Shown here piece after piece: positions 1 to 63,180 of a DNA stretch of 63,180 nucleotides. Position numbers and translations under genes: made by a program. The stretch lies in the NCBI GenBank assembly GCA_947304355.1, contig CAMZAX010000012.1, forward strand, positions 1 to 63,180. The letters are read 5' to 3'. The stretch's first letter is position 1, and each line of letters begins with the position of its first letter. The notes beneath the pieces are model-generated. The model searched no databases. It saw only the letters and a program-made list of their open reading frames with translations, and was not told the DNA's origin. Source of the DNA: an uncultured Selenomonadales bacterium. Lineage in GTDB: Bacteria; Bacillota; Negativicutes; Selenomonadales; Selenomonadaceae.

Positions 1-25
1 TCAGAGAACTGCTTATGTTTTTCTT

Positions 26-2473
26 TTACTTGAGTTTACCAACAACCCCTAGTTCTCGTGCATTGAAGTCGTGAGCGGCTTTAAGTCGAGCGACAGCGCG
101 GGCGATTTTGTCTTCATGCCCAAGGAGTTTTGCGCCGAGGGCAAAGCGACGAATCAAGCTGATGATGTCGGCGGTAATTTCGGCGTTGGTCAGTTGCGAA
201 ATCGCACCGTTGAGGTGGTCAACGCTGAAATCGTTTTCGCGCAAGATACGAAGCAAATTTTTCAAGTCGGAGCGAGTCAAATCCTTCGGACGGGTGCAAA
301 CGATATTGAGCGCGACGATCTCGTTCCGATTATCGGCAATAAATTTGGTGAACTCGTCAAGATAATCTTGCGGTCGCTTGCCTTCGCCGAAGCCGCGTTC
401 GTGAGCTGTCAAGCGGTCTTCATGTTCGGAAATGACAAACTCTCTGCCGCGAGAAATTTTTTCCTGCAAAGCGTCCGCGTGACTTAAGATAAATTCTTTG
501 GCGTCCTGCGCGGGCAAAGTCTTAAGCGCGTCGATAACGTCTTTAAGTTGTTCGTCAGGGCGGCGACGGAGCTTGACGATGATTTGATTGACGAGATTTT
601 GAACGGCTTTATCGTCGTCGAGAGTTTCGAGCCTTTCGAGTAGTTGGGCGAAAGTTTCGGTGGCGTTGGCGACGACGGGTTTCATTTCGCTGACGGGTTC
701 AAGCGCGCTGTAAACGTCAACAGCGTCAAAGATTCGGAAATGAGTTTTGCCGATGTCGGGACAGAGGCGCGTTGCACGACCGAGCATTTGTTCAAATAGG
801 ATGCGCGACTTGACGCGGCGCATGAAAACGAGTGTGTCGATAGCGGGCACGTCAATGCCGGTCGTGAGCAAATCGACAGTAACGACGACATTGGGGAAGC
901 GTTCGTTCTTGAAACGTCGGATAGCGTCCTTTACGCGTTCCTTGTCGCCGATACTGCCCGTGATTTTCGTGATGGCGTCGTTGCTTATGCCTTGCGCGGT
1001 GTAAAGCTCTTTGAGAATTTGAATGATTAAATCGGCGTGCTTGTCGTCGACGGCAAAAATCAAAGTCTTGCCCGCGCCTTCGGGATTTATGTCGGCGGCG
1101 ATTTCCTCAAGGACGACGCGATTAAAATTCTCGTTGACGACTTGGCGATTGAAATTGTCGATGTCAAAGTTCAGTTCGTCGTCAAGCAGTTCGCTGTTGG
1201 TGAGTTCGCCGGTTACGGGGTCGCAAGTGGTAATGAGGTCGCCTCTTTTGTAGTGGATGCCCTCTTCGCTCAGCATGGTTTTCAGACGGTGCGGCGAGTC
1301 GTGGTCGACAAGGTAACCGTCAATGACAGCCTCGCGATAAGTGTACTTGAAGACAGGCGCGCCGAAAATTTCCGTGGTGTGGAGCGCAGGCGTGGCAGTC
1401 AGCGCGATTTTCACGGCGTCGAAGTATTCGATAACGCTGCGATATTTGCTTTGATAGTCGCTCTGGTCGCGGAAAGAAAATTCGTCGTCAGCAAGTTCAC
1501 GGTCGAGAATGTAGCCGCGATGAGCCTCGTCGACGATTATCAAGTCGAAGTCAGTCACGCCGGGGATTAAGTCTTCGGCATAAAGGATGCGCTTGACCAT
1601 GCTTTGAACGGTCGCGATTTGGAGGCGCGTTTCTTTGCCGAAAGTCTTATCGCCGAGCTTGGTGATGTTGTAGATTTTATCGAGCGGCAGCAAGTCTTCA
1701 AGTTTGACGGTGGCGAAAACATCTTGAGCCTGTTCGCCGAGTGAATTTCTGTCGACGAGAAACAAAATCCGACGGAACCGCTCTGCCTTCAAGAAACGAT
1801 AAATCATGCCGAGGACAGTGCGCGTCTTGCCTGTGCCCGTCGCCATTGCTATCAAAATATTTTTTTGCCCGTCAAGGACAGCTTTTTCGACAGCTTGAAC
1901 GGCTTTTATCTGGTAGCCGCGCAAATTTAATCCGTCCTCATCGCGCAGGAATTCAAGCGGCAACCTTTGCAGTTTCTCGTTGCCCGCCGATATGTCGCGT
2001 TCAAGGAGTTCGACAATTCCCGTCGGACTGAGCCAGCCGCGCAGGGCTTTAGGCGTGTTTTCGGTGCGTCGCAAGTCAAGGAACCAAATGCCTGACTTAG
2101 TTTCGAGTTGCCGGTTATAAGTTCTGCCGTTGGTCGCGAAGACGAACGGCACTTTAAAGCCGTGCCAATCGCCGAGCCGGTAAACTTTGTCCTCGTCGCG
2201 AATATTGCGGGCATAATCCTTGCATTGACAATCAATGACGGCGGAAACATCTTTGTGCGTTGCTTTCGCTTCAATCGTGGCGACCATTTTCATGCCGACG
2301 AACAGCGCGTAATCGACAAAACCGCTGTCGGTCTGCCATTCGGCAACAGCAATGTTACGCCCTTTTTTGGGGCGCGTGCCCTTGGAGTAACGGAGATTAT
2401 CGGAGTCAGCTTCCCAGCCGACCTTCCTCAGTTGCTCGTCAATGATTTTGCGCGTATCGTCTTCATTTAGCAT
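26..2473 (-). CDS. hsdR: Type I restriction enzyme R subunit (HsdR, EcoEI-like)
   Basis: This 815-residue protein has an N-terminal PD-(D/E)xK nuclease signature (D54, then E68-x-K70 in TIEAKA). A superfamily 2 helicase core follows, with Walker A ATGTGKT near residue 211, DEAH near 315, the TATP motif, and the late motif GRATR. The C-terminus has the LTRSDLKNLL / RRFALG pattern of the EcoEI R C-terminal domain. Such subunits translocate and cut DNA when assembled with HsdM and HsdS. Neither partner is in the window, but the gene runs off to the left, where they may lie. Its ATG overlaps the end of the upstream Rpn-like gene by 11 nt, which suggests translational coupling. The protein stops soon after the conserved C-terminal block, so slight truncation is possible. 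Confidence 0.85.
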   Translation of the reverse strand: MLNEDDTRKIIDEQLRKVGWEADSDNLRYSKGTRPKKGRNIAVAEWQTDSGFVDYALFVGMKMVATIEAKATHKDVSAVIDCQCKDYARNIRDEDKVYRLGDWHGFKVPFVFATNGRTYNRQLETKSGIWFLDLRRTENTPKALRGWLSPTGIVELLERDISAGNEKLQRLPLEFLRDEDGLNLRGYQIKAVQAVEKAVLDGQKNILIAMATGTGKTRTVLGMIYRFLKAERFRRILFLVDRNSLGEQAQDVFATVKLEDLLPLDKIYNITKLGDKTFGKETRLQIATVQSMVKRILYAEDLIPGVTDFDLIIVDEAHRGYILDRELADDEFSFRDQSDYQSKYRSVIEYFDAVKIALTATPALHTTEIFGAPVFKYTYREAVIDGYLVDHDSPHRLKTMLSEEGIHYKRGDLITTCDPVTGELTNSELLDDELNFDIDNFNRQVVNENFNRVVLEEIAADINPEGAGKTLIFAVDDKHADLIIQILKELYTAQGISNDAITKITGSIGDKERVKDAIRRFKNERFPNVVVTVDLLTTGIDVPAIDTLVFMRRVKSRILFEQMLGRATRLCPDIGKTHFRIFDAVDVYSALEPVSEMKPVVANATETFAQLLERLETLDDDKAVQNLVNQIIVKLRRRPDEQLKDVIDALKTLPAQDAKEFILSHADALQEKISRGREFVISEHEDRLTAHERGFGEGKRPQDYLDEFTKFIADNRNEIVALNIVCTRPKDLTRSDLKNLLRILRENDFSVDHLNGAISQLTNAEITADIISLIRRFALGAKLLGHEDKIARAVARLKAAHDFNARELGVVGKLK

Positions 2474-3284
2474 GGTTGTTTTCTTGAGAGTCAGCTTGAG
2501 CGAGTTCGTTAAGCCGCCAGGCAGGTAAATCAGTGAATTCTTGGATTTCCTCGAAAGATTTACCCTTACGAATCATCTTGAGAGCAATTTCTTCCGAGCG
2601 TTTTTGAGTAGCTTCCATTTCGCGTTCGAGCAAGTACATTTGGAAAGTCATAAAATCATGCCTCACTTTCGCATTGGTCTTGACGTTATCGACGGCAACA
2701 GCTAATTCTTTGACGAAATCTCCGGAAACGATGCCGGAGTCAACGTAATCAAGGAATGCCTTAATATCGGGCGAAACATCATCGAGAATCCCCTTGGTGC
2801 TGAGAAAAATTTTCGTAGTCCCGTCGTCCAGAGCAAGAGAACTATCTTGGTCGCAACGTTCGCGAAAGGTATACAAGTGGCATCCTTGCTTGAATATGTC
2901 AAACGGGCAAATAAAAATAATGAACGATTCGCCGAGATGACTGTAATGCTGACCGCGTTTGAGTTTGTCTGAGTCAATGAGCGACTGATAGTAGCGCATC
3001 CTTTTGGCGAGATTATCGAAGTTAGAGATTTGAATTTCCACGTCGAAAGAGCGATTGGTGCCCTTCTCTTCAACGTAAACGTCAAGACGAATGCCCTTGC
3101 CGTCAATACGAGCCTCGATAGTTTTTTCGCGTTCAGGGTAACTGATCTATTTGATTTTAATATCAAGAATCAGTTCAAGAAGTTGCCGACACAAGTCGGG
3201 ATAAAGTTCCATGGTTTTGCCAAAGACGAAATTATCACGAATGGTAGCGTCGTGCCATTGATTAGCAATTTGCTTGTCAGCCAT
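2463..3284 (-). pseudogene. Rpn-family PD-(D/E)xK nuclease/transposase, interrupted by an in-frame TAG
   Basis: The reading frame starts at ATG 3284 behind a GAGGTGA ribosome site. It runs 45 codons ending LILDIKIK, meets TAG at 3149-3147, and continues in the same frame with ISYPEREKTIEARIDGKG and then about 220 more codons. Family members usually read ...IKIKEI.YPEREKTIE, so the stop most likely replaced a Glu codon (GAG to TAG). The remainder has the core DVYVEE...FDVEIQ nuclease motif and a C-terminal helical region. Recombination-promoting nucleases of this family are common in Firmicutes. The downstream part overlaps hsdR by 11 nt. A restart inside the gene (for instance ATG 3041) is possible. 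The call as a point-mutation pseudogene is firm unless the amber codon is read through. Confidence 0.8.
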
Positions 3285-3385
3285 AAGCTCACCTCAATGA
3301 AAGTTTACTACAAAGCGAACGAAAAAGCTATGAAGAAAAAAATTATTCCCGAAAAGTACACTTGGACAAGAGTTTTGCTAAACAG

Positions 3386-3553
3386 TTAGCGTGTTTCGAC
3401 CAAAGAGCAAAATCTTGAAAGACAAATCAGTGAATTAGCCTTTCTTGTTACAATTTTTCTTGACCAATACAAATGTGCAGACAAAACCCCGTGCTCCGCC
3501 GCAAGCCGCGAGCCGTCGGCCGTCGTGTTCTCAATCAGCACCGTCATTTTCAT
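3386..3553 (-). pseudogene. 5' remnant of an MBL-fold hydrolase gene
   Basis: From ATG 3553, behind a GGAGTGA ribosome site, the first 22 codons read MKMTVLIENTTADG...LAAEHG. This is the characteristic N-terminus of a metallo-beta-lactamase-fold family annotated as dihydropterin/aminobenzene-phosphate synthase-like. The similarity then ends and the frame runs into unrelated sequence to TAA at 3386. No HxHxDH motif is present. This is a decayed leftover; the rest of the 3285-3647 gap shows only the promoter of the next gene. Confidence 0.55.
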
Positions 3554-3588
3554 TTCAATCACTCCGTTCGCACGTAAAAATTTTGTCC

Positions 3589-3617
3589 TTGCATATTTTT
3601 TTCATGTAAGGTACAAT
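3589..3617 (+). promoter_or_regulatory. Sigma-A-type promoter
   Basis: TTGCAT (3589-3594), a 17-nt spacer and TACAAT (3612-3617) lie about 30 nt upstream of the secreted-protein gene that starts at 3648. Confidence 0.6.
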
Positions 3618-3647
3618 GCACCCAAAATTGTAACGAGGTGAATCGAT

Positions 3648-4400
3648 TTGCGCAAAATATTTTTTCTGACGGCACTGCTGATGATGATTCTTACGGCGAC
3701 CGCCTTTGCCGAGGATGTACAAGAATCAGCCGCCGCCGAACCGACCGCCGAACAGACTGACGAACAGATTGACGAGCCGTACATCTACACGAGCGAAGAT
3801 TTTCAGTACACAATCGCTTGTCCGATTAAGCCGCTTGCCGTCATCCAAAATCCTTGGCAGGAGCCCGGAAAGCGCGGCGAAATGCTTGTCTTCGCCAACG
3901 ACGGCTGGACCGTTCAATACGCCTACCTGATTCAAGTCAACGCCTTCGACAGCGACAAAGTCCCCGACTTCAACAAAGCCGACAAAAAGACGATTGACGA
4001 ATACCTTGCCGCTCTCAAGAAAACCAACGGCTTCGGTCAAGCCGAACTCGTCAGCATAACCAAGGACAACAAGGGCATCTACGCCGTCACCGCCGAGACT
4101 ATCGAAGTCCTCAACGAGGAGACCGGCGAAGTCGAAGGCGAATTCGTTGCCGACAGACAGGACGTTTTCACGTTCTTCCGCACGCCCGCCGGTCGTTGCG
4201 TGAGCATTCAGCTCCTGACCTTGAACATGGATAAAGTCTTCGTCGACACCTACCGCTACGGCGTCGCGTCGTTCAAGGATAACTCCGTCGCCGACAAAAA
4301 AGCCAAGGACAAAAAGTCTAAGGACAAGAAAGACAAGAAAGATAAGAAGGACAAAAAGGATAAGAAAGACAAAGATAAAAAGTCCAAGGATAAAAAATAA
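3648..4400 (+). CDS. Secreted protein with a poly-lysine/aspartate tail
   Basis: I do not recognise a family. The TTG start is preceded by GAGGTGA at good spacing. Residues 1-21 form a signal peptide ending in ATAFA. An Ala/Glu/Thr-rich linker follows, then a central domain (about residues 45-215) with no motif I know. The last 35 or so residues are a low-complexity run of KDKK/KSKDKK units, strongly cationic, which could bind the anionic cell envelope or nucleic acid. It stands alone between its own promoter and the tRNA-Gln promoter. Codon use matches its neighbours, so recent transfer is not indicated. Confidence 0.75.
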   Translation: MRKIFFLTALLMMILTATAFAEDVQESAAAEPTAEQTDEQIDEPYIYTSEDFQYTIACPIKPLAVIQNPWQEPGKRGEMLVFANDGWTVQYAYLIQVNAFDSDKVPDFNKADKKTIDEYLAALKKTNGFGQAELVSITKDNKGIYAVTAETIEVLNEETGEVEGEFVADRQDVFTFFRTPAGRCVSIQLLTLNMDKVFVDTYRYGVASFKDNSVADKKAKDKKSKDKKDKKDKKDKKDKKDKDKKSKDKK

Positions 4401-4406
4401 TTCCGA

Positions 4407-4435
4407 TTGACAAACTTTCGGGCGTGTGGTATAAA
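4407..4435 (+). promoter_or_regulatory. Promoter of tRNA-Gln
   Basis: Consensus TTGACA (4407-4412), a 17-nt spacer and TATAAA (4430-4435) end 19 nt before the tRNA. Confidence 0.75.
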
Positions 4436-4453
4436 TGGCAACGGTTTTACCAC

Positions 4454-4529
4454 AGGGGTATCGCCAAGTTGGTAAGGCACCAGACTCTGAATCTGGCATG
4501 CGTTGGTTCGAGTCCAGCTACCCCTGCCA
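4454..4529 (+). tRNA. tRNA-Gln (anticodon CTG)
   Basis: A 76-nt cloverleaf with a 7-bp acceptor stem (AGGGGTA with TACCCCT), G discriminator and encoded CCA. The anticodon arm CCAGA-CTCTGAA-TCTGG gives CTG, which reads CAG. The T-arm GGTTCGAGTCC is standard. Confidence 0.95.
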
Positions 4530-4540
4530 ATCAGAAATTC

Positions 4541-4570
4541 AAGCCTGCGTCTTAAACGGCGCGGGCTTTA
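4541..4570 (+). terminator. Terminator after tRNA-Gln
   Basis: The stem AAGCCTGCG / CGCGGGCTT (with G-T pairs) is followed by a short T stretch. Confidence 0.5.
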
Positions 4571-4592
4571 TTCGTTACGGGAGGTCGAGAGT

Positions 4593-5297
4593 ATGGAAGA
4601 AGCAATGGTATCGCCGATGATTTCAAGCGCACTGAATTTCCTGGCGTTGGGCTTGAGTGTCGTCTTGCTGTTCGTCGCCGCGTATCTTTGGTCGAGCAAC
4701 AGCAACAAGTCCGCGCAAATCGCGCAACTTCAATCGGACGTGCAGACCATGAAACGCAAGCTCAATCGCGTCGAGGAAAAAGTCAACCAGTTCAAAGAAC
4801 CGACGGTCGTGTCCGAAGTGCCGCAAGTCGAACCGTTCGGGTTGGATTTATCGGAGCCGCGCCCGCTGAACGTCACGCCGCTCGCTCCGCAAGACCCGTG
4901 GATGGATTTCGTTGCCGCCTACAACAAACTTGCGATTGAAATGATGAAGCCCGGTCAGTTGACACGTTGTGAACAATTCGTTCGCGAACAAAAACTGCGG
5001 GCTTTGACTTACGGCGGCTCAATGACTTTCCGCCCCGCAATCGACGTGCGCGACAGCAGTTATTGGGCGTTCAAACTTCCGGGCGCGGGCGAAGAATTTG
5101 CCGTCGTACCCAACCCCATGAACCCTTGCGACGAGGAACTTCACGACCACGGCGGCTTGAAGGAAATTTTCGCGCTCAACTATCAAAGCGGCGTCTACAA
5201 AAAATATTCCGTCAAGTTGCCCGCGATTTTCGAGCACGACCACGAGCGTGGCTGGTTGCTTAAAAATCCGGGCGTCGTGAATTTGGAGCGCAAGTGA
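4593..5297 (+). CDS. Single-pass membrane protein, unknown function
   Basis: I chose ATG 4593 because GGGAGG lies just upstream; a longer frame from 4503 would read through the tRNA tail. The 234-residue product has one transmembrane helix (about residues 10-30). A short coiled coil follows (about 37-66, QIAQLQSDVQTMKRKLNRVE), then a soluble domain of about 150 residues with conserved-looking Trp, Pro and Cys but no motif I can name. The topology suggests an envelope protein with an outward C-terminal domain. The stop overlaps the start of the following NagZ-like lipoprotein gene (TGATG), so the two are probably co-translated and may act together at the envelope. Confidence 0.75.
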   Translation: MEEAMVSPMISSALNFLALGLSVVLLFVAAYLWSSNSNKSAQIAQLQSDVQTMKRKLNRVEEKVNQFKEPTVVSEVPQVEPFGLDLSEPRPLNVTPLAPQDPWMDFVAAYNKLAIEMMKPGQLTRCEQFVREQKLRALTYGGSMTFRPAIDVRDSSYWAFKLPGAGEEFAVVPNPMNPCDEELHDHGGLKEIFALNYQSGVYKKYSVKLPAIFEHDHERGWLLKNPGVVNLERK

Positions 5298-6403
5298 TGA
5301 AAAAATTTTTACTTGTAATCTTATCGCTTATAATCTTGCCGCTTATAACGGGTTGCGGCGAAGTCAAGCAAGTGCAAGCCGACGTTCCGCCGCCGCCGTC
5401 CGACCCGATCGAAACGACGCTGCAATCAATGACGCTCGCCGAAAAAATCGGGCAGATGGTTATGATCGGCGTTTACGGCACCGAAATCAATGACGACGTT
5501 GTTTACTTGATGAACAACTTTCATTTCGGCGGCGTGATTTTTTTCGACAGGAACCTTGAGACCGTCGCGCAGACAAAAAAACTCGCCGACGATATTTCTG
5601 CCGTCGCCAATCAAAAGGCTCCGTTGTTCTTCGCGCTGGACGAGGAAGGCGGTCGCGTCGCACGCGGCAGACACATGTTTGAAGTCGCGCCGTCGCAGGA
5701 AAGCATCGGGCTAAGCGGTCAACCCGACAACGCTGCGTATTGGGCGCGCCACAACGCAAACATCTTGCGCAGTATCGGCGTCAACATAAATTTCGCGCCC
5801 GTGGCTGATGTCGGCAGTCGCGACACGCGTTCTTTCGGCGACGACGCGCAGACCGTTGCAAACTTCGTCGAAGCCGCCGCGCAGGGCTACGAATCGGAAA
5901 ATTTCCTTTACACGTTGAAACACTTCCCCGGAATCGGCAAGAGCAAGATTGACCCGCACAAAGACATTTCCGCCGTCGAATCGGACAAAGCGACGCTGGA
6001 CGCCGAAGACCTGCCGCCGTTCGCAAGGATTATTCGCGGGCACGATAATTCAAAGTTCATGATTATGGTCGGGCACCTTCGTTACGACGCGCTTGATCCT
6101 TTGAACTCCGCGAGCCTGTCGCCCGCCGTCATGACGAATCTTTTGCGCAACGAGCTTGGCTATTCGGGCGTCGTCGTCACGGACGATTTGGAAATGGGCG
6201 CGATTAAAAACCATACCGACTTGCCGAGCCTTGGCGTCAAAATGATTTTGGCGGGCGGCGACATCGCGCTTGTCTGCCACAATTACGACAGTCAGCAAAT
6301 CGTTTACAACAGCATTCTTGACGCCGTTAAGCGCGGCGAAATTTCCGAAGCGCGTATCGACGAATCAGTTCGCCGTATCCTCAAGATGAAGGCGCATTTA
6401 TAA
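5297..6403 (+). CDS. nagZ: Beta-N-acetylhexosaminidase, GH3 family lipoprotein (NagZ-like)
   Basis: The N-terminus is a lipoprotein signal with lipobox LITGC (Cys about residue 20). The body is a glycoside hydrolase family 3 TIM barrel. Diagnostic motifs are LALDEEGGRVAR-type FALDEEGGRV, the NagZ loop KHFPGIGKSKIDPH, which carries the catalytic Asp-His dyad, and VVTDDLEMGAI with the nucleophile Asp. NagZ enzymes release N-acetylglucosamine from peptidoglycan fragments; a lipid-anchored extracytoplasmic form is typical of Firmicutes. Its length (368 residues) is normal for the single-domain form. It overlaps both neighbours by 1 nt in an apparent three-gene operon. Confidence 0.9.
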   Translation: MKKFLLVILSLIILPLITGCGEVKQVQADVPPPPSDPIETTLQSMTLAEKIGQMVMIGVYGTEINDDVVYLMNNFHFGGVIFFDRNLETVAQTKKLADDISAVANQKAPLFFALDEEGGRVARGRHMFEVAPSQESIGLSGQPDNAAYWARHNANILRSIGVNINFAPVADVGSRDTRSFGDDAQTVANFVEAAAQGYESENFLYTLKHFPGIGKSKIDPHKDISAVESDKATLDAEDLPPFARIIRGHDNSKFMIMVGHLRYDALDPLNSASLSPAVMTNLLRNELGYSGVVVTDDLEMGAIKNHTDLPSLGVKMILAGGDIALVCHNYDSQQIVYNSILDAVKRGEISEARIDESVRRILKMKAHL

Positions 6404-7167
6404 TGAAAATTTCAATCGCACAATTCAAATCAACGTTGGGCGCGGTCGATGAGAACTTTGCGACAGCGGCACGGCTTATCGAATCTGCGCGGGCGTCCGA
6501 CGTGATACTTTTGCCTGAACTTTGGTCGACGGGCTACTATCCAACGCCCGTTGAAAACTTCGCGGACAGCGGCGGGCGGCGCACGATTGATTTTATCTGC
6601 GCGGCGGCGGAAAAATTTTCCGTAAACATAATCGGCGGCTCCGTTATCGTCGAAAGCGACGGAAAAATTTTTAATCGCTGTCTCGTGGCGAATCGGTGCG
6701 GGGAAATCGTCGCGGCTTACGACAAGGCGCACCTGTTCAGCTTCGCGCATGAAGACGACGTTTTCAGCGCGGGCGACACCGTTGCGACGGTCGAGCTTGA
6801 CGGCGTGCGTTGCGGCTTGGCGATTTGCTACGATTTGCGTTTCCCCGAATTCATGCGCAAGATTGCGTTGGCGGGCGCAGAAATTTTTTTCATCCCCGCC
6901 GCTTGGAGCCTCAAACGTTTGACGCCGCGCAGGATTTTGACGAAAGCGCGGGCGATTGAAAATCAAGTTTTCGTTGTCTTCGCGAACAGCGCGGGCATTT
7001 CCGAAATCGTCAATCCCCTCGGCGAAGTCGTTGCCGAAAGCGGACGCGACAAAGAAATTTTAACGGCGACAATCGATTTGCACGAACGCGCGGACGTCCT
7101 CGCGACAATGAACCTCCTCGCCGACAGAAATTTGAACGTCGACACATTAAGCGCGGCGAACGGCTGA
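6403..7167 (+). CDS. Carbon-nitrogen hydrolase (nitrilase/omega-amidase family)
   Basis: The 254-residue protein carries the complete Glu-Lys-Cys triad of the nitrilase superfamily: LPELW (Glu about 38), YDKAHLF (Lys about 109) and GLAICYDLRFPEF (Cys about 146). The size and the CYDLRFPE context fit the omega-amidase/YafV-like branch, which hydrolyses small carboxamides such as alpha-ketoglutaramate. The exact substrate cannot be read from sequence. The ATG overlaps the TAA of the NagZ-like gene. A strong hairpin terminator follows directly. Confidence 0.85.
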   Translation: MKISIAQFKSTLGAVDENFATAARLIESARASDVILLPELWSTGYYPTPVENFADSGGRRTIDFICAAAEKFSVNIIGGSVIVESDGKIFNRCLVANRCGEIVAAYDKAHLFSFAHEDDVFSAGDTVATVELDGVRCGLAICYDLRFPEFMRKIALAGAEIFFIPAAWSLKRLTPRRILTKARAIENQVFVVFANSAGISEIVNPLGEVVAESGRDKEILTATIDLHERADVLATMNLLADRNLNVDTLSAANG

Positions 7168-7174
7168 ATTTTGC

Positions 7175-7224
7175 GCAACGTGACAACGCGTCAACAGGAT
7201 GCAACGTCACGTTGCTTTTTTTTT
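7175..7224 (+). terminator. Terminator built from a dispersed palindromic repeat (copy 1)
   Basis: A perfect 10-bp stem, GCAACGTGAC (7175-7184) with GTCACGTTGC (7206-7215), is followed by nine T. The 30-nt segment 7186-7215 recurs identically, inverted, at 39887-39916, and 21 nt of it recurs at 21264-21284. Its 3' half is itself a palindrome (GCAACGT-C-ACGTTGC), so two alternative folds are possible. Confidence 0.8.
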
Positions 7225-7473
7225 GCTGTAAAGCACTTGTCAAGCAGGAATTTTGCTCACTCGCGCCGAACCACCCTTCGGGGGGTTGGGTGGTTAAAAG
7301 TCAACCTCCAACCCCGAAAAAAGTCTCCACTACCTCCCCACCGCCGCCGCCTTTCCGGAAAGAGATGAAATGACAACAAGCGGGGAGACATCGGGGAAAG
7401 TCAGGGAAAGCCCGAGGGAGATGCGCCCCGCGAAAAAAAAAAAAAGGTTTGGTGCCGGAAAGGAAATGAACGC
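7225..7473 (+). other. Gene-free leader of the type ISP gene, with hairpin and A13 tract
   Basis: No open frame with a ribosome site is visible. The stretch holds an 8-bp hairpin AACCACCC / GGGTGGTT (7269-7295) and a run of 13 A at 7433-7445, ending 28 nt before the ATG. I see no clear sigma-A promoter. The A run could be slippage-prone. Confidence 0.6.
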
Positions 7474-10400
7474 ATGACTGTTGACGAACTGCTGAAAAGC
7501 TACGACGACTTTGCCATGACTGACGTTGAGAAGGGCGAACGCTTTGAACGACTTATGCGAAACTTTTTGCTGACGTATCCGGCTTGGCGCGGACAAATCG
7601 CCGAAGCGTGGCTTTGGAAAGATTTTCCCTTCCGTCACGACCTCGGCGGCAAAGATTTGGGCATTGACATCGTTGCCAAGACCGTTGACGGCGAATATTG
7701 GGCGGCACAGTGCAAGTTCTACGCCGACACCACGCCCATTACGAAAAAAGCCGTTGACTCGTTTGTATCGAACAGCGGACGCACCTTCGGCGGCGACAAA
7801 AAGTTTTCTCGGCGGCTTTGGATTTCGACAACCGATAATTTCACCGACAACGCCCGCGAAATGTGCAAAAATCAATCGCCCGCCGTCGAAATCATCAATT
7901 TGGAGTTCTTGCGGCGTCCTCAAGTCAACTGGATTCTGCTCGACAACGGTTTTGCTCGGCGCGAAGCTCGTATCATCAAAAGATTGCGCGACTATCAGTG
8001 GGAAGCTCTCTACAAGGCTCGCGCTCACTATCAAGCCAACGATCGCGGACGGCTTATCATGGCTTGCGGCACGGGTAAAACCTTCACCGCGCTGAAAATC
8101 GCCGAAGCCCTCGCGCCCGAAGGCTTGATTTTGTTTCTCGTGCCGTCAATCTCTTTGCTCAGTCAAACGCTCGAAGAATGGGCTGCCAATTCCGTCAAGC
8201 CGCTCAATGCCGTGTGCGTTTGCTCCGACGAAACCGCCGCGCAGGACACCGACGAAATTACCGACGTGCAACTGCCCTTCAAAGCGACGACCGACCCCGA
8301 CAAAATTGCCGCCGCTTTGACGCACCTGCTCGCCGACCGATTTAACGTCGTTTTTTCGACTTATCAATCGCTCGAACAAGTTGCAAAGGCTGAAACCGAA
8401 TTCGATTTGATTATTTGCGACGAGGCGCACAGGACGACGGGTTCATCGAAGGACGCCGCAACACAATTCACCGCCGTGCACGATAAAGACTTTATCAAGG
8501 CAAAACGACGCATGTACATGACCGCCACGCCCCGAATGTTCACTTCCGACGCAATAAAGAAGGCCGCCGACGCCGAAATCAACGTTTGGTCTATGGACGA
8601 CCCGAAAATTTACGGAAAAGAATTTTATCGCTTGAACTTCGGCGACGCCGTTCATCTCAAAATTTTGTCCGATTACAAGGTGCTCGTCCTCACGCTCAAC
8701 GAAAAAAAATCCGACGACAAGCACGCCGACGACGCAACCAAAATCGCCGGAACGATAAATGCACTCGCCAAGAAAATGACGCACATATCTCAAGGGCTCG
8801 CGACCGTCGACCCCGCGCCAATGCACACCGCCGTTGCCTTTTGCCCGACAATCCTCGACTCAAAACGAATCGCCGCGACTTTCGACGCCATTGCCGACAA
8901 AAAGCGCGACTTGCTTGACGTTCACACCAAACACGTCGACGGCTCGCAAAGCGGCAAAATTCGCAACGGACATCTTTCGTGGCTGAAAACGACGCCCGTT
9001 GACGGAAACGCCTGCCGAATCCTCACAAACGTCCGCTGCCTGTCAGAAGGTGTCGACGTGCCCGCCCTTGACGCCGTTATCTTCATGGCGTCAAAAAAAT
9101 CCAAGGTTGAAATCGTTCAAGCCGTCGGGCGCGTCATGCGCAAACCTCCCAAAGAAAGCAAGTACAAAAAAAATTACGGATACATCATCATTCCCGTCGT
9201 CGTCCCGCTCGAACAGAATCCCGAAGACGTTTTGGACAAAAGCAAGACTTACAACGTCATTTGGGAAGTCCTCAACGCCCTGCGCTCTCACGACGGGCGC
9301 ATCGACATTTTTATCGAAGACCTCAAGTTGCAACGCGCGCGCGGCGAAAAGCCCGCCAACAACGGCGACGCTCATATTATCATCGGCGGCGCGGAAGACG
9401 AAACCGAACTCGACGCACCATTTCAAGACACGCTCAATTTCGGCGAGTGGCAAGACTTCCTTTATGCACGCATGGTTGAACGCGTCGGCAATCGTCGTTA
9501 TTGGGAGCAGTGGGCTGCCGACATCGCGCAAATCGCGCAACGACACACCGACCGTATCAAAGAACTTATCGCCTGCGCGGGCGACGCTCAACGAGACTTT
9601 TACAACTTCGTTCACGACCTGCAACAAAATATCAATCCCGCCGTCACGCCCGAAGCCGCCGTCGAAATGTTGGCTCAGCATATCGTAAGCCGCCCCGTCT
9701 TCGACGCGCTCTTTGAAGATTATCCCTTCGTCAAGAATAATCCCGTATCAAAGGCGTTGGAAACAGTCCTTGCCGCCCTCGACACGCAGAACACCGACGA
9801 AGAAGCCGAACGCCTCCAACATTTTGCCGACTCCGTCCGCGAACGCTCCGAAATCATTCATACGGCGGCGGAAAGGCAACAAACCATTCACGAACTGTAC
9901 GAAAAATTTTTCCGTATCGCCGTACCGAAGACCGTCGACAAACTCGGAATCGTTTACACTCCCGTCGAAGTCGTCGATTTTATTTTGCGCTCCGTCGACG
10001 CCGTGTTGAAGAAAAATTTCGGGCGCGGGCTCTCCGATAAAAATGTTCACGTCCTCGACCCGTTCGCGGGCACAGGAACTTTTATCGTCCGGCTGATTCA
10101 AAGCGGCTTGATTAAGCCTCGCGACCTCAAGCGCAAATATCTGTACGAACTTCACGCCAACGAAATTGTCTTGCTCGCCTACTACTTTGCCGCCGTAAAT
10201 ATCGAAGACGTTTACACTGCCGCCGCCGACGCCAAGGATTACGTCCCATTCAACGGCGTGTGCTTCACCGACACCTTTCAGGCTGCCGAAAACGACACCA
10301 ACGCCAAGGGGCAGACCGACTTTGAACAGATGCGCGACACGCTCCGCGAAAACGCCGCACGCGTCAAAGATCAGCTCGCCACGCCAATTACGGTCATTGT

Positions 10401-12132
10401 AGGGAATCCGCCGTACTCCGTCGGGCAACGCTCCGCCAACGACAACGCCCAAAACGATTACTACCCGAAGCTTGAGACGCGCATTCAAAACACCTACGCC
10501 GCAAAGACCGACGCCACCAACAAGAACGCGCTTTACGACAGCTATATCAAGGCTTTTCGTTGGGCAAGCGACCGAATCAGCGGCGGCGGCGTCATCGGTT
10601 TCGTCACCAACGCCGGCTGGCTCGACGGCGCGGCAATGGACGGCTTGCGCAAATGTTTCGTCAACGACTTCAGCGAAATTTACGTTTTCAATCTGCGCGG
10701 CAACGCTCGCACTCAAGGCGAACAGCGTCAGCGCGAAAAGGGCAACGTCTTCGGCAGCGGCTCGCGGGCTCCCATTGCCGTCACGGTTTTGGTTAAGAAT
10801 CCCGACGCTCACGGCGACGCGAAAATTTTCTACCGCGACATCGGCGACTACCTCACTCGCGAACAAAAGCTTGACATCATTGCTCGCACGCCCGACGTAC
10901 TCTCCGACGACTTCAAGCCCCTCACTCCCAACGACAAGGCCGACTGGATTAATCAGCGCGGCGATGCCTTCGATTCGTTCATTCCTCTGCACGATAGTCA
11001 AAATCCATATATATGGATTTCGCACTTTCCAATTCCCAAATACGGGAATTTGTTCAATTTGCGTTCAAACGGGCTTCAAACCAACCGAGACGCGTGGATT
11101 TACAACTTTTCGCGCGAAAAACTCCTTGAAAACGTTCAAACGACCATTGAGTTCTATAATTCGCACGAATCGAACGAAATCGACCCGAAAAAGTTCGTTT
11201 GGACGAGTTCAGCCGTTCAAAATAAAAAACGCGGGCTTAAAATCGATTTTGACGCAAAAAAAATCGTCGAAAGCATGTATCGACCGTTTTGCAAGACAAA
11301 TTTTTATTATGGAGACGGTTTGATTCACCGACGCTATCAAATGTCGAAAATTTTTCCGACGGGGCGCGAAGAAAATCTTTTAATCTGTGTTAGCGGCGTT
11401 GGAAGTCAAAAAAATTTTTCTACTTTCATCGTTGATAAACTTCCCGACCTTGAATTAGTATCAAAATCGCAGTGTTTTCCGCTGTATTGGTACGAGGCGG
11501 CGGCGCAGGGCGAGTTATTCGGCGAAACTCTTCAGCGGCGCGACGGAATCAGCGATTTTATCTTGAATGAGGCGCGAAAACTCTACGGCAGCGTCAGCAA
11601 GGAAGATATTTTCTATTACGTGTACGGATTTTTGCATTTGCCGAGCTATCGGGCGCGTTTTGGTGCCGAGCTGAAAAAATCATTGCCGCGAATTATTTTG
11701 GTGGGCGACGCGGACAAATTTTGGACGTTGAGCCGCGCAGGCCGCGAGCTTGCCGAAATTCATCTGAATTACGAGCGGCAACCGGCACCGGACGGCGTGG
11801 AAGTTATCGGAAGCGGCGATTTTCGCGTAAAAAAAATGCGCCTGTCGAAAGACAAGACGACTTTGACATACAACCGCGACATTAAGATACGGAACATTCC
11901 GCCGCGCAGTTTTGAGTACGTGGTGAACGGACGGAGCCCGCTTGAGTGGATAATCGACCGCTACCAAGTGAAAACGGACAAAGCGAGCGGAATAATCAAT
12001 AATCCGAACGATTGGAGCCTTGAACACGACAATCCGCGCTACATTTTGGATTTGATATTGAGCAGCCTGACGGTGAGCTTGAAGACTTTGGATATTGTTG
12101 ACGGCTTGCCGAGCGTGGACTTTGGCGGCTGA
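7474..12132 (+). CDS. Type ISP restriction-modification enzyme (LlaBIII/LlaGI-like)
   Basis: One 1552-residue chain combines all activities. An Mrr-like PD-(D/E)xK nuclease is at about residues 1-150 (D65, Q79-x-K81 in AAQCKFY). A RecA-like translocase follows (ACGTGKT near 197, DEAH near 316, MTATPRM, then GVDVP and VQAVGRVMRKP). Next come a helical coupler and an N6-adenine methyltransferase (DPFAGTGTF near 860, NPPYS near 977). A C-terminal target-recognition domain ends the chain. Length and order match type ISP enzymes, which recognise an asymmetric site, methylate one strand and cut after head-to-head collision. It appears intact. The presumed recognition domain (about 11.0-11.5 kb) is more AT-rich than the rest, as expected where specificity segments are exchanged. 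The start follows GGAAAGGAAATG. Confidence 0.93.
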   Translation: MTVDELLKSYDDFAMTDVEKGERFERLMRNFLLTYPAWRGQIAEAWLWKDFPFRHDLGGKDLGIDIVAKTVDGEYWAAQCKFYADTTPITKKAVDSFVSNSGRTFGGDKKFSRRLWISTTDNFTDNAREMCKNQSPAVEIINLEFLRRPQVNWILLDNGFARREARIIKRLRDYQWEALYKARAHYQANDRGRLIMACGTGKTFTALKIAEALAPEGLILFLVPSISLLSQTLEEWAANSVKPLNAVCVCSDETAAQDTDEITDVQLPFKATTDPDKIAAALTHLLADRFNVVFSTYQSLEQVAKAETEFDLIICDEAHRTTGSSKDAATQFTAVHDKDFIKAKRRMYMTATPRMFTSDAIKKAADAEINVWSMDDPKIYGKEFYRLNFGDAVHLKILSDYKVLVLTLNEKKSDDKHADDATKIAGTINALAKKMTHISQGLATVDPAPMHTAVAFCPTILDSKRIAATFDAIADKKRDLLDVHTKHVDGSQSGKIRNGHLSWLKTTPVDGNACRILTNVRCLSEGVDVPALDAVIFMASKKSKVEIVQAVGRVMRKPPKESKYKKNYGYIIIPVVVPLEQNPEDVLDKSKTYNVIWEVLNALRSHDGRIDIFIEDLKLQRARGEKPANNGDAHIIIGGAEDETELDAPFQDTLNFGEWQDFLYARMVERVGNRRYWEQWAADIAQIAQRHTDRIKELIACAGDAQRDFYNFVHDLQQNINPAVTPEAAVEMLAQHIVSRPVFDALFEDYPFVKNNPVSKALETVLAALDTQNTDEEAERLQHFADSVRERSEIIHTAAERQQTIHELYEKFFRIAVPKTVDKLGIVYTPVEVVDFILRSVDAVLKKNFGRGLSDKNVHVLDPFAGTGTFIVRLIQSGLIKPRDLKRKYLYELHANEIVLLAYYFAAVNIEDVYTAAADAKDYVPFNGVCFTDTFQAAENDTNAKGQTDFEQMRDTLRENAARVKDQLATPITVIVGNPPYSVGQRSANDNAQNDYYPKLETRIQNTYAAKTDATNKNALYDSYIKAFRWASDRISGGGVIGFVTNAGWLDGAAMDGLRKCFVNDFSEIYVFNLRGNARTQGEQRQREKGNVFGSGSRAPIAVTVLVKNPDAHGDAKIFYRDIGDYLTREQKLDIIARTPDVLSDDFKPLTPNDKADWINQRGDAFDSFIPLHDSQNPYIWISHFPIPKYGNLFNLRSNGLQTNRDAWIYNFSREKLLENVQTTIEFYNSHESNEIDPKKFVWTSSAVQNKKRGLKIDFDAKKIVESMYRPFCKTNFYYGDGLIHRRYQMSKIFPTGREENLLICVSGVGSQKNFSTFIVDKLPDLELVSKSQCFPLYWYEAAAQGELFGETLQRRDGISDFILNEARKLYGSVSKEDIFYYVYGFLHLPSYRARFGAELKKSLPRIILVGDADKFWTLSRAGRELAEIHLNYERQPAPDGVEVIGSGDFRVKKMRLSKDKTTLTYNRDIKIRNIPPRSFEYVVNGRSPLEWIIDRYQVKTDKASGIINNPNDWSLEHDNPRYILDLILSSLTVSLKTLDIVDGLPSVDFGG

Positions 12133-12142
12133 AAAAATTTTC

Positions 12143-12171
12143 TTGCCAAAAGTTTGTCGGCGGCTTATAAT
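12143..12171 (+). promoter_or_regulatory. Promoter of the presumptive antitoxin RNA
   Basis: TTGCCA (12143-12148), a 17-nt spacer and consensus TATAAT (12166-12171) point rightward toward the terminator at 12221-12260. There is no gene of that orientation downstream. Confidence 0.65.
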
Positions 12172-12177
12172 ACGTGC

Positions 12178-12262
12178 GAACGATCTAAAGACAATTTTCT
12201 CATCGTTATCACAAAGCAAAAACCCCCGAGTAAGTCTGGTGGTACAGACCCTCGGGGGTTGC
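12178..12262 (+). ncRNA. Putative antisense antitoxin RNA (par/RNAII-like)
   Basis: This is predicted from a consensus promoter ending at 12171 and a terminator hairpin at 12221-12260, so the RNA would be about 85 nt. Its first 35 nt (12178-12212) are an imperfect copy of 12363-12399. The RNA is therefore complementary to the translation start of the convergent 34-codon peptide gene without being transcribed from it. It also shares the terminator stem with that mRNA. This is the RNA I/RNA II logic of the Enterococcus par (Fst) locus. Transcription is inferred, not shown. Confidence 0.55.
12221..12260. terminator. Shared terminator between convergent toxin and antitoxin transcripts
   Basis: A 10-bp GC-rich stem (AACCCCCGAG with CTCGGGGGTT) is extended by an inner GTCTG/CAGAC helix. 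Read on the minus strand it ends in a T run, so it best terminates the peptide mRNA. On the plus strand the T run is missing. Confidence 0.75.
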
Positions 12263-12285
12263 GCTATTTATTGCGCAGTTGCGGC

Positions 12286-12390
12286 TCAATCGTCGCTATC
12301 CTCGAAGAGATGCTTGAGCCAATCGTATATTGCGCGCGCTATGGTGCTCTCAACGATTCTCTGAACGAGCTTTCTAAAGATTTTTCTCAC
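12286..12390 (-). CDS. 34-residue amphipathic peptide, candidate type I toxin
   Basis: GTG 12390 follows AAAGGTGG; an in-frame GTG at 12399 is the alternative. The peptide starts MRKIFRKLVQRIV. Hydrophobic residues at 3-4 spacing (I4, L8, V9, I12, I17, I21, L25, L28) make an amphipathic helix. The N-terminal half is basic, and the end DWLKHLFEDSDD is acidic with a WL pair. The acidic tail recalls Fst; the rest does not match a family I know. It has its own consensus promoter (12445-12473), a roughly 45-nt leader and a shared terminator. The convergent antisense RNA would cover its start codon. No homology search was possible, so the toxin role is an inference from locus design. Confidence 0.6.
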   Translation of the reverse strand: MRKIFRKLVQRIVESTIARAIYDWLKHLFEDSDD

Positions 12391-12399
12391 CGTTATCAC
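12363..12399 (-). repeat. Direct repeat at the peptide start codon, partner of 12178-12212
   Basis: The two copies share GAACGA, then TCTAAAGA, then TTTT-CTCA-y-CGTTATCAC in the same order, with small gaps. One copy spans the peptide start; the other lies beyond the terminator at the 5' end of the convergent RNA. Such paired repeats are the recognition elements of par-type antisense systems. Confidence 0.7.
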
Positions 12400-12444
12400 C
12401 ACCTTTCCTGATCAGAGGGATCGGTGTCGGATAACGACGGCGGC

Positions 12445-12473
12445 ATTATACAGCACATAATAAAAATTTTCAA
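12445..12473 (-). promoter_or_regulatory. Promoter of the 34-residue peptide gene
   Basis: TTGAAA (12473-12468), a 17-nt spacer and consensus TATAAT (12450-12445). Confidence 0.8.
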
Positions 12474-12475
12474 CG

Positions 12476-12506
12476 AAAAAGCCCCGGCGACGAGTCGGGG
12501 CTTTTT
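12476..12506 (-). terminator. Terminator of sppA
   Basis: The stem AGCCCCG / CGGGGCT is flanked by A and T runs on both sides. It starts 6 nt after the sppA stop. Confidence 0.85.
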
Positions 12507-12511
12507 CGTTG

Positions 12512-13312
12512 TTAAAACCTTGGAAAATTATTCGGAAAGTCGAATTTAATCATGATTGGCGACGCCAGGCTTAAGATTCGTTGCAAAAAGCTTGGTTTAG
12601 GCGCGGAATCGGTGATTGTGAAATCTTTTTGGTCGCCGTGAAGAATTTCGGTGATTAAAAAGTTCAGCGCGTCGTCTTCGGTGCCGAGTTTGTCGATAAG
12701 ATTGTTTTCGAGCGCGGTGCGAGCGTCCAAAACTCTGCCGTCCGCCAATTCGTCGAGGTTAGCGGCGTTCGGTCGCGCGAGCCTGATGAAGTCGATGAAT
12801 TCGGCATGAGACTTCTTGACGAGCGTTTCAAGGTAAAGTTCTTCTTCGGGCGTCATTTCGCGGAAGGGGCTGCCCAAGTCTTTCATTTTGCCGGCCTTTA
12901 TGGTCTTGAAGGAGACGCCGAGCTTTTTTGACAGTTCGATATAGTTTCGCAAAAGCATAATGACGCCGATAGAGCCCGTCCAAGACATTGTGTTGGCGAA
13001 AATGTAATTGGAGGCGGCGGCAACCATGTACGCGCCCGAACAAGCACTGTCGCCAATCGAAACGACGACGGGCACGGTGTCGCGCAAGCTGAAAACCAAT
13101 TTCGCCAGCTCTTCACTGGTGGCAGCCGCGCCGCCGGGCGAATTTATTTTCAAGAGGACGCCTTTGTAATTGGACTTGTTTTTTTGTTTCAGTTCAAGCA
13201 ACGCAGTCTTCAACTTCTGAACGGAATTGTCACCGGCGAATTTTGACGCGTCGGAGGTTATTTCGCCGTTCAAGTAGAGTTTTAAAATTTTTTTGCCGGA
13301 GAAAATGCTCAT
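12512..13312 (-). CDS. sppA: Signal peptide peptidase SppA-like S49 protease
   Basis: The S49/ClpP-fold protease is marked by the nucleophile motif GDSACSGAYMVAAASN (Ser in the middle) and the general-base Lys in KAGKMKDLGSPFR. The LLKINSPGG oxyanion strand and TGSIGV are also present. I chose ATG 13312, giving 266 residues, because GCGGGG precedes it; the longer start at 13339 has no ribosome site. The bacterial short form normally has an N-terminal membrane anchor. None is obvious here, so the enzyme may be soluble or peripheral. It has its own promoter, divergent from scpB, and a strong terminator. Confidence 0.85.
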   Translation of the reverse strand: MSIFSGKKILKLYLNGEITSDASKFAGDNSVQKLKTALLELKQKNKSNYKGVLLKINSPGGAAATSEELAKLVFSLRDTVPVVVSIGDSACSGAYMVAAASNYIFANTMSWTGSIGVIMLLRNYIELSKKLGVSFKTIKAGKMKDLGSPFREMTPEEELYLETLVKKSHAEFIDFIRLARPNAANLDELADGRVLDARTALENNLIDKLGTEDDALNFLITEILHGDQKDFTITDSAPKPSFLQRILSLASPIMIKFDFPNNFPRF

Positions 13313-13360
13313 GTGGTTACCCCGCCTTAAAGAATTCATTTAAATAACAATGGCGCTGGC

Positions 13361-13389
13361 ATTATACACCAGGCGCGACGGTTTATCAA
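13361..13389 (-). promoter_or_regulatory. Promoter of sppA
   Basis: TTGATA (13389-13384), a 17-nt spacer and TATAAT (13366-13361). Confidence 0.8.
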
Positions 13390-13393
13390 AGGC

Positions 13394-13421
13394 TTGAAAA
13401 ATTTCGGGCGGCTGATATAAT
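13394..13421 (+). promoter_or_regulatory. Promoter of scpB
   Basis: TTGAAA (13394-13399), a 16-nt spacer and TATAAT (13416-13421), with the extended TG one base upstream. It is arranged back to back with the sppA promoter. Confidence 0.75.
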
Positions 13422-13467
13422 GCGCTAACGATTCAAGGCTTGAAAATTTTTGACGGGAAGCGATTTC

Positions 13468-14265
13468 ATGTTGGTGAACACGGTCATACACGACCGAATC
13501 TGTTATGTGGAAATGCAAAACGCGAATCACTTCAACTGCTTGAGCGAAGAAATGTGCGCGGAGCTGATTGAGGCTTTGAAGTACGGCTACAAGAACGAAT
13601 GCGTCGGAATCGTCATCAAGGCGCAAACGCGTCGCGGCGTGTGGAGCGCGGGTCACGACATTCACGAATTGCCGACGGACGGCACAGACCCATTGGCGTT
13701 CGACGTGCCTATGGAGCGTTTGCTTCGCAAGGTGCAAGATACGGCAATCCCGGTAATCGCGTGCGTGAGCGGAACGGTTTGGGGCGGCGCGTGCGACCTT
13801 TGCCTGTCGTGCGATATGATTGTCAGCTCGAAGAACGCGACCTTTGCGATAACGCCCGCGAAAATCGGCATACCCTACAACGCGTCGGGCATTCTGCACT
13901 TTATCAATCAACTTGGCATGAACAAGGCTCGCGAAATGTTTTTCCTTGGCATGCCGATAACCGCCGAGGACGCGTTGAACGTCGGGCTTATCAATCGCGT
14001 CGCCGAACTTGACGACTTGGAAGGCGTGCTTGAAGAACAATTCCTTAATCCGTTACGTCGAAACAGCGTTTTGAGTATCAGCGCGATAAAGCGGCAGTTC
14101 CGAATCCTCAGCCGTGCGTCGACAGTTATCAGCGCGGAGAATTTTGAACGAATCAACGCTTACCGCGCCCGCGTGTTCGAAGGCGACGATTATCGAGAAG
14201 GAATTCAATCTTTTCTTGAAAAACGTCCGCCGCAATACAAAGGCAAGGCTTCAGATTTGGATTAA
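13468..14265 (+). CDS. scpB: Methylmalonyl-CoA decarboxylase (crotonase family)
   Basis: The crotonase-fold protein shows the signature stretches of ScpB/YgfG rather than of a generic enoyl-CoA hydratase: WSAGHDIHELPTDGTDPL, SGTVWGGACDL and IGIPYNASGI, which carry the His, oxyanion Gly and Tyr that shape the decarboxylase pocket. The C-terminal FLEKRPPQYKG also matches. It converts methylmalonyl-CoA to propionyl-CoA. This fits the succinate-to-propionate route implied by fumAB-sdhCAB elsewhere in the window. ATG 13468 is preceded by GGGAAGCG; the TTG at 13450 lies upstream of that site. It is a single-gene unit with its own terminator. Confidence 0.88.
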   Translation: MLVNTVIHDRICYVEMQNANHFNCLSEEMCAELIEALKYGYKNECVGIVIKAQTRRGVWSAGHDIHELPTDGTDPLAFDVPMERLLRKVQDTAIPVIACVSGTVWGGACDLCLSCDMIVSSKNATFAITPAKIGIPYNASGILHFINQLGMNKAREMFFLGMPITAEDALNVGLINRVAELDDLEGVLEEQFLNPLRRNSVLSISAIKRQFRILSRASTVISAENFERINAYRARVFEGDDYREGIQSFLEKRPPQYKGKASDLD

Positions 14266-14277
14266 ACGGCATTCACA

Positions 14278-14318
14278 AATCATTTCCGTTAAACTTTAGC
14301 GGAGATGATTTTTTTTTG
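14278..14318 (+). terminator. Terminator of scpB
   Basis: The stem AATCAT-T-TCCG / CGGA-G-ATGATT is followed by a T run. Confidence 0.8.
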
Positions 14319-14328
14319 CGCGAAGGTC

Positions 14329-14337
14329 TGATATAAT
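14329..14337 (+). promoter_or_regulatory. Extended -10 promoter of the HAD phosphatase gene
   Basis: TGATATAAT is an extended -10 match. No convincing -35 is visible, since the preceding terminator T run occupies that place. Confidence 0.5.
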
Positions 14338-14370
14338 CGGCGCGTGATTCAAACGGAAGGAAGTGCACTG

Positions 14371-15171
14371 ATGATTAAAATGTTCGTGACGGATATAGAC
14401 GGGACGCTTTTGCCGACGGGCGGCGCGGTGTCTGCGGGCAACGTGGCGGCTGTTCAAGCGATGGTTGCGGCGGGCGTCAAGGTCGTGGTGGCGACGGGCA
14501 GGATGTACGCAGCGGCGTTGCCGATAGCGGCTCAACTGGGCGTGCCCGTGCCGATAATCGCTTACAACGGCGCGTTGATAAAATCGTCGTCGGGCGAAGA
14601 ACTTCACGCGCAATACATGAACGAGGCGCACGTTTTAAAATTGATTAATTTTTTCGCGGAACGCGGCTGGCATTTGCAAAGTTACAGCGACGACGTGCTT
14701 TACGTGCCCAAACGCAACGACGAAGTGAAATTTTACGAGACAGTCATAAAAGTCACGTCGGTCGAAGTCGGTTGGGACGGACTGCGCGCGCGGGCAAAGA
14801 ACGTGCCGAAACTTTTGACGGTATCGGACACGCCCGAAGAGGCATTGCACCGTTTGAACGAGGCGACAAAAATTTTCGGCGGTCAAGTGGAAATTACGCG
14901 TTCGGCTCCGCTTTTTACCGAGTTCATGGCGTTGGGCGTCAGCAAAGCCGGCGCGATTAAAATTTTGGCGGACAAATACGGCGTCGACATTGCGGAAGTC
15001 ATGGCTATCGGCGATTCGGAAAACGATTTACAAATGCTTACGTCCGTCGGCGTGGGCGTGGCAATGGGAAATGCCGTCGAATCCGTAAAAGCCGCCTGTC
15101 CGCGCATAACCGACACTTGCGAGAACGACGGCTTCGCCAAAGCTGTCTACGATTACGTTTTAAGGGACTGA
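14371..15171 (+). CDS. HAD-superfamily Cof-type phosphatase
   Basis: HAD motif I is DIDGTLL (residues about 8-14), motif II is the VVATGR strand, and motif IV is GDSENDLQML near the C-terminus. A large C2B cap lies between them, which is the Cof/YkrA subfamily layout. These enzymes dephosphorylate small sugar or cofactor phosphates in the cytoplasm; the substrate cannot be predicted. ATG 14371 follows GGAAGGAAGTG. It lies 6 nt upstream of rapZ and probably leads the rapZ-yvcK operon. Confidence 0.85.
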   Translation: MIKMFVTDIDGTLLPTGGAVSAGNVAAVQAMVAAGVKVVVATGRMYAAALPIAAQLGVPVPIIAYNGALIKSSSGEELHAQYMNEAHVLKLINFFAERGWHLQSYSDDVLYVPKRNDEVKFYETVIKVTSVEVGWDGLRARAKNVPKLLTVSDTPEEALHRLNEATKIFGGQVEITRSAPLFTEFMALGVSKAGAIKILADKYGVDIAEVMAIGDSENDLQMLTSVGVGVAMGNAVESVKAACPRITDTCENDGFAKAVYDYVLRD

Positions 15172-15177
15172 TTCGCT

Positions 15178-16089
15178 ATGGAAGATAAAACCACCGATAA
15201 AAAAGAATTCGCCGACAAGTCGCGGATAATAATCGTGACGGGCATGAGCGGCAGCGGCAAAACGCAAGCTTGTCGTTATCTTGAAGACTTGGGCTATTTT
15301 TGCGTCGACAATCTGCCGCCCGTGTTCATTCCGAAATTTGTGGAGCTGTGCACGCACGCGGCGGGTCACTTCAACAAAATGGTTTTCGTCGTGGACACGC
15401 GCAGCCGCGAATTCTTTGACGACCTCGTTCAAGTGCTCGACGACATGGACAAGGCGAATCTCGATTACGAAATGCTTTTCATGGACGCGGGCGACGACGT
15501 GATTATCCGCCGCTACAAGGAAACGCGCCGCCGCCACCCGATGGCTCCTTCGACGCGCATTTCCGACGGTGTGTTCAAGGAACGCAAGCGGCTCGAAGGC
15601 GTGCGCTCGAAGGCGACTTACGTTATCGACACGTCCAACCTGTCGAAGCCCGAACTGCGCGAAAAAATTCAGCGGCTCTTCGGCAACGGCGACGGCGATT
15701 CGATGAGCATATCGGTTTTGTCGTTCGGCTTTAAGTTCGGAATGCCGCTCGACGCCGACATGGTGCTTGACGTGCGTTTTTTGCCGAATCCGTTTTACGT
15801 GCCGGAAATGCGTCACAAAAGCGGCTCGGTGCCCGAAGTCGCCGCGTATATCGAAGAGAAGCCCGTAACGCAGGAATATCTTAAGCGGCTTGATTCGTTC
15901 GTCGACTTCCTCGTCCCGCAATACGTGCGCGAAGGCAAAAGTCAGCTCGTTATCGCAATCGGTTGCACGGGCGGAATGCACCGCTCGGTTTTCGTCGCCA
16001 AACACATTTTCGACTTGCTTGCCAAAAAAGGTTACGCCGTCAACTTGGAGCACCGCGACTTAATGAAAAACGACGTTTGGGAAGTTTAG
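15178..16089 (+). CDS. rapZ: RapZ/YvcJ nucleotide-binding protein
   Basis: It has Walker A GMSGSGKT (residues about 22-29), the conserved CVDNLPP segment and the C-terminal IGCTGGMHRSVF motif. The 303-residue length is typical. In Firmicutes this GTPase/UDP-GlcNAc-sensing protein sits in the conserved order rapZ-yvcK-whiA, as here. The gene follows the HAD gene closely and ends 10 nt before yvcK. Confidence 0.93.
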   Translation: MEDKTTDKKEFADKSRIIIVTGMSGSGKTQACRYLEDLGYFCVDNLPPVFIPKFVELCTHAAGHFNKMVFVVDTRSREFFDDLVQVLDDMDKANLDYEMLFMDAGDDVIIRRYKETRRRHPMAPSTRISDGVFKERKRLEGVRSKATYVIDTSNLSKPELREKIQRLFGNGDGDSMSISVLSFGFKFGMPLDADMVLDVRFLPNPFYVPEMRHKSGSVPEVAAYIEEKPVTQEYLKRLDSFVDFLVPQYVREGKSQLVIAIGCTGGMHRSVFVAKHIFDLLAKKGYAVNLEHRDLMKNDVWEV

Positions 16090-16099
16090 GGAGCGGCTC

Positions 16100-17392
16100 A
16101 TGTTCCATTTACTTAAGTGGCTTTATCCCGGCATGAAGATGAAACGCTGGCTTGCACTGTTCGCGGTCGGCGTCATGCTGTTCAGCTTCGGCGGCGCGCT
16201 TGCAATAAACTACGAATATCTCGGACGCGCAGAGGAAGAAATTTTCATGCTCGTCTGGCGGATTGTCGGCAGTTACAATTACGCGGCGACGACGGTTATC
16301 GGCGTCATTATCGTGATAATCGGCGCGTGTATCATGCTTTACGCGACGCGCTCGCTTATTCGTTCGATAATCGCCGTACTGATTCCCGATCGTTCGGAAA
16401 GCCTCGTCGACATGATTTATCAGGAACGCAAGCTCGGACGCGGCCCCACTGTCACGGTTATCGGCGGCGGGCACGGGCTCAGCGTCCTGTTGCGCGGGAT
16501 AAAGACGGCGACGAACAACGTATCGGCTGTGGTGACGGTTGCCGACGACGGCGGCTCTTCGGGGCGTCTTCGCGAAGAACTCGGCATAATCCCGCCCGGC
16601 GACTTGCGAAACTGTCTGGTTGCGCTTGCCGATACCGAACCGCTCATGGAAAAACTTTTCCAGCACCGATTCAGCGGCGACAGCACGCTTGCGGGTCACA
16701 GCTTCGGCAACCTGTTTATCGCGGCGATGAACGAAGTGACAGGCGACATGGAAACCGCGCTTAAAGAGTCGTCGAAAGTTTTGGCGGTCAGAGGACGCGT
16801 CATACCCGCCAGCAAGGAACACGTCCGCCTTGACGCCGTGATGACGGACGGCACCGTCGTCGAAGGCGAATCGCAAATCCCCGAAGCGCATAAAAAAATT
16901 CGTCGCGTGCGTCTTTTCCCCGAAAGGGTGCAGGCTGTCCCCGCCGCGATTGAAGCTATCGAATCAGCCGACGCGATTATTCTCGGTCCGGGCAGTCTTT
17001 ATACAAGCATCATGCCGAATCTTTTGGTTGACGGCGTTGCCGACGCGCTGAAGAAATCCAAGGCGATTAAGATTTACATTTGCAACGTCTTGACGCAGCC
17101 GGGCGAGACCGATAACTACACCGCCGCCCAACACGCAAAAGCTATCCTCGACCACACGGGGCACGGCGCGATTGATTACGTGCTTGTGAACTCCACGGCA
17201 ATTCCCGAAAGCATGTGGCGCGGCACCGGCGCGACGCCCGTCCGCATCGACGAAGATAAAGTCAACGCGTTGGGCATGGGGCTTATCAAAGCCGATTTGA
17301 TGAGCGAAACGCAAATCGGACGTCACGACCCCGACAAGCTCTGCGCAGCGGTCATGAAGATTATCTACAGCATGGGGACCGGCAAGGATTAA
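16100..17392 (+). CDS. yvcK: Gluconeogenesis factor YvcK, membrane-anchored form
   Basis: The C-terminal 310 residues are the CofD-like fold with IGGGHGLSVLLRGIK, VADDGGSSGRLR and PPGDLRNCL, as in YvcK of Bacillus, a UDP-GlcNAc-binding protein needed for cell-wall homeostasis under gluconeogenic growth. An N-terminal extension of about 110 residues carries two transmembrane helices (about 12-35 and 55-80). Bacillus YvcK lacks this extension; it occurs in other Firmicutes. It is the middle gene of the rapZ-yvcK-whiA set. Confidence 0.92.
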   Translation: MFHLLKWLYPGMKMKRWLALFAVGVMLFSFGGALAINYEYLGRAEEEIFMLVWRIVGSYNYAATTVIGVIIVIIGACIMLYATRSLIRSIIAVLIPDRSESLVDMIYQERKLGRGPTVTVIGGGHGLSVLLRGIKTATNNVSAVVTVADDGGSSGRLREELGIIPPGDLRNCLVALADTEPLMEKLFQHRFSGDSTLAGHSFGNLFIAAMNEVTGDMETALKESSKVLAVRGRVIPASKEHVRLDAVMTDGTVVEGESQIPEAHKKIRRVRLFPERVQAVPAAIEAIESADAIILGPGSLYTSIMPNLLVDGVADALKKSKAIKIYICNVLTQPGETDNYTAAQHAKAILDHTGHGAIDYVLVNSTAIPESMWRGTGATPVRIDEDKVNALGMGLIKADLMSETQIGRHDPDKLCAAVMKIIYSMGTGKD

Positions 17393-17407
17393 TCATCAGG
17401 AGGTGAG

Positions 17408-17482
17408 CAGTTAGCGATTACGGAACTTAGAACTTAGGATTTTTCACAACTCCTAACTCCTAATTCCTAATTCCTAACTCCC
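17408..17482 (+). repeat. Heptad repeat (AGTTAGG family), inverted pair in the whiA leader
   Basis: The right arm is tandem ACTCCTA / ATTCCTA units in 7-nt phase; the left arm is a decayed complement (GGAACTTAGAACTTAGGA). The array sits exactly between a strong Shine-Dalgarno (AGGAGGTGA, 17398-17406) and the whiA ATG at 17486. Folding the arms together would bring the ribosome site next to the start codon. Confidence 0.8.
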
Positions 17483-17485
17483 AAA

Positions 17486-18364
17486 ATGCCGTCATACGCG
17501 CAGGATGTCAAAAACGAGTTGGCGCGCAAATTCGTCAAGGAACGCGCTTGCCTTCGTGCCGAGTTGATTGCGCTGTTGAAAGTCGGCGCGAAAAAAATCG
17601 ACGGGCGCATTGAATTCGCAAGCTCCAATGCCGCCGTCGCCCGCAAGGTTATCACGTTGGCGAAAAGATTTTTCCCCGCCGTCAAGCCCGAAGTCGCAGC
17701 CGTCCGCCGAAAGACTTTGCAAAAAAATTTGCGTTACGTTGTCCGTTTTATCGCGACGAGTGACGTGCAAAATTTTTTCGCCCCGCCCGACCTTGACGAA
17801 GTGCTCAAGCGTCCGCGATTCAAAGTCGCTTACCTGCGCGGCGCGTTCCTTGCAAAGGGCATGGTTAATCGTCCCGAAGCCGAATATTTTTTGCAAATCG
17901 TGACGACGAAGGCGGAGGCTCTCTTCCTGCAAGGGCTGATGATTGCGCTTGACTTCAACGCGGTCTTTCGTCAGCGCAGGAAAGTTTTCTTGGCGTCTCT
18001 GCGCGGCGGCGATGACGTTTGCGATTTCCTCGGTATGATCGGCGCGGATAATGCCGTCGAACGCTTTGAGGTCGCACGCAACATTAAGGAAGTCCGAATG
18101 CAAGTCAATCGCGTCGTCAACATGGAAACCGCCTCGATAAATCGTTCCGTCGACGCCGCGCAACGTCAGCTTGCCGACATAAAAATTCTTCTCGACAACA
18201 ACGTCCCCGTCAATCACTATTTGCGGGATGTCATGAAACTTCGGCTCGAAAACCCGACCGCCACCGTCGCCGAACTTGCCGAAAAAGTTTCAATCACCCG
18301 CCCGGGGCTTATGTATCATTTCAGGACGATTCGCGTCTTGGCTGAAAAATTTCGCAGTAAATGA
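17486..18364 (+). CDS. whiA: DNA-binding protein WhiA
   Basis: The N-terminus SYAQDVKNELARK and the C-terminal helix-turn-helix (VAELAEKVSITRPGLMYHFRTI) define WhiA; the middle is the degenerate LAGLIDADG-like domain. It is a conserved Gram-positive-type regulator of cell division and chromosome segregation. The start is fixed by homology (M-P-SYAQDVK). The only good ribosome site is 79 nt upstream, separated from the ATG by a heptad-repeat hairpin, so translation may depend on that fold or be weak. Confidence 0.93.
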   Translation: MPSYAQDVKNELARKFVKERACLRAELIALLKVGAKKIDGRIEFASSNAAVARKVITLAKRFFPAVKPEVAAVRRKTLQKNLRYVVRFIATSDVQNFFAPPDLDEVLKRPRFKVAYLRGAFLAKGMVNRPEAEYFLQIVTTKAEALFLQGLMIALDFNAVFRQRRKVFLASLRGGDDVCDFLGMIGADNAVERFEVARNIKEVRMQVNRVVNMETASINRSVDAAQRQLADIKILLDNNVPVNHYLRDVMKLRLENPTATVAELAEKVSITRPGLMYHFRTIRVLAEKFRSK

Positions 18365-18382
18365 ATTGGAGGTTTTAACGAT

Positions 18383-18883
18383 ATGAGTGGCTTGAGTGCC
18401 GCCTTCACCACAGATTTTTTAATCTCGTTCGCGCTGATTGCGACGATTCTCATTATGCTCGGTCTGATTGTCAATTTGTATTCGGAGCTGTCGAATCTGA
18501 AGACGCGTTACCGGCGAATGATGACCGGCGCGGAGGGCGACAGTATCGAACATATGCTTTCCAAACACTCTTCGGAAGTCACAGTCGTCGCCAACGAGCA
18601 GATGAAAATGGATCACAAAATTTCCAAGCTTGAGGACATGGCAAGCGGTTCGTTGGCGCATGCGGCGGTTATTCACTTCGACGCCTTCGAAAAGACCGGG
18701 CAGAATTTGAGTTGGTGCGTCGCGCTCCTCGACAGAAACAAAAACGGCGTCGTTATCTCGACCATTTGCGGGCAGGAATCCGAACGCAGCTACGCCAAGC
18801 CGATTGAGGACGGGCGCGCCTCTTCCGGTTACAAACTCACTCGCGAAGAGGAACAGGCACTCAGTCAGGCAATTAGGAATTAG
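18383..18883 (+). CDS. DUF4446 membrane protein
   Basis: The 166-residue protein has one N-terminal transmembrane helix (about 10-32), a short coiled coil (ELSNLKTRYRRMM) and the conserved DUF4446 core HFDAFEKTGQNLSWCVALLD...NGVVIS. The family is common in Firmicutes near cell-division and chromosome-partition genes; its function is unknown. GGAGG precedes the ATG. The final residues AIRN and the TAG stop are encoded by a heptad repeat, so the original C-terminus may have been replaced. Confidence 0.85.
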   Translation: MSGLSAAFTTDFLISFALIATILIMLGLIVNLYSELSNLKTRYRRMMTGAEGDSIEHMLSKHSSEVTVVANEQMKMDHKISKLEDMASGSLAHAAVIHFDAFEKTGQNLSWCVALLDRNKNGVVISTICGQESERSYAKPIEDGRASSGYKLTREEEQALSQAIRN

Positions 18884-18898
18884 GAATGAGGAATTAGG
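18871..18898 (+). repeat. Heptad repeat (AATTAGG), four units across a gene junction
   Basis: There are four 7-nt units: AATTAGG twice, AATGAGG, AATTAGG. They contain the stop of the DUF4446 gene and provide GAGG/TAGG just before the ATG (18900) of the next gene. Confidence 0.85.
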
Positions 18899-18899
18899 A

Positions 18900-20102
18900 A
18901 TGGCAGATAAAGACGCTAACAACTCCAAGCCGCCCGAACATGTCACGAGCTACCTTATCAGCATAAAGGGCGGCAACAAAGACCGCACGATTCGCCTGTC
19001 TTCGGGCACCTTCCGTTTCGCCGTGGCAAGCGTGATTCTCGGCGGGCTGCTCCTTGTCGGCACGGCGGCTTATTCGTTTTACAGCACCATGCGCATGCAA
19101 CGCGACGCCGCAACCATTTACGAAATCGAACAGGCTGCCGAACTTCGTCAGGAACAACTCTTGACGCTCTCGAAGAAAGCCGCCACGCTCAGTGAAACGA
19201 TTCAAAACCTCGCGCAACAGGAACAGGAATTGCGCATTCAAGCCGGGCTCAACCCGCTAAAAGACGACGCGCCCATTGACGCCTTGCTTGAAAGCATCCA
19301 AGCTGATGCCGACGCCAATCCGACTGCCGAAGAAACTTCAACCGCCGAAACGCCCGCCACTGCCGACGCACCCGCGCAGGACGCCGACGCTCACGACGGA
19401 CAGGGCGGCCCCGTTGAAGAACTCGACATTGCCGACGTGTCAGAGGCGTTGGACATGCTTGAAGTCAAGGTCAGCACGCGCAAGGAAAGCCTTGACGACT
19501 TCCAAAACTCCCTCAAGCAACAGCGCGAACAAATGGCTCGCGGCGCGGCTGTCGCAAGCGGCTATTCCCCGAACTTTGAAAATTATTCGGCGGCGGCTCC
19601 CGCAGGCTCCGTGCAATTCGATTTCAGCAAAGGCTTGCCGATTATTCCTGCGGCGGGCTCGATTCCTGCGCCCGGCTCGTTCCCGTTCGATCCGAGTCTT
19701 GTCGGCGGCAGCGGCGCGGCTGATTCGCATATCCCGTCCATTTGGCCGACCACGGGCGTTGTCTCGTCGCCTTACGGCTTGCGTTGGGGCGGCACCGACT
19801 TCCACCCCGGCATGGACATCGCCAATGACATGGGCACCCCGATTGTCGCCACTGCCGACGGCGTCGTCGAATACGCCGGCTGGAATTCGGGCGGCTACGG
19901 CAACATGGTCGACATAAATCACGGCAACGGCATGATGACGCGCTACGGGCACGCCTCTCAAGTCGTCGTCAGCACGGGTCAGCAAGTCAAGCGCGGGCAA
20001 CTTATCGCCTACATGGGCTCGACGGGTTTCAGCACCGGTCCGCACGTCCATTACGAAGTTCACATCAACGGCAATCGCGTCAACCCAATCAGTTACCTTT
20101 AA
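18900..20102 (+). CDS. M23 peptidoglycan endopeptidase with membrane anchor
   Basis: The order is a short cytoplasmic tail, a transmembrane helix (about 38-60), and a coiled coil (about 70-105). A low-complexity Ala/Glu/Asp linker and a second helical stretch follow, then a complete LytM/M23 domain (about 305-400) with HPGMDIA (HxxxD), YGHAS and HVHYE (HxH) zinc ligands. It cleaves cross-bridges of peptidoglycan outside the membrane and may act in division or envelope remodelling beside DUF4446 and whiA. I chose ATG 18900 because the protein start MADKD is preceded by a repeat-derived GAGG. Confidence 0.88.
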   Translation: MADKDANNSKPPEHVTSYLISIKGGNKDRTIRLSSGTFRFAVASVILGGLLLVGTAAYSFYSTMRMQRDAATIYEIEQAAELRQEQLLTLSKKAATLSETIQNLAQQEQELRIQAGLNPLKDDAPIDALLESIQADADANPTAEETSTAETPATADAPAQDADAHDGQGGPVEELDIADVSEALDMLEVKVSTRKESLDDFQNSLKQQREQMARGAAVASGYSPNFENYSAAAPAGSVQFDFSKGLPIIPAAGSIPAPGSFPFDPSLVGGSGAADSHIPSIWPTTGVVSSPYGLRWGGTDFHPGMDIANDMGTPIVATADGVVEYAGWNSGGYGNMVDINHGNGMMTRYGHASQVVVSTGQQVKRGQLIAYMGSTGFSTGPHVHYEVHINGNRVNPISYL

Positions 20103-20114
20103 GGAGGTCGTATC

Positions 20115-21260
20115 TTGAAAAATTTCGTCAAGCTTATCAAGCAGGCGCATGAGGAAAGATTTTCCGTCGTCATGAACAAAATCGCCACGAAAAAAATTTC
20201 GGTCGCGTTCCTGTCCGTCGCGCCGATTGCGCAGGCCGTCGCAATCACGCAAAATCTCCGCGCTCAGGGGCTCAACGTCACGAATCTTGTTGTCGTCGAC
20301 AATAACCCCCCCCCCACAGCGAATCTTGATTTCAACGTCGTTCACTTAAAGGATGCCGCGCAGATTTACCCCAAGCCCGAATACGTCCTTGCTCCGGGTT
20401 CTAAAGAGTTTAAGCTTGCAAAAAAATTTATCGGCGACGTTAAAATTATCGAGCAAGCTTGGATACGAGGATTACCGCCCGACAGTGTTTTTGAAATTTT
20501 CATGACACATTTGCCCGAACTGCAGGAAGTTTACGAATCGCTTATTGACGAAGAGTCGAAGAAAACTTTTTGCGGCTACTGGTTCGGTTGCATATCCAAT
20601 CAAATAAGCTCCGTTGTCTACGCGAACACGCCGCAATATATCTGCCCCGGCTTTCTGCCCAAGACAGGCGACATCGTCATTGACTGCGGGGCTTACGACG
20701 GTATGACATCGCTGCGTTTCGTGAACATGGGTTGCAAAGTTTACGGCTTCGAGATGGACAGAAAAAATTTTGAGCGTTCATCCAAACTTGCCGCAGAAAA
20801 AAATTTCGTCGTAGAGAATCTCGGTCTCGGATATTACCACCACGAAACAAGTTACGCTCACGCAGGAGCAGCAACTAAAATCAACTTGCAAGGTTCCGAA
20901 ACAGCGCAAATAATCACGCTTGACAGTTACGTCGGCGAAAAAAATCTGCCGCGCGTCGACTTCATCAAAATGGACGTGGAAGGCGCGGAACTCGACATTC
21001 TTAAGGGCGCGGCGATAACGATTGCCAAATACAAGCCGATTCTCGCGCTCAGTGCTTATCACAAGCTCGACGACTTTTGGACGCTGATGAAGTTCATCAA
21101 GTCGATTCGTCCCGATTATGAATTTGCCTTGCGTCAATATGCCACTACTCCCGAAGACTTAGCAGACTGGTTGTCTGAGGAAAGTATTCAATTTTTAACC
21201 ATGTTGGATTTGGAAGTCAGTGGTCCGAATTACGAGGAGTGCGTCCTGTTCGCCCGCTAA
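20115..21260 (+). CDS. FkbM-family methyltransferase with a C10 tract
   Basis: The C-terminal half has the SAM-binding motif VIDCGAYDGMTSLRF (about residues 188-202), YGFEMD, and the FkbM hallmark FIKMDVEGAELDILKGA. The N-terminal 170 residues resemble a nucleotide-binding subdomain (VVVDNN). FkbM enzymes O-methylate glycans or secondary metabolites and are common in surface-polysaccharide clusters. Ten C in a row (20306-20315) encode NPPPT near residue 65. In this copy the frame is open, and losing or gaining one C would truncate the enzyme. TTG start behind AAGGAGG. Confidence 0.85.
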   Translation: MKNFVKLIKQAHEERFSVVMNKIATKKISVAFLSVAPIAQAVAITQNLRAQGLNVTNLVVVDNNPPPTANLDFNVVHLKDAAQIYPKPEYVLAPGSKEFKLAKKFIGDVKIIEQAWIRGLPPDSVFEIFMTHLPELQEVYESLIDEESKKTFCGYWFGCISNQISSVVYANTPQYICPGFLPKTGDIVIDCGAYDGMTSLRFVNMGCKVYGFEMDRKNFERSSKLAAEKNFVVENLGLGYYHHETSYAHAGAATKINLQGSETAQIITLDSYVGEKNLPRVDFIKMDVEGAELDILKGAAITIAKYKPILALSAYHKLDDFWTLMKFIKSIRPDYEFALRQYATTPEDLADWLSEESIQFLTMLDLEVSGPNYEECVLFAR

Positions 21261-21263
21261 AAA

Positions 21264-21284
21264 GCAACGTGACGTTGCATCCTG
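21264..21284 (+). repeat. Dispersed palindromic repeat, copy 2 (partial)
   Basis: A 21-nt match starting GCAACGTGACGTTGC is shared with the copies at 7186-7215 (inverted) and 39887-39916. It lies just after the FkbM stop and lacks a T run. Confidence 0.75.
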
Positions 21285-21360
21285 CAGTCGCGCTTAAACG
21301 TTGCAATGGCGACAGATTAATCGCCGCGTCCACGCGCAACACTCGCTCGCTAAAAAATCC

Positions 21361-21389
21361 TTGACAAAATCTTTCGCCTTGCTTATCGT
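21361..21389 (+). promoter_or_regulatory. Probable promoter of the ROK gene and met genes
   Basis: TTGACA (21361-21366), a 17-nt spacer and TATCGT (21384-21389). Confidence 0.5.
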
Positions 21390-21423
21390 TGGGGCGAAAT
21401 TTTTTTTGCGGAGGGGAATTGCA

Positions 21424-22317
21424 TTGAGAAAAATTTTAACGATTGACGTTGGCGGCACGTTTATCAAGTACGCGGTGGTTACGGGCATACGCAGCTTTAA
21501 AATCGCGGGGAAAAACAAAATTCCCACGCCGCGAACTGATCACGCGTCCTTCATTGAGAAACTCGCCGAAATTTTTCACACGAGCGACGAAACGGAAGGA
21601 ATCGCGATTGCCATGCCGGGGCTAATCGACACGGCGCGCGGCGTTTGCATATCCAGCGGCGCGTTGAATTTCAGCAACGGTCATTGCATAGCCGAGGAAC
21701 TGCAACAGATTTGCAACGTCCCCGTGACGGTCGAAAACGACGCCAACTGCGCGGCACTCGCCGAAGTTCGTTCGGGCAGTCTGGCGGGCGTCAAGGACGC
21801 GGTCGTTTTGGTTTTCGGCACGGCTGTCGGCGGCGCGATTATTCGCAACAAGGAACTATATCGCGGCGCGCACTTCTGCGCGGGCGAAGTCTCCTACACG
21901 CTCACGAACATGGACGCCGACTTCCGCGAAGAAAATTTTTACGGCTTGAACATCAGTGCGCTTGCCTTCCAAAAGAAGTGCGCCACGATTTTGAACATGC
22001 CCGAAGACGAAGTGACGGGCGAAATGATTTTCCAACTGATTGAAGAGAACGACGACGATATTTTGGACGCGCTGTACAAATTCGCGCACGGCGTCGCGGT
22101 CAAGATTTTTAATCTGCAAATGATTTTGGATCCCGAACGATTTGCATTGGGCGGCGGAATCAGCGAACAGCAGAGCTTTATCGACGCGGTGCAAGACCAG
22201 CTCGACGAACTGTGCACGAAGGCTCCCGACTTCCTGCCGCGCCCCGAAATCGTCGCCTGCAAGTATCACAATGACGCAAATCTTTTGGGCGCGCTTTACC
22301 GCTATCTTAAGGGTTAA
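21424..22317 (+). CDS. ROK-family sugar kinase or regulator-like protein
   Basis: The N-terminal phosphate motif is TIDVGGTFIKYAVV, the adenosine-side pattern is VFGTAVGGAII, and the PGLID and ENDANCAALAE motifs of ROK proteins are present. The usual ROK zinc signature (CxCGxxGC) is absent, which places it with the metal-free kinases close to N-acetylmannosamine or glucose kinases. The preferred sugar is not readable. There is no DNA-binding domain, so it is not a NagC-type repressor. TTG 21424 follows GGAGGGG. It lies 13 nt before metN. Confidence 0.82.
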   Translation: MRKILTIDVGGTFIKYAVVTGIRSFKIAGKNKIPTPRTDHASFIEKLAEIFHTSDETEGIAIAMPGLIDTARGVCISSGALNFSNGHCIAEELQQICNVPVTVENDANCAALAEVRSGSLAGVKDAVVLVFGTAVGGAIIRNKELYRGAHFCAGEVSYTLTNMDADFREENFYGLNISALAFQKKCATILNMPEDEVTGEMIFQLIEENDDDILDALYKFAHGVAVKIFNLQMILDPERFALGGGISEQQSFIDAVQDQLDELCTKAPDFLPRPEIVACKYHNDANLLGALYRYLKG

Positions 22318-22330
22318 AGGAGCATGACGC

Positions 22331-23389
22331 TTGATAAAACTTTTAGGCATCGAAAAAATTTACGACAGCCCGTCGGGACAAGTCCACGCGCTCAAAGGTA
22401 TCGATCTCGAAATCGCGCGCGGCGAAATCTACGGGATAATCGGGCTCAGCGGCGCGGGCAAGTCAACGCTCGTCCGCTGCATTAACATGCTTGAACGCCC
22501 CACTGCCGGCAAAGTCATCGTCGACGGGCAGGACATGACGACGCTTAACGAAAGCCAACTGCGCGAAGCTCGCAAGTCAATCGGAATGATTTTTCAGCAC
22601 TTCAACCTTTTGAGCTCGGCGACCGTTTACGACAACATTGCCTTTCCGCTGAAACTGTCGGGCATGGGCAAAGCCGAAATCGAAAAAAAAGTTCGCCCGC
22701 TGCTTGAACTCGTGGGCTTAAGCGACAAAGCAAATCAATATCCGTCACAGCTCAGCGGCGGGCAGAAACAACGCGTCGGCATTGCCCGCGCCCTCGCCAA
22801 CGACCCGAAAGTTTTGCTCTGCGACGAAGCAACAAGCGCGCTCGACCCGCAAACGACCAAATCAATCCTCGCGCTGATTAAGGACATAAACAAAAAACTC
22901 GCGCTGACCGTCGTCGTCATCACGCACGAAATGCAAGTCATCAAGGACATCTGCGACAAGGTTGCCGTGATAAGCGACGGCGTCATTGCCGAACGAGGCT
23001 CGGTGCTTGACGTGTTTACCAATCCGCATCACGACATCACGAAGGAATTTATCAGCGTCTTGCTGTCGAACGCTTTGCCCGCCGCCTTTCGCGGCAATGA
23101 AGTTTCGCAGGACAGGACGTCGGGTAGTCTTCTGTTGATAAGATTGGTTTTCCTCGGCGATAGAGCTGACGAACCCGTCCTTGCCAACATGATTCGCGAC
23201 TGCGCGGGCGTCGAATGTACGATGCTTTTCGGCAACCTTGACGAAATCGGCGGCGTACCTTTCGGGCGATTCATTGTCGGCTTGAGCGGCGAAGACGACG
23301 CGATTAACAGCGCGCTGAACTTTTTGAGCGGGCAAGACGTTCGGGTGGAGGTGATCGGTTATGTTCGCAGAAATCCTGCCGCTGCTTAG
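22331..23389 (+). CDS. metN: Methionine ABC transporter ATP-binding protein
   Basis: It has Walker A GLSGAGKST, signature LSGGQKQR, Walker B VLLCDEATSALD and the C-terminal NIL domain (about residues 265-350) that senses cytoplasmic methionine in MetN. TTG start with AGGAG. It overlaps metI by 29 nt. No SAM or S-box type leader is visible before it. The solute-binding lipoprotein MetQ is missing from the locus and must be supplied elsewhere. Confidence 0.93.
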   Translation: MIKLLGIEKIYDSPSGQVHALKGIDLEIARGEIYGIIGLSGAGKSTLVRCINMLERPTAGKVIVDGQDMTTLNESQLREARKSIGMIFQHFNLLSSATVYDNIAFPLKLSGMGKAEIEKKVRPLLELVGLSDKANQYPSQLSGGQKQRVGIARALANDPKVLLCDEATSALDPQTTKSILALIKDINKKLALTVVVITHEMQVIKDICDKVAVISDGVIAERGSVLDVFTNPHHDITKEFISVLLSNALPAAFRGNEVSQDRTSGSLLLIRLVFLGDRADEPVLANMIRDCAGVECTMLFGNLDEIGGVPFGRFIVGLSGEDDAINSALNFLSGQDVRVEVIGYVRRNPAAA

Positions 23390-24014
23390 CAAAGCTTTGG
23401 GCGAGACGATTTACATGGTCGTCGTGAGCATGGCAATTGCGTCGGCAATCGGCGTGCCGTTGGGCGTCCTGCTTCACACCACGGCAAAGGGGCAAATCCT
23501 CGAAAACGTCGTTGTCAATCAAACGGTCGGCTCGGTCGTCAACGCCGTGCGTTCAATCCCGTTTATAATTTTAATGGTTGCAATCATCCCGCTGACGCGT
23601 TTCATCGTCGGCTCGGCAATCGGCACGACGGCGGCAATCGTCCCGCTGGTTATCGCGTCGATACCGTTTATCGGGCGGCAAGTCGAAACGTCGCTGAAAG
23701 AAGTCCCTGCAGGTTTGGTTGAGGCGGCGCAGGCAATGGGCGCGACGCCGTTTCAAATAATCAGCCGCGTGTTGTTGCCGGAGGCAATGCCGGGAATCGT
23801 GTCGCAACTGACGACGGTTATAATCGCGCTGGTCGGCGAATCGGCAATGGCGGGCGCAATCGGCGGCGGCGGGCTCGGAGACTTGGCTATCCGCTACGGC
23901 TATCAACGTTTCCGCCCCGAAGTCATGTTGGCGACGGTCGTCGTGCTTATCGTCTTGGTTCAGCTCGTTCAGTTCGTCGGCAATACGTTAGCCAAAAGAC
24001 TGGATAAGCGTTGA
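23361..24014 (+). CDS. metI: Methionine ABC transporter permease
   Basis: The 217-residue membrane protein has five predicted transmembrane helices and the EAA loop ALKEVP-type sequence SLKEVPAGLVEAAQAMGATPFQI, which contacts MetN. It is directly coupled to metN and followed by metK. Confidence 0.93.
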   Translation: MFAEILPLLSKALGETIYMVVVSMAIASAIGVPLGVLLHTTAKGQILENVVVNQTVGSVVNAVRSIPFIILMVAIIPLTRFIVGSAIGTTAAIVPLVIASIPFIGRQVETSLKEVPAGLVEAAQAMGATPFQIISRVLLPEAMPGIVSQLTTVIIALVGESAMAGAIGGGGLGDLAIRYGYQRFRPEVMLATVVVLIVLVQLVQFVGNTLAKRLDKR

Positions 24015-24066
24015 CGATTGTGCTACAATCGCCGCGCAGAAAAATTTTTGAAAGTGAGGTATAAGA

Positions 24067-25254
24067 ATGCGCAGAATGTTATTCACATCCGAATCCGTGA
24101 CGGAGGGGCACCCTGATAAAGTCGCGGACAGAATTTCAGACAGTATCCTCGACGCAATCCTTGAACAAGACCCGCTCGGACGCGTCGCTTGCGAAACTCT
24201 TGTAACCACGGGTCAAGTCCACGTCGTCGGCGAAATCTCCACGACTTGCTACGTCGATATCGCCAAAATTATTCGCAGCGCGATTCGCGACATAGGCTAC
24301 ACAAATTCGGCTTACGGCTTCGACGCGGACACGGTGGGCGTGCTCATTTCCCTTGACGAACAATCGCCCGACATCGCGCAGGGCGTCAACAAATCGATTG
24401 AGGCTCGCGAAGGCGATATGGCTGTCGAAGACGCAATCGGCGCGGGCGACCAAGGCATGATGTTCGGCTACGCGACGAACGAGACGCCTGAATTCATGCC
24501 GTTGCCGATTTCATTGGCGCACAAGCTCGCGCGTCGTCTTGCCGAAGTCCGCAAAGTCACGCACGAAGTTGATTACCTGCGCCCCGACGGCAAAACGCAA
24601 GTAACCGTTGCCTACGAAGGACGCAAGCCCGTCGCCGTCGATACGATTGTCGTTTCCACGCAACACAATCCCGACGTGACGCTTGAACAGATTAAGCGCG
24701 ACGTTATCGAATACGTCGTTAAGCCCGTCGTCCCCGCCGAGTTGCTGACGGCTGATACAAAGTTTTTCGTCAACCCGACCGGCAAATTCGTTATCGGCGG
24801 GCCGCAAGGCGACAGCGGCTTGACGGGCAGGAAAATTATCGTCGACACCTACGGCGGTTGGGCGCGCCACGGCGGCGGAGCGTTCAGCGGCAAAGACCCC
24901 ACGAAGGTTGACCGCAGCGCGGCTTACGCGGCTCGTTACGTCGCAAAAAATATCGTCGCGGCGGGTTTGGCTGACGAATGCGAAATTCAGCTCGCCTACG
25001 CAATCGGCGTCGCTTATCCCGTAAGCGTGCGCGTCGAAAGCTTCGGCACCGCCAAGGTTGACGAGGAGCTGATTGAGCGGCTCGTTAAAGAGAACTTCGA
25101 CCTGCGCCCCGCCGGGATTATCAAGATGCTCGACCTGCGCCGCCCCGTTTACAAGCAGACTTCGGCTTACGGACACTTCGGCAGGACGGACGTCGACTTC
25201 ACATGGGAACGCACCGACAAAGCCGACACCTTGCGCAAGGTAGCCGGGCTTTGA
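24067..25254 (+). CDS. metK: S-adenosylmethionine synthetase
   Basis: The highly conserved start [15 protein letters not shown], the [13 protein letters not shown] hexapeptide region and [15 protein letters not shown] are all intact; 395 residues is the usual length. It makes SAM from methionine and ATP, consistent with the import genes just upstream. SD GTGAGG. A GC-rich terminator follows. Confidence 0.97.
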
Positions 25255-25276
25255 ACCGATACGTAAAAAAAATTTT

Positions 25277-25309
25277 CCCCGTCACTCACGCGGAGCGGCG
25301 GGGCTTTTT
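25277..25309 (+). terminator. Terminator of metK
   Basis: CCCCG / CGGGG closes a hairpin with the inner sequence TCACTC...GAGCGG, followed by five T. The argH terminator is nearly the same sequence. Confidence 0.85.
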
Positions 25310-25310
25310 C

Positions 25311-25331
25311 TTGTCCCTTGTCCCTTGTCCC
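25311..25331 (+). repeat. Heptad repeat (TTGTCCC), three perfect units
   Basis: Three tandem TTGTCCC units abut the hyuA stop codon (minus strand) and follow the metK terminator. Confidence 0.85.
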
Positions 25332-27473
25332 TCAATTTACGGCAAGCAGGATGATGTTTTCCGCGTCCGAGAGCATGTCCAATTCCGTGCCCAAGACCGA
25401 AATGATTTGCTCGCGGCTCGTCAAGCCCGACAAATCGATTTGCTTTTCGCCGAAGTACGCGAAGAGCCCCGGCAACTGTTCGCCGATCGTCCCGTAAGAA
25501 ACCGTTTCCTCAAAGAGCGTCTGAATGTCGTCTTCAAGTTTCGGCTTCGTCGTAACGATAACGCCCAAGCCTTCGCGTTGCAGGCAAACGACGCCGTTCC
25601 TGTCGACAACTCTGACCGCGTGCTTTTTCGTCGGGAAGATGCCGAAAAATTTTTTCGTGTAAAGCCCGTCGAAGATGTGCCACTTGCCGGCGGCGGCGAC
25701 TTCGGTGACGTTCTCGGCGGGCAGGTGCAGAGATTTTACGGCGACCGCGTGCAATTCGGCGGGCGTCAAAGTTTTGTTCAGCGAGTCGTTCATTTTCATT
25801 TCGGTTGCGCCCGTCGCCACGGCACGCAGGATATTCGCCTTCTTGTCGATTTCAATGGCGATTTCAACCGTCGATTCGTTCGCGCCGGACTTCATGACCT
25901 GTTGCAAAGCTTCATGGCGAATTGTCTTGATGTCGTGTTCGGTCGGGTTGGAAACGGTGCGTTCGACGACTTCGCGCACCATTGCCATTGCGACGCCGAT
26001 AGTTGAAATAATCGGGGCGTTCTTGACGATTTTCCACTGCACGTTCATTTTGTTGCCGAGGTAGGGCACGACAACGCCGCCTGAGCCGCCGCCGCCCGCC
26101 AACGTCAGCAAATCCGTCGAAAGCTTGTAATCGGTGATGAGGCGCGAGACGATTGACCAAATTTTTTCGGACGCCTTGTCCATGGTTTGCCGCGCAGCAT
26201 CTTCCGCCGAACAGCCGATAACGTCGCCGAGAGCTTGCCACGCGACACGGGCGGCGTCTTTGTTCGCGCTGAATGCGTAATCGCCTTCGGGGACACTGCC
26301 GAGCAAATTCGCTGCACCCGCCAACGTCAACGAAACTTTTCTGCCGTCGGAGCCCGTGACCGTTGCGAAAACTTTTTCGTCGTCAGCCACGGGCGCAACG
26401 AGTTCACATTTCGGATTCGTCAGCTTGTCGGAAAAAATTTCGTAGGGCAAGCCGGCAATGTGAGCACTGCGCGGCCCCACGTCGGTTATCTTGCCGTTCT
26501 CGACGCGAATCATACTGCCGCCCGCCACGCCCAGCGTCCGCACGTCCAGCGACGACAGATAAGTTTTGTGCCCGCCGATTTCGCCGTAACGAAGCATGAC
26601 GCGCCCGTCCTTGACGACCGAAATGTCCGTTGACGTGCCGCCCGCCTCCAGAAAAATGCCGTCGGATAATTTTTCGTACATGAGGACGCCCGCGACGCCC
26701 GCCGCCAGTCCCGAAAGCATTGTAAGAATCGGACGCCGCCGCACCTCGTCAATCGTCATGACGCCGCCGTCGCAACGCATAATCATCAGCGAAGACGGAA
26801 TGCCCGAACGCTTTACGCAAGATTCCGTCATATCGGCGGTCTCCATCATGCGCGGAATCAGACTGCCGTTGACGACAGCCGTGCGCGTGCGAACTTTCAA
26901 GCCGTAAAGTTTTGAAACTTCATGACCCGCCGTGGCGTAAATGCCTTTGTCGCGAGCCGTCTGCACAACAAATTTTTCGTTGTCGGGGTCGTCGACGCTG
27001 TAAGCCTCCGTTGCGACAATGACAGCCGCGCCGCGTTGTTTCAGCGCGTCGACCTTTGCGGAAATTTCAGCGGCGGAAGATTGCGCGTCGTCCGTCTCGA
27101 CGAACTCAAACAGCGTCTTCAACTCTTTGCCGGGCGCGAGCGGAATGTTGCCGACGTTGCTAATGGATTTCGTGCGTGTCGCCTCAAGCCCGCTGCCCAA
27201 TGCCAAAATGCCCGTCGTCGCCACGTCGCCTTCAAGCAAAGCGTTCGTCGCCTGCGTGGTGCCGTGCGCAATGAAAACGACTTCTTCGGGCGCGATATTA
27301 TTTTTTCGCAGAATATTTTGCAGGACGTTGATAATGCCCTCGGCGACGCCTTCCGTTGAGTCGTGCGTCGTCGGGATTTTTTCTTTGGCGATAATCTCGT
27401 AAGTCGCGTTGTCAATCGCAACGGCGTCGGTGAAGGTGCCGCCAACGTCAATGCCGATTCGTACTTGCCGCAT
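25332..27473 (-). CDS. hyuA: Hydantoinase/oxoprolinase A-type ATPase
   Basis: The protein starts GIDVGGTFTDAVAID, the phosphate loop of HyuA. It continues with HGTTQATNALLEGD, LRYGEIGGHKT and the GGGGSGG motif of the family. Its 713 residues match HyuA-type subunits, which open hydantoins or 5-oxoproline with ATP, usually together with HyuB. No hyuB is present; the partner gene is a permease ending 10 nt upstream. The pair may import and process an amidic or cyclic substrate, but which one is unknown. Confidence 0.82.
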   Translation of the reverse strand: MRQVRIGIDVGGTFTDAVAIDNATYEIIAKEKIPTTHDSTEGVAEGIINVLQNILRKNNIAPEEVVFIAHGTTQATNALLEGDVATTGILALGSGLEATRTKSISNVGNIPLAPGKELKTLFEFVETDDAQSSAAEISAKVDALKQRGAAVIVATEAYSVDDPDNEKFVVQTARDKGIYATAGHEVSKLYGLKVRTRTAVVNGSLIPRMMETADMTESCVKRSGIPSSLMIMRCDGGVMTIDEVRRRPILTMLSGLAAGVAGVLMYEKLSDGIFLEAGGTSTDISVVKDGRVMLRYGEIGGHKTYLSSLDVRTLGVAGGSMIRVENGKITDVGPRSAHIAGLPYEIFSDKLTNPKCELVAPVADDEKVFATVTGSDGRKVSLTLAGAANLLGSVPEGDYAFSANKDAARVAWQALGDVIGCSAEDAARQTMDKASEKIWSIVSRLITDYKLSTDLLTLAGGGGSGGVVVPYLGNKMNVQWKIVKNAPIISTIGVAMAMVREVVERTVSNPTEHDIKTIRHEALQQVMKSGANESTVEIAIEIDKKANILRAVATGATEMKMNDSLNKTLTPAELHAVAVKSLHLPAENVTEVAAAGKWHIFDGLYTKKFFGIFPTKKHAVRVVDRNGVVCLQREGLGVIVTTKPKLEDDIQTLFEETVSYGTIGEQLPGLFAYFGEKQIDLSGLTSREQIISVLGTELDMLSDAENIILLAVN

Positions 27474-27482
27474 AAAAACACC

Positions 27483-28865
27483 TCATCGCAAAAACACAAC
27501 GACAATCATCATCAAAACGCATTCGCCCCAAGCATACGGCAGGACTTTTTTCATGACTGCGTTGGTGTCGACGCCCGCGTAACCCGCAAGCCACGTGTTT
27601 TGCGAGTTGGTAGGGTCAGCAATATTCTGCACGTAACCGACTGCGCTGAATATGCCGTGAAGCGCGGTTGCGGGCAGGAAGTTCAGATTCGTCAATATCG
27701 TCGCAATGCCGGAGCCCATGCCGTACATATTGAACGGACCGCGATAGAGAGCCGCCGGCGCAAAGACCGTGAAGAGAATCAGCACGCCGAAGAACGACGA
27801 CGGCATTATCGCCGTAATCAGCGGATTTAAAATCTCCATTGCTGCCGGTTGCGTCGTCGCGGTAACAAGCATGCCGATTCCCATGAACAGGAACAGCACG
27901 CCCGCGATGTCCTTTATGCCGTCGACGAGCGCGCCCGTGAAAAGATTTATCGCCTGCGACGGACGCACGAGAATTGCCGCGTAAAGCGACGCGATTAAAA
28001 AGCCGAGCACCGCCGCCGCCACGGGGTCAATCATGCCGTCTTTCGGGGAGCCGAGCCCGACCGTAAAATTTATTGTCGCGATAATCGCGAGCGGCAGAAT
28101 CGGCGAGATTAACGCCGCACTTGGCAACGCGCGTTTCTTCTTTACGAGCGTCGAAGATTTTTTCGTGAACAGCTTGCCGAGCGTCCGAACGAGACTGACG
28201 GGCACCGACAGGATTCCGCCGAAAAATTCTTTCAGCAACGCCAAAGCCGAACCTCCCGCATTTTCGCCGCGCGGAATGTTTATGACGATGTAAGCGATTG
28301 TCCCGATAATCGATATGATTGTGGCGGGGATAATATATCTGAGCACCGCCTCCGCGCCGAAAATCCCGATAGCTGTCGCCGAGCTTGCGAAGTTAAACGA
28401 AAGACCCGTCATCATGCCGAGCAGAATCAAAATCACCGCGTCAATCGGTTCAATGCCCGCGCTTGTCATAATCGGAATAGCGATTGAGCCGATCATGATT
28501 ATCGCGCCGAGCCCGCTCATGCCGAGGAATATGAACGCCGTCGCCGCCGTCATAATGACAGCTATCGCAATCGGTTTGTCGCCCGAAAGTTCCGCCGCCT
28601 TTTTGATAATTTCATCCGATATGCCCGTCTTCTGAATGACTTTCGCGAACATGGCACCGAAAATCACCAGCGTTATCGGCATACTCAAACGCAACGAGCC
28701 CTTAATCAAAATTCCGTCAAGCCAGTCAAGGAACGGCACGCCCGCCGTAAAAGCTATCCACGCCGCCATAAACGGCAACGCCAAGAGCGTCGGCAGGAGT
28801 CGCGTCACCATCATTGCCGCGAAGACGAAAAACCCGACCAGCAGTAAAATTCCCGATGCTGTCAA
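27483..28865 (-). CDS. 12-TM permease, ion-transporter superfamily (GntP/CitM-like)
   Basis: The 460-residue, very hydrophobic protein has about 12 helices and a central hydrophilic loop near residues 205-250 (TLGKLFTKKSSTLVKKKR). The helical hairpins rich in Gly and Ser (FLGMSGLGAIIMIGS, GLSFNFASSATAIG) suggest the ion-transporter superfamily of carboxylate or gluconate carriers. The substrate is unknown; cotranscription with hyuA hints at the compound that HyuA works on. TTG start with GGAGGTAA. Confidence 0.7.
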   Translation of the reverse strand: MTASGILLLVGFFVFAAMMVTRLLPTLLALPFMAAWIAFTAGVPFLDWLDGILIKGSLRLSMPITLVIFGAMFAKVIQKTGISDEIIKKAAELSGDKPIAIAVIMTAATAFIFLGMSGLGAIIMIGSIAIPIMTSAGIEPIDAVILILLGMMTGLSFNFASSATAIGIFGAEAVLRYIIPATIISIIGTIAYIVINIPRGENAGGSALALLKEFFGGILSVPVSLVRTLGKLFTKKSSTLVKKKRALPSAALISPILPLAIIATINFTVGLGSPKDGMIDPVAAAVLGFLIASLYAAILVRPSQAINLFTGALVDGIKDIAGVLFLFMGIGMLVTATTQPAAMEILNPLITAIMPSSFFGVLILFTVFAPAALYRGPFNMYGMGSGIATILTNLNFLPATALHGIFSAVGYVQNIADPTNSQNTWLAGYAGVDTNAVMKKVLPYAWGECVLMMIVVVFLR

Positions 28866-28899
28866 GCAAATTACCTCCTACAGTCAAATTACGGGCGGC

Positions 28900-28928
28900 A
28901 TTGTAATTCATTGGCGCAAGATGTTCAA
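28900..28928 (-). promoter_or_regulatory. Promoter of the permease-hyuA operon
   Basis: TTGAAC (28928-28923), a 17-nt spacer and TACAAT (28905-28900). Confidence 0.75.
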
Positions 28929-28950
28929 GATTCGGCAGCCGCCGCCGAAA

Positions 28951-28979
28951 TTGACAACCTCCCGCCGCAACGTTACAAT
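28951..28979 (+). promoter_or_regulatory. Promoter of the arg operon
   Basis: TTGACA (28951-28956), a 17-nt spacer and TACAAT (28974-28979). The start of transcription would fall inside the heptad repeat that follows. No ArgR box was evident. Confidence 0.8.
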
Positions 28980-29012
28980 GCGTAATGCGAAATGCGTAAT
29001 GCGTAATGCGCA
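28978..29012 (+). repeat. Heptad repeat (AATGCGT family) in the argG leader
   Basis: There are five units of AATGCGN in exact 7-nt phase (variants AATGCGA, AATGCGC), then AATGAAA leading into GGAG. It forms most of the argG 5' leader and overlaps the -10 hexamer by two bases. Confidence 0.85.
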
Positions 29013-29031
29013 ATGAAAGGAGACTTTCTGC

Positions 29032-30234
29032 ATGAAAGACACTGTTAAAAAAGTTGCACTCGCCTACAGCGGCGGGCTCGATACCTCGGTTATCATTCCG
29101 TGGCTCAAAGAAAATTACGGTTGCGAAGTCGTGGCGGTCTGCGCGGACGTCGGGCAGGGCGACGAACTCAACGTCGTGCACGACAAGGCTTTGAAGTCCG
29201 GCGCGTCCAAAGTCTTTATCGCCGACCTCACGAAAGATTTCATCGAAAATTACATCTTCCCCACGCTCAAAGCCGGCGCGACCTACGAAGAAAAATATTT
29301 GCTCGGCACAAGCTTTGCACGCCCGATTATCGCCAAGAAACTCGTCGAAGTTGCACTCGCCGAAGGTTGCGACGCCGTGGCGCACGGCGCGACCGGCAAG
29401 GGCAACGACCAAGTCCGCTTCGAACTGACCGTCAAGGCTCTCGCGCCCGAATTGAAGATTATCGCTCCGTGGCGCGAATGGGATCTCGACAGCCGCGAAG
29501 CCGAAATCGAATACGCCAAGGCGCACGACATCCCGATTGCCGCAGCAAACAAGACTTATAGCATGGACAGAAACATCTGGCACCTGTCGCACGAAGGCTC
29601 CGACCTGGAAGACCCGTGGAACGCGCCGCAGAATCAAATGTTCCTGATAAGCTGTGCGCCCGAAGACGCGCCCGACATCCCCGAACAAGTCATCATCAGC
29701 TTTGAACAAGGCATACCCGTCGCAGTCAACGGCGAAAAACTCGGCGCGGTTGAACTCGTCACGCGGCTCAACGAAATCGGCGCGCGCAACGGCGTCGGCA
29801 TCGTCGACATCTGCGAAAACCGTCTCGTCGGCATGAAGAGTCGCGGCGTCTACGAAAATCCTGCCGGCTCGATTCTTTACTACGCGCACCGCGAATTGGA
29901 ATACCTTTGCCTTGACCGCGCCACGTTCCATTTCAAACAGCACGTCGCGGTTAAGTACGGCGAACTTGTTTATGACGGCATGTGGTTCGCTCCCCTGCGC
30001 GAGGCGTTGGCGGCGTTCGTCGACGAAACTCAAAAGACCGTCACGGGCACGGTCAAGCTCAAGCTTTACAAGGGCAACATCATCAGCGCGGGCAGCAAGT
30101 CGCCGCATTCGCTTTACAGCCAAGAGTTCGTGACGTTTGAACACGACGACGTTTATAATCAAGCGGACGCGACGGGCTTTATCAATCTGTTCGGCTTGCC
30201 GCTGAAAGTCCGCGCGCTCGTGAACAAGCAGTAA
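29032..30234 (+). CDS. argG: Argininosuccinate synthase
   Basis: The PP-loop motif is [10 protein letters not shown] (residues about 10-19), followed by ADVGQGDEL and [13 protein letters not shown]. The 400-residue length is typical. It joins citrulline and aspartate in arginine biosynthesis. AAAGGAG precedes the ATG. It is the first gene of an operon with a nitroreductase and argH. Confidence 0.97.
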
Positions 30235-30261
30235 CAAGCAGTATTGTAGGAGAGCTTCACA

Positions 30262-31071
30262 ATGATTAAAAGCATTGCGGTTGACGCCGGCATGTGCCTT
30301 CATTGCGGCATGTGCATTCACGATTGCATTGTTCAATGCCTTGAATTCGACGACAGAAACGTTCCGCGCTACGTCGAAGGCGGCAAAGAACTTTGCGTGG
30401 GCTGCCAACACTGCATGGCGATTTGCCCCAAGGGCGCGTTGTCGTTCGGCGGCAGAAATCCTTACATGTCCGACCTTGCAAGTTACGGCAACAGCGAAGA
30501 TTTATTGCGCCTCATCAAGTCGCGCCGCAGTTTCCGTTTCTTCAAAGAGCAAGACGTTCCGCCCGACAAACTTTCCAAAATCGTCGACATGCTGGCTTAC
30601 CCGCCCAAAGGCGGCAATGCCGATTCGTTGCACTTCAACATCGTCGCCACGGCGGAGAAAATGCGCGCAATCGAAAAATTCACTTACGAGACGATAAACG
30701 CAATCGAAAGCCCGTCGCCCGTCGTCGAACTGTGCCGCAACTGTTACAACAACGGCATTGACTTCCTTTATCGCGGCGCGACGGCGTTGGTTGCCGTGTC
30801 CGTCGACAATTCAAAGGTAATCGCGGGTTGCGAAAACGCCGACCCGATTATCGCGCTGTCCTACCTGGATTTGTACGCGCAAAGCTTGGGACTCGGCACG
30901 CTGTGGACGGACGCCACCTTGACTGTCATGAAAGAACTGCCCGAAGTCCGCGCCCTGCTTGAAATCCCCGACGAATGCGAATTGAACTACGTAATGCTTT
31001 TGGGCGTGCCCGCCGTAAAATATCGGCGCACCGTTCAGCGCGAGCCCGCCCACGTGACAATGATTAGGTGA
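30262..31071 (+). CDS. Ferredoxin-nitroreductase fusion
   Basis: The N-terminal 70 residues hold two 4Fe-4S clusters (CLHCGMCIHDC and CVGCQHCMAICPKG). Residues about 80-265 form an FMN nitroreductase domain (SRRSFRFFKEQ, then the C-terminal GLGTLWTD). Such fusions probably take electrons from reduced ferredoxin to a flavin-reducible substrate; the true substrate is unknown. Its place between argG and argH is unusual and suggests only shared transcription. Confidence 0.85.
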   Translation: MIKSIAVDAGMCLHCGMCIHDCIVQCLEFDDRNVPRYVEGGKELCVGCQHCMAICPKGALSFGGRNPYMSDLASYGNSEDLLRLIKSRRSFRFFKEQDVPPDKLSKIVDMLAYPPKGGNADSLHFNIVATAEKMRAIEKFTYETINAIESPSPVVELCRNCYNNGIDFLYRGATALVAVSVDNSKVIAGCENADPIIALSYLDLYAQSLGLGTLWTDATLTVMKELPEVRALLEIPDECELNYVMLLGVPAVKYRRTVQREPAHVTMIR

Positions 31072-31079
31072 TATAAACA

Positions 31080-32465
31080 ATGAGCGAGAAACTTTGGGGC
31101 GGACGCTTCGAGAAATCGACCGACGAGATGATTAACGACTTCCAAGCGTCGATTGCCTTCGATAAGCGCATGTACCGCGAGGACATCGAAGGCTCCGTCG
31201 CCCATGCCAAAATGCTTGCCGCGCAGGGGATTATCTCTGCCGACGACGCCGAAAAAATCTGCGCGGGCTTGCAAAAAATTTTGGCGGCGATTGACGCGGG
31301 CGAATTCAATTTCAGCGTCGCGCTTGAAGATATTCACATGAACGTTGAGGCGGCGTTGACGGAGGCGATTGGCGCGGCGGGCGGACGACTTCACACGGCG
31401 CGCAGTCGCAACGACCAAGTCGCGCTCGACACTCATCTTTACATGCGCCGCCAAGTTCGCGAAGTGCAACGGCTGATTCTCGACTTGCAAGCCGCGTTGG
31501 TTGCCGCCGCCGAAAAAAATCGCGACGTGATCTTTCCCGGCTACACTCATCTGCAACGCGCTCAACCGATTTTGTTCGCGCACCACCTGTTGGCGTATTT
31601 CAGCATGTTGCAAAGAGACTTCGACCGCTTCGACGGAGTGTACGCCCGCGCAGACATCATGCCGCTCGGAGCAGGCGCATTGGCGGGCACGACGCTGCCT
31701 ATCGACCGCAACTTTGTCGCACGCGAATTGGACTTCGGCGCGCTGTATTCAAACAGCCTCGACGCGGTGAGCGACAGAGACTATCTGCTTGAATTTTTAT
31801 CGGCGGCGTCGATTTTGATGGTGCACCTGTCGCGGCTCAGCGAAGAAATAATTTTGTGGTGCAGTCGCGAATTCAGCTTCGTTGAGTTGGACGACGCGCA
31901 TTGTACGGGCTCGTCGATGATGCCGCAGAAAAAAAATCCCGACGTGCCGGAACTCGTTCGCGGCAAGACAGGACGCGTTATTGGTCACCTCATGGCGTTG
32001 TTGACGACGGTTAAGGCGTTGCCGCTCGCCTACAACAAAGACCTGCAGGAAGACAAGGAAGGCGTATTCGACGCGCTCGACACCGTGAAATTTTCGTTGG
32101 CTGTCTTCGCGCAAATCGTTGCGGGCATGAAGATTCGACGCGACAACATGCGCCGCGCCGTTGAAGAAGATTTCAGCAACGCCACCGACCTCGCCGATTA
32201 TCTGGTCAAAAAAAATCTGCCCTTCCGACAAGCGCACGAAGTCGCGGGCAAACTCGTGCACCACTGCATTGCGCGCGGCTGTTATCTTAAAGACTTGACG
32301 CTCGACGACTTCAAAAAATTTTCGCCGCTGTTCGACGCCGACATTCACGACGCCATTAAGCCCGAAACGTGCGTTGCGGCTCGGAACTCTTTGGGCGGCA
32401 CGTCGCCCGCGCAGGTTGATATTCAAATTGCGGCGGCTCGTTCGTGGCTTGACGAACACCGCTGA
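31080..32465 (+). CDS. argH: Argininosuccinate lyase
   Basis: It shows the fumarase/aspartase superfamily signature GSSMMPQKKNPD with the catalytic Ser loop. The N-terminus KLWGGRFEK and SRNDQVALD are typical, at a length of 461 residues. It splits argininosuccinate into arginine and fumarate, the last step of the pathway. It follows the nitroreductase gene by 8 nt. Confidence 0.97.
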   Translation: MSEKLWGGRFEKSTDEMINDFQASIAFDKRMYREDIEGSVAHAKMLAAQGIISADDAEKICAGLQKILAAIDAGEFNFSVALEDIHMNVEAALTEAIGAAGGRLHTARSRNDQVALDTHLYMRRQVREVQRLILDLQAALVAAAEKNRDVIFPGYTHLQRAQPILFAHHLLAYFSMLQRDFDRFDGVYARADIMPLGAGALAGTTLPIDRNFVARELDFGALYSNSLDAVSDRDYLLEFLSAASILMVHLSRLSEEIILWCSREFSFVELDDAHCTGSSMMPQKKNPDVPELVRGKTGRVIGHLMALLTTVKALPLAYNKDLQEDKEGVFDALDTVKFSLAVFAQIVAGMKIRRDNMRRAVEEDFSNATDLADYLVKKNLPFRQAHEVAGKLVHHCIARGCYLKDLTLDDFKKFSPLFDADIHDAIKPETCVAARNSLGGTSPAQVDIQIAAARSWLDEHR

Positions 32466-32485
32466 TTGATTGCGCAAAAAAATAT

Positions 32486-32519
32486 CCCCGTCACTCGATT
32501 GAGCGGCGGGGTTCGTTTT
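32486..32519. terminator. Terminator between argH and flgE
   Basis: CCCCG / CGGGG with an inner TCACTC...GAGCGG, nearly identical to the metK terminator. It serves convergent genes. Confidence 0.75.
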
Positions 32520-32534
32520 ATTTTAAGCCCGTGA

Positions 32535-34250
32535 TTAACGTTTCATGTTCACGACGGTTTCAAGCATTTCGTCGGCGACCGTCGTCATCTTTGAGTTGGC
32601 TTGGAAGCCGCGCTGCGTGACGATCATATCGGCGAATTCCGTTGCCAAATCGACGCCCGACATTTCAAGCGCGGAAGACGTTATCGTCAAGCCCAAAATG
32701 TCAACCGTCCTGATGTTGGCTGCGCCGGAGTTGTTCGACTCTTGATAAATCGTCGTGCCGATTTTCGTCAAGCCGGCGGCGTTGGTGAACTGCGCGACCG
32801 CGACTTGCGCCTCGGTGCGAATCAAGCCGTTGGTGTAGGTGCCCGAAATGATTCCGCTCGCGTCGACGGCAAGGCTCTGGAGGATACCCGCCGTGTTGCC
32901 GTTTGTCGTCGGGAAGGAAGTCGTTGAGCTTGCGTATTGCGTCAAGCCGCTGAAGTCCATGATAACTTGCCCGTTCGCCGCGCCGTTGCCGTCGGCATAA
33001 CTGAAGGCAATGGAGCCGTCAACGTCTTGCCCGTTGGAGATGAATCCGCCTCTGTCGTCGAAGTAAAGATAATTGATTCTGTTCATGGTGCCGACAGTCG
33101 AGGAGCCGTCCGCTTCGGGGTTGCCGTTGGTTTGACTGCGCTCGTATCTGTTCGTGAAGTTTTCGCTTGCAGGCCCCGCTTCGCCGACACCCGGCGCGAT
33201 ATAAACTCTCCAGCGGTTGTAGTAGACAACATGATCGGCATCGGCAGTTTGTCCTTGCGTTATTGTGCCGTCATCATTCATAAGGTCGTATGTATAACTG
33301 ATGTTTTCGCCCGTTCCCGTCGCGGTTATGTTGGTGGCGTTAATCTTGTTGCCGTCGTCGTCAAGGATTGTCGCCGAGGCTACGGCATTGGCGTCGCTCA
33401 AGTTGGCATCAACGGTACTGTAATCCTTGTCGATAAGAACGGTGACTTCGTGCTTGCTGCCGAGCGAGTCGTAAACCGTGGCGAGCGTCGTTATAGGGAC
33501 GCTGTGATTTACTTGATAATAGCCGTCCGTGACGTTCATTGTCGTGCCGTCTCTGAAAGTTATGCGCGCGGCAATGATTGTTTGCCCGTCGACATTGACG
33601 CTTGTGACATTTGCTTCGGGACCTTCGCCGTCTCTTGTTATAACAGCATCTATCTGTTCGGGCGTGACGCCTACGGCGGTTGTGTAAGTGATTCTGTCAA
33701 TGATACGCGATTCTTTGTCGAGGTTGCCGTTGTAATCCATGCGAGTTGTCTCGGTGGCGTCCATGGTTTTGCCGACGGGCACGAATACATCAGTCGACAA
33801 GCCGTTGGTATCCAAAACACCGTCGGCGGAGGCGTTCCAACCCTGCACGCGCAAGCCGTTGCCGGGCATGACGTAATAGCCTTGCTCGTCGAAAGAGAAC
33901 GAGCCGTTGCGGGTGTAGTAATATTGTTCGCCCGCCGCCAAAACGAAAAGCCCGTTGCCCGAAAGCGCGAGGTCGGTATTCTTGCCGGTCTGTTGTGCCG
34001 AGGAGTCTTGGAACATGAGGTCGATACTTTCAACGTCGACGCCAAGACCGACTTGGCTGGGGTTGACGCCACCGCGAGTTGTGGTCGCGCCCGAAGCATT
34101 GCGGCGCAGTTGCGAGAGCATATCGGAAAAAGTCGTGCGGCTGCCTTTGAAGCCGACAGTGTTGATGTTGGCGATGTTGTTGCCGATAACGTCCATGCGT
34201 GTCTGGTGCGACTTCAAACCGGAAACGCCGGAGTACAGGGAACGCATCAT
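32535..34250 (-). CDS. flgE: Flagellar hook protein FlgE
   Basis: The N-terminus MMRSLYSGVSGLKSHQTRMD with NNIANINTVGFKGSR is the flagellar rod/hook signature. Length (571 residues), the internal LALSGNGLFVL motif and the C-terminal DMIVTQRGFQANSKMTTVADEML identify a hook protein rather than FlgG or FlgF. It is exported through the flagellar type III system. It is alone, with no other flagellar gene within the window, and may be expressed from a sigma-28-type promoter upstream. ATG 34250 follows GGAGATG. Confidence 0.92.
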   Translation of the reverse strand: MMRSLYSGVSGLKSHQTRMDVIGNNIANINTVGFKGSRTTFSDMLSQLRRNASGATTTRGGVNPSQVGLGVDVESIDLMFQDSSAQQTGKNTDLALSGNGLFVLAAGEQYYYTRNGSFSFDEQGYYVMPGNGLRVQGWNASADGVLDTNGLSTDVFVPVGKTMDATETTRMDYNGNLDKESRIIDRITYTTAVGVTPEQIDAVITRDGEGPEANVTSVNVDGQTIIAARITFRDGTTMNVTDGYYQVNHSVPITTLATVYDSLGSKHEVTVLIDKDYSTVDANLSDANAVASATILDDDGNKINATNITATGTGENISYTYDLMNDDGTITQGQTADADHVVYYNRWRVYIAPGVGEAGPASENFTNRYERSQTNGNPEADGSSTVGTMNRINYLYFDDRGGFISNGQDVDGSIAFSYADGNGAANGQVIMDFSGLTQYASSTTSFPTTNGNTAGILQSLAVDASGIISGTYTNGLIRTEAQVAVAQFTNAAGLTKIGTTIYQESNNSGAANIRTVDILGLTITSSALEMSGVDLATEFADMIVTQRGFQANSKMTTVADEMLETVVNMKR

Positions 34251-34390
34251 AAAAATCACATCTCCTTTTTTAATGCGGCACGATTGCCGGAGGTCAGATT
34301 CGTTTGACTGTTCCTTGTCGCCGAGATTCCTTTGAGCTGTCTGACCCGATTGTACAAAGTTTTATCAAGCCGGAGCTTGACTTGCAAATT

Positions 34391-34418
34391 ATATCGGAAG
34401 GCGGCGGCGGCAACTTAA
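34391..34418 (-). promoter_or_regulatory. Possible sigma-28 promoter of flgE
   Basis: Minus-strand TTAA, a 16-nt spacer and TCCGATAT resemble the flagellar sigma-28/SigD consensus TAAA-N15-GCCGATAT. Confidence 0.45.
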
Positions 34419-34427
34419 ATTTTTTTC

Positions 34428-34458
34428 TAACCCTAACCCCTTATCCCTTGTCCCTAAC
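34428..34458 (+). repeat. Heptad repeat (TGTCCCT/AACCCCT), four units
   Basis: Four 7-nt units, TAACCCT, AACCCCT, TATCCCT, TGTCCCT, lie between divergent flgE and rnjA. The last unit supplies the -35 hexamer of rnjA. Confidence 0.75.
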
Positions 34459-34476
34459 TGCACGATTTGATACAAT
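34448..34476 (+). promoter_or_regulatory. Promoter of rnjA using a repeat-derived -35
   Basis: TTGTCC (34448-34453, inside the heptad repeat), a 17-nt spacer and TACAAT (34471-34476). Confidence 0.65.
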
Positions 34477-34532
34477 GCCCGCAAGCGTTTAGAGTTCGGA
34501 AAAGATTTTTAACATCGGGAGGCTGATATTAT

Positions 34533-36206
34533 TTGAGAAATGACCAACGAGGCGACAACAAACTGAAAATTATTCCGCTGGGCGGGTTGGGCGAGATCGG
34601 CAAGAATATGACCATAATCCGCTACGGCGACGAAATGATTATGATTGACGCGGGGCTGATGTTCCCCGAAAACGACATGCTCGGCATAGACTTGGTTATC
34701 CCCGACATTTCCTACGTCATGGAAAACAAAACGTGCTTGAAAGCGATAATCCTGACGCACGGGCACGAAGACCATATCGGCGCGTTGCCGTACATTTTGA
34801 AAAATCTTTCGGTTCCCGTCTACGGCACGAAACTCACGCTCGGCATTTTGACGGGGCGGCTTAAAGAAGACGGCGTCGAGTGCAAAAATCTGCGCGCAGT
34901 CTCCGGCGGCGAAATCGTAATGATCGGCTGTTTCAGCGTCGGGTTCATTCGCGTGAATCACTCAATTCCCGATTCGGTCGGCTTGTCGATTAAAACGCCC
35001 GTCGGCATGATCGTTCACACGGGCGACTTCAAGCTTGACTACACGCCGATTGACGGCAAGATGACGGACTTCCGCCGCTTCGCCGATTTGGGTGCGCGGG
35101 GCGTCCTGCTTTTAATGGCTGACTCAACCAACGCCGAAAAGGAAGGTCACACGCCAAGCGAAAAGACTGTCGGCGTTGCGTTCAATCGCGAATTCCAGAA
35201 CGCGCCCGGCAGAATTATCGTCGCGACGTTTTCGTCGAACGTGCACAGGATTCAGCAGGCGATTGACACGGCGATTCGCTACCGTCGGCGCGTGGCGATT
35301 CTCGGACGCAGCATGGTAAACGTTGTCAATATTTCGCTGGAGCTGGGCTACATTCACGCGCCCGAAGGCACAATAATCGACATTGAGGACATCAGGAATT
35401 ATCCCGCCAATAAAATCGTAATCATAACGACGGGCAGCCAAGGCGAGCCCATGAGCGCATTGACTCGCATGGCAATGAGCGACCACCGTCAAGTTGACAT
35501 CATCCCCGGCGACACCGTGATTATCTCCGCCACGCCCATTCCCGGAAATGAAAAACTCGTTGCCAAGACCGTCGACAATCTGTTGCGGTTGGGAGCAAAC
35601 GTCGTGCACCGCCGCGAGGAAGGCATTCACGTTTCGGGGCACGCCGCCCGCGACGAGTTGCGCTTGATTCACAATCTTGTTAAGCCGAAATTTTTCATGC
35701 CCGTGCACGGCGAACTTCATCACCTGTTCGCGCACGCCAAGCTTGCCGAAGAACTGGGCATGAATCGCGAAAACATTATCGTCGGCGAAAACGGCGCGGT
35801 GATTGAACTGACACGCGACAGCGCAAAAATCGCGGGTCACGTCAACGCGGGCGTAATAATGGTCGACGGGCTGGGCGTCGGCGACGTTGGCAACATCGTC
35901 CTGCGCGACCGCCGCCAACTTTCGCAGGACGGAATTCTAATCGTCGTCGTGACAATGAATCGCGCTTCGGGCAGAATTGTTTCGGGGCCGGACATTGTGT
36001 CGCGCGGTTTCGTTTACGTCCGCGAATCCGAACAGCTTATGGACGACGCAAGGAGCCGCGTTTTCCACGTCCTGCGCCGTTGCAGAGAAGATCAAGTTTC
36101 CGATTGGATGACAATCAAGCTGAACATCCGCGACGCGCTTGCGCAATTCCTGTTCGAGCAGACGCGCCGCCGCCCCATGATTTTGCCGATTATCGTTGAA
36201 GTCTGA
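34533..36206 (+). CDS. rnjA: Ribonuclease J
   Basis: The metallo-beta-lactamase motif is HGHEDHIG (residues about 76-83). The beta-CASP blocks include FSSNVHRIQQ and TTGSQGEPMSALTRMA, and HVSGHA-type HVSGHAARDEL is present. Length (557 residues) is that of RNase J, the 5'-3' exonuclease and endonuclease of Firmicute mRNA decay. TTG start behind GGGAGG. The gene is monocistronic and ends in a terminator shared with recO. Confidence 0.95.
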   Translation: MRNDQRGDNKLKIIPLGGLGEIGKNMTIIRYGDEMIMIDAGLMFPENDMLGIDLVIPDISYVMENKTCLKAIILTHGHEDHIGALPYILKNLSVPVYGTKLTLGILTGRLKEDGVECKNLRAVSGGEIVMIGCFSVGFIRVNHSIPDSVGLSIKTPVGMIVHTGDFKLDYTPIDGKMTDFRRFADLGARGVLLLMADSTNAEKEGHTPSEKTVGVAFNREFQNAPGRIIVATFSSNVHRIQQAIDTAIRYRRRVAILGRSMVNVVNISLELGYIHAPEGTIIDIEDIRNYPANKIVIITTGSQGEPMSALTRMAMSDHRQVDIIPGDTVIISATPIPGNEKLVAKTVDNLLRLGANVVHRREEGIHVSGHAARDELRLIHNLVKPKFFMPVHGELHHLFAHAKLAEELGMNRENIIVGENGAVIELTRDSAKIAGHVNAGVIMVDGLGVGDVGNIVLRDRRQLSQDGILIVVVTMNRASGRIVSGPDIVSRGFVYVRESEQLMDDARSRVFHVLRRCREDQVSDWMTIKLNIRDALAQFLFEQTRRRPMILPIIVEV

Positions 36207-36225
36207 ACGCTTACCAAACAAAAAA

Positions 36226-36254
36226 TCCCCGTCAATAGGCGGGGAAATTTTTTT
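36226..36254. terminator. Terminator between rnjA and recO
   Basis: The hairpin TCCCCG / CGGGGA with loop TCAATAGG has a T run on the plus strand and an A run on the other side. It is a shorter relative of the metK and argH terminators. Confidence 0.85.
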
Positions 36255-36260
36255 GCGCCA

Positions 36261-37010
36261 TCAGCCCGTCAAGCCTTCGATTGCGCGAATGAACTGCACC
36301 GACTTCAAGCCGCCGCCCAAAACCGAGTGCACGTATTCCAAGAAAAAATTTTCCGCCGCGTCGAGTTGTCGTGAGTTGAAACTCAAGCGCGTGTCGTCGC
36401 GCCAATCGAAACCGAGCATCGTCTCAAACGTTCGGCGCAAGGCGGTAGGGTACGGGCGACAGTCCTGCGCGGCGTCGATACAGTTCATGCAAACCGCGCC
36501 GCCGTCAAGCAAACTTATCGCGGCGTCGCCGTCAAGCTCCGCGCCGCAATGAACACACCGACTGAAATTCAACTGCACGCCGCTTGTCTCCATGAATTGG
36601 CAAGCTCCGATAAGCGCGGCGATTTTCGGGTTGCGCTTGCCAAGCACGGGCAGAGCCTTCGTCAGCAAGTCAAAAGTCTCGCGCTCCGATTGTCGCGGCA
36701 ACGTCATGCGGTTGACGATTTCAAACAGCAGCGACGCGTAGGCAAGTCGCTCCAAGTCGTTCGTCAGCGCGTCGTAGAAATGAATTATGTCCGCCTCGCG
36801 AATCGTGTCGACCTTCGCGCCGCGCGTCAGCTCTGCCGATATGTGATTGAACATTTGCAACGCGCCCGATAACGGACTGCGTGTCCGTCGACAGCCGTAA
36901 GCGTTCGCCTCGACCTTGCCATATTCGCGCGTAAAGAGCGTGACGACCCGATTGGCGTCGCCGAAATCGTCGGTCTTCAACACAACCGCTTCAACCGTTA
37001 AAGTCTCCAT
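36261..37010 (-). CDS. recO: DNA repair protein RecO
   Basis: The N-terminal OB-fold starts EAVVLKTDDFGDANRVVTLFT. The C-terminal helical domain carries the zinc finger CVHCGAEL...CMNCID. The 249-residue length is normal. RecO helps load RecA on SSB-covered DNA. Its ATG overlaps the stop of the DUF502 gene by 1 nt; it is the last gene of a four-gene minus-strand run. Confidence 0.93.
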   Translation of the reverse strand: METLTVEAVVLKTDDFGDANRVVTLFTREYGKVEANAYGCRRTRSPLSGALQMFNHISAELTRGAKVDTIREADIIHFYDALTNDLERLAYASLLFEIVNRMTLPRQSERETFDLLTKALPVLGKRNPKIAALIGACQFMETSGVQLNFSRCVHCGAELDGDAAISLLDGGAVCMNCIDAAQDCRPYPTALRRTFETMLGFDWRDDTRLSFNSRQLDAAENFFLEYVHSVLGGGLKSVQFIRAIEGLTG

Positions 37011-37645
37011 TACTTAACCGTATCCTTAATGTCTTGCAAGCCCTTCGACGCGAGCCCGGCAGTTGAAATTGTTCCCGCCGTCAAGATGAATTGGAACGCG
37101 TCGGGCGGTGCCATGTTCAGATAAATGATGTCTTCCTTTTTCGTGAACAAATTCATGCCCGCCGTCATGTTCATGCTCCAAGGCACGTAGACGCAAACGT
37201 AATCGTCGCCGAGCTTTTCGCGGACAGGTTCGGGCAACGTCAGCAACAGGAAGCCCAAAACGTAGCTGTGCTGATACTTCACGAGCACGACGTTTTTGAA
37301 CGCCGAATCCGATTCAAACAGAGCCTTCGTCACCTGCTTGACCGAGCCGTAAATAAATTTCACGACGGGGATTTTACCGATGAGCGCGTCGAAGAATTCG
37401 ATTATCGCCTTCGACAAAAAATTTCCGCTGAGCACGCCGACAACCCAAATCGCCACGACGACGATAACCAGCCCCATGCCCGGCACGTGCGACGGCAAAA
37501 TTTTCGACATCATGCGCTCCGTCAAGTCGAACAGCCACACCAACACGGCGACGGTTATCGCGGGCGGCACGATTACCAAAAGCCCGCGCAGGAACGAGCT
37601 TGAGATTTGCTCCTTGAAAGATTTCGAGTTGTTGTCGTCTTCCAT
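37010..37645 (-). CDS. DUF502 membrane protein
   Basis: The 211-residue protein has two transmembrane helices (about 18-40 and 53-78, with PGMGLVIVVVAIWVVGVLSG) and the DUF502 hallmark IPVVKFIYGSVKQVTKAL followed by a soluble domain containing VPWSMNMTAG. The family is widespread with no assigned role. It is translationally coupled to recO. Confidence 0.88.
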   Translation of the reverse strand: MEDDNNSKSFKEQISSSFLRGLLVIVPPAITVAVLVWLFDLTERMMSKILPSHVPGMGLVIVVVAIWVVGVLSGNFLSKAIIEFFDALIGKIPVVKFIYGSVKQVTKALFESDSAFKNVVLVKYQHSYVLGFLLLTLPEPVREKLGDDYVCVYVPWSMNMTAGMNLFTKKEDIIYLNMAPPDAFQFILTAGTISTAGLASKGLQDIKDTVK

Positions 37646-37646
37646 G

Positions 37647-38933
37647 TTACTTGCGCTCCAAAATCAATTCAATCGCGTTAAGCACGTCGTCAACGTCTTG
37701 AGCGGTGATAACGAGCGGCGGCTGGAAAGCCAACACGTTGCGCCCGACGCCGTTCTTGCCGACGATAAAGCCGCGATTCTTCAGCTCCTCAAGCAGCGCG
37801 TCGAGTTCCTTGAAGGCGGGCGATTTGTCCGCGTGCACGAATTCCGCGCCGACCATCAAACCGATACCGCGCACGTCGCCGATTATCGGGAATTTTTTTT
37901 GCAAAGCCCGCAAGCCGTTCATAAGCTGTTCGCCGCGAGCCTGGGCGTTGTCCATGAGATTTTTTTCGGCAATGTAGTCGAGCACGGCAAGCCCCGCCGT
38001 CGAGGAAACGGGATTGCCGCCGAGCGTCGACGCGCCGGGACGCGTGTAGGTGTCGGCGATTTTTTTCGTCGAGATGAACGCGCTTATCGGTTGCCCGTTG
38101 CCGAGGGCTTTGGCGACGCTCATGATGTCGGGCGTCACGTCGAAGTTTTCAATCGCGAACATTTTGCCCGTGCGCGCGAAACCCGTCTGCACTTCGTCCG
38201 CGATAAGCAACGCGCCGTATTTGTCGAGAATTTCTTTGACGCGCTTGAAGTAACCTCTGGGCGGCACGACGATACCGGCGTTGCCTTGAATCGGTTCGGC
38301 AATCAGCGCGGCGGGCTTACCCGACGTGGCGGTTTGAATAATCGTTTCGATTCTGTCCGCGCAGGCGAGGTCGCAAGTAGCGGGGTCTTTGCCGAGCGGG
38401 CAACGATAGCAATACGGATTGGGCGCGAAGTTAATGCCGCCGACGGGATTCGGGTCTGTGCGCCACATGCCGATACCCGTCAAGCTCATGGTGAGTTTCG
38501 TGCGCCCGTGCAGTCCGCTTTGCAACGCAATGAACTCCGAACTTTTGGTGTAAATCGACGCGAGCAGCAACGCGCCTTCGTTGGCTTCGGTGCCCGTCGA
38601 GCAGAAGAAACTTTTTTGCAAATCGCCCGGCGCGACGGCGGCAAGGCGTTCGGCAAGATTAACAAAGTTTTCCGTCAAGTAGATGTTGCAGACGTGTTGG
38701 AGCGTGCGAATCTGTTCAATCATGCGTTCGGTTATGTACGGATTGCAATGCCCGCAATTTATGACAGAGACGCCCGCGTAACAGTCAAGATATTTTTTGC
38801 CCGTCGCGTCGAAAAGATATTGCATGTCGCCGCGCACGAATTGCGGCGGGTCGGCGTAGAAGTGTCCGAGGCAGGGCATAATGTATTCGCGTTTCTTGTC
38901 GATAATTTTTTTCGCGCCGATGTATTCTTTCAA
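37647..38933 (-). CDS. Class III aminotransferase (4-aminobutyrate/AGXT2-like)
   Basis: The fold-type I PLP enzyme has FCSTGTEANEGALLLA, ALIAEPIQGNAG, LIADEVQTGFARTG and the Schiff-base Lys in SVAKALGNGQP. The closest named groups are 4-aminobutyrate and alanine-glyoxylate (AGXT2) aminotransferases. The insertion CYRCPLGKDPATCDLAC has four Cys and is seen in a subgroup. The amino donor is not predictable. TTG start behind AAGGAG; it ends 2 nt before the DUF502 gene. Confidence 0.87.
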   Translation of the reverse strand: MKEYIGAKKIIDKKREYIMPCLGHFYADPPQFVRGDMQYLFDATGKKYLDCYAGVSVINCGHCNPYITERMIEQIRTLQHVCNIYLTENFVNLAERLAAVAPGDLQKSFFCSTGTEANEGALLLASIYTKSSEFIALQSGLHGRTKLTMSLTGIGMWRTDPNPVGGINFAPNPYCYRCPLGKDPATCDLACADRIETIIQTATSGKPAALIAEPIQGNAGIVVPPRGYFKRVKEILDKYGALLIADEVQTGFARTGKMFAIENFDVTPDIMSVAKALGNGQPISAFISTKKIADTYTRPGASTLGGNPVSSTAGLAVLDYIAEKNLMDNAQARGEQLMNGLRALQKKFPIIGDVRGIGLMVGAEFVHADKSPAFKELDALLEELKNRGFIVGKNGVGRNVLAFQPPLVITAQDVDDVLNAIELILERK

Positions 38934-38947
38934 GTCAATCGCTCTCC

Positions 38948-39787
38948 TTAAAGTGTTATCACGTGCGGAACAACGTCGGGGTCGTGATTCGCCAACGACT
39001 CAACGCAATTTTCCTGCAAGCTCATTTCGCGAATCCACAGCAACGATTTAAGTGCCAGTTCTTCGTCAAGGGCAGTGCCGGGCGGAATCAAGTCCTGCCA
39101 AGATTTTTTCGCGTAGCCGCCGTCAGAAAACAGCAAGACGAATTTGCCGCCGCTATTAAGCTTCACCGCCGTCAAGCCGCTTGTGTGTCCGGGGATGTTC
39201 ACGAGTTCGACAGAGCCGTCGCCGAGCAAATCGAGACTTTTGCCGACGGAGCCGACGCCCGTGTCGTTGAAGTCGAACGTTTCGAGCTTGACGCCGTCCC
39301 ACATGCTTGAGACGTAGCGAATCGGATATTTTTTCGTATCGTCGAGTTCAGCCGCGCTCACGAGAATTCTTTTGGCGTTCTTGACAGATTTCAAGCCGCT
39401 GGCGTGGTCGGTGTGCAGGTGCGTCATTATCACGAAGTCCAAATCTTCGGGCGCGATGTTCAAGGCGGCGAGTTGTTCGACGAGCGATTCGCCCTTCGGC
39501 ACGAGCCCCTGATTCAAAAGGAAATGACCAAGCCCCATGTGCTTGACTTGCGCGCGCCGATTGTATTCTCCGTCGGGGCTTACGGCGCGGTGCCAACCCG
39601 TGTCGACGAGAATTTTATAATCGCCGTGCTCAATCAGATAAGCCGAGACGGGCAACCAAATTCGATTGCGCCGCCCATAAAGCGACAGCAACGACATTTG
39701 CAACGGATTGGGATTCTTCGCCGCGTCTTTGAACGGCAGCGCGTGCGACACATAAACTTTGCCCGTTTGAAGTACACGGATTCTCAC
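38948..39787 (-). CDS. MBL-fold hydrolase, N-acyl-homoserine-lactonase-like
   Basis: The zinc motif is THLHTDHASG (HxHxDH), followed by LVNIPGHTSG and FSDGGYAKK, giving all ligands of the two-metal site. Layout and length suit the AHL-lactonase-like branch, but many members hydrolyse other esters or lactones. I chose GTG 39787 since GGAAGGA lies 9 nt before it; ATG 39796 touches that site. The open frame can be extended to 39928, but that part is the dispersed palindromic repeat and is unlikely to be coding. Confidence 0.8.
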   Translation of the reverse strand: MRIRVLQTGKVYVSHALPFKDAAKNPNPLQMSLLSLYGRRNRIWLPVSAYLIEHGDYKILVDTGWHRAVSPDGEYNRRAQVKHMGLGHFLLNQGLVPKGESLVEQLAALNIAPEDLDFVIMTHLHTDHASGLKSVKNAKRILVSAAELDDTKKYPIRYVSSMWDGVKLETFDFNDTGVGSVGKSLDLLGDGSVELVNIPGHTSGLTAVKLNSGGKFVLLFSDGGYAKKSWQDLIPPGTALDEELALKSLLWIREMSLQENCVESLANHDPDVVPHVITL

Positions 39788-39886
39788 AAGCGTCATTCCT
39801 TCCCGAAAAATTTTTTCAAGCTTAACACGTCGCGAATCGGTTGGCAAGTTGCGCGGACGGCAGAAATTTATCGGCGGCGGGCAGGA

Positions 39887-39916
39887 GCAACGTGACGTTG
39901 CATCCTGTTGACGCGT
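39887..39916 (+). repeat. Dispersed palindromic repeat, copy 3
   Basis: The 30 nt are identical to the reverse complement of 7186-7215. It begins with the palindrome GCAACGT-G-ACGTTGC and lies between the lactonase gene and fumA without a T run. Confidence 0.8.
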
Positions 39917-40056
39917 CAAAGTCTTCAATAACCGTAAGCGACACCCGCGCAGATTTTTATCGGCAGTTGCAGGATTTTTATTCGACGCGGCAAATAACCA
40001 ACACGATTAACGAAAAAATTTTTGAGCCGTAAATTATATTTCAGGAGGGATTAACT

Positions 40057-40899
40057 TTGAGAGAGCTGGACGTTAAACTCATCACCGAGAACGTCGCGGA
40101 GATGTGCAAGGAGGCGGCGTATTATCTGCCGGACGATGTCTATCGTGCGCTCAAGCGCGGCCGCGAAACCGAAAAGTCGCCCGTCGGTCAAATCGTCCTC
40201 GACCAAATCATCAAGAACGCTGAAATCGCCAAGGCGGAGGATCGTCCTTACTGCCAAGACACCGGCATGACGATTGTCTTTTTGGAAGTCGGGCAGGACT
40301 TGCACATTGTCGGCGGCGACCTGGAAGCGGCGGTCAACGCGGGCATTGCCAAGGGCTACACCGAAGGCTACCTGCGCAAATCCGTAGTCGGCGAGCCGCT
40401 GTTCAATCGCGTCAACACCAAGAACAACACGCCGGGCGTCATCTACACGAAAATCGTCCCCGGCGACAAGTTGAGCATCACTGTCGCGCCCAAGGGCTTC
40501 GGCTCCGAAAACAAGTCGGGAATCAAAATGCTGGTGCCCGCTGACGGCGTGCGCGGCGTCAAGAAAGCCGTCATGGAAATCATCCTGCACGCAAGCATGA
40601 ATCCTTGCCCGCCAATGGTCGTCGGCGTCGGTATCGGCGGCACGATGGACAGAGCGGCTTTGCTGTCGAAAAAGGCTTTGACGCGTTCAATCGACGAACG
40701 CAACCCCATGCCCGAATACGCCAAGCTTGAACAGGAACTGCTTGACATGATTAATTCGACGGGTATCGGTCCGCAGCTCGGCGGCACGACTTCCGCTTTG
40801 GCAGTCAATATCGAATGGGCACCCACGCACATTGCCGGCTTGCCCGTTGCCGTTACGATTTGCTGTCACGCAATGCGCCACGCTCACCGCGTGCTTTAA
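40057..40899 (+). CDS. fumA: Fumarate hydratase class I, alpha subunit
   Basis: It shows the family marks RPYCQDTGMTIVF, APKGFGSENKSG, NPCPPMVVGVGIGG and LGGTTSALAV; three Cys (in YCQDTG, NPCP and ICCHAMRH) would hold the 4Fe-4S cluster. This is the two-subunit oxygen-sensitive fumarase typical of anaerobes. TTG start behind AGGAGGG. It makes fumarate from malate for the reductase encoded just downstream. A heptad repeat separates it from fumB. Confidence 0.95.
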   Translation: MRELDVKLITENVAEMCKEAAYYLPDDVYRALKRGRETEKSPVGQIVLDQIIKNAEIAKAEDRPYCQDTGMTIVFLEVGQDLHIVGGDLEAAVNAGIAKGYTEGYLRKSVVGEPLFNRVNTKNNTPGVIYTKIVPGDKLSITVAPKGFGSENKSGIKMLVPADGVRGVKKAVMEIILHASMNPCPPMVVGVGIGGTMDRAALLSKKALTRSIDERNPMPEYAKLEQELLDMINSTGIGPQLGGTTSALAVNIEWAPTHIAGLPVAVTICCHAMRHAHRVL

Positions 40900-40911
40900 A
40901 ATCAAACAATC

Positions 40912-40946
40912 ATTACGCATTGCGCATTACGCATTTCGCATTGATT
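40912..40946 (+). repeat. Heptad repeat (ATTACGC family) between fumA and fumB
   Basis: Five 7-nt units (ATTACGC, ATTGCGC and variants) are the reverse-complement family of the argG leader repeat. It ends just before GAAAGGAG, the fumB ribosome site. Confidence 0.85.
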
Positions 40947-40965
40947 GAAAGGAGAGTTTGACAGA

Positions 40966-41538
40966 ATGGCTGAAACTATCAGAATTACGACGCCGTTCAC
41001 CGAGGAAATGTCGCGCAAGCTCAAAGCCGGCGACAGCGTCCTCATCACCGGCACGATTATCAGCGCACGCGACGCCGCTCATAAAGTCATGACGGAGGCT
41101 CTGGCTCGCGGCGAAAAATTGCCCGTCGACTGGACAAATCAAATCGTCTACTACCTGGGACCCACTCCCGCCAAGCCCGGCGATCCGATTGGTTCATGCG
41201 GCCCGACGACTTCGGGCAGAATGGACGCCTATACGCCCACCATGCTTGACCAAGGCATCAAGGGCATGGTCGGCAAAGGCTCGCGCACTCCTGAAGTCGT
41301 CGAATCCATGAAGAAAAACGGTGCGACTTACTTCGCGGCTGTCGGCGGCGCGGCGGCTCTAATCGCCAAGTCCGTCAAGAAATACACCGTCCTTGCTTAT
41401 CCCGAACTCGGTCCGGAGGCTGTGGCGGCTCTTGAAGTCGTCGACTTCCCCGCGATTGTCGTTATCGACTGCGAAGGCAACAACTTCTACGAAATCGGAC
41501 AAAAGGATTATCGCCACTTCGACATAAATCAAATCTAG
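40966..41538 (+). CDS. fumB: Fumarate hydratase class I, beta subunit
   Basis: The C-terminal domain protein of two-subunit fumarase has LITGTIISARDAAHK, GPTTSGRMDAYTP and GKGSRTPEVVE. I chose ATG 40966 behind AAAGGAGAG; the longer frame begins inside the repeat. It pairs with FumA. The TAG stop is the first triplet of the following heptad array. Confidence 0.95.
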   Translation: MAETIRITTPFTEEMSRKLKAGDSVLITGTIISARDAAHKVMTEALARGEKLPVDWTNQIVYYLGPTPAKPGDPIGSCGPTTSGRMDAYTPTMLDQGIKGMVGKGSRTPEVVESMKKNGATYFAAVGGAAALIAKSVKKYTVLAYPELGPEAVAALEVVDFPAIVVIDCEGNNFYEIGQKDYRHFDINQI

Positions 41539-41603
41539 GGAGAAGGGGAAAGGGACAAGGGACAAAAAAAAATTGTCCCTTATCCCGTGTCCCTTGTCCC
41601 TTC
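41537..41603 (+). repeat. Heptad repeat hairpin (AGGGACA / TGTCCCT) between fumB and sdhC
   Basis: A left arm of AGGGAGA, AGGGGAA, AGGGACA units and a right arm of TATCCCG, TGTCCCT units are separated by an A-rich loop. It forms a long hairpin in the fumB-sdhC intergenic mRNA. Confidence 0.88.
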
Positions 41604-41621
41604 AACAACAAGGAGGTCACA

Positions 41622-42245
41622 ATGATTCACACGACTTTTTATCTGCGGCGACTGCACTCGCTGTGCGGCTTGCTCGTCTTGGGCATGGTGCTGTTTGAAC
41701 ACATCTTCACCAACTCAATGGCGATATTCGGTCCGCAAGGATTGAACACCGCGCTCGAAATGATGGAGCTTATCCCGAAGCCGATTTTCATGGGTCTGGA
41801 AATCGGCGGCATTGCTGTCCCGCTGTTATTCCACGGCATTTATGGTATCTACATTGCCCTGCAGGCAAAGAACAACCCCGGCAATTACGGCTACATTCGC
41901 AACAAAAATTTCGCGCTTCAGCGTTGGACGGCGTGGTTCCTCGTGGTGTTTTTGATTTGGCACGTCGGCTATCTGCGTTTCTACGTCAAGGGCGTCACGG
42001 GCACTCCGATTTCATTTGAACTGTTGCAAAACTTCTTCCAAAACCCCGTCGTCGTCGTGCTTTATATCCTCGGCATGTGGGCGGCGATTTTCCATTTCTG
42101 CAACGGCATTACGACTTTCTGCATGACGTGGGGCATCACCAAGGGGCCGCGCGCGCAAAACGTCATCAGCATTATCAGCATGTGTCTCTGCGCGGCGTTG
42201 TGCCTTATCACGCTCGTTTTCATGGGCAGCTACTTTGTCTACTAA
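41622..42245 (+). CDS. sdhC: Succinate dehydrogenase/fumarate reductase cytochrome b558
   Basis: The 207-residue protein has five transmembrane helices and His residues in helices I, II, IV and V (RLHSLCG, FEHIF, FHGIYG, WHVGYLRF, FHFCNG), as in the di-haem cytochrome b of Bacillus/Wolinella-type enzymes. It anchors SdhA/SdhB and passes electrons to or from menaquinone. AAGGAGG precedes the ATG. Confidence 0.93.
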   Translation: MIHTTFYLRRLHSLCGLLVLGMVLFEHIFTNSMAIFGPQGLNTALEMMELIPKPIFMGLEIGGIAVPLLFHGIYGIYIALQAKNNPGNYGYIRNKNFALQRWTAWFLVVFLIWHVGYLRFYVKGVTGTPISFELLQNFFQNPVVVVLYILGMWAAIFHFCNGITTFCMTWGITKGPRAQNVISIISMCLCAALCLITLVFMGSYFVY

Positions 42246-42263
42246 GAATCGGGAGATTTGATT

Positions 42264-44075
42264 ATGGCTAAAGATCTTAAGAAACGGACAATCATAATCG
42301 TGGGCGGCGGCATATCGGGCTTGCTTGCTACGATTAAGGTTTGCGAAATGGGCGGCGAGGTCTTGCTGTTCAGCTACTGCCCCGTCAAACGTTCGCACAG
42401 CCTTTGCGCCCAAGGCGGCATGAACGCTTGCATGGACACCAAGGGCGAACACGACAGCATTTACGAACACTTCGACGACACGGTTTACGGCGGCGACTTC
42501 CTTGCCGACCAAATCGCTGTCAAAGGCATGGTTGAGGCGGCTCCGAAGCTCATCAAGATGCTCGACCGCATGGGCGTCACGTTCACGCGCACGCCCGAAG
42601 GCAATCTCGACTTGCGCAACTTCGGCGGACAGAAAAATAAACGCACGTGCTTTTCCGGCTCCACGACGGGTCAGCAAATCCTTTATGCGCTCGACGAACA
42701 GGTTCGCCGCTGGGAAGTCAAAGGTTCCGTCAAAAAATACGAATTCTGGGAATTCGTCAAGATTATCAAGAATCGCGAAGGCATTTGTCGCGGTATCGTC
42801 GCGCAGAGCATGAACACCATGGAAGTTAAATCCTTCCGTGGCGACACGGTTATCCTTGCGACGGGCGGTCCCGGTCAAGTGTTCGGGCGTTGCACGGCGT
42901 CGACAATCTGCAACGGCTCGGCAGTCAGCGCAGTCTATCAGCAGGGCGCGGAAATTGCAAACCCCGAATTCATTCAGATTCACCCGACGGCAATCCCCGG
43001 CTCCGACAAGAACCGCTTGATGTCAGAGGCGTGTCGCGGCGAAGGCGGACGCGTTTGGGTTTACAAGGACGGCAAGCCCTGGTACTTCCTTGAGGAAATG
43101 TATCCGGCTTACGGCAATCTCGTCCCGCGTGACGTGGCAAGCCGCGCCATTTACAAAGTCTGCGTGCACATGGGCTTGGGCATTAACGGCGAAAACCGCG
43201 TTTACCTCGACTTGTCGCACATTGACGGCGATTATCTCTTGCGCAAGCTCGGCGGCATTTTGGAAATGTATTCCGAATTCGTCGGTCAAGACCCGCGCAA
43301 AGTCCCCATGGAAATTTTTCCCAGCGTCCATTACTCGATGGGCGGCATTTGGGTTGACAGGCAACATTTCACGAACATACCCGGCTTGATGGCGTCCGGC
43401 GAATGCGATTACCAATATCACGGCGCGAATCGTCTCGGCGCGAACTCTTTGCTCAGCGCGGCGTATTCGGGCACGGTTTCCGGTCCGGAAGCAATGAAGT
43501 GGGCTCGCAGCGGCAAGAACGGCTCCGAACTCACCGACGACGAAATGGAAGCCGCACGCCGCGAAGTTCAGAACGAATACGAAAAGATTTTGCAAATGAA
43601 CGGCTCTGAAAACGCGCACAAGCTCCATCACGAAATGGGCGACCTCATGTACAAATACGTTGCCATTGAGCGCGACAACAACGGTTTGGACATTTGCCTG
43701 CAAGAGCTGAAAAAATTGCTCAAGCGTTGGGACGACATAGGCGTCACCGACAGAGGCAACGTCGCCAACCAGGAAGCGATGTTCGTCCGTCAGTTGCGCA
43801 ACATGATTCTTTACGCAATGGTCATCACGAAGGGTGCCCGTTGCCGCGACGAATCGCGCGGGGCTCATGCAAAAATCGTCCTCGAAAACGGCAAACAGAA
43901 ACACGACGCAGACGGCGAACTCGTCTTTATGGGACGTGACGACAAAAATTTCATGTTCACGACCATTGTCAACTACGACCCCAAGACCGAAGAGCCGATT
44001 GTCACTTACCGCGAATTCGACCACTCGCTGATTAAGCCGCGCGCCCGCAACTACGCCGTCGCGAAGAAAGAGTAA
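42264..44075 (+). CDS. sdhA: Succinate dehydrogenase/fumarate reductase flavoprotein
   Basis: It has the FAD motif IIVGGGISGLLA, the flavinylation region RSHSLCAQGGMNA (His carries FAD), and HPTAIPG and catalytic Arg context SEACRGEGGRVW. The 603-residue length fits the B-type menaquinone-linked enzyme. With FumAB it likely runs as fumarate reductase in an anaerobe. ATG 42264 follows GGGAG. No covalent-FAD residue is missing. Confidence 0.95.
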   Translation: MAKDLKKRTIIIVGGGISGLLATIKVCEMGGEVLLFSYCPVKRSHSLCAQGGMNACMDTKGEHDSIYEHFDDTVYGGDFLADQIAVKGMVEAAPKLIKMLDRMGVTFTRTPEGNLDLRNFGGQKNKRTCFSGSTTGQQILYALDEQVRRWEVKGSVKKYEFWEFVKIIKNREGICRGIVAQSMNTMEVKSFRGDTVILATGGPGQVFGRCTASTICNGSAVSAVYQQGAEIANPEFIQIHPTAIPGSDKNRLMSEACRGEGGRVWVYKDGKPWYFLEEMYPAYGNLVPRDVASRAIYKVCVHMGLGINGENRVYLDLSHIDGDYLLRKLGGILEMYSEFVGQDPRKVPMEIFPSVHYSMGGIWVDRQHFTNIPGLMASGECDYQYHGANRLGANSLLSAAYSGTVSGPEAMKWARSGKNGSELTDDEMEAARREVQNEYEKILQMNGSENAHKLHHEMGDLMYKYVAIERDNNGLDICLQELKKLLKRWDDIGVTDRGNVANQEAMFVRQLRNMILYAMVITKGARCRDESRGAHAKIVLENGKQKHDADGELVFMGRDDKNFMFTTIVNYDPKTEEPIVTYREFDHSLIKPRARNYAVAKKE

Positions 44076-44088
44076 AGGAGCGTTCGTT

Positions 44089-44835
44089 ATGGCTGATAAA
44101 GTCAGATTTGTAATAGAGCGGCAAGACGGCCCCGGCGACAAGCCTTACACGCAAGAATTTGACGTGGACTATCGCCCCGGCTTGAACGTCGTCGCCGCGC
44201 TCATGGAGATTCAGAAAAACCCCGTCACCGTCGACGGCAAAAAAGTTCCGCCCGTCGTGTGGGAGTGCAACTGCCTCGAAAAAGTCTGCGGCGCGTGCAT
44301 GATGGTTATCAACGGCAAAGCTCAGCAGGCGTGTTGCGCGCTCGTCGACAACCTCAAGAAACCGATTAAGTTGCAACCTGCGCGGACGTTCCCCGTTATC
44401 CGCGACCTGCTGATTGACCGCTCGCGCATGTTTGAGGCTCTCAAGCGCATTCAAGGTTGGGTTGAATTGGACGGCTCGTGGGAAGTCAAGGACGCGCCGA
44501 TTCAAAATCCCTACACCGCGCGCACAGCTTACGAAATTTCGCGCTGCATGACGTGCGGCTGTTGCTTGGAGGCTTGCCCGAACGTCGGACCGCAATCGGA
44601 CTTCATAGGCCCCGCGCCGACCGTGCAGGCTTACCTGTTCAATCTGCACCCGCTCGGAAAGTTCGACGCGCCGAAACGTCTCAACGTCCTCATGGAAAAA
44701 GGCGGCATTACCAGTTGCGGCAACAGCCAAAACTGCGTCGAAGTTTGCCCGAAGTCAATCAAGCTCACGACCTATCTTGCGCAACTCAATCGCGACGTGA
44801 ACATTCAAGCTTTGAAAAATATCTTCGACAACTGA
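44089..44835 (+). CDS. sdhB: Succinate dehydrogenase/fumarate reductase iron-sulfur protein
   Basis: The N-terminal 2Fe-2S domain has CNCLEKVCGACMM plus a later Cys. The C-terminal part has CMTCGCCLEACP and CGNSQNCVEVCP for the 4Fe-4S and 3Fe-4S clusters. The 248-residue length is normal. It carries electrons between SdhC haem and SdhA FAD. It is the last gene of fumAB-sdhCAB and is followed by a terminator. Confidence 0.95.
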   Translation: MADKVRFVIERQDGPGDKPYTQEFDVDYRPGLNVVAALMEIQKNPVTVDGKKVPPVVWECNCLEKVCGACMMVINGKAQQACCALVDNLKKPIKLQPARTFPVIRDLLIDRSRMFEALKRIQGWVELDGSWEVKDAPIQNPYTARTAYEISRCMTCGCCLEACPNVGPQSDFIGPAPTVQAYLFNLHPLGKFDAPKRLNVLMEKGGITSCGNSQNCVEVCPKSIKLTTYLAQLNRDVNIQALKNIFDN

Positions 44836-44856
44836 ACGCGGCACAACGCAAAAAAA

Positions 44857-44890
44857 GCCTCGGCAGTCTTCACGACCGTCGAGGTTTTTT
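44857..44890 (+). terminator. Terminator of the sdh operon
   Basis: The stem CCTCG / CGAGG with an extended inner helix is followed by six T. Confidence 0.85.
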
Positions 44891-44903
44891 GTTGTCGATT
44901 TGT

Positions 44904-45326
44904 TCACGGCATCAGCTTTTCAACAGCTTGCTTGAACGCCGCGTCCTCCACTTGATAAACGGCGAAGTTGTAAGGGTTGTATCCTTTTTGCGAAACCGCC
45001 TCGGCGATAAGGCGCACGTTGTCGTCATCTGAATCGAAATCGTAAGTTACCATTCTTTTCGGCTCCACCGCAACGGCGTTCTTGAAATCCGACGCGAATC
45101 GGTTTTGCGGCGCGGCAAAGTCGTAAGTCGCGGCGCATATGACAATCGTTAAGTATTTGCCAATGCCGGTATCGGCGGGGCGGACGCTGAGCTTCGGGAC
45201 GACAATCGGGTCTCCGACAGCGATATTGAGCAACGGTTCCAAGATTCGGAATCGGGTTTGCCGTCCGCAAAATAATCCGTCAGGCGCGGGACTCGCGATA
45301 TGAAACAATTTTCCAACATGATTCAA
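44904..45326 (-). CDS. Conserved-looking hypothetical protein, 140 residues
   Basis: I do not recognise it. The frame from TTG 45326 behind GGAGGTG reads through plausible protein sequence (LNIAVGDPIVVPKLSV, YLTIVICAATYDFAAP, NPYNFAVYQVEDAAFKQAVEKLMP). There is no signal peptide or membrane helix. The TTG is close to the ribosome site, while an ATG at better spacing opens a different frame that lacks the later sequence; a small frameshift near the start is therefore possible. A consensus promoter lies upstream. Confidence 0.55.
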   Translation of the reverse strand: MNHVGKLFHIASPAPDGLFCGRQTRFRILEPLLNIAVGDPIVVPKLSVRPADTGIGKYLTIVICAATYDFAAPQNRFASDFKNAVAVEPKRMVTYDFDSDDDNVRLIAEAVSQKGYNPYNFAVYQVEDAAFKQAVEKLMP

Positions 45327-45349
45327 GACACCTCCAATAAAATAACGCC

Positions 45350-45378
45350 AATGTATCTGCTTGATTTGCCGTTGTCAA
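45350..45378 (-). promoter_or_regulatory. Promoter of the 140-residue protein gene
   Basis: TTGACA (45378-45373), a 17-nt spacer and TACATT (45355-45350). Confidence 0.75.
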
Positions 45379-45387
45379 GGATTGCAC

Positions 45388-45418
45388 AAAAAAAAGAAGC
45401 CCCCCGTTGCCGAGGAGC
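45388..45418 (-). terminator. Terminator downstream of tsf
   Basis: On the minus strand, GCTCC...GGGGGGC forms a short stem followed by a run of eight T. Confidence 0.6.
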
Positions 45419-45547
45419 CGAGTAAAATTTTTAGGAGCGCAAGCGTGACGCTTGACCCAACGGTCGCGCCGAATCGTTCAGACGGTTCAAAGATTCTGAC
45501 CGCGCCGGAACGCAACGTTGCGCAGGGTTAGCTTAATGCTGTGCAGA

Positions 45548-46426
45548 TTACATGCCTGCTTGAGCCGCAACTTCAGCCGCGAAGTCGGTTTCTTTCTTTT
45601 CGATGCCTTCGCCGAGTTGATAGCGCGTGAAGCGCAAAACTTTTTCCTTGCCGAGGATGTCTTTGACGGTCTGCTTGCTGCCGGGGTCTGCTTTGACGAA
45701 ATCCTGTTCGACGAGACAGACTTCCTTGTAGAATTTGTTGATGCGTCCTTCGACCATGCGTTCGACGATTTTGGCGGGCTTGCCCTCTTCGAGAGCCTGT
45801 TTGCGGAGAATTTCTTTTTCGTGTTCGAGTTCGGAAGCGTCGACGCCCGCGCGGTCAACTGCCATAGGATTGGCGGCGGCGATTTGCATTGCGACATCCT
45901 TGCCGAGTTCGTCGGAACCGCCCGTCATTTCGACGAGCACGCCGATTTTGCCGCCCATGTGAATGTAAGTCGTGAGCTTGCCGGCAGTTTCGTAGACGAC
46001 GAAACGACGAATCGAAATTTTTTCGCCGATAGTCGCGGTCGCCTCGGTGACGAGGTCGGCAACGGTCTTGCCGCCGATAACGCCTGCGTTGAGCACGTCG
46101 AGGTCAGCGGGCTTTGCGTCGGCAATGTATTCGATAACTTGCTTTTCGAGAGCGCGGAAATTTTCGTTGTTGGCGGTGAAGTCGGTTTCGCAGTTGACTT
46201 CGAGCAGGACGCCGGTCTTGCCGTCCTTGGAAACGTAAGCGGCAACGGCACCGTCAGCGGCAGTGCGTCCGGCTTTTTTGGCGGCTTTAGCAATACCTTT
46301 TTCACGCAGCCAGTCGATAGCCTTTTGCATGTCGCCGTCGGTTTCGGTCAGAGCCTTTTTGCAATCCATCATGCCCGCGCCGGTTCTCTCGCGCAGTTCC
46401 TTAACAGTCTTAGCACTAATAGCCAT
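45548..46426 (-). CDS. tsf: Translation elongation factor Ts
   Basis: The start [20 protein letters not shown] with [10 protein letters not shown] is the canonical UBA-like N-terminus, and [14 protein letters not shown] is the core motif. The 292-residue length is normal. It exchanges nucleotide on EF-Tu. It follows rpsB as in nearly all bacteria, but the junction carries a heptad-repeat hairpin. Confidence 0.97.
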
Positions 46427-46456
46427 TTATGAAAAATCTCCCTTCGGTCGATTTTT

Positions 46457-46532
46457 AGGGACAAGGGGTCAGGGACAAGGGACAAGTGTTTTTGTTGTTA
46501 GCTTGTCCCTGCTCCCTTGTCCCTTCTCCCTT
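46457..46532 (-). repeat. Heptad repeat hairpin between rpsB and tsf
   Basis: Left arm units are AGGGACA and AGGGGTC (46457-46486); right arm units are TTGTCCC, TGCTCCC and TTCTCCC (46503-46532). The right arm abuts the rpsB stop. A hairpin with a T-rich loop would sit inside the rpsB-tsf mRNA. Confidence 0.88.
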
Positions 46533-47251
46533 TATTCTTCGTTTTCTTCGGACGCTTCGGCAATTTCCGCGCCCTGATTGCCTTCCAACATGGCGTCGGC
46601 AATTTTCGCCGTCAAAAGTTTCACGGCACGAATCGCATCGTCGTTGCCGGGGATAACGTAATCAATTTCGTCGGGGTCGCAGTTCGTGTCGACGATGGCG
46701 ACAATCGGGATGTTGAGCTTGCGAGCTTCGGCGACGGCAATGCGTTCCTTGCGCGGGTCGACGACGAACAGCGCGCCGGGCAATTTGCTCATTTCCTTGA
46801 TGCCGCCGAGATATTTTTCGAGACGCGCCATTTCGTGGCGGAGTTGCATGACTTCCTTTTTGGTGAGGACTTCAAAAGTGCCGTCCTGCTCCATGGTTTC
46901 GAGATCCTTGAGGCGATTGATACGCTTTTGAATCGTCTGGAAGTTGGTGAGCATGCCGCCGAGCCAGCGTTCGTTGACGAAGAATTGACCGCTGCGAACG
47001 GCTTCTTCCTTGACGGCCTCTTGAGCCTGCTTTTTGGTGCCGACGAAGAGAATCGATTTGCCTTCTTCGGCGACGGAGCGGACGAAGTTGTAAGCCTCGT
47101 CGACTTTGCGAACGGTCTTTTGCAGGTCGATGATGTAAATGCCGTTGCGTTCGGTGAAGATGTAGCGCGCCATTTTCGGGTTCCAGCGACGAGTCTGGTG
47201 ACCGAAGTGCACGCCCGCTTCCAAAAGCTGTTTCATTGAGATAACTGCCAT
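46532..47251 (-). CDS. rpsB: 30S ribosomal protein S2
   Basis: It begins [22 protein letters not shown] and continues with [13 protein letters not shown] and [11 protein letters not shown], all diagnostic. The 239-residue length includes a Glu-rich tail. AGGAGG precedes the ATG. Transcription starts from a consensus promoter about 100 nt upstream, leaving a leader long enough for autoregulation, although I see no specific motif. Confidence 0.97.
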
Positions 47252-47354
47252 TTGAAACTACCTCCTGTTTTTCATTCGCAGAACATTTTCGCGCCGATCA
47301 ACCTTGCGGAACAGGCGACGCTCCGATTCTGCGTGCATTTTTTAAACGGCGCGA

Positions 47355-47383
47355 ATTATACCACAGGAAATTTTTTACGGCAA
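47355..47383 (-). promoter_or_regulatory. Promoter of rpsB-tsf
   Basis: TTGCCG (47383-47378), a 17-nt spacer and TATAAT (47360-47355). It is divergent from rnpB. Confidence 0.8.
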
Positions 47384-47432
47384 GGATTAATTTGTCGGCG
47401 GCAAATTCAGAAAATAATCTGAAAATCTTTTG

Positions 47433-47461
47433 TTGACACACTAAAAGTATCGTGCTACACT
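47433..47461 (+). promoter_or_regulatory. Promoter of rnpB
   Basis: TTGACA (47433-47438), a 17-nt spacer and TACACT (47456-47461), placed to start RNA at about 47468. Confidence 0.8.
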
Positions 47462-47468
47462 TTTTTAC

Positions 47469-47913
47469 GTTGACAGGCAGGAGAGGCAGTCGCGGGGGAT
47501 TCGTCCCACGAGGAAAGTCCGGACTCCGCAGAGCAGCGTGCCGGGTAACGCCCGGTGAGAGTAATCTTAAAGACAGTGTCACAGAAAAGCAAACCGCCGT
47601 TCATTAGTTAGGAGTTAGGAGGTAGAAGTTAGGATTTAGGAGTTAGGAATTAAAGATACCGACAATCAACTCCTAACTCCTACATCCCAACTCCTAACTG
47701 TAAGAACGGTAAGGATGAAAAGGCAGGGTAAGAGCCTACCGACGGACGGGTAACCGTTCGGGCTGATAAACCTCACGCGGAGCAAGCCTAAATAGGAAAG
47801 GGTTGAGGTTGCTCGCTGACCTTTCGGGTAAGGTGCTTCGACTTGAGCGGCGACGTTCAAGCAAGATAAATGATTGCCACTAACAGAATCCGGCTTATTG
47901 ACTGCCTGCCAAC
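47469..47913 (+). ncRNA. rnpB: RNase P RNA (type A) with a heptad-repeat P12
   Basis: The universally conserved pieces are in order: GAGGAAAGTCCGGACTCC, GTGCCGGGTAACGCC, ACAGAAAAGCAAACCGCCG, GGTAAGGATGAAA, GGTAAGAGCC-type AGGGTAAGAGCCTACCG, AAACC-CACGCGGAGCAAGCC, AAATAGG and AGAATCCGGCTTATTG. P1 pairs TTGACAGGCAG (47470-47480) with CTGCCTGCCAA (47902-47912). The order matches the E. coli-like type A rather than the Bacillus type B. In place of the usual short P12 helix there are about 95 nt (47606-47699) of inverted heptad repeats, so the RNA is about 445 nt. The catalytic core is intact, so it is probably functional. Confidence 0.96.
47606..47699 (+). repeat. Heptad repeat (AGTTAGG) inverted pair inside rnpB P12
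   Basis: The left arm (47606-47653) has units AGTTAGG, AGGTAGA and ATTTAGG. The right arm (47668-47699) has ACTCCTA and CATCCCA units. It lies exactly between CCGCCGTTC and GAACGG of the RNase P core, so it extends the P12 stem. The left arm is identical for 27 nt to the array just after rnpB. Confidence 0.92.
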
Positions 47914-47927
47914 ACCACGCGAAATCC

Positions 47928-47965
47928 AAAACGTCGCTGTCGAGTAATTTCGCGGCGGCGTTTTA
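47928..47965 (+). terminator. Terminator of rnpB
   Basis: The stem ACGTCGC / GCGGCGT (one G-T pair) lies between A and T runs. Confidence 0.65.
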
Positions 47966-47967
47966 TC

Positions 47968-47995
47968 AGTTAGGAGTTAGGAGGTAGAAGTTAGT
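47968..47995 (+). repeat. Heptad repeat (AGTTAGG) after rnpB
   Basis: Four 7-nt units are the same for 27 nt as the left arm inside rnpB; only one orientation is present. Confidence 0.85.
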
Positions 47996-48120
47996 AATGA
48001 AAAGACTCGTCCCTACACACGTTGCTTAATTTTGATAAAAATTTCAGCTAATAATTCAGCTATTAATCACGTCGAAAGATTATAATTCGATTAAATTTTT
48101 CAGAGAGGAAGTGGCTGATT

Positions 48121-48789
48121 TTGAGGATTTTTTTGCGAGCGTTGATGACGGTGATGCTTTTGCTGTTAATGAGCGTTTCCACAACCTACGCGGCTGGTCA
48201 GTTCAGAGTGGGCGACCAGGGCGAGGATATTGCCGAACTGCAAGACAAACTCGTCGGGCTCGGCTATGACGTAATTGCGGACGGAGCCTTCGGACCGGCA
48301 ATGGCAGAGGCCGTCAAAGAGTTCCAAAAATCTTGCGGCATCAAAGCGGACGGCTTGATTGGTCCCGCGACGTACAAGGCACTTTTGGATAAGGACATGC
48401 CCGAAATCACGCGCGGCGTCAGCTACATTGCCGGCACAATCGTCGCGGCGGCGACGGATTATATCGGCGTGCCTTACGTCTTCGGCGGCACCAGCCCCTA
48501 CGGCTTTGACTGTTCGGGTTACGTCCAATACGTCTTCGCCAAATCCGGCATTTCGCTCCCGCGCACTGCTGACGTCCAATATGAAGTCGGCACGCCAATT
48601 TCCACGACCGATCTCGTTACGGGCGATCTGGTTTTCTTTTCGACGTACACTTACGGCGCGTCGCACGTCGGCATTTACGTCGGCGACGGGCAATTCATTC
48701 ACGCCAGCTCAAGTCGCGGTGTCACTATCGACTCGCTTGGCAGTTCTTATTGGAGCTCGCACTACATTGGCGCACGCAGAATTTTGTAA
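48121..48789 (+). CDS. NlpC/P60 peptidoglycan hydrolase with a PG-binding domain
   Basis: After a signal peptide (residues about 1-24, ending TTYAA), residues 30-92 are a peptidoglycan-binding type 1 domain (GDQGEDIAELQDKL, DGAFGPAMAEAVKEFQ, DGLIGPAT). Residues 100-222 are the NlpC/P60 cysteine peptidase with FDCSGYVQYVF (Cys), SHVGIYVG (His) and FIHASSS. It cleaves stem peptides outside the cell, as in SpoVT/LytF-like hydrolases. TTG 48121 is preceded by GGAAGTGG. A TATAAT at 48081-48086 may be its -10 element, but no good -35 is seen. Confidence 0.9.
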   Translation: MRIFLRALMTVMLLLLMSVSTTYAAGQFRVGDQGEDIAELQDKLVGLGYDVIADGAFGPAMAEAVKEFQKSCGIKADGLIGPATYKALLDKDMPEITRGVSYIAGTIVAAATDYIGVPYVFGGTSPYGFDCSGYVQYVFAKSGISLPRTADVQYEVGTPISTTDLVTGDLVFFSTYTYGASHVGIYVGDGQFIHASSSRGVTIDSLGSSYWSSHYIGARRIL

Positions 48790-48820
48790 GTCTTCGATGA
48801 CTTCAACAGAACGAAAATGT

Positions 48821-48845
48821 CCTTCGGCAAGCCGGGGGGCTTTTT
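48821..48845 (+). terminator. Terminator of the NlpC/P60 gene
   Basis: The short GC-rich hairpin AAGCC / GGCTT is followed by five T. Confidence 0.6.
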
Positions 48846-48900
48846 CAATTAGGACAGACAATACGCAGACAAATTTTGTACTTGCTCGAATTATTTGTTG

Positions 48901-48917
48901 TTAGGAATGAGGAATTC
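48901..48917 (+). repeat. Heptad repeat remnant giving the pncB ribosome site
   Basis: TTAGGAATGAGGAATTC is two units and a bit of the AATTAGG family. Its GAGG lies 9 nt before the pncB ATG. Confidence 0.65.
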
Positions 48918-48919
48918 TA

Positions 48920-50380
48920 ATGTCACAATTTGATAAACGCAACCTGTCGATGATGATGGACTTCTACGAGATGACGATGGCGAACGGCTACTTCGTCAAC
49001 GGCGGCGAAAATACTTGCGTGGCGTTCGACGTGTTCTATCGCCGCAACCCCGACGCGGGCGGCTTCGCGATATTCGCGGGCTTGGAACAGGTTATCGAGT
49101 ACGTCGAGAACATGCAATTCAGCGCGGCGGACATTGACTACCTGCGCGGGCAAAAAATTTTCAGCGAAGACTTTTTGGACAGCCTCAAGGATTTTCATTT
49201 TCGCGGCGACATTTACGCTTTCCCCGAAGGCACGATTATGTATCCGAACGAGCCGTTCATGACGGTCGTCGCCAATCTGATTGACGCGCAACTTGTCGAG
49301 ACGGCGATTTTGGCGCAAGTCAATCACCAGTCGCTTATCGCAACGAAGGCGCGGCGAATCGTGCGGGCGGCGGAAGGGCGTTTCGTGTCCGACTTCGGAG
49401 CCCGTCGCGCTCACAACATGGACGCTGCAACCTACGGCGCGCGCGCGGCATTTATCGGCGGCGTCAACGGCACGGCGACAGTCAGCGCGGGTCAGCTGTT
49501 CAACATTCCCGTCAACGGCACAATGGCGCACAGCTGGGTTATGTACTTCCGCGACGAGTTTGAGGCGTTCAAACGTTACGCCGAAGTTTATCCCGAATCG
49601 ACGACGCTTTTGGTCGACACCTACGACGTTGTTCACAGCGGCATACCCAAAGCCATTCGTGTCGCCAAAGAAATCTTGGAGCCGCAGGGCAAACGTCTGC
49701 GCGGCGTGCGAATCGATTCGGGCGACTTGGCTTATCTGTCAAAGAAAATCCGCAAGATGTTGGACGCCGCCGGCTTGAACGACTGCAGGATTATCGCGTC
49801 AAACAGCTTGGACGAATTCACGATAACTTCGCTGATAAGCCAGGGCGCGGCGATTGACAGCTTCGGCGTCGGCGAACGGCTGATAACCGCGAAGTCCGAG
49901 CCCGTCTTCGGCGCGGTGTACAAGATTGTCGCTGTCGAGGAAGGCGGCGTTTTCGTCCCGCGAATCAAAGTCAGCGAGAACGTCGAGAAAATCACCAACC
50001 CCGGCGTGAAAAGTATTTACCGCGTCTACGACGAGGCAGGTCACGCTGTCGCCGACTTGATTGCCTTGGCGGGCGAGACCGTCGACTTGGCGCAACCCTA
50101 TCGCTACGTCGATCCCGTCAAGCCGTGGAAGAATCGTCGCTTTGAAAACTTCACCGCCAAAAAATTGTCGCGGCTTTACGTCAAGGACGGGCGGCGCGTC
50201 GAGACTCTGCCGACCTTGCACGAGATTCGCGATTACGTCCGGCACCAACTGGAGCACGAGATTTGGCAGGAGGAACAACGCTTTGAAAACCCGCACCGCC
50301 ACTACCTTGACATGACGCCCGATTATTATGATATGAAGATGAGCCTGCTTCACAAGACGCGGCAAGGCATGGACAATTAA
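48920..50380 (+). CDS. pncB: Nicotinate phosphoribosyltransferase
   Basis: It starts LSMMMDFYEMTMANGYF, with the family motifs DFGARRAHNMDAA (phosphohistidine region), GTMAHSWVM and RIDSGDLAYLSKKIR. The 486-residue length is usual for the Firmicute form. It converts nicotinate and PRPP to nicotinate mononucleotide for NAD salvage. It is followed by two glycosyltransferase-like genes with an independent ribosome site. Confidence 0.95.
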   Translation: MSQFDKRNLSMMMDFYEMTMANGYFVNGGENTCVAFDVFYRRNPDAGGFAIFAGLEQVIEYVENMQFSAADIDYLRGQKIFSEDFLDSLKDFHFRGDIYAFPEGTIMYPNEPFMTVVANLIDAQLVETAILAQVNHQSLIATKARRIVRAAEGRFVSDFGARRAHNMDAATYGARAAFIGGVNGTATVSAGQLFNIPVNGTMAHSWVMYFRDEFEAFKRYAEVYPESTTLLVDTYDVVHSGIPKAIRVAKEILEPQGKRLRGVRIDSGDLAYLSKKIRKMLDAAGLNDCRIIASNSLDEFTITSLISQGAAIDSFGVGERLITAKSEPVFGAVYKIVAVEEGGVFVPRIKVSENVEKITNPGVKSIYRVYDEAGHAVADLIALAGETVDLAQPYRYVDPVKPWKNRRFENFTAKKLSRLYVKDGRRVETLPTLHEIRDYVRHQLEHEIWQEEQRFENPHRHYLDMTPDYYDMKMSLLHKTRQGMDN

Positions 50381-50394
50381 CGAGGTGAAAAATT

Positions 50395-51531
50395 TTGTCG
50401 GCAAAAGTCGCCGTGGTCATTCCCGTTTACCGCGAAGACATTGACGCGCTTGAGCAGGTTTCGCTTGCGCAAGTTCGTCGCGTCCTTGGCAACTACCCGC
50501 TGATATTCGTCGCGCCCGAAGGAAAAATTTTCTCGTACTTCGACGCAGGCGACATGGTTGCGCACTTCCCGCCGCCGTTCTTCCAAAACGTCGCGGCTTA
50601 CAGTTATTTGCTCCTGTCGCCCGAATTTTACGAGGCGTTCGCGGACTTCGACTACATTTTGATTTATCAGCTTGACGCGTTCGTTTTCTATGACGCGTTG
50701 GAGGATTTCTGCGCGCTCGGTTACGACTATATCGGTGCACCGTGGCCGCGTATCGCGTACTTCAGTTATCGCAACGAAAAAACCCCGCGCGTAGGCAACG
50801 GGGGCTTTTCTCTGCGAAGGGTCGCGGCTTGTCACGAACTTTTGACGCAAGCCGAACAATCGCCGACTTGGGACGACACGCTTGCCGAATCGAACGAGGA
50901 CACGTTTTTTGCGTTGTGCGGCGCGACGGACGGCATTGACTTCAACACCGCGCCCGTCGAAGTCGCCGCGCAGTTTTCGATGGAACATTATCCCGCGCGT
51001 CACGTCAAGCGTCTCGGCGGCAAATTGCCGTTCGGCTGTCACGGCTGGTCGCGATTCAGCGCGGATTTTTACGTCGACGTTTTGAAACAATGCGGTTGGG
51101 ATTTGCGCCCGCTCCGACATTTGATGGGCAACGAAGATTATCGTTATCAGTTGCCGCTGGGTTTGACGAAGTTGGCGTTGACGCGGCTGATTCGCACGAT
51201 TGAGCGCGGGCAGTCGCTTATCCGATATTTGCCTGCGCGGCGGTTCGCGTCGATTCGAGTCCTGCGCGAGCCCGACGCCGTAAAGATTCTTGCCAAGCTT
51301 CTGACGGAGGAAAATTTTCTTGCCGACGAAATTTTTATCTGCGACGCGGCGGACGATTTAATTCGTGACGTGACGCGCAAGCCGTTCCTGTTGCTGACGA
51401 CCGATTACGACGCGCCGACGATTGAGGGATTGGAAAGTCGCGGGCTGCGTTACGGCAAGGACTTCGTTTCGTTCCGCCGCGAATACCTGCGCCGTTGCGA
51501 AGCACTTTTCCGCAAGCTCGGCAAATGTTGA
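50395..51531 (+). CDS. DUF5672 putative glycosyltransferase (paralog 1, intact)
   Basis: The protein begins KVAVVIPVYRED, a GT-A type Rossmann strand, and contains the DUF5672 signature FDYILIYQLDAFVFYDALE plus GYDYIGAPWP, VGNGGFSLRR and LPFGCHGW. Such proteins are found in polysaccharide and surface-glycan loci and probably transfer a sugar; donor and acceptor are unknown. It has 378 residues with TTG 50395 behind GAGGTGA. It forms a tandem pair with the next gene, and the two are strongly similar over the first 110 residues. Confidence 0.82.
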   Translation: MSAKVAVVIPVYREDIDALEQVSLAQVRRVLGNYPLIFVAPEGKIFSYFDAGDMVAHFPPPFFQNVAAYSYLLLSPEFYEAFADFDYILIYQLDAFVFYDALEDFCALGYDYIGAPWPRIAYFSYRNEKTPRVGNGGFSLRRVAACHELLTQAEQSPTWDDTLAESNEDTFFALCGATDGIDFNTAPVEVAAQFSMEHYPARHVKRLGGKLPFGCHGWSRFSADFYVDVLKQCGWDLRPLRHLMGNEDYRYQLPLGLTKLALTRLIRTIERGQSLIRYLPARRFASIRVLREPDAVKILAKLLTEENFLADEIFICDAADDLIRDVTRKPFLLLTTDYDAPTIEGLESRGLRYGKDFVSFRREYLRRCEALFRKLGKC

Positions 51532-51554
51532 CTTCAACAAAGGAGGTAAAAATT

Positions 51555-52574
51555 TTGGCAACGAAAGCCGCCGTGGTCATTCCCGTTTACAAAGAGGAGC
51601 TAACCGAGCTTGAAAAAATTTCGCTCACGCAAGTTCGCCGTGTCCTTGGCAATTACCCGCTGATTTTTGTCGCGCCCGCAGGAAAAATTTTTTCGTACTT
51701 CAAGGACACCGATGGAATTGCGCATTGCCCGCCGCAATTCTTCCAAAGCGTCGCGGCTTACAGCGCGCTCATGATGTCGCCGGCTTTCTACGACGTGTTC
51801 AAAGACTTCGACTACATTTTGATTTATCAACTCGACGCGTTCGTTTTCTATGACGCGCTGGAATATTTTTGTTCGCTCGGCTACGACTATATCGGCGCGC
51901 CGTGGCCTTACTATGCGCGACGCAATTTCGCTGACAAAAAAAATGTACGTGTCGGTAACGGCGGTTTTTGTCTCCGCAACGTCAAGGCGCATTATAACCT
52001 TTTAACGGAACACGCCGATTTATTGGCACGTATGATGGGCACGCCGGAGGATGATTTTTTTGCTTACTGCGGCGCGAGAGAAGATATAAATTTCAGCGTC
52101 CCGCCCGTCGACATAGCTGCGCGGTTTTCCGTCGAATATTTGCTTAAACATTCACTGAAATACATTGGCAACAAATTGCCATTTGGTTGCCACGGCTGGA
52201 CGAAAATGGATGCGGATTTTTATGTCAAGCTGTTCGCGCAGTTCGGGTACGACTTGCGCCCGCTCCGAAACCAAATGCGTAACATTGATTACGACGGATT
52301 GCAAAGATCGCTAATTAATTATTCGTTTCAACGATTGGATCGTCGACTGCAACGCGGACAATCAATCATGCGCTACTTGCCGCGCAGAGACTTTGCGTCC
52401 GTGCGCGTCGTCCGTCACCCCGCCGCCATGATGATTTTGGCGCGACTGCTGTTGGAGAATCCCGCTCTTGCCGACAAAATTTTTCTCTACGACCGCGACG
52501 AGCAAGACCTTTTGCTTAACGATTTGACGTTGCAGAAACAGCCGCACCTGTTAATCACTGTGGGGGGGGGTTAG
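51555..52574 (+). CDS. DUF5672 putative glycosyltransferase (paralog 2), frameshifted at G9
   Basis: The layout is the same as paralog 1 (VVIPVYKEE, YILIYQLDAFVFYDALE, GYDYIGAPWP, VGNGGFCLRN, LPFGCHGW) from TTG 51555 behind AGGAGG. The frame stops at TAG 52572, directly after nine G (52562-52570). With one more G, or two fewer, it would continue for about 40 codons to TGA at 52691-52693, with RGFAYGKRVVSFGREYLTRC matching the paralog C-terminus (RGLRYGKDFVSFRREYLRRC). As sequenced, the last 40 residues are lost. The tract looks like a slippage switch, or less likely a sequencing error. Confidence 0.85.
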   Translation: MATKAAVVIPVYKEELTELEKISLTQVRRVLGNYPLIFVAPAGKIFSYFKDTDGIAHCPPQFFQSVAAYSALMMSPAFYDVFKDFDYILIYQLDAFVFYDALEYFCSLGYDYIGAPWPYYARRNFADKKNVRVGNGGFCLRNVKAHYNLLTEHADLLARMMGTPEDDFFAYCGAREDINFSVPPVDIAARFSVEYLLKHSLKYIGNKLPFGCHGWTKMDADFYVKLFAQFGYDLRPLRNQMRNIDYDGLQRSLINYSFQRLDRRLQRGQSIMRYLPRRDFASVRVVRHPAAMMILARLLLENPALADKIFLYDRDEQDLLLNDLTLQKQPHLLITVGGG

Positions 52575-52694
52575 ATACGGATTTAATCTCCGCCGTCGAA
52601 GGGCGCGGCTTTGCTTACGGCAAACGCGTCGTCTCGTTTGGGCGGGAATATCTGACCCGTTGCGAAGAACTTTTTCGTAACCTCGGCAAGTGAC

Positions 52695-53975
52695 TCAAGC
52701 AAGCCCATCGAAAAAATTCGGGTAGGAAATTTTAACGCAAGCGTCGTCGTCAAGCGCAACGCCCTGCGCGGCGGCTCCGAAAATCGCAAGCGACATTGCC
52801 ATTCTATGATCGGCGCGGGTCTTGCATTCGGCGAAAAATTTTTCGCGCCCGCCGTGAATAATCAAGCTGTCGTCCGTCGCCTCAAAGGTCGCGGGCGATA
52901 TTTTGTTGAACTCGTCGACAATCGCGGCAAGCCTGTCCGTCTCCTTGACGCGCAATTCGGCAACGTCGCGAATAATCGTCGTGCCCTCGGCGAAGGCGGC
53001 CGCCACTGCCAACGCGGGTATCTCGTCAATCAGGCGCGGGATAATCGCTCCGCCGAATTCGACGCCGCGCAGATTCGACGACACGACACGCAAATCAGCC
53101 GCCCGTTCGCCGCCCGACGTCCGTTCGTTCAAAAGTTCAATCGTCGCGCCCATTGACTTAAGCACGTCCAAAATCCCCGTGCGCGTCTCGTTCACGCCGA
53201 CGTTGCGAATCGTCACATCAGAGCCGTCAAGAATCGTCGCGAGCACCAGCCAATAAGCCGCCGAAGATATGTCGCCCGGCACAGAAATTTTTTCGGGCGC
53301 GGTGAGTTTTTCGGCGGGGAAAATTGTTATCGCGTTGCCCGAACGTTCAAGCCGTGCTCCGAACGCCGCAAGCATTTTTTCGGTATGGTCGCGGGACGGC
53401 GCGGGCTCAATCACTGTCGTCGGCGCGTCGGCGTAAAGTCCCGCCAACAGTATCGCCGATTTGACCTGCGCGGACGCCACGGGCATTCGATAGGTTATCC
53501 CGCGCAGTTTCGACGCGGCGGGCAGGATTGTTATCGGCAGGTTGCGATTGGCGTTGCGCCCGACGATTGTCGCCCCGGCTTCGGTCAGCGGCTTAATCAC
53601 GCGAGCCATCGGACGTTGCCTAAGCGAGTCGTCGCCCGTGAACGTCGTCAAGAATTTTTGCGGCGCGAGCAAGCCCATAAGCAAGCGGAGCGTCGTGCCG
53701 GAGTTGCCCGCGTCCAAGACGTTATCGGGTTCGCGAAGCCCGCGCAGTCCGTTGCCCGTGACTGAAACCGTGTCGCCCGCCCGTTCAATCGTTGCGCCCA
53801 AAGCCTTCATGCACGCGACGGTTGAGAGGCAGTCCGCGCCCGCCAAAAAGTTCGTGACTTCGACGGGCGTCGTGCCCAGGCTCGATAACATTATGCTGCG
53901 GTGCGAAACGGATTTGTCGCCGGGAATTTCAAGCGTGCCGCGCAGTCCGTGTTTGAGCGGTAAAATTTTTTTCAT
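52695..53975 (-). CDS. aroA: 3-phosphoshikimate 1-carboxyvinyltransferase (EPSP synthase)
   Basis: The fold repeats show IPGDKSVSHRSIMLSSL, DAGNSGTTLRLLMG and RVKETDRLAA; the product has 426 residues. It makes EPSP from shikimate-3-phosphate and phosphoenolpyruvate. I chose ATG 53975 behind GAGGAG; the frame extended to 54056 has no such site. The GNSGT loop is standard. It ends just beyond the frameshifted DUF5672 gene, tail to tail. Confidence 0.95.
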   Translation of the reverse strand: MKKILPLKHGLRGTLEIPGDKSVSHRSIMLSSLGTTPVEVTNFLAGADCLSTVACMKALGATIERAGDTVSVTGNGLRGLREPDNVLDAGNSGTTLRLLMGLLAPQKFLTTFTGDDSLRQRPMARVIKPLTEAGATIVGRNANRNLPITILPAASKLRGITYRMPVASAQVKSAILLAGLYADAPTTVIEPAPSRDHTEKMLAAFGARLERSGNAITIFPAEKLTAPEKISVPGDISSAAYWLVLATILDGSDVTIRNVGVNETRTGILDVLKSMGATIELLNERTSGGERAADLRVVSSNLRGVEFGGAIIPRLIDEIPALAVAAAFAEGTTIIRDVAELRVKETDRLAAIVDEFNKISPATFEATDDSLIIHGGREKFFAECKTRADHRMAMSLAIFGAAAQGVALDDDACVKISYPNFFDGLA

Positions 53976-53992
53976 GAAGCATTCTCCTCGAT

Positions 53993-54021
53993 TTGACAAT
54001 TCGGCGCGAGTGTGATAGATT
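53993..54021 (+). promoter_or_regulatory. Promoter of a presumptive antisense RNA
   Basis: TTGACA (53993-53998), a 17-nt spacer and TAGATT (54016-54021) point away from aroA toward the 30-codon peptide gene. No plus-strand gene follows before 54463. Confidence 0.55.
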
Positions 54022-54027
54022 TTCTTT

Positions 54028-54150
54028 ACTCTTGAAGTAAAAATGGCGGCAGGCAATCTGATGTTGGCGCGTCGGTTCCTTCCCCGCGTTAGTAGATGCT
54101 AGATGTGTATACGGGTTTGGTGCCGGGCGTTGCTCGGCTTACTTTTTGCT
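54028..54150 (+). ncRNA. Putative antisense RNA to the 30-residue peptide gene
   Basis: It is predicted from the promoter at 53993-54021 and the hairpin GCCGGGC-GTT-GCTCGGC (54123-54139) followed by a T-rich stretch. Segment 54068-54088 resembles 54233-54254 (CGCGTC, TCCTTCC and GCG shared in order), so this RNA could pair with the peptide gene's Shine-Dalgarno as well as with its 3' end. The design is like the locus at 12.2 kb. Confidence 0.4.
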
Positions 54151-54231
54151 CTTAAAGTACGTCAGTGCCGCGAAGATAAACGTCCCGACCTGGCAGATGT
54201 GATCTACCATAGTCCAGTCGATTAAATCCAT
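54139..54231 (-). CDS. 30-residue hydrophobic peptide, candidate holin-like/type I toxin
   Basis: ATG 54231 follows a perfect GGAGGTGA. The peptide starts MDLIDWTMVDHI and ends with one hydrophobic helix and a basic tail (TFIFAALTYFKSKK). That is the pattern of the short holin-like toxins of Firmicutes, whose members often end ...FIVALLTYI...K. It has its own consensus promoter (54341-54369), a leader of about 100 nt with two hairpins, one of which (CTTCCT / AGGAAG) partly masks the ribosome site, and a convergent antisense promoter. Function is inferred from size, topology and locus design only. Confidence 0.6.
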   Translation of the reverse strand: MDLIDWTMVDHICQVGTFIFAALTYFKSKK

Positions 54232-54340
54232 ACGCGTCACCTCCTTCCTTCGCGAGGAAGAAAGCCGAGCCGCTTTAGAAGCGGCGGAACAGCGGACGCG
54301 CCGAATCGTTGCAATGATTTAAACTGTATGACCGCGCAGA

Positions 54341-54369
54341 AATATATCACGTAACAGAAATTTCTTCAA
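54341..54369 (-). promoter_or_regulatory. Promoter of the 30-residue peptide gene
   Basis: TTGAAG (54369-54364), a 17-nt spacer and TATATT (54346-54341). Confidence 0.7.
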
Positions 54370-54378
54370 TGAAAAATT

Positions 54379-54403
54379 TCCCGTCAATGCGGCGGGATTT
54401 TTT
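54379..54403. terminator. Hairpin upstream of typA
   Basis: TCCCG / CGGGA with loop TCAATGCGG, an A-rich left flank and a T run on the right; a short relative of the metK and argH terminators. Confidence 0.6.
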
Positions 54404-54404
54404 C

Positions 54405-54433
54405 TTGCGCGCCGAAAATTTTGCACGTATAAT
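54405..54433 (+). promoter_or_regulatory. Promoter of typA
   Basis: TTGCGC (54405-54410), a 17-nt spacer and TATAAT (54428-54433), 29 nt before the ATG. Confidence 0.7.
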
Positions 54434-54462
54434 AGCCGAAGTTTTCTTAAGGAGGCAGTTTA

Positions 54463-56280
54463 ATGGGAGTCAATTCCGAACGCAGAAACATAGCAATAAT
54501 CGCGCACGTCGATCACGGCAAAACCACGCTCGTCGACGCGATGCTTAAACAAAGCCACATCTTCCGCAAGAACGAACAGGTAGCCGAACGCGTCATGGAC
54601 AGCGGCGACTTGGAGCGCGAACGCGGCATTACGATTCTGTCGAAGAACACGGCGATTCTTTACAAGGGCGTCAAGATTAATATCGTCGACACGCCCGGAC
54701 ACGCGGACTTCGGCGGCGAGGTCGAACGCGTCCTGAACATGGTTGACGGAGTTTTACTTTTGGTCGACGCCTTTGAAGGTCCCATGCCGCAAACCAAATA
54801 CGTCCTGCGCAAGGCGTTGGAGCACAAGCTCAAGCCGATTGTCGTCATAAACAAGATTGACCGCCCCGAAGCCCGCGTCGACGAAGTTTACGACGAAGTG
54901 CTTGAACTTTTCATGGAACTCGACGCCGACGACGAACAGCTTGACTTTCCCGTAATCTACACCGCCGCCAAGCAGGGCATTGCCAAACTCGACATTCACG
55001 ACGAGAGCCGCAACCTGCAACCGCTCATGGACACGATTCTTAAGGAAATTCCGCCGCCCGAAGGCGAACTCGACGCGCCGCTTCAACTGGTCGTCACGAC
55101 GCTTGAGGCTGACGATTACGTCGGGAAAATTGCTATCGGTCGCGTGCAACGCGGCAAGATTCGTTCCGGCGAAGTTATCGCGCTGATGAGCGAAGGCGGC
55201 ATCAAAAAAGCGAAGGTCGGCAAAGTTTTCACTTACGAAGGCTTGAACCGCGTCGAAACGCCCGAAGCCGAAATGGGCGACATTGTTGCGTTGACGGGCT
55301 TGAGCGAAGTGTCAATCGGCGATACGGTCGCCGACGCCGAACACCCCGAAGCTTTGCCGTCAATCCGCGTCGACGAGCCGACGTTGAGCGTAACTTTCGG
55401 CGTCAATACAAGTCCTTTCGCGGGCAAGGAAGGGCAATTCGTCACGAGCCGCCACATTCGCGACAGGCTGTTCAAAGAGGCGCAAACCAACGTTGCCCTG
55501 CGCGTCGAAGAAACTGATTCGGCGGACGTGTTCAAAGTCAGCGGGCGCGGCGAACTTCACCTGTCGATTCTGATTGAGACGATGCGCCGCGAAGGTTACG
55601 AAATGCAAATCGGCAAGCCCGAAGTCGTCTACAAGCTGATTGACGGGCAAAAGTATGAGCCGATTGAAAACTTGACCGTCGAAGTGTCGCAAGATTATAT
55701 GGGCACCGTCATGGAGTCGCTCGGTCGCCGCAAAGCCGAACTCAAGAACATGCAAAACGTCGCGGGCTACATGCGGCTGAACTTCCTGATACCTGCGCGG
55801 GGGCTTATCGGTTTTCGTTCGGAGCTTTTGACTTCGACGCGCGGCAACGGCGTCATGAATCACGTCTTCCACGGCTACGAACCCTACAAAGGCGACATTC
55901 CCGGTCGCAGTCGCGGCAGCTTGGTTGCGTTCGAGCAGGGCGAAACGACGGGCTACGGCATTTTCAACTTGCAAGATCGCGGCGTCATGTTCATTGAGCC
56001 GGGGCAAAAAGTCTACGAAGGCATGATTGTCGGCGAAAACTCTCGCGACATGGATATCGACATCAACCCTTGCAAGCAGAAACATCAGACCAACATTCGC
56101 GCAAGCAACAGCGACGAGGCGATTCGACTTGTCCCGCCGCGTATCATGAGCCTTGAACAGGCAATGGAGTACATTAACGACGACGAGCTTGTCGAAGTCA
56201 CGCCCGGTTCGATTCGCCTGCGCAAGACGATTCTTGACCGCACGACACGCGGTCGCGCCGCAAAGAACGCCCGAAAATAG
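54463..56280 (+). CDS. typA: Ribosome-associated GTPase TypA/BipA
   Basis: The GTPase motifs are [10 protein letters not shown] (G1), RGITI (G2), [14 protein letters not shown] (G3) and NKIDRPEAR (G4). The EF-G-like domains follow, and the BipA-specific C-terminal domain contains the family-typical [16 protein letters not shown]. At 605 residues it has the usual length. It is a ribosome-binding GTPase important for stress and late 50S assembly. AAGGAGG precedes the ATG. Its stop codon begins a heptad-repeat hairpin. Confidence 0.96.
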
Positions 56281-56360
56281 GGACTAGGGACAAGGGGCAA
56301 GGGACAAGGGATCAGGGCGAAAAAAATCTGTTCCCTGTACCCTAATCCCTGACCCCTAAT
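56278..56360 (+). repeat. Heptad repeat hairpin (AAGGGAC / ATCCCTG) after typA
   Basis: Left arm units are TAGGGAC, AAGGGGC and AAGGGAT (56278-56318); right arm units are TTCCCTG, TACCCTA and ATCCCTG (56331-56360). The typA TAG is its first triplet. Confidence 0.88.
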
Positions 56361-56424
56361 GCAGGAATTACCCGCCGCCTTATCGAACACTGCAAAAAAT
56401 TTCTTTGTAAAGGCGGTGTAAGTT

Positions 56425-57153
56425 ATGGCAAGTAACGAAATCGAATTCTCGGAGGACGTTGAACTTTATCTTGAGGAAGTTCGGCGAATCCCGCTTTTGG
56501 GTGCGCAGGAATTTCACACGTTGCTTTTGCGGGCGGCGGACGGTGACGAAGACGCTCAGCTTGAATTGGTCAACGCGAATTTGCGGCTTGTCGTCAACAT
56601 TGCACGCAAATACGTCGGGCAGGGCGTTGCCTTTCCGGATTTGATTCAAGAAGGCAACATCGGGCTCATGAAAGCGGTCAAGAAATTCAGCACGAAGGGT
56701 TCCGCGACGTTTATCGAATACGCCGAGACGTGCATTGAATCCGCTATCGTTCGCGGCTTGCGCGAAATGAATCCGTCCGCGCAGGTTTCGCTTGACACGC
56801 CGATTGACGAGACGGCTTACACTGCCAAAGACGAATACGCCGTCGAGGGCGACTTTGTCGAGGGCTTGACGCTTGGCGACTTCGTTGAAGACAGCAAGAC
56901 GCCCACTCACTTCGATCGCGTGAACTATTCGCAAATGACGGAACTTCTGCGCGAGGCAATGCACACGTTGACGCCGCACGAACGAAAAGTTTTGTCGCTG
57001 CGATTCGGCTTGGAAGACGGGCGCACGCATTCACCCGACGAGGTTGCCAAAATTTTCAAGGTCAGCGACGCCACCATTCAAAGCATCGAATCGAAGGCCT
57101 TAAGCAAACTCCGTCACCCCGCCCGTTGCCAAAAGCTGAAAGATTTTTATTGA
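56425..57153 (+). CDS. Short sigma-70-family factor with divergent region 2
   Basis: At 242 residues it lacks region 1.1 and most of region 3. Region 1.2/2.1 starts DVELYLEEVRRIPLL. Region 2 core-binding sequence is clear (NLRLVVNIARKYVGQGVAFPDLIQEGNIGLMKAVKKF). The -10 recognition stretch, normally FSTYATWWIRQAI, is here FSTKGSATFIEYAETCIESAI. Region 4 (LTPHERKVLSLRFGLEDG, helix-turn-helix SPDEVAKIFKVSDATIQ) is close to primary sigma factors. It is therefore probably an alternative sigma factor with changed -10 preference. No anti-sigma gene is adjacent. Confidence 0.85.
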   Translation: MASNEIEFSEDVELYLEEVRRIPLLGAQEFHTLLLRAADGDEDAQLELVNANLRLVVNIARKYVGQGVAFPDLIQEGNIGLMKAVKKFSTKGSATFIEYAETCIESAIVRGLREMNPSAQVSLDTPIDETAYTAKDEYAVEGDFVEGLTLGDFVEDSKTPTHFDRVNYSQMTELLREAMHTLTPHERKVLSLRFGLEDGRTHSPDEVAKIFKVSDATIQSIESKALSKLRHPARCQKLKDFY

Positions 57154-57186
57154 ACTTATCTGCCTGAAAAATTCTTGAAAAAACCT

Positions 57187-57215
57187 TTGCAATTTATCAG
57201 ACGCTGTGTTAGAAT
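57187..57215 (+). promoter_or_regulatory. Promoter of sepF
   Basis: TTGCAA (57187-57192), a 17-nt spacer and TAGAAT (57210-57215). Confidence 0.65.
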
Positions 57216-57259
57216 GGACGCGCTTATAAAAAGCAATCAACAACCGGAAGGGCGATATT

Positions 57260-57889
57260 ATGATAGTGATGGACTGGATAAAAAAGCTGACGGATATAAT
57301 CATGCCGTTGGAGCCCGCGCCCGAAGACGAGGAGGACGCCAAGGAGCTCAAAAAAGCCGAAGCGACCACTGCCGACGCGCAAGCCGACCGCAATCGTCAA
57401 ACGGCTCAAGCCGCGCCGCAACCGCAGGCGGACAGGCAATCGACAGCGAGCACCTTCGCCAACAACATCGGCGGCGGGACAATGAGTTTCACGCGCAACG
57501 GCGGCATGGTCAGCACTGCCGAGAACGGCGTCACGAGCATGGGCGGCGTTCGTTACGAGGCTTATTCTTCCGACACTGCGGTTAAGCCGAGCCTTGCCGT
57601 AGTCAAGACGCCGCAACTTACCATGAAGATTTACGCGCCGACCAAATATGACGGGCAGGTCAAGCAGATAGCCGACGACCTGCTCAAGAACAACGCGGTT
57701 ATCGTAAACTTTGAGGGCGTCGACGACATCGAACAGCAACGGATTGGCGACTTCGTTATCGGCGCGGTCTACATGATTCACGGGCGGGCGGAAATGGTTT
57801 CCGGCAAGATTATCCTTTACGTGCCCAGCGGCATCGAATACGAAACTGCTATGGCGACCTCTGCTTCTGTCATGCGGCGTTATAATTGA
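57260..57889 (+). CDS. sepF: Cell division protein SepF
   Basis: An N-terminal amphipathic membrane-targeting helix (MDWIKKLTDIIM) is followed by a Glu/Ala/Gln-rich linker. The C-terminal SepF domain (about residues 110-205) contains KIYAPTKYDGQVKQIADDLL, VIVNFEGVDDIEQQRIGDFV and GAVYMIHG. SepF tethers and bundles FtsZ at the division septum. The linker is longer than in Bacillus (209 versus about 150 residues). It is monocistronic, with its own promoter and terminator. Confidence 0.93.
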   Translation: MIVMDWIKKLTDIIMPLEPAPEDEEDAKELKKAEATTADAQADRNRQTAQAAPQPQADRQSTASTFANNIGGGTMSFTRNGGMVSTAENGVTSMGGVRYEAYSSDTAVKPSLAVVKTPQLTMKIYAPTKYDGQVKQIADDLLKNNAVIVNFEGVDDIEQQRIGDFVIGAVYMIHGRAEMVSGKIILYVPSGIEYETAMATSASVMRRYN

Positions 57890-57923
57890 GGGGCGAGACG
57901 GAATTCAAATTCAAATCAACCAT

Positions 57924-57957
57924 AAAAAGCGGGCATTCCAAGCGGTGCCTGCTTTTT
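57924..57957 (+). terminator. Terminator of sepF
   Basis: A 12-bp stem AAAAAGCGGGCA / TGCCTGCTTTTT (one mismatch). Confidence 0.85.
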
Positions 57958-57977
57958 ATTTAGAACGGAGGATAATT

Positions 57978-59438
57978 TTGCGAGACGATTATTTGACGCA
58001 AGACCGCGCGCCGATTCTTGAGGCGTTGACGAAAATGAAGGCGGCGCGACTCGTGCCCTTCGACGTGCCCGGACACAAGCGCGGACGCGGCAACCGTGAA
58101 CTTGCGGACTTTTTGGGGCAACCGTGCCTTGACGTGGACGTTAATTCAATGAAGCCGCTCGATAACCTTTGCCACCCCGTCAGCGTCATTCGCGACGCAG
58201 AAATTTTGGCGGCAGAGGCGTTCGGTGCAGCACACAGCTTTTTTATGGTCGGCGGGACGACTTCGGCGGTGCAGGCAATGATTCTTGCGACGTGCAAGCC
58301 CGGCGATAAAATCATCTTGCCGCGCAACGTCCACCGCTCCGCCATCAACGCGCTGATTCTCTGCGGTGCCGTGCCCGTGTACGTCAATCCGCAAGTCGAC
58401 GGACGCCTTGGCATTTCGCTGGGCATGAAAGTCGACGACGTTATCGCCGCAATCAAAAACAATCCCGACGCCAAAGCCGTTTTGATTAACAATCCGACTT
58501 ACTACGGGATTTGCTCCGATATTGCCACGATAACGCGCGTCGCGCATGCTCACGGCATGAAACTTTTGGCGGACGAGGCCCACGGCACGCATTTTTATTT
58601 CAGCGACAAGTTGCCGCCTTCGGCGATGTCTGTCGGCGCGGATATGGCGGCTGTGTCAATGCACAAGTCGGGCGGTTCGCTTACGCAAAGTTCGTTGCTT
58701 TTGACGGGCGCGGAAGTCAACGCGGGCTACGTCCACCAGATTATCAACTTGACGCAGACGACAAGCGGATCGTATCTGCTGATGGCAAGCCTTGACATTT
58801 CGCGGCGGAATTTGGCTCTGCGCGGCGCGGAAATTTTCGACAAGGTGATTGAGCTGGTCGAATACGCACGCGACGAAATAAATTATCTTGGCGGCTGGTA
58901 TGCTTACGGCAAGGAGCTTGCGGACGGCGATTCGGTGTTCGATTTCGACGTAACGAAGCTGTCGATTTTCACGCGGGCGGTCGGCTTGGCGGGCGTCGAG
59001 GTTTACGACATCCTGCGCGACGAATACGACATTCAGCTTGAGTTCGGCGACATTGCCAACGTCTTGGCTTACGTGTCCGTCGGCGACCGCGTAAAGGACA
59101 TTGAGAGGCTTGTAAGCGCGCTTGCCGACATTAAGCGCATTTATCGGAAAGACCCGTCGCGGCTCATGAAGGTCGAGTACATTGACCCGATTGTCGACGC
59201 CACGCCGAAGGATGCCTTTTACGCCGAAAAAAAATCCCTGCCGCTTGCCGAGACCGTCGACAAGACTGCGGCGGAATTTTTGATGTGCTACCCGCCGGGC
59301 ATTCCGATTCTTGCGCCGGGCGAACGCATTACCCGCGAGATTTTGGACTACGTGCGTTACGCCAAACGCAAGGGCTGTCAAATTACCGGTCCCGAAGATA
59401 TGACGATTCAGCGTCTGCAAGTCATCGACAAGCTTTAA
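57978..59438 (+). CDS. speA: Orn/Lys/Arg decarboxylase family protein
   Basis: The fold-type I PLP decarboxylase has PFDVPGHKRGRGN, FMVGGTTSAVQAMI, LADEAHGTHFYFS and the PLP Lys in VSMHKSGGSLTQSS. The C-terminal domain ends with CYPPGIPILAPGE. Its 486 residues match the short Bacillus SpeA/YaaO group without the wing domain. With speE downstream it likely provides agmatine, cadaverine or putrescine for polyamine synthesis; which amino acid it uses cannot be told, so the gene symbol is tentative. TTG 57978 behind GGAGG. Confidence 0.85.
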   Translation: MRDDYLTQDRAPILEALTKMKAARLVPFDVPGHKRGRGNRELADFLGQPCLDVDVNSMKPLDNLCHPVSVIRDAEILAAEAFGAAHSFFMVGGTTSAVQAMILATCKPGDKIILPRNVHRSAINALILCGAVPVYVNPQVDGRLGISLGMKVDDVIAAIKNNPDAKAVLINNPTYYGICSDIATITRVAHAHGMKLLADEAHGTHFYFSDKLPPSAMSVGADMAAVSMHKSGGSLTQSSLLLTGAEVNAGYVHQIINLTQTTSGSYLLMASLDISRRNLALRGAEIFDKVIELVEYARDEINYLGGWYAYGKELADGDSVFDFDVTKLSIFTRAVGLAGVEVYDILRDEYDIQLEFGDIANVLAYVSVGDRVKDIERLVSALADIKRIYRKDPSRLMKVEYIDPIVDATPKDAFYAEKKSLPLAETVDKTAAEFLMCYPPGIPILAPGERITREILDYVRYAKRKGCQITGPEDMTIQRLQVIDKL

Positions 59439-59686
59439 CGGCGAGTTATTGATTGAATGTAATGCATTTCCGCTATCGCCTGCTTGAAGTCGCGCAAGTC
59501 GTCTATCGCCCGCTTGAGTTCGTGAATGTCGCCGCGAATTTTTTTTATGCTCTCGTCGAGTTCCTGAAGGTGCCGTTCGTCTTGTTCGATTTGCCCACGC
59601 AGATTTTCAAGCAACAGTTCGCGTTCGTGCTGAGCGGCCTGGAGCTTTTTGACGGCAGCTTTGATTTCGCGCAATTCGTCCGTCAT
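59435..59686 (-). CDS. Small coiled-coil protein, 83 residues
   Basis: Nearly the whole chain is heptad-patterned (LREIKAAVKKLQAAQ, LLLENLRGQIEQDE, LQELDESIKKIRGDI), strongly charged, with no membrane helix. I do not recognise a family. It follows the next coiled-coil gene by 5 nt on the minus strand, so the two may form a complex. It overlaps the end of the decarboxylase gene by 4 nt, tail to tail. Confidence 0.65.
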   Translation of the reverse strand: MTDELREIKAAVKKLQAAQHERELLLENLRGQIEQDERHLQELDESIKKIRGDIHELKRAIDDLRDFKQAIAEMHYIQSITRR

Positions 59687-59691
59687 GATAT

Positions 59692-60057
59692 TCAGTGAGA
59701 TAAGACCGAATAAATTACGACGACGACGATACTTACAACCGTTGCTGTTAAAATTTGACCGTGACGCGCAGAAGAGTGAATTTCCTTCTGCGAATTGTCG
59801 ACAGAAGTTTTAAGTTCTTTCCGTGTGTCTTCAAATTTACTTTCCAGTTTATCCATACGCTGAGTCAATTCTTTCCGCGTCTCGTCGATTTTGGTATCCA
59901 ATTTGTCTTGTCGTGCTTCGATTCTGTCCATGCGCTGAGTCAATTCTTTTCGCGTCTCGCGCACTTCGGCTTTCAATTCACGCATTTCAGCTTTCAATTC
60001 GCGTATTTCGTTCAAAATCAATTCGGCATAGTTGAAACTTTTTTCTTGGTCACTCAT
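59692..60057 (-). CDS. Tail-anchored coiled-coil protein, 121 residues
   Basis: ATG 60057 follows AAAGGAGTG. Residues about 12-100 are coiled coil with an internal 18-residue-like repeat (ETRKELTQRMDRIEA and ETRKELTQRMDKLES). The last 20 residues are a transmembrane helix (ILTATVVSIVVVVIYSVLSH). The layout resembles small DUF1640- or XhlA-like proteins, but I cannot assign a family. It is paired with the soluble coiled-coil gene downstream. Confidence 0.7.
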   Translation of the reverse strand: MSDQEKSFNYAELILNEIRELKAEMRELKAEVRETRKELTQRMDRIEARQDKLDTKIDETRKELTQRMDKLESKFEDTRKELKTSVDNSQKEIHSSARHGQILTATVVSIVVVVIYSVLSH

Positions 60058-60107
60058 GATTATCACTCCTTTCGCGGAGATTTTATCACAGTCGGGGGGG
60101 TTTTCAA

Positions 60108-60959
60108 ATGGAACTTTGGTTCAGCGAGCAACATACGCCGAGCGTGCGGTTTTCGCTGAAAGTCGACAAACAGCTTTTCGGCGAGGTCAGCGAATTTCAG
60201 CGCGTCGACATTTTTGATTCGGCGGAGTTCGGGCGGATACTGGTGCTTGACGGGCGCATAATGACGACCGAGCGCGACGAGTTCATTTATCACGAGATGA
60301 TTACGCACGTGCCGCTTTGCGTCAATCCGAACGTCCGAAAGGTTTTGCTTGTGGGCGGCGGCGACGGCGGCTCTGCGCGCGAGCTGTTGAAATACGATAC
60401 GATTGAAAAGATTGACTTGGTCGAGCTTGACGAGACGGTCGTGCGCGCGTGCCGAAAGTTCATTCCGCAAACGGCTGCGTGCCTGGACAATCCCCGCGTC
60501 GAAACTTTTATCGCCGACGGCTTGAAATTCATACGGCGCAGGGCTGACGAATACGACTTGATAATCGTCGACGCGACGGATCCTTTCGGGGCGGGCGAAG
60601 GGCTTTTCACCAAGGAATTTTACGGCAACTGCTTCAACGCGCTCAAAGCCGACGGCATCATGGTAAATCAGCACGAGAACCCGTTTTACTCGCGCGACGC
60701 CGCCGCCATGCAACGCGCTCACAAGCGATTGACGACATCGTTCCCGATTGTCCGCGTCTACCAGATTCACATACCGACGTACCCGGCGGGGCAATGGCTG
60801 TTCGGTTTTGCGTCGAAAAAATTTCACCCGACCAACGCCGTTGACTTCGCCCGCTGGAACGCGCTCAACCTGCAGACGAAGTACTACAACACGAACATTC
60901 ACGTTGGAGCTTTCGCGCTGCCCACTTACGTCATTAAGACGTTGCGCGCCGCCGAGTAA
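60108..60959 (+). CDS. speE: Spermidine synthase
   Basis: It has the aminopropyltransferase motifs VLLVGGGDGGSARELLKY, VELDETVV and IIVDATDPFGAGEGLF (catalytic Asp), plus YQIHIPTYPAGQW. The 283-residue length is standard. It transfers aminopropyl from decarboxylated SAM to putrescine. The ribosome site before the ATG is a run of seven G (60094-60100) instead of AGGAGG, which might slip and tune translation. It is functionally linked to the decarboxylase gene upstream. Confidence 0.94.
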   Translation: MELWFSEQHTPSVRFSLKVDKQLFGEVSEFQRVDIFDSAEFGRILVLDGRIMTTERDEFIYHEMITHVPLCVNPNVRKVLLVGGGDGGSARELLKYDTIEKIDLVELDETVVRACRKFIPQTAACLDNPRVETFIADGLKFIRRRADEYDLIIVDATDPFGAGEGLFTKEFYGNCFNALKADGIMVNQHENPFYSRDAAAMQRAHKRLTTSFPIVRVYQIHIPTYPAGQWLFGFASKKFHPTNAVDFARWNALNLQTKYYNTNIHVGAFALPTYVIKTLRAAE

Positions 60960-61042
60960 AAATTTTTCGCAGTGTTGAAAATTTTTTTTGTCACTGCTAA
61001 ACTAAGCGCGGTGATTATTTTTTTTGTAGGAGGAATTCTTCA

Positions 61043-62119
61043 ATGGCAGAAATCAAATTTGTCGAGGCGAAGACGCTCAAGCCCAAGCCCGACGTTTCCA
61101 AAATCGGTTTCGGCACGCACTTTACCGATTATATGTTCGTAATGGACTACGACGCCGCGCAGGGCTGGCACGACGCGCGAATCGTCCCGCACGAAAAAAT
61201 TTTGCTTGACCCTGCCAACGCGACGCTTCATTACGGGCAAGCGATATTCGAGGGACTCAAGGCTTATCGTCAAGGCAACAAGGCGGTCGTCTTCCGCGCC
61301 AAGGATCATCTGCAACGCCTCAACCGCTCGGCGAAAATCCTTGACATCCCCGAATTGCCGTTCGACGTGATTCATTCGGGCTTGCTTAAGCTCATCGACA
61401 TTGAAAAGGATTGGATACCGACGGAAAAGGGGCAGAGCTTGTACATTCGCCCGTTCGTGTTCGCGACCGACGAAGTGTTGGGCGTCAGCGTCAGCAAGAA
61501 GTACAAGTTCATGATAATCCTGTCGCCGGTTGCCGCCTACTACGCGCACGGCTTCGCGCCCGTCAAGATTCTTGTCGAGGACAAATATGTCCGCGCAGTT
61601 CGCGGCGGGTTGGGTGCGGCGAAGACTCCCGCCAACTACGCGGCAAGCCTGCACGCGGGACTTGTGGCGCACGACATCGGCTTTGACCAGGTGCTTTGGC
61701 TTGACGGCGTCGAACGCAGATATATCGAGGAAGTCGGCTCAATGAACATCCTGTTCAAGATAAACGGCGAAATCGTCAGCCCGTCGCCGCAGATTCAAAC
61801 GTCGATACTTGACGGGATAACGCGGCGCACGGTGAATCAAATCGCGAAGGCTTGGGGGATGCCCGTTGCCGAGCGCAGAATTTCAATCGACGAGGTTATC
61901 GCAGCTCACGAAGACGGTCGGCTTGAGGAAGTCTTCGGCAGCGGCACGGCGGCGGTAATTTCGCCCGTCGGCGTCCTGCGCTACAAGGATCACGATTACG
62001 TTATCGGCGACGGCAAAATCGGAGCATTCGCGCAGAAAATGTACGATTATATCGAAGGCTTGCACGTCGGCGAAGTCGAAGACACGTTCGGCTTTATCGA
62101 GGTCGTCGGCGAATACTGA
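61043..62119 (+). CDS. ilvE: Branched-chain amino acid aminotransferase
   Basis: The fold-type IV PLP enzyme has FGTHFTDYMF, LHYGQAIFEGLKAYR, FRAKDHLQRLNRSA, the Schiff-base Lys in GGLGAAKTPANYAASL, and GSGTAAVISPVG. At 358 residues it is the large (group II) form. It carries out the last step of Leu, Ile and Val synthesis. AGGAGG precedes the ATG; a terminator follows. Confidence 0.95.
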   Translation: MAEIKFVEAKTLKPKPDVSKIGFGTHFTDYMFVMDYDAAQGWHDARIVPHEKILLDPANATLHYGQAIFEGLKAYRQGNKAVVFRAKDHLQRLNRSAKILDIPELPFDVIHSGLLKLIDIEKDWIPTEKGQSLYIRPFVFATDEVLGVSVSKKYKFMIILSPVAAYYAHGFAPVKILVEDKYVRAVRGGLGAAKTPANYAASLHAGLVAHDIGFDQVLWLDGVERRYIEEVGSMNILFKINGEIVSPSPQIQTSILDGITRRTVNQIAKAWGMPVAERRISIDEVIAAHEDGRLEEVFGSGTAAVISPVGVLRYKDHDYVIGDGKIGAFAQKMYDYIEGLHVGEVEDTFGFIEVVGEY

Positions 62120-62142
62120 GCTTAACTTTGCGAACAAAAAAA

Positions 62143-62171
62143 CCCTTCCCGCTTGGGAGGGGCGATTTTTT
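62143..62171. terminator. Terminator after ilvE
   Basis: The stem CCCTTCCC / GGGAGGGG with loop GCTT lies between A and T runs; it serves convergent genes. Confidence 0.85.
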
Positions 62172-62181
62172 TTGACGGAAA

Positions 62182-62667
62182 TTATTTCGGCTGAACGTTG
62201 TCGACTTGCGCCGCGAGCCAACGATAAAACGACCGCTTGTTGACGGGAAGACCGCCGCCGCTTGTCGGAGGGTCGCCAAACCAGTTGTTGGCGATAAGAT
62301 ATTCCCGCCCGCCGCAAAGCACGCACATGTTGCTTTCGTGATAGAACCGCCGGACGCCGTTCGCGTCGCAAATATCGTCGGAGTGCTTGACCTTGCGCAG
62401 GACGCCTTCGCCGCGATTGTAAGGGAACTTCAGATCCGGGTCGAATTCGGCGCAAGCCTCGGCGTCGCTCAAAAATCGGACGGTGTCTTCGTTTATCAAG
62501 CGGCAGTCCGCCAACAATCTGAACGCGCGCCTGCAGAATTCGACGTTAACTTCGCGAAGGTTTTCGTCGTTGTTTATGCAACGTTCGACGCTTTTGAGCC
62601 GCGCGGACAGTTCGTCGTAATTCTTGGGGAAATTGCCGCGAGCCGAGTCGGAAAAAATTTCGGGCAT
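62182..62667 (-). CDS. Hypothetical protein, 161 residues
   Basis: I do not recognise a family. ATG 62667 follows AAAGGAGG. The N-terminal half is helical and charged (NYDELSARLKSVERCINND). The C-terminal half contains FYHESNMCVLCGGREYLIAN with a CxxC pair and ends KRSFYRWLAAQV. There is no signal peptide or membrane helix. It lies between ilvE and the tRNA cluster on the minus strand. Confidence 0.65.
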   Translation of the reverse strand: MPEIFSDSARGNFPKNYDELSARLKSVERCINNDENLREVNVEFCRRAFRLLADCRLINEDTVRFLSDAEACAEFDPDLKFPYNRGEGVLRKVKHSDDICDANGVRRFYHESNMCVLCGGREYLIANNWFGDPPTSGGGLPVNKRSFYRWLAAQVDNVQPK

Positions 62668-62732
62668 GTCGTTGCCTCCTTTCGAGTAACGCAAAAGCGC
62701 GGGGACGAATCCTCGCGCTTGAAATTTCGGAT

Positions 62733-62819
62733 TGGTGCGGTTGACGAGACTTGAACTCATACGCCCTTGCGAGCACTACCCCCTCAAAGTAGCGTGTCTG
62801 CCAGTTCCACCACAACCGC
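62733..62819 (-). tRNA. tRNA-Leu (anticodon GAG), copy 1
   Basis: An 87-nt class II tRNA with acceptor GCGGTTG / CAACCGC, CCA encoded and a long variable arm. The anticodon loop TTGAGGG gives GAG. Confidence 0.93.
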
Positions 62820-62825
62820 GTATTG

Positions 62826-62912
62826 TGGTGCGGTCGATGAGACTTGAACTCATACCCTCTTTCGAGGACTGCCCCCTCAAAGCAGCGCGTCTGCCTATTC
62901 CGCCACGACCGC
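62826..62912 (-). tRNA. tRNA-Leu (anticodon GAG), copy 2
   Basis: An 87-nt class II tRNA with acceptor GCGGTCG / CGACCGC and CCA encoded; loop TTGAGGG. It differs from copy 1 at several stem positions. Confidence 0.93.
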
Positions 62913-62928
62913 ATATTTAGTTTTGAAT

Positions 62929-63014
62929 TGGTGCGGCAGAGAGGACTTGAACCTCCACGGGGTCGCCCCCACCAGCGCCTGAAGCTGGCGCGTCTGCCAT
63001 TCCGCCACTGCCGC
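62929..63014 (-). tRNA. tRNA-Leu (anticodon CAG)
   Basis: A class II tRNA with acceptor GCGGCAG / CTGCCGC and CCA encoded; anticodon arm CCAGC-TTCAGGC-GCTGG gives CAG. Confidence 0.93.
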
Positions 63015-63017
63015 ACA

Positions 63018-63103
63018 TGCCGAGGACCGGAATCGAACCGGTACGAGTTTTTACACTCGCAGGATTTTAAGTCCCGTGCGTCTGCCAGTTCCGCCACCCC
63101 GGC
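63018..63103 (-). tRNA. tRNA-Leu (anticodon TAA)
   Basis: A class II tRNA with acceptor GCCGGGG / CCTCGGC and discriminator A; loop CTTAAAA gives TAA. The CCA end is not encoded, unlike its neighbours. Confidence 0.92.
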
Positions 63104-63106
63104 GAG

Positions 63107-63180
<74 letters not shown>

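Follow-up and report, generated by a model that had tools for sequence, protein, structure and literature searches.

A putative par/Fst-like type I toxin-antitoxin module behind a Type ISP restriction-modification gene of an uncultured Selenomonadales bacterium

The question of why type I toxin-antitoxin loci persist on chromosomes is still open, and plasmid stabilisation is, in the available text of PMC7472228, the one function of a par-family member that has been verified. The question is raised here by a short locus in a 63,180-nt stretch of DNA (the window) from a rumen bacterium whose genus is most likely Quinella. An earlier note had read this locus as a toxin-antitoxin module on the plan of par, with a peptide that might represent a new toxin class. 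Our analysis suggests that the locus is probably a par/Fst-like type I module which is coupled, in both position and orientation, to a restriction-modification gene. The par-like plan of the earlier reading stands, but the reading had overlooked the 3' end of this gene, which abuts the module and does so commonly among relatives. The close junction with restriction genes offers a concrete, testable function, namely the guarding of a defence gene.

Layout of the locus and its relatives

The features of the locus are listed in Table 1. Both convergent promoters with 17-nt spacers that had been proposed were recovered, each with a score of 11/12, and the surrounding 1.7-kb region contains six promoter-like sites compared with 1.0 (sd 1.1) in shuffled sequence. 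The 34-codon frame with its ribosome site was likewise found as described. Read on the minus strand, the putative toxin RNA begins with GTCGTTATCCGACACC and runs through AAAGGTGGTGAT, the GTG codon, the frame and the stem-loop (12260-12221) into a T-run. Beyond the stem-loop the start region recurs (GTGATAACGATGAGAAAATTGTCTTTAGA), and the plus RNA carries this second copy in the opposite sense. The two copies are 187 nt apart and share an 18-nt core in which 17 of 18 positions are identical; with one gap the repeat spans 27-29 nt (12399-12373 and 12212-12184), and the predicted duplex extends further. Its former description as an imperfect 35-nt direct repeat is fair, and its copies do lie over the start codon and in the 5' part of the opposing transcript. 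The GC-rich terminator placed between the promoters was only partly borne out: the stem is present and co-varies, but it is bulged, for which reason a simple hairpin scan missed it, and its T-run is found on the toxin strand only. Because the plus-strand side of the stem is without a clear T-run, the 3' end of the antitoxin is uncertain. The fold of 12178-12266 has a z of -5.8.

Table 1. Predicted and annotated features of the module and its flanking genes in the window
Feature	Position	Strand	Remarks
Type ISP (single-polypeptide) restriction-modification gene	7474..12132	+	Pfam Type_ISP_C 9.9e-107, ISP_coupler, Mrr_cat_2, ResIII; PADLOC REase_MTase_IIG, E printed as 0
Predicted antitoxin promoter, TTGCCA-17-TATAAT	12143..12171	+	Consensus score 11/12; counterpart site in relatives; predicted start ~12178
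Predicted antitoxin RNA, ~85 nt, 3' end inferred	12178..12262	+	
Second copy (DRb) of the start-region repeat	12184..12212	-	Complement lies within the antitoxin 5' part
Stem-loop between both genes, predicted terminator of the toxin RNA	12221..12260	.	Minus-strand T-run; co-variation in 32 relatives
Small conserved GCGC hairpin adjoining the terminator	12260..12277	.	3/5 pairs with changes on both sides
Presumed toxin frame MRKIFRKLVQRIVESTIARAIYDWLKHLFEDSDD, 34 codons	12286..12390	-	GTG start at 12390
First repeat copy (DRa), over the start codon	12373..12399	-	
Strong ribosome site AAAGGTGGTGAT	12395..12406	-	
Leader motif GTCGTTATCCGAC of the toxin-RNA 5' end	12426..12438	-	With the following bases, predicted to pair with the ribosome-site region
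Predicted toxin promoter, TTGAAA-17-TATAAT	12445..12473	-	11/12; also in relatives; predicted start 12438
Inverted repeat 3' of the S49 peptidase gene, its likely terminator	12471..12511	-	16-nt perfect arms; overlaps the toxin -35
S49 peptidase gene, toxin-side neighbour	12512..13339	-	Pfam Peptidase_S49 2.1e-39

In 50 other 1.2-kb tiles of the window the layout detector gave no match on either strand. Rfam gave nothing at gathering score within the module; its sub-threshold matches are nearly all centred on the S49 terminator. Elsewhere in the window are an RNase P RNA (47474-47912) and, at the window end, a row of five tRNA genes (62736-63180).

A search for the layout in relatives, as the earlier note had advised, found frame and repeats conserved in 44 units. 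Of these, 32 have A1 (window-type) peptides; the other 12, which were detected with the Fst and Ldr models, have hydrophobic ones, and both kinds have the same plan. The A1 profile was made from the 32 intact peptides (26 of a charged core and six hydrophobic intermediates); before alignment a spurious frame in L050 was dropped, and in four cases the start was shifted to an upstream ATG. The 44 do not include units that are broken or incomplete, for example L059, L062, L063, L066, L068-L073, L080 and L082, and the row G069:C417:7110 was left out. The toxin promoter scores at least 9/12 in 40 of the 44 units (mean best score in shuffles 6.9) and the antitoxin promoter does so in 32 of the 44 (shuffles 7.1). 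An antitoxin promoter is lacking in 3 of 32 units. Of the 32 A1 units, 26 have leaders of 44-48 nt, and in the 31 scored A1 units, two of them with a poor site only, the antitoxin starts 31-60 nt past the terminator.

At E<=0.01, 27 of 189 family genomes gave DNA relatives, all in the window's genus and several of them weak. At the same threshold the A1 profile matched 31 of 380 class genomes; 29 of these belong to the genus, which counts 66 genomes, and a few are weak; the two matches outside the genus are both weak. The window's own genome was the sole match to the profile in a phylum sample of 338 genomes. A pattern scan of named contigs returned seven stretches, assigned to Selenomonadaceae, Selenomonadales or Quinella, and five of these came from sheep or goat gut. 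Apart from one full match, which is the locus itself, its own genome gave 39 short matches and no second copy was recognised; the best of the short matches (L002) was rejected as such a copy, its surroundings being by eye other coding sequence. Searches of phage and plasmid records with the window peptide gave 25 phage and 2 plasmid matches, all with E of 3 or more and none convincing, while plasmid records held no match to one hydrophobic relative and viral contigs none to two exact patterns. A word search of the Quinella genome paper (PMC9585023) found neither 'toxin' nor 'antisense', and our literature search found no paper that joins Quinella with toxin-antitoxin systems.

In-frame stops were observed in the copies G050:C23 and G108:C3. 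At L059 a group II intron (299-383; Rfam RF00029, 56.5 bits) ends directly before the toxin codons, so the toxin start seems to be interrupted by the intron. L054, L056 and L057 carry fragments of a toxin 3' end and terminator behind a unit with no recognisable antitoxin promoter, a pattern that suggests either partial duplication or loss. L137 (138-889) has three hydrophobic Fst/Ldr-like units in tandem, every one of them with a repeat copy of its own. In L167 an extra hydrophobic unit (MLEGLTQFGFDVLAIVVGGLILDYIINKRR), likewise with a start-region repeat of its own, was seen by eye between the A1-type unit and the S49 gene. A short frame in L246 at 13368 (MATREENLKKINEELEKMSDEELEKVAGG...) has a start region that recurs within 230 nt, and we take it to resemble double-glycine leader peptides.

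Predicted antisense pairing and RNA folds

The plus RNA had been proposed to pair with the toxin start, and prediction of the duplex agrees with this: the toxin 5' region and the plus RNA of the window are predicted to pair with -37.8 kcal/mol. Across units the predicted duplex energy is -34.8 kcal/mol for own pairs and -18.4 kcal/mol for cross pairs, with the own pair strongest for 29 of 40 units. The own-unit copy of the start-region repeat was also the best match in 39 of the 44 units (four of these tied). When the start regions of all units were compared with the post-terminator zones, the own mean match score of 15.0 (against 6.8) was reached in 0 of 10000 permutations, a result which is overstated because units of common ancestry share both repeat copies. 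The comparison within arrays is freer of this bias, and within five arrays the toxin start is predicted to pair best with its own antitoxin in 14 of 14 units. On these predictions the arrays appear to be natural sets of antisense pairs, apparently without cross-reaction.

Of 29 toxin leaders, 21 contain the motif GTCGTTRTCCGAC. For the ribosome site the predicted pairing probability averages 0.81 over 38 units, a figure that is without a shuffle control. By eye, a change in the ribosome site is accompanied by one in the leader base opposite it in L056 (TCC/GGA) and in the window and L053 (ACC/GGT); L049 at 3217 is an exception. In the terminator stem and the GCGC hairpin taken together, 10 of 19 pairs have changes on both sides (0/500 shuffles), and the count of further pair types in these two structures is not significant (122/500 shuffles). 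A second repeat pair like DRa/DRb was seen only by eye, in the hydrophobic set.

The absence of any antisense RNA was also considered, with the second repeat taken as a decayed duplicate of the toxin start. L054, L056 and L057, which have only fragments downstream, would suit such an origin. This reading is nevertheless very unlikely, as the repeat copies co-vary per unit and an opposite-strand promoter is found at a near-fixed distance. The conserved layout, the co-varying repeats, the predicted sequestration of the ribosome site and the own-pair specificity in arrays together uphold the par plan, and therefore the module would be expected to work like par/Fst type I systems.

From these features we infer that both RNAs are produced. 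The minus strand would give a toxin mRNA of ~220 nt whose 5' end folds back over the ribosome site, and the plus strand would give an antisense RNA of ~85 nt whose 5' part is complementary, through the direct repeat, to the ribosome site and the start codon. The antisense RNA would also share the terminator stem and would block translation of the toxin. The peptide itself would be toxic and, as an amphipathic helix, would probably act at the membrane.

Position behind restriction genes

The antitoxin promoter of the window begins 10 nt past the stop of the Type ISP gene. This leaves no room for a terminator, so read-through is to be expected: Type ISP transcripts would run on through the antitoxin, and expression of the restriction gene may feed the antitoxin. 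If the restriction gene were lost or silenced, the antitoxin would fall and the peptide would be freed, and the pair would therefore be an addiction guard.

With the window's restriction enzyme as query, the 3' end of a restriction gene was found beside a module or a remnant in 16 further loci, mostly in direct contact and within ~0.4 kb; the restriction enzyme in this position is MmeI-like in L050 and L066. So as not to count only loci fetched through the module, Type ISP C-terminal matches were sampled in all 66 genomes of the genus. This gave 60 matches in 41 genomes; 52 of them reach the gene end and 51 were examined (66.8 kb in all). A module, defined as an opposite-strand short frame with ribosome site together with a start-region repeat and a hairpin, was found behind 19 of these 51 ends, with the repeat at most 120 nt from the stop in 14 of the 19, and no module was detected behind the other 32. 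The 19 exclude L181, with three units but no hairpin by the test used, as well as the remnants in L059, L062, L063 and L072; in L176 the detector reports an overlapping second frame. In the opposite orientation none of the 51 ends has a module. Outside the genus the count is 0 of 6 Type ISP ends, one of which (L279) is poorly located. For background, 40 tiles of 20 kb (800 kb of other Quinella sequence) gave nine matches, two of them with a hairpin, and resampled tiles gave one match and none with a hairpin; this background may be underestimated because the tiles were hand-chosen and lie mostly on contigs with earlier matches, though away from them.

The junction itself is tight. In 19 of 27 scored units the antitoxin -35 lies roughly -14 to +10 nt from the stop of the host gene. 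The distance is 312-409 nt in six units, which are inner array units or L056, where the antitoxin side is disturbed, and 90 nt in L065; L079 was mis-scored through a longer frame, and no gene end lay within range of another four units. Behind MmeI-like restriction genes a module was found in 4 of 30 downstream regions and in none in the other orientation, a link that is weaker and less well sampled because the 30 were drawn from more than 150 matches in the genus. One genome (G068) has 18 matches to the MmeI C-terminal domain, compared with 0 to 11 in each of the other 65.

Toxin-side neighbours, among those scanned, are diverse. The S49 gene was tried as a constant partner and set aside, since homologues occur in only 12 of the 66 genomes. 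The module lies directly behind it in the window, L164 and L169 and farther away in L162 and L167; the S49 loci L161, L163, L165, L166, L168 and L170 have other sequence at that place. In L055 (2-2392) a gene for a dynamin-like GTPase (Pfam Dynamin_N; PADLOC LeoBC 1.3e-11) lies on the toxin side of the module.

The same position could arise in another way, with the type I mechanism unchanged: the module may be a selfish element that favours gene 3' ends, in which case its link with restriction genes would come from shared mobile islands and no guard role would be involved. Equally close junctions are found for the six intermediates, which sit behind ClpB (an inner unit), NMT1-like binding-protein, POR, Fe-ADH and HlyD genes, and thus a general preference for gene ends fits as well as a restriction guard does. 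Tandem expansion of units is also as expected of such an element, and six of the 19 modules behind Type ISP genes carry other toxin classes only (for example MDILFDILKSVGAGVIANLITPHVRKWLDKLRKNLR, MVSILGSLAVGVVASIIGNYIYDRWLKK and MDILILLGVTAVGGAIGTVIGGLILDYIRNRTK). The three units in L181 likewise belong to another toxin class (such as MSLKKFLEAVGASVVGYYVCKAVDYVMTLFF) and lie behind a Type ISP gene. Against such an element stand the frequency at Type ISP ends, 19 of 51 against two modules in 800 kb of tiles, and the difference between peptides, with 21 of the 26 charged core peptides linked to restriction genes against none of the six intermediates (Fisher 0.0005, the units of an array not being independent). 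We regard a selfish element as a serious possibility.

Guarding of the restriction gene by the module is put forward here as a tentative proposal. In its widest form it would state that the 3' untranslated part of restriction mRNAs in Quinella is itself the RNA antitoxin of an Fst-like module. Single-polypeptide restriction genes, of Type ISP and in some cases MmeI-like, would then be followed by antisense-controlled peptide toxins, alone or in arrays, which are mutually orthogonal and fall into several classes, a charged amphipathic one among them; these toxins would arrest or kill cells that lose or silence the restriction gene. This form, too, is possible and on the doubtful side. A literature search for earlier accounts of type I systems joined to restriction genes, from which subscription papers were mostly absent, returned SymE/SymR, CreTA and general reviews but not the present arrangement, as far as the available texts go.

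The peptide and known systems

The window peptide was found to be charged and amphipathic (moment 0.63) with an acidic tail, as had been stated before. Its best 17-residue hydropathy mean is 0.39, compared with means of 1.10 for the 26 core peptides, 2.11 for the intermediates and 2.05 for the hydrophobic set. It has no hydrophobic helix by the Fst/Ldr criterion, no P/D/S/TXXXG motif (it contains no glycine) and no Pfam match, PF13955 and PF13940 included. A tryptophan is present before the charged C-terminus (YDWLK, followed by the acidic tail), with V in some relatives. PDB gave three matches only, with E 0.38 or worse, and PHROGs and NCBIfam gave weak, inconsistent matches only.

On these properties the peptide departs from Fst/Ldr as the label of a new toxin class would have it, but the intermediates appear to link it to a Fst/Ldr-like set. 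Hydrophobic peptides occur in the same genus, for example MVTTFFVTVAADVVAGVILYFVCKWLSRRFR, and seven of the nine scanned match Fst_toxin or Ldr_toxin, all below the cut-off. Ldr_toxin was also matched by two of the 32 A1 members (best E 0.0019, 18.7 bits against a curated cut-off of 27). When the A1 profile was compared with the hydrophobic set by hhalign, the probability was 78.8% (E 1.7e-5 for this single comparison; 0/200 column shuffles). Without the six intermediates the value is 55.9% and the intermediates alone give 93.8%; against LdrA alone the A1 profile gives 7.3%. As judged from these alignments, the intermediates appear to join the window peptide to the hydrophobic Fst/Ldr-like peptides of its genus, and the A1 peptides likely share descent with Fst/Ldr. 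Amphipathicity by itself is not new, TisB being one known example of an amphipathic type I toxin. How the character of a membrane toxin changes could be learned from these peptides, which form a graded series from hydrophobic to amphipathic.

Strong amphipathicity would also suit a regulated small protein or an antimicrobial-like peptide that is harmless to its own cell, with the antisense RNA tuning its synthesis. One of the 32 members weakly matches a leaderless bacteriocin model (E 0.11), and an HlyD-type membrane-fusion protein neighbours one unit (L075). Among the neighbours scanned, which are part of all neighbours, no secretion or immunity gene recurs, and both the layout, which is that of toxin loci, and the apparent link to Fst/Ldr-like peptides argue against such a role. 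We consider it unlikely and retain the reading of the peptide as a putative type I toxin.

The closest resemblance is to par of plasmid pAD1 (Fst, RNA I/RNA II) and the chromosomal par-like loci. As described in the available text of PMC7472228, these have in common with the module convergent promoters (here at consensus sites), a shared stem-loop, a toxin RNA of ~220-230 nt (here predicted), repeats crossed in opposite directions and a ribosome-site stem-loop, which is predicted here. A short peptide with W before a charged tail (V in some, as in Fst of pAD1) is also common to both (PMC7472228, same text). Unlike Fst, the window peptide is amphipathic with a cationic N-terminal part and is without PXXXG. 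The module differs from par in having one repeat over the start instead of both DRa and DRb, in abutting a restriction gene, in its unclear antitoxin terminator and in its presence, in the searches made, in a single genus bar two weak matches.

Ldr/Rdl of E. coli shares tandem copies with the module, and a weak profile link to it is given by the two Ldr_toxin matches; in E. coli K-12, unlike here, rdlA is annotated upstream of the ldrA frame and is not convergent beyond a shared terminator. The layout of TisB/IstR-1 differs from that of the module. In TisB, a membrane toxin of 29 residues from the E. coli TisB/IstR-1 system, charged and polar residues are functional (available text of PMC11449926). 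RNA-controlled toxins have also been described beside defence loci. SymE of SymE/SymR is found with restriction-modification operons (PMC1891008, PMC12707154, in the parts available), and CreTA guards CRISPR-Cas and is described as an addiction guard in the available text of PMC12737573. According to the same text CreA acts through Cascade and not, as proposed here, by antisense pairing at the start codon (PMC12737573). As far as these texts describe them, SymE/SymR and CreTA have toxins of other kinds, and share with the proposed module an RNA-controlled toxin beside a defence locus.
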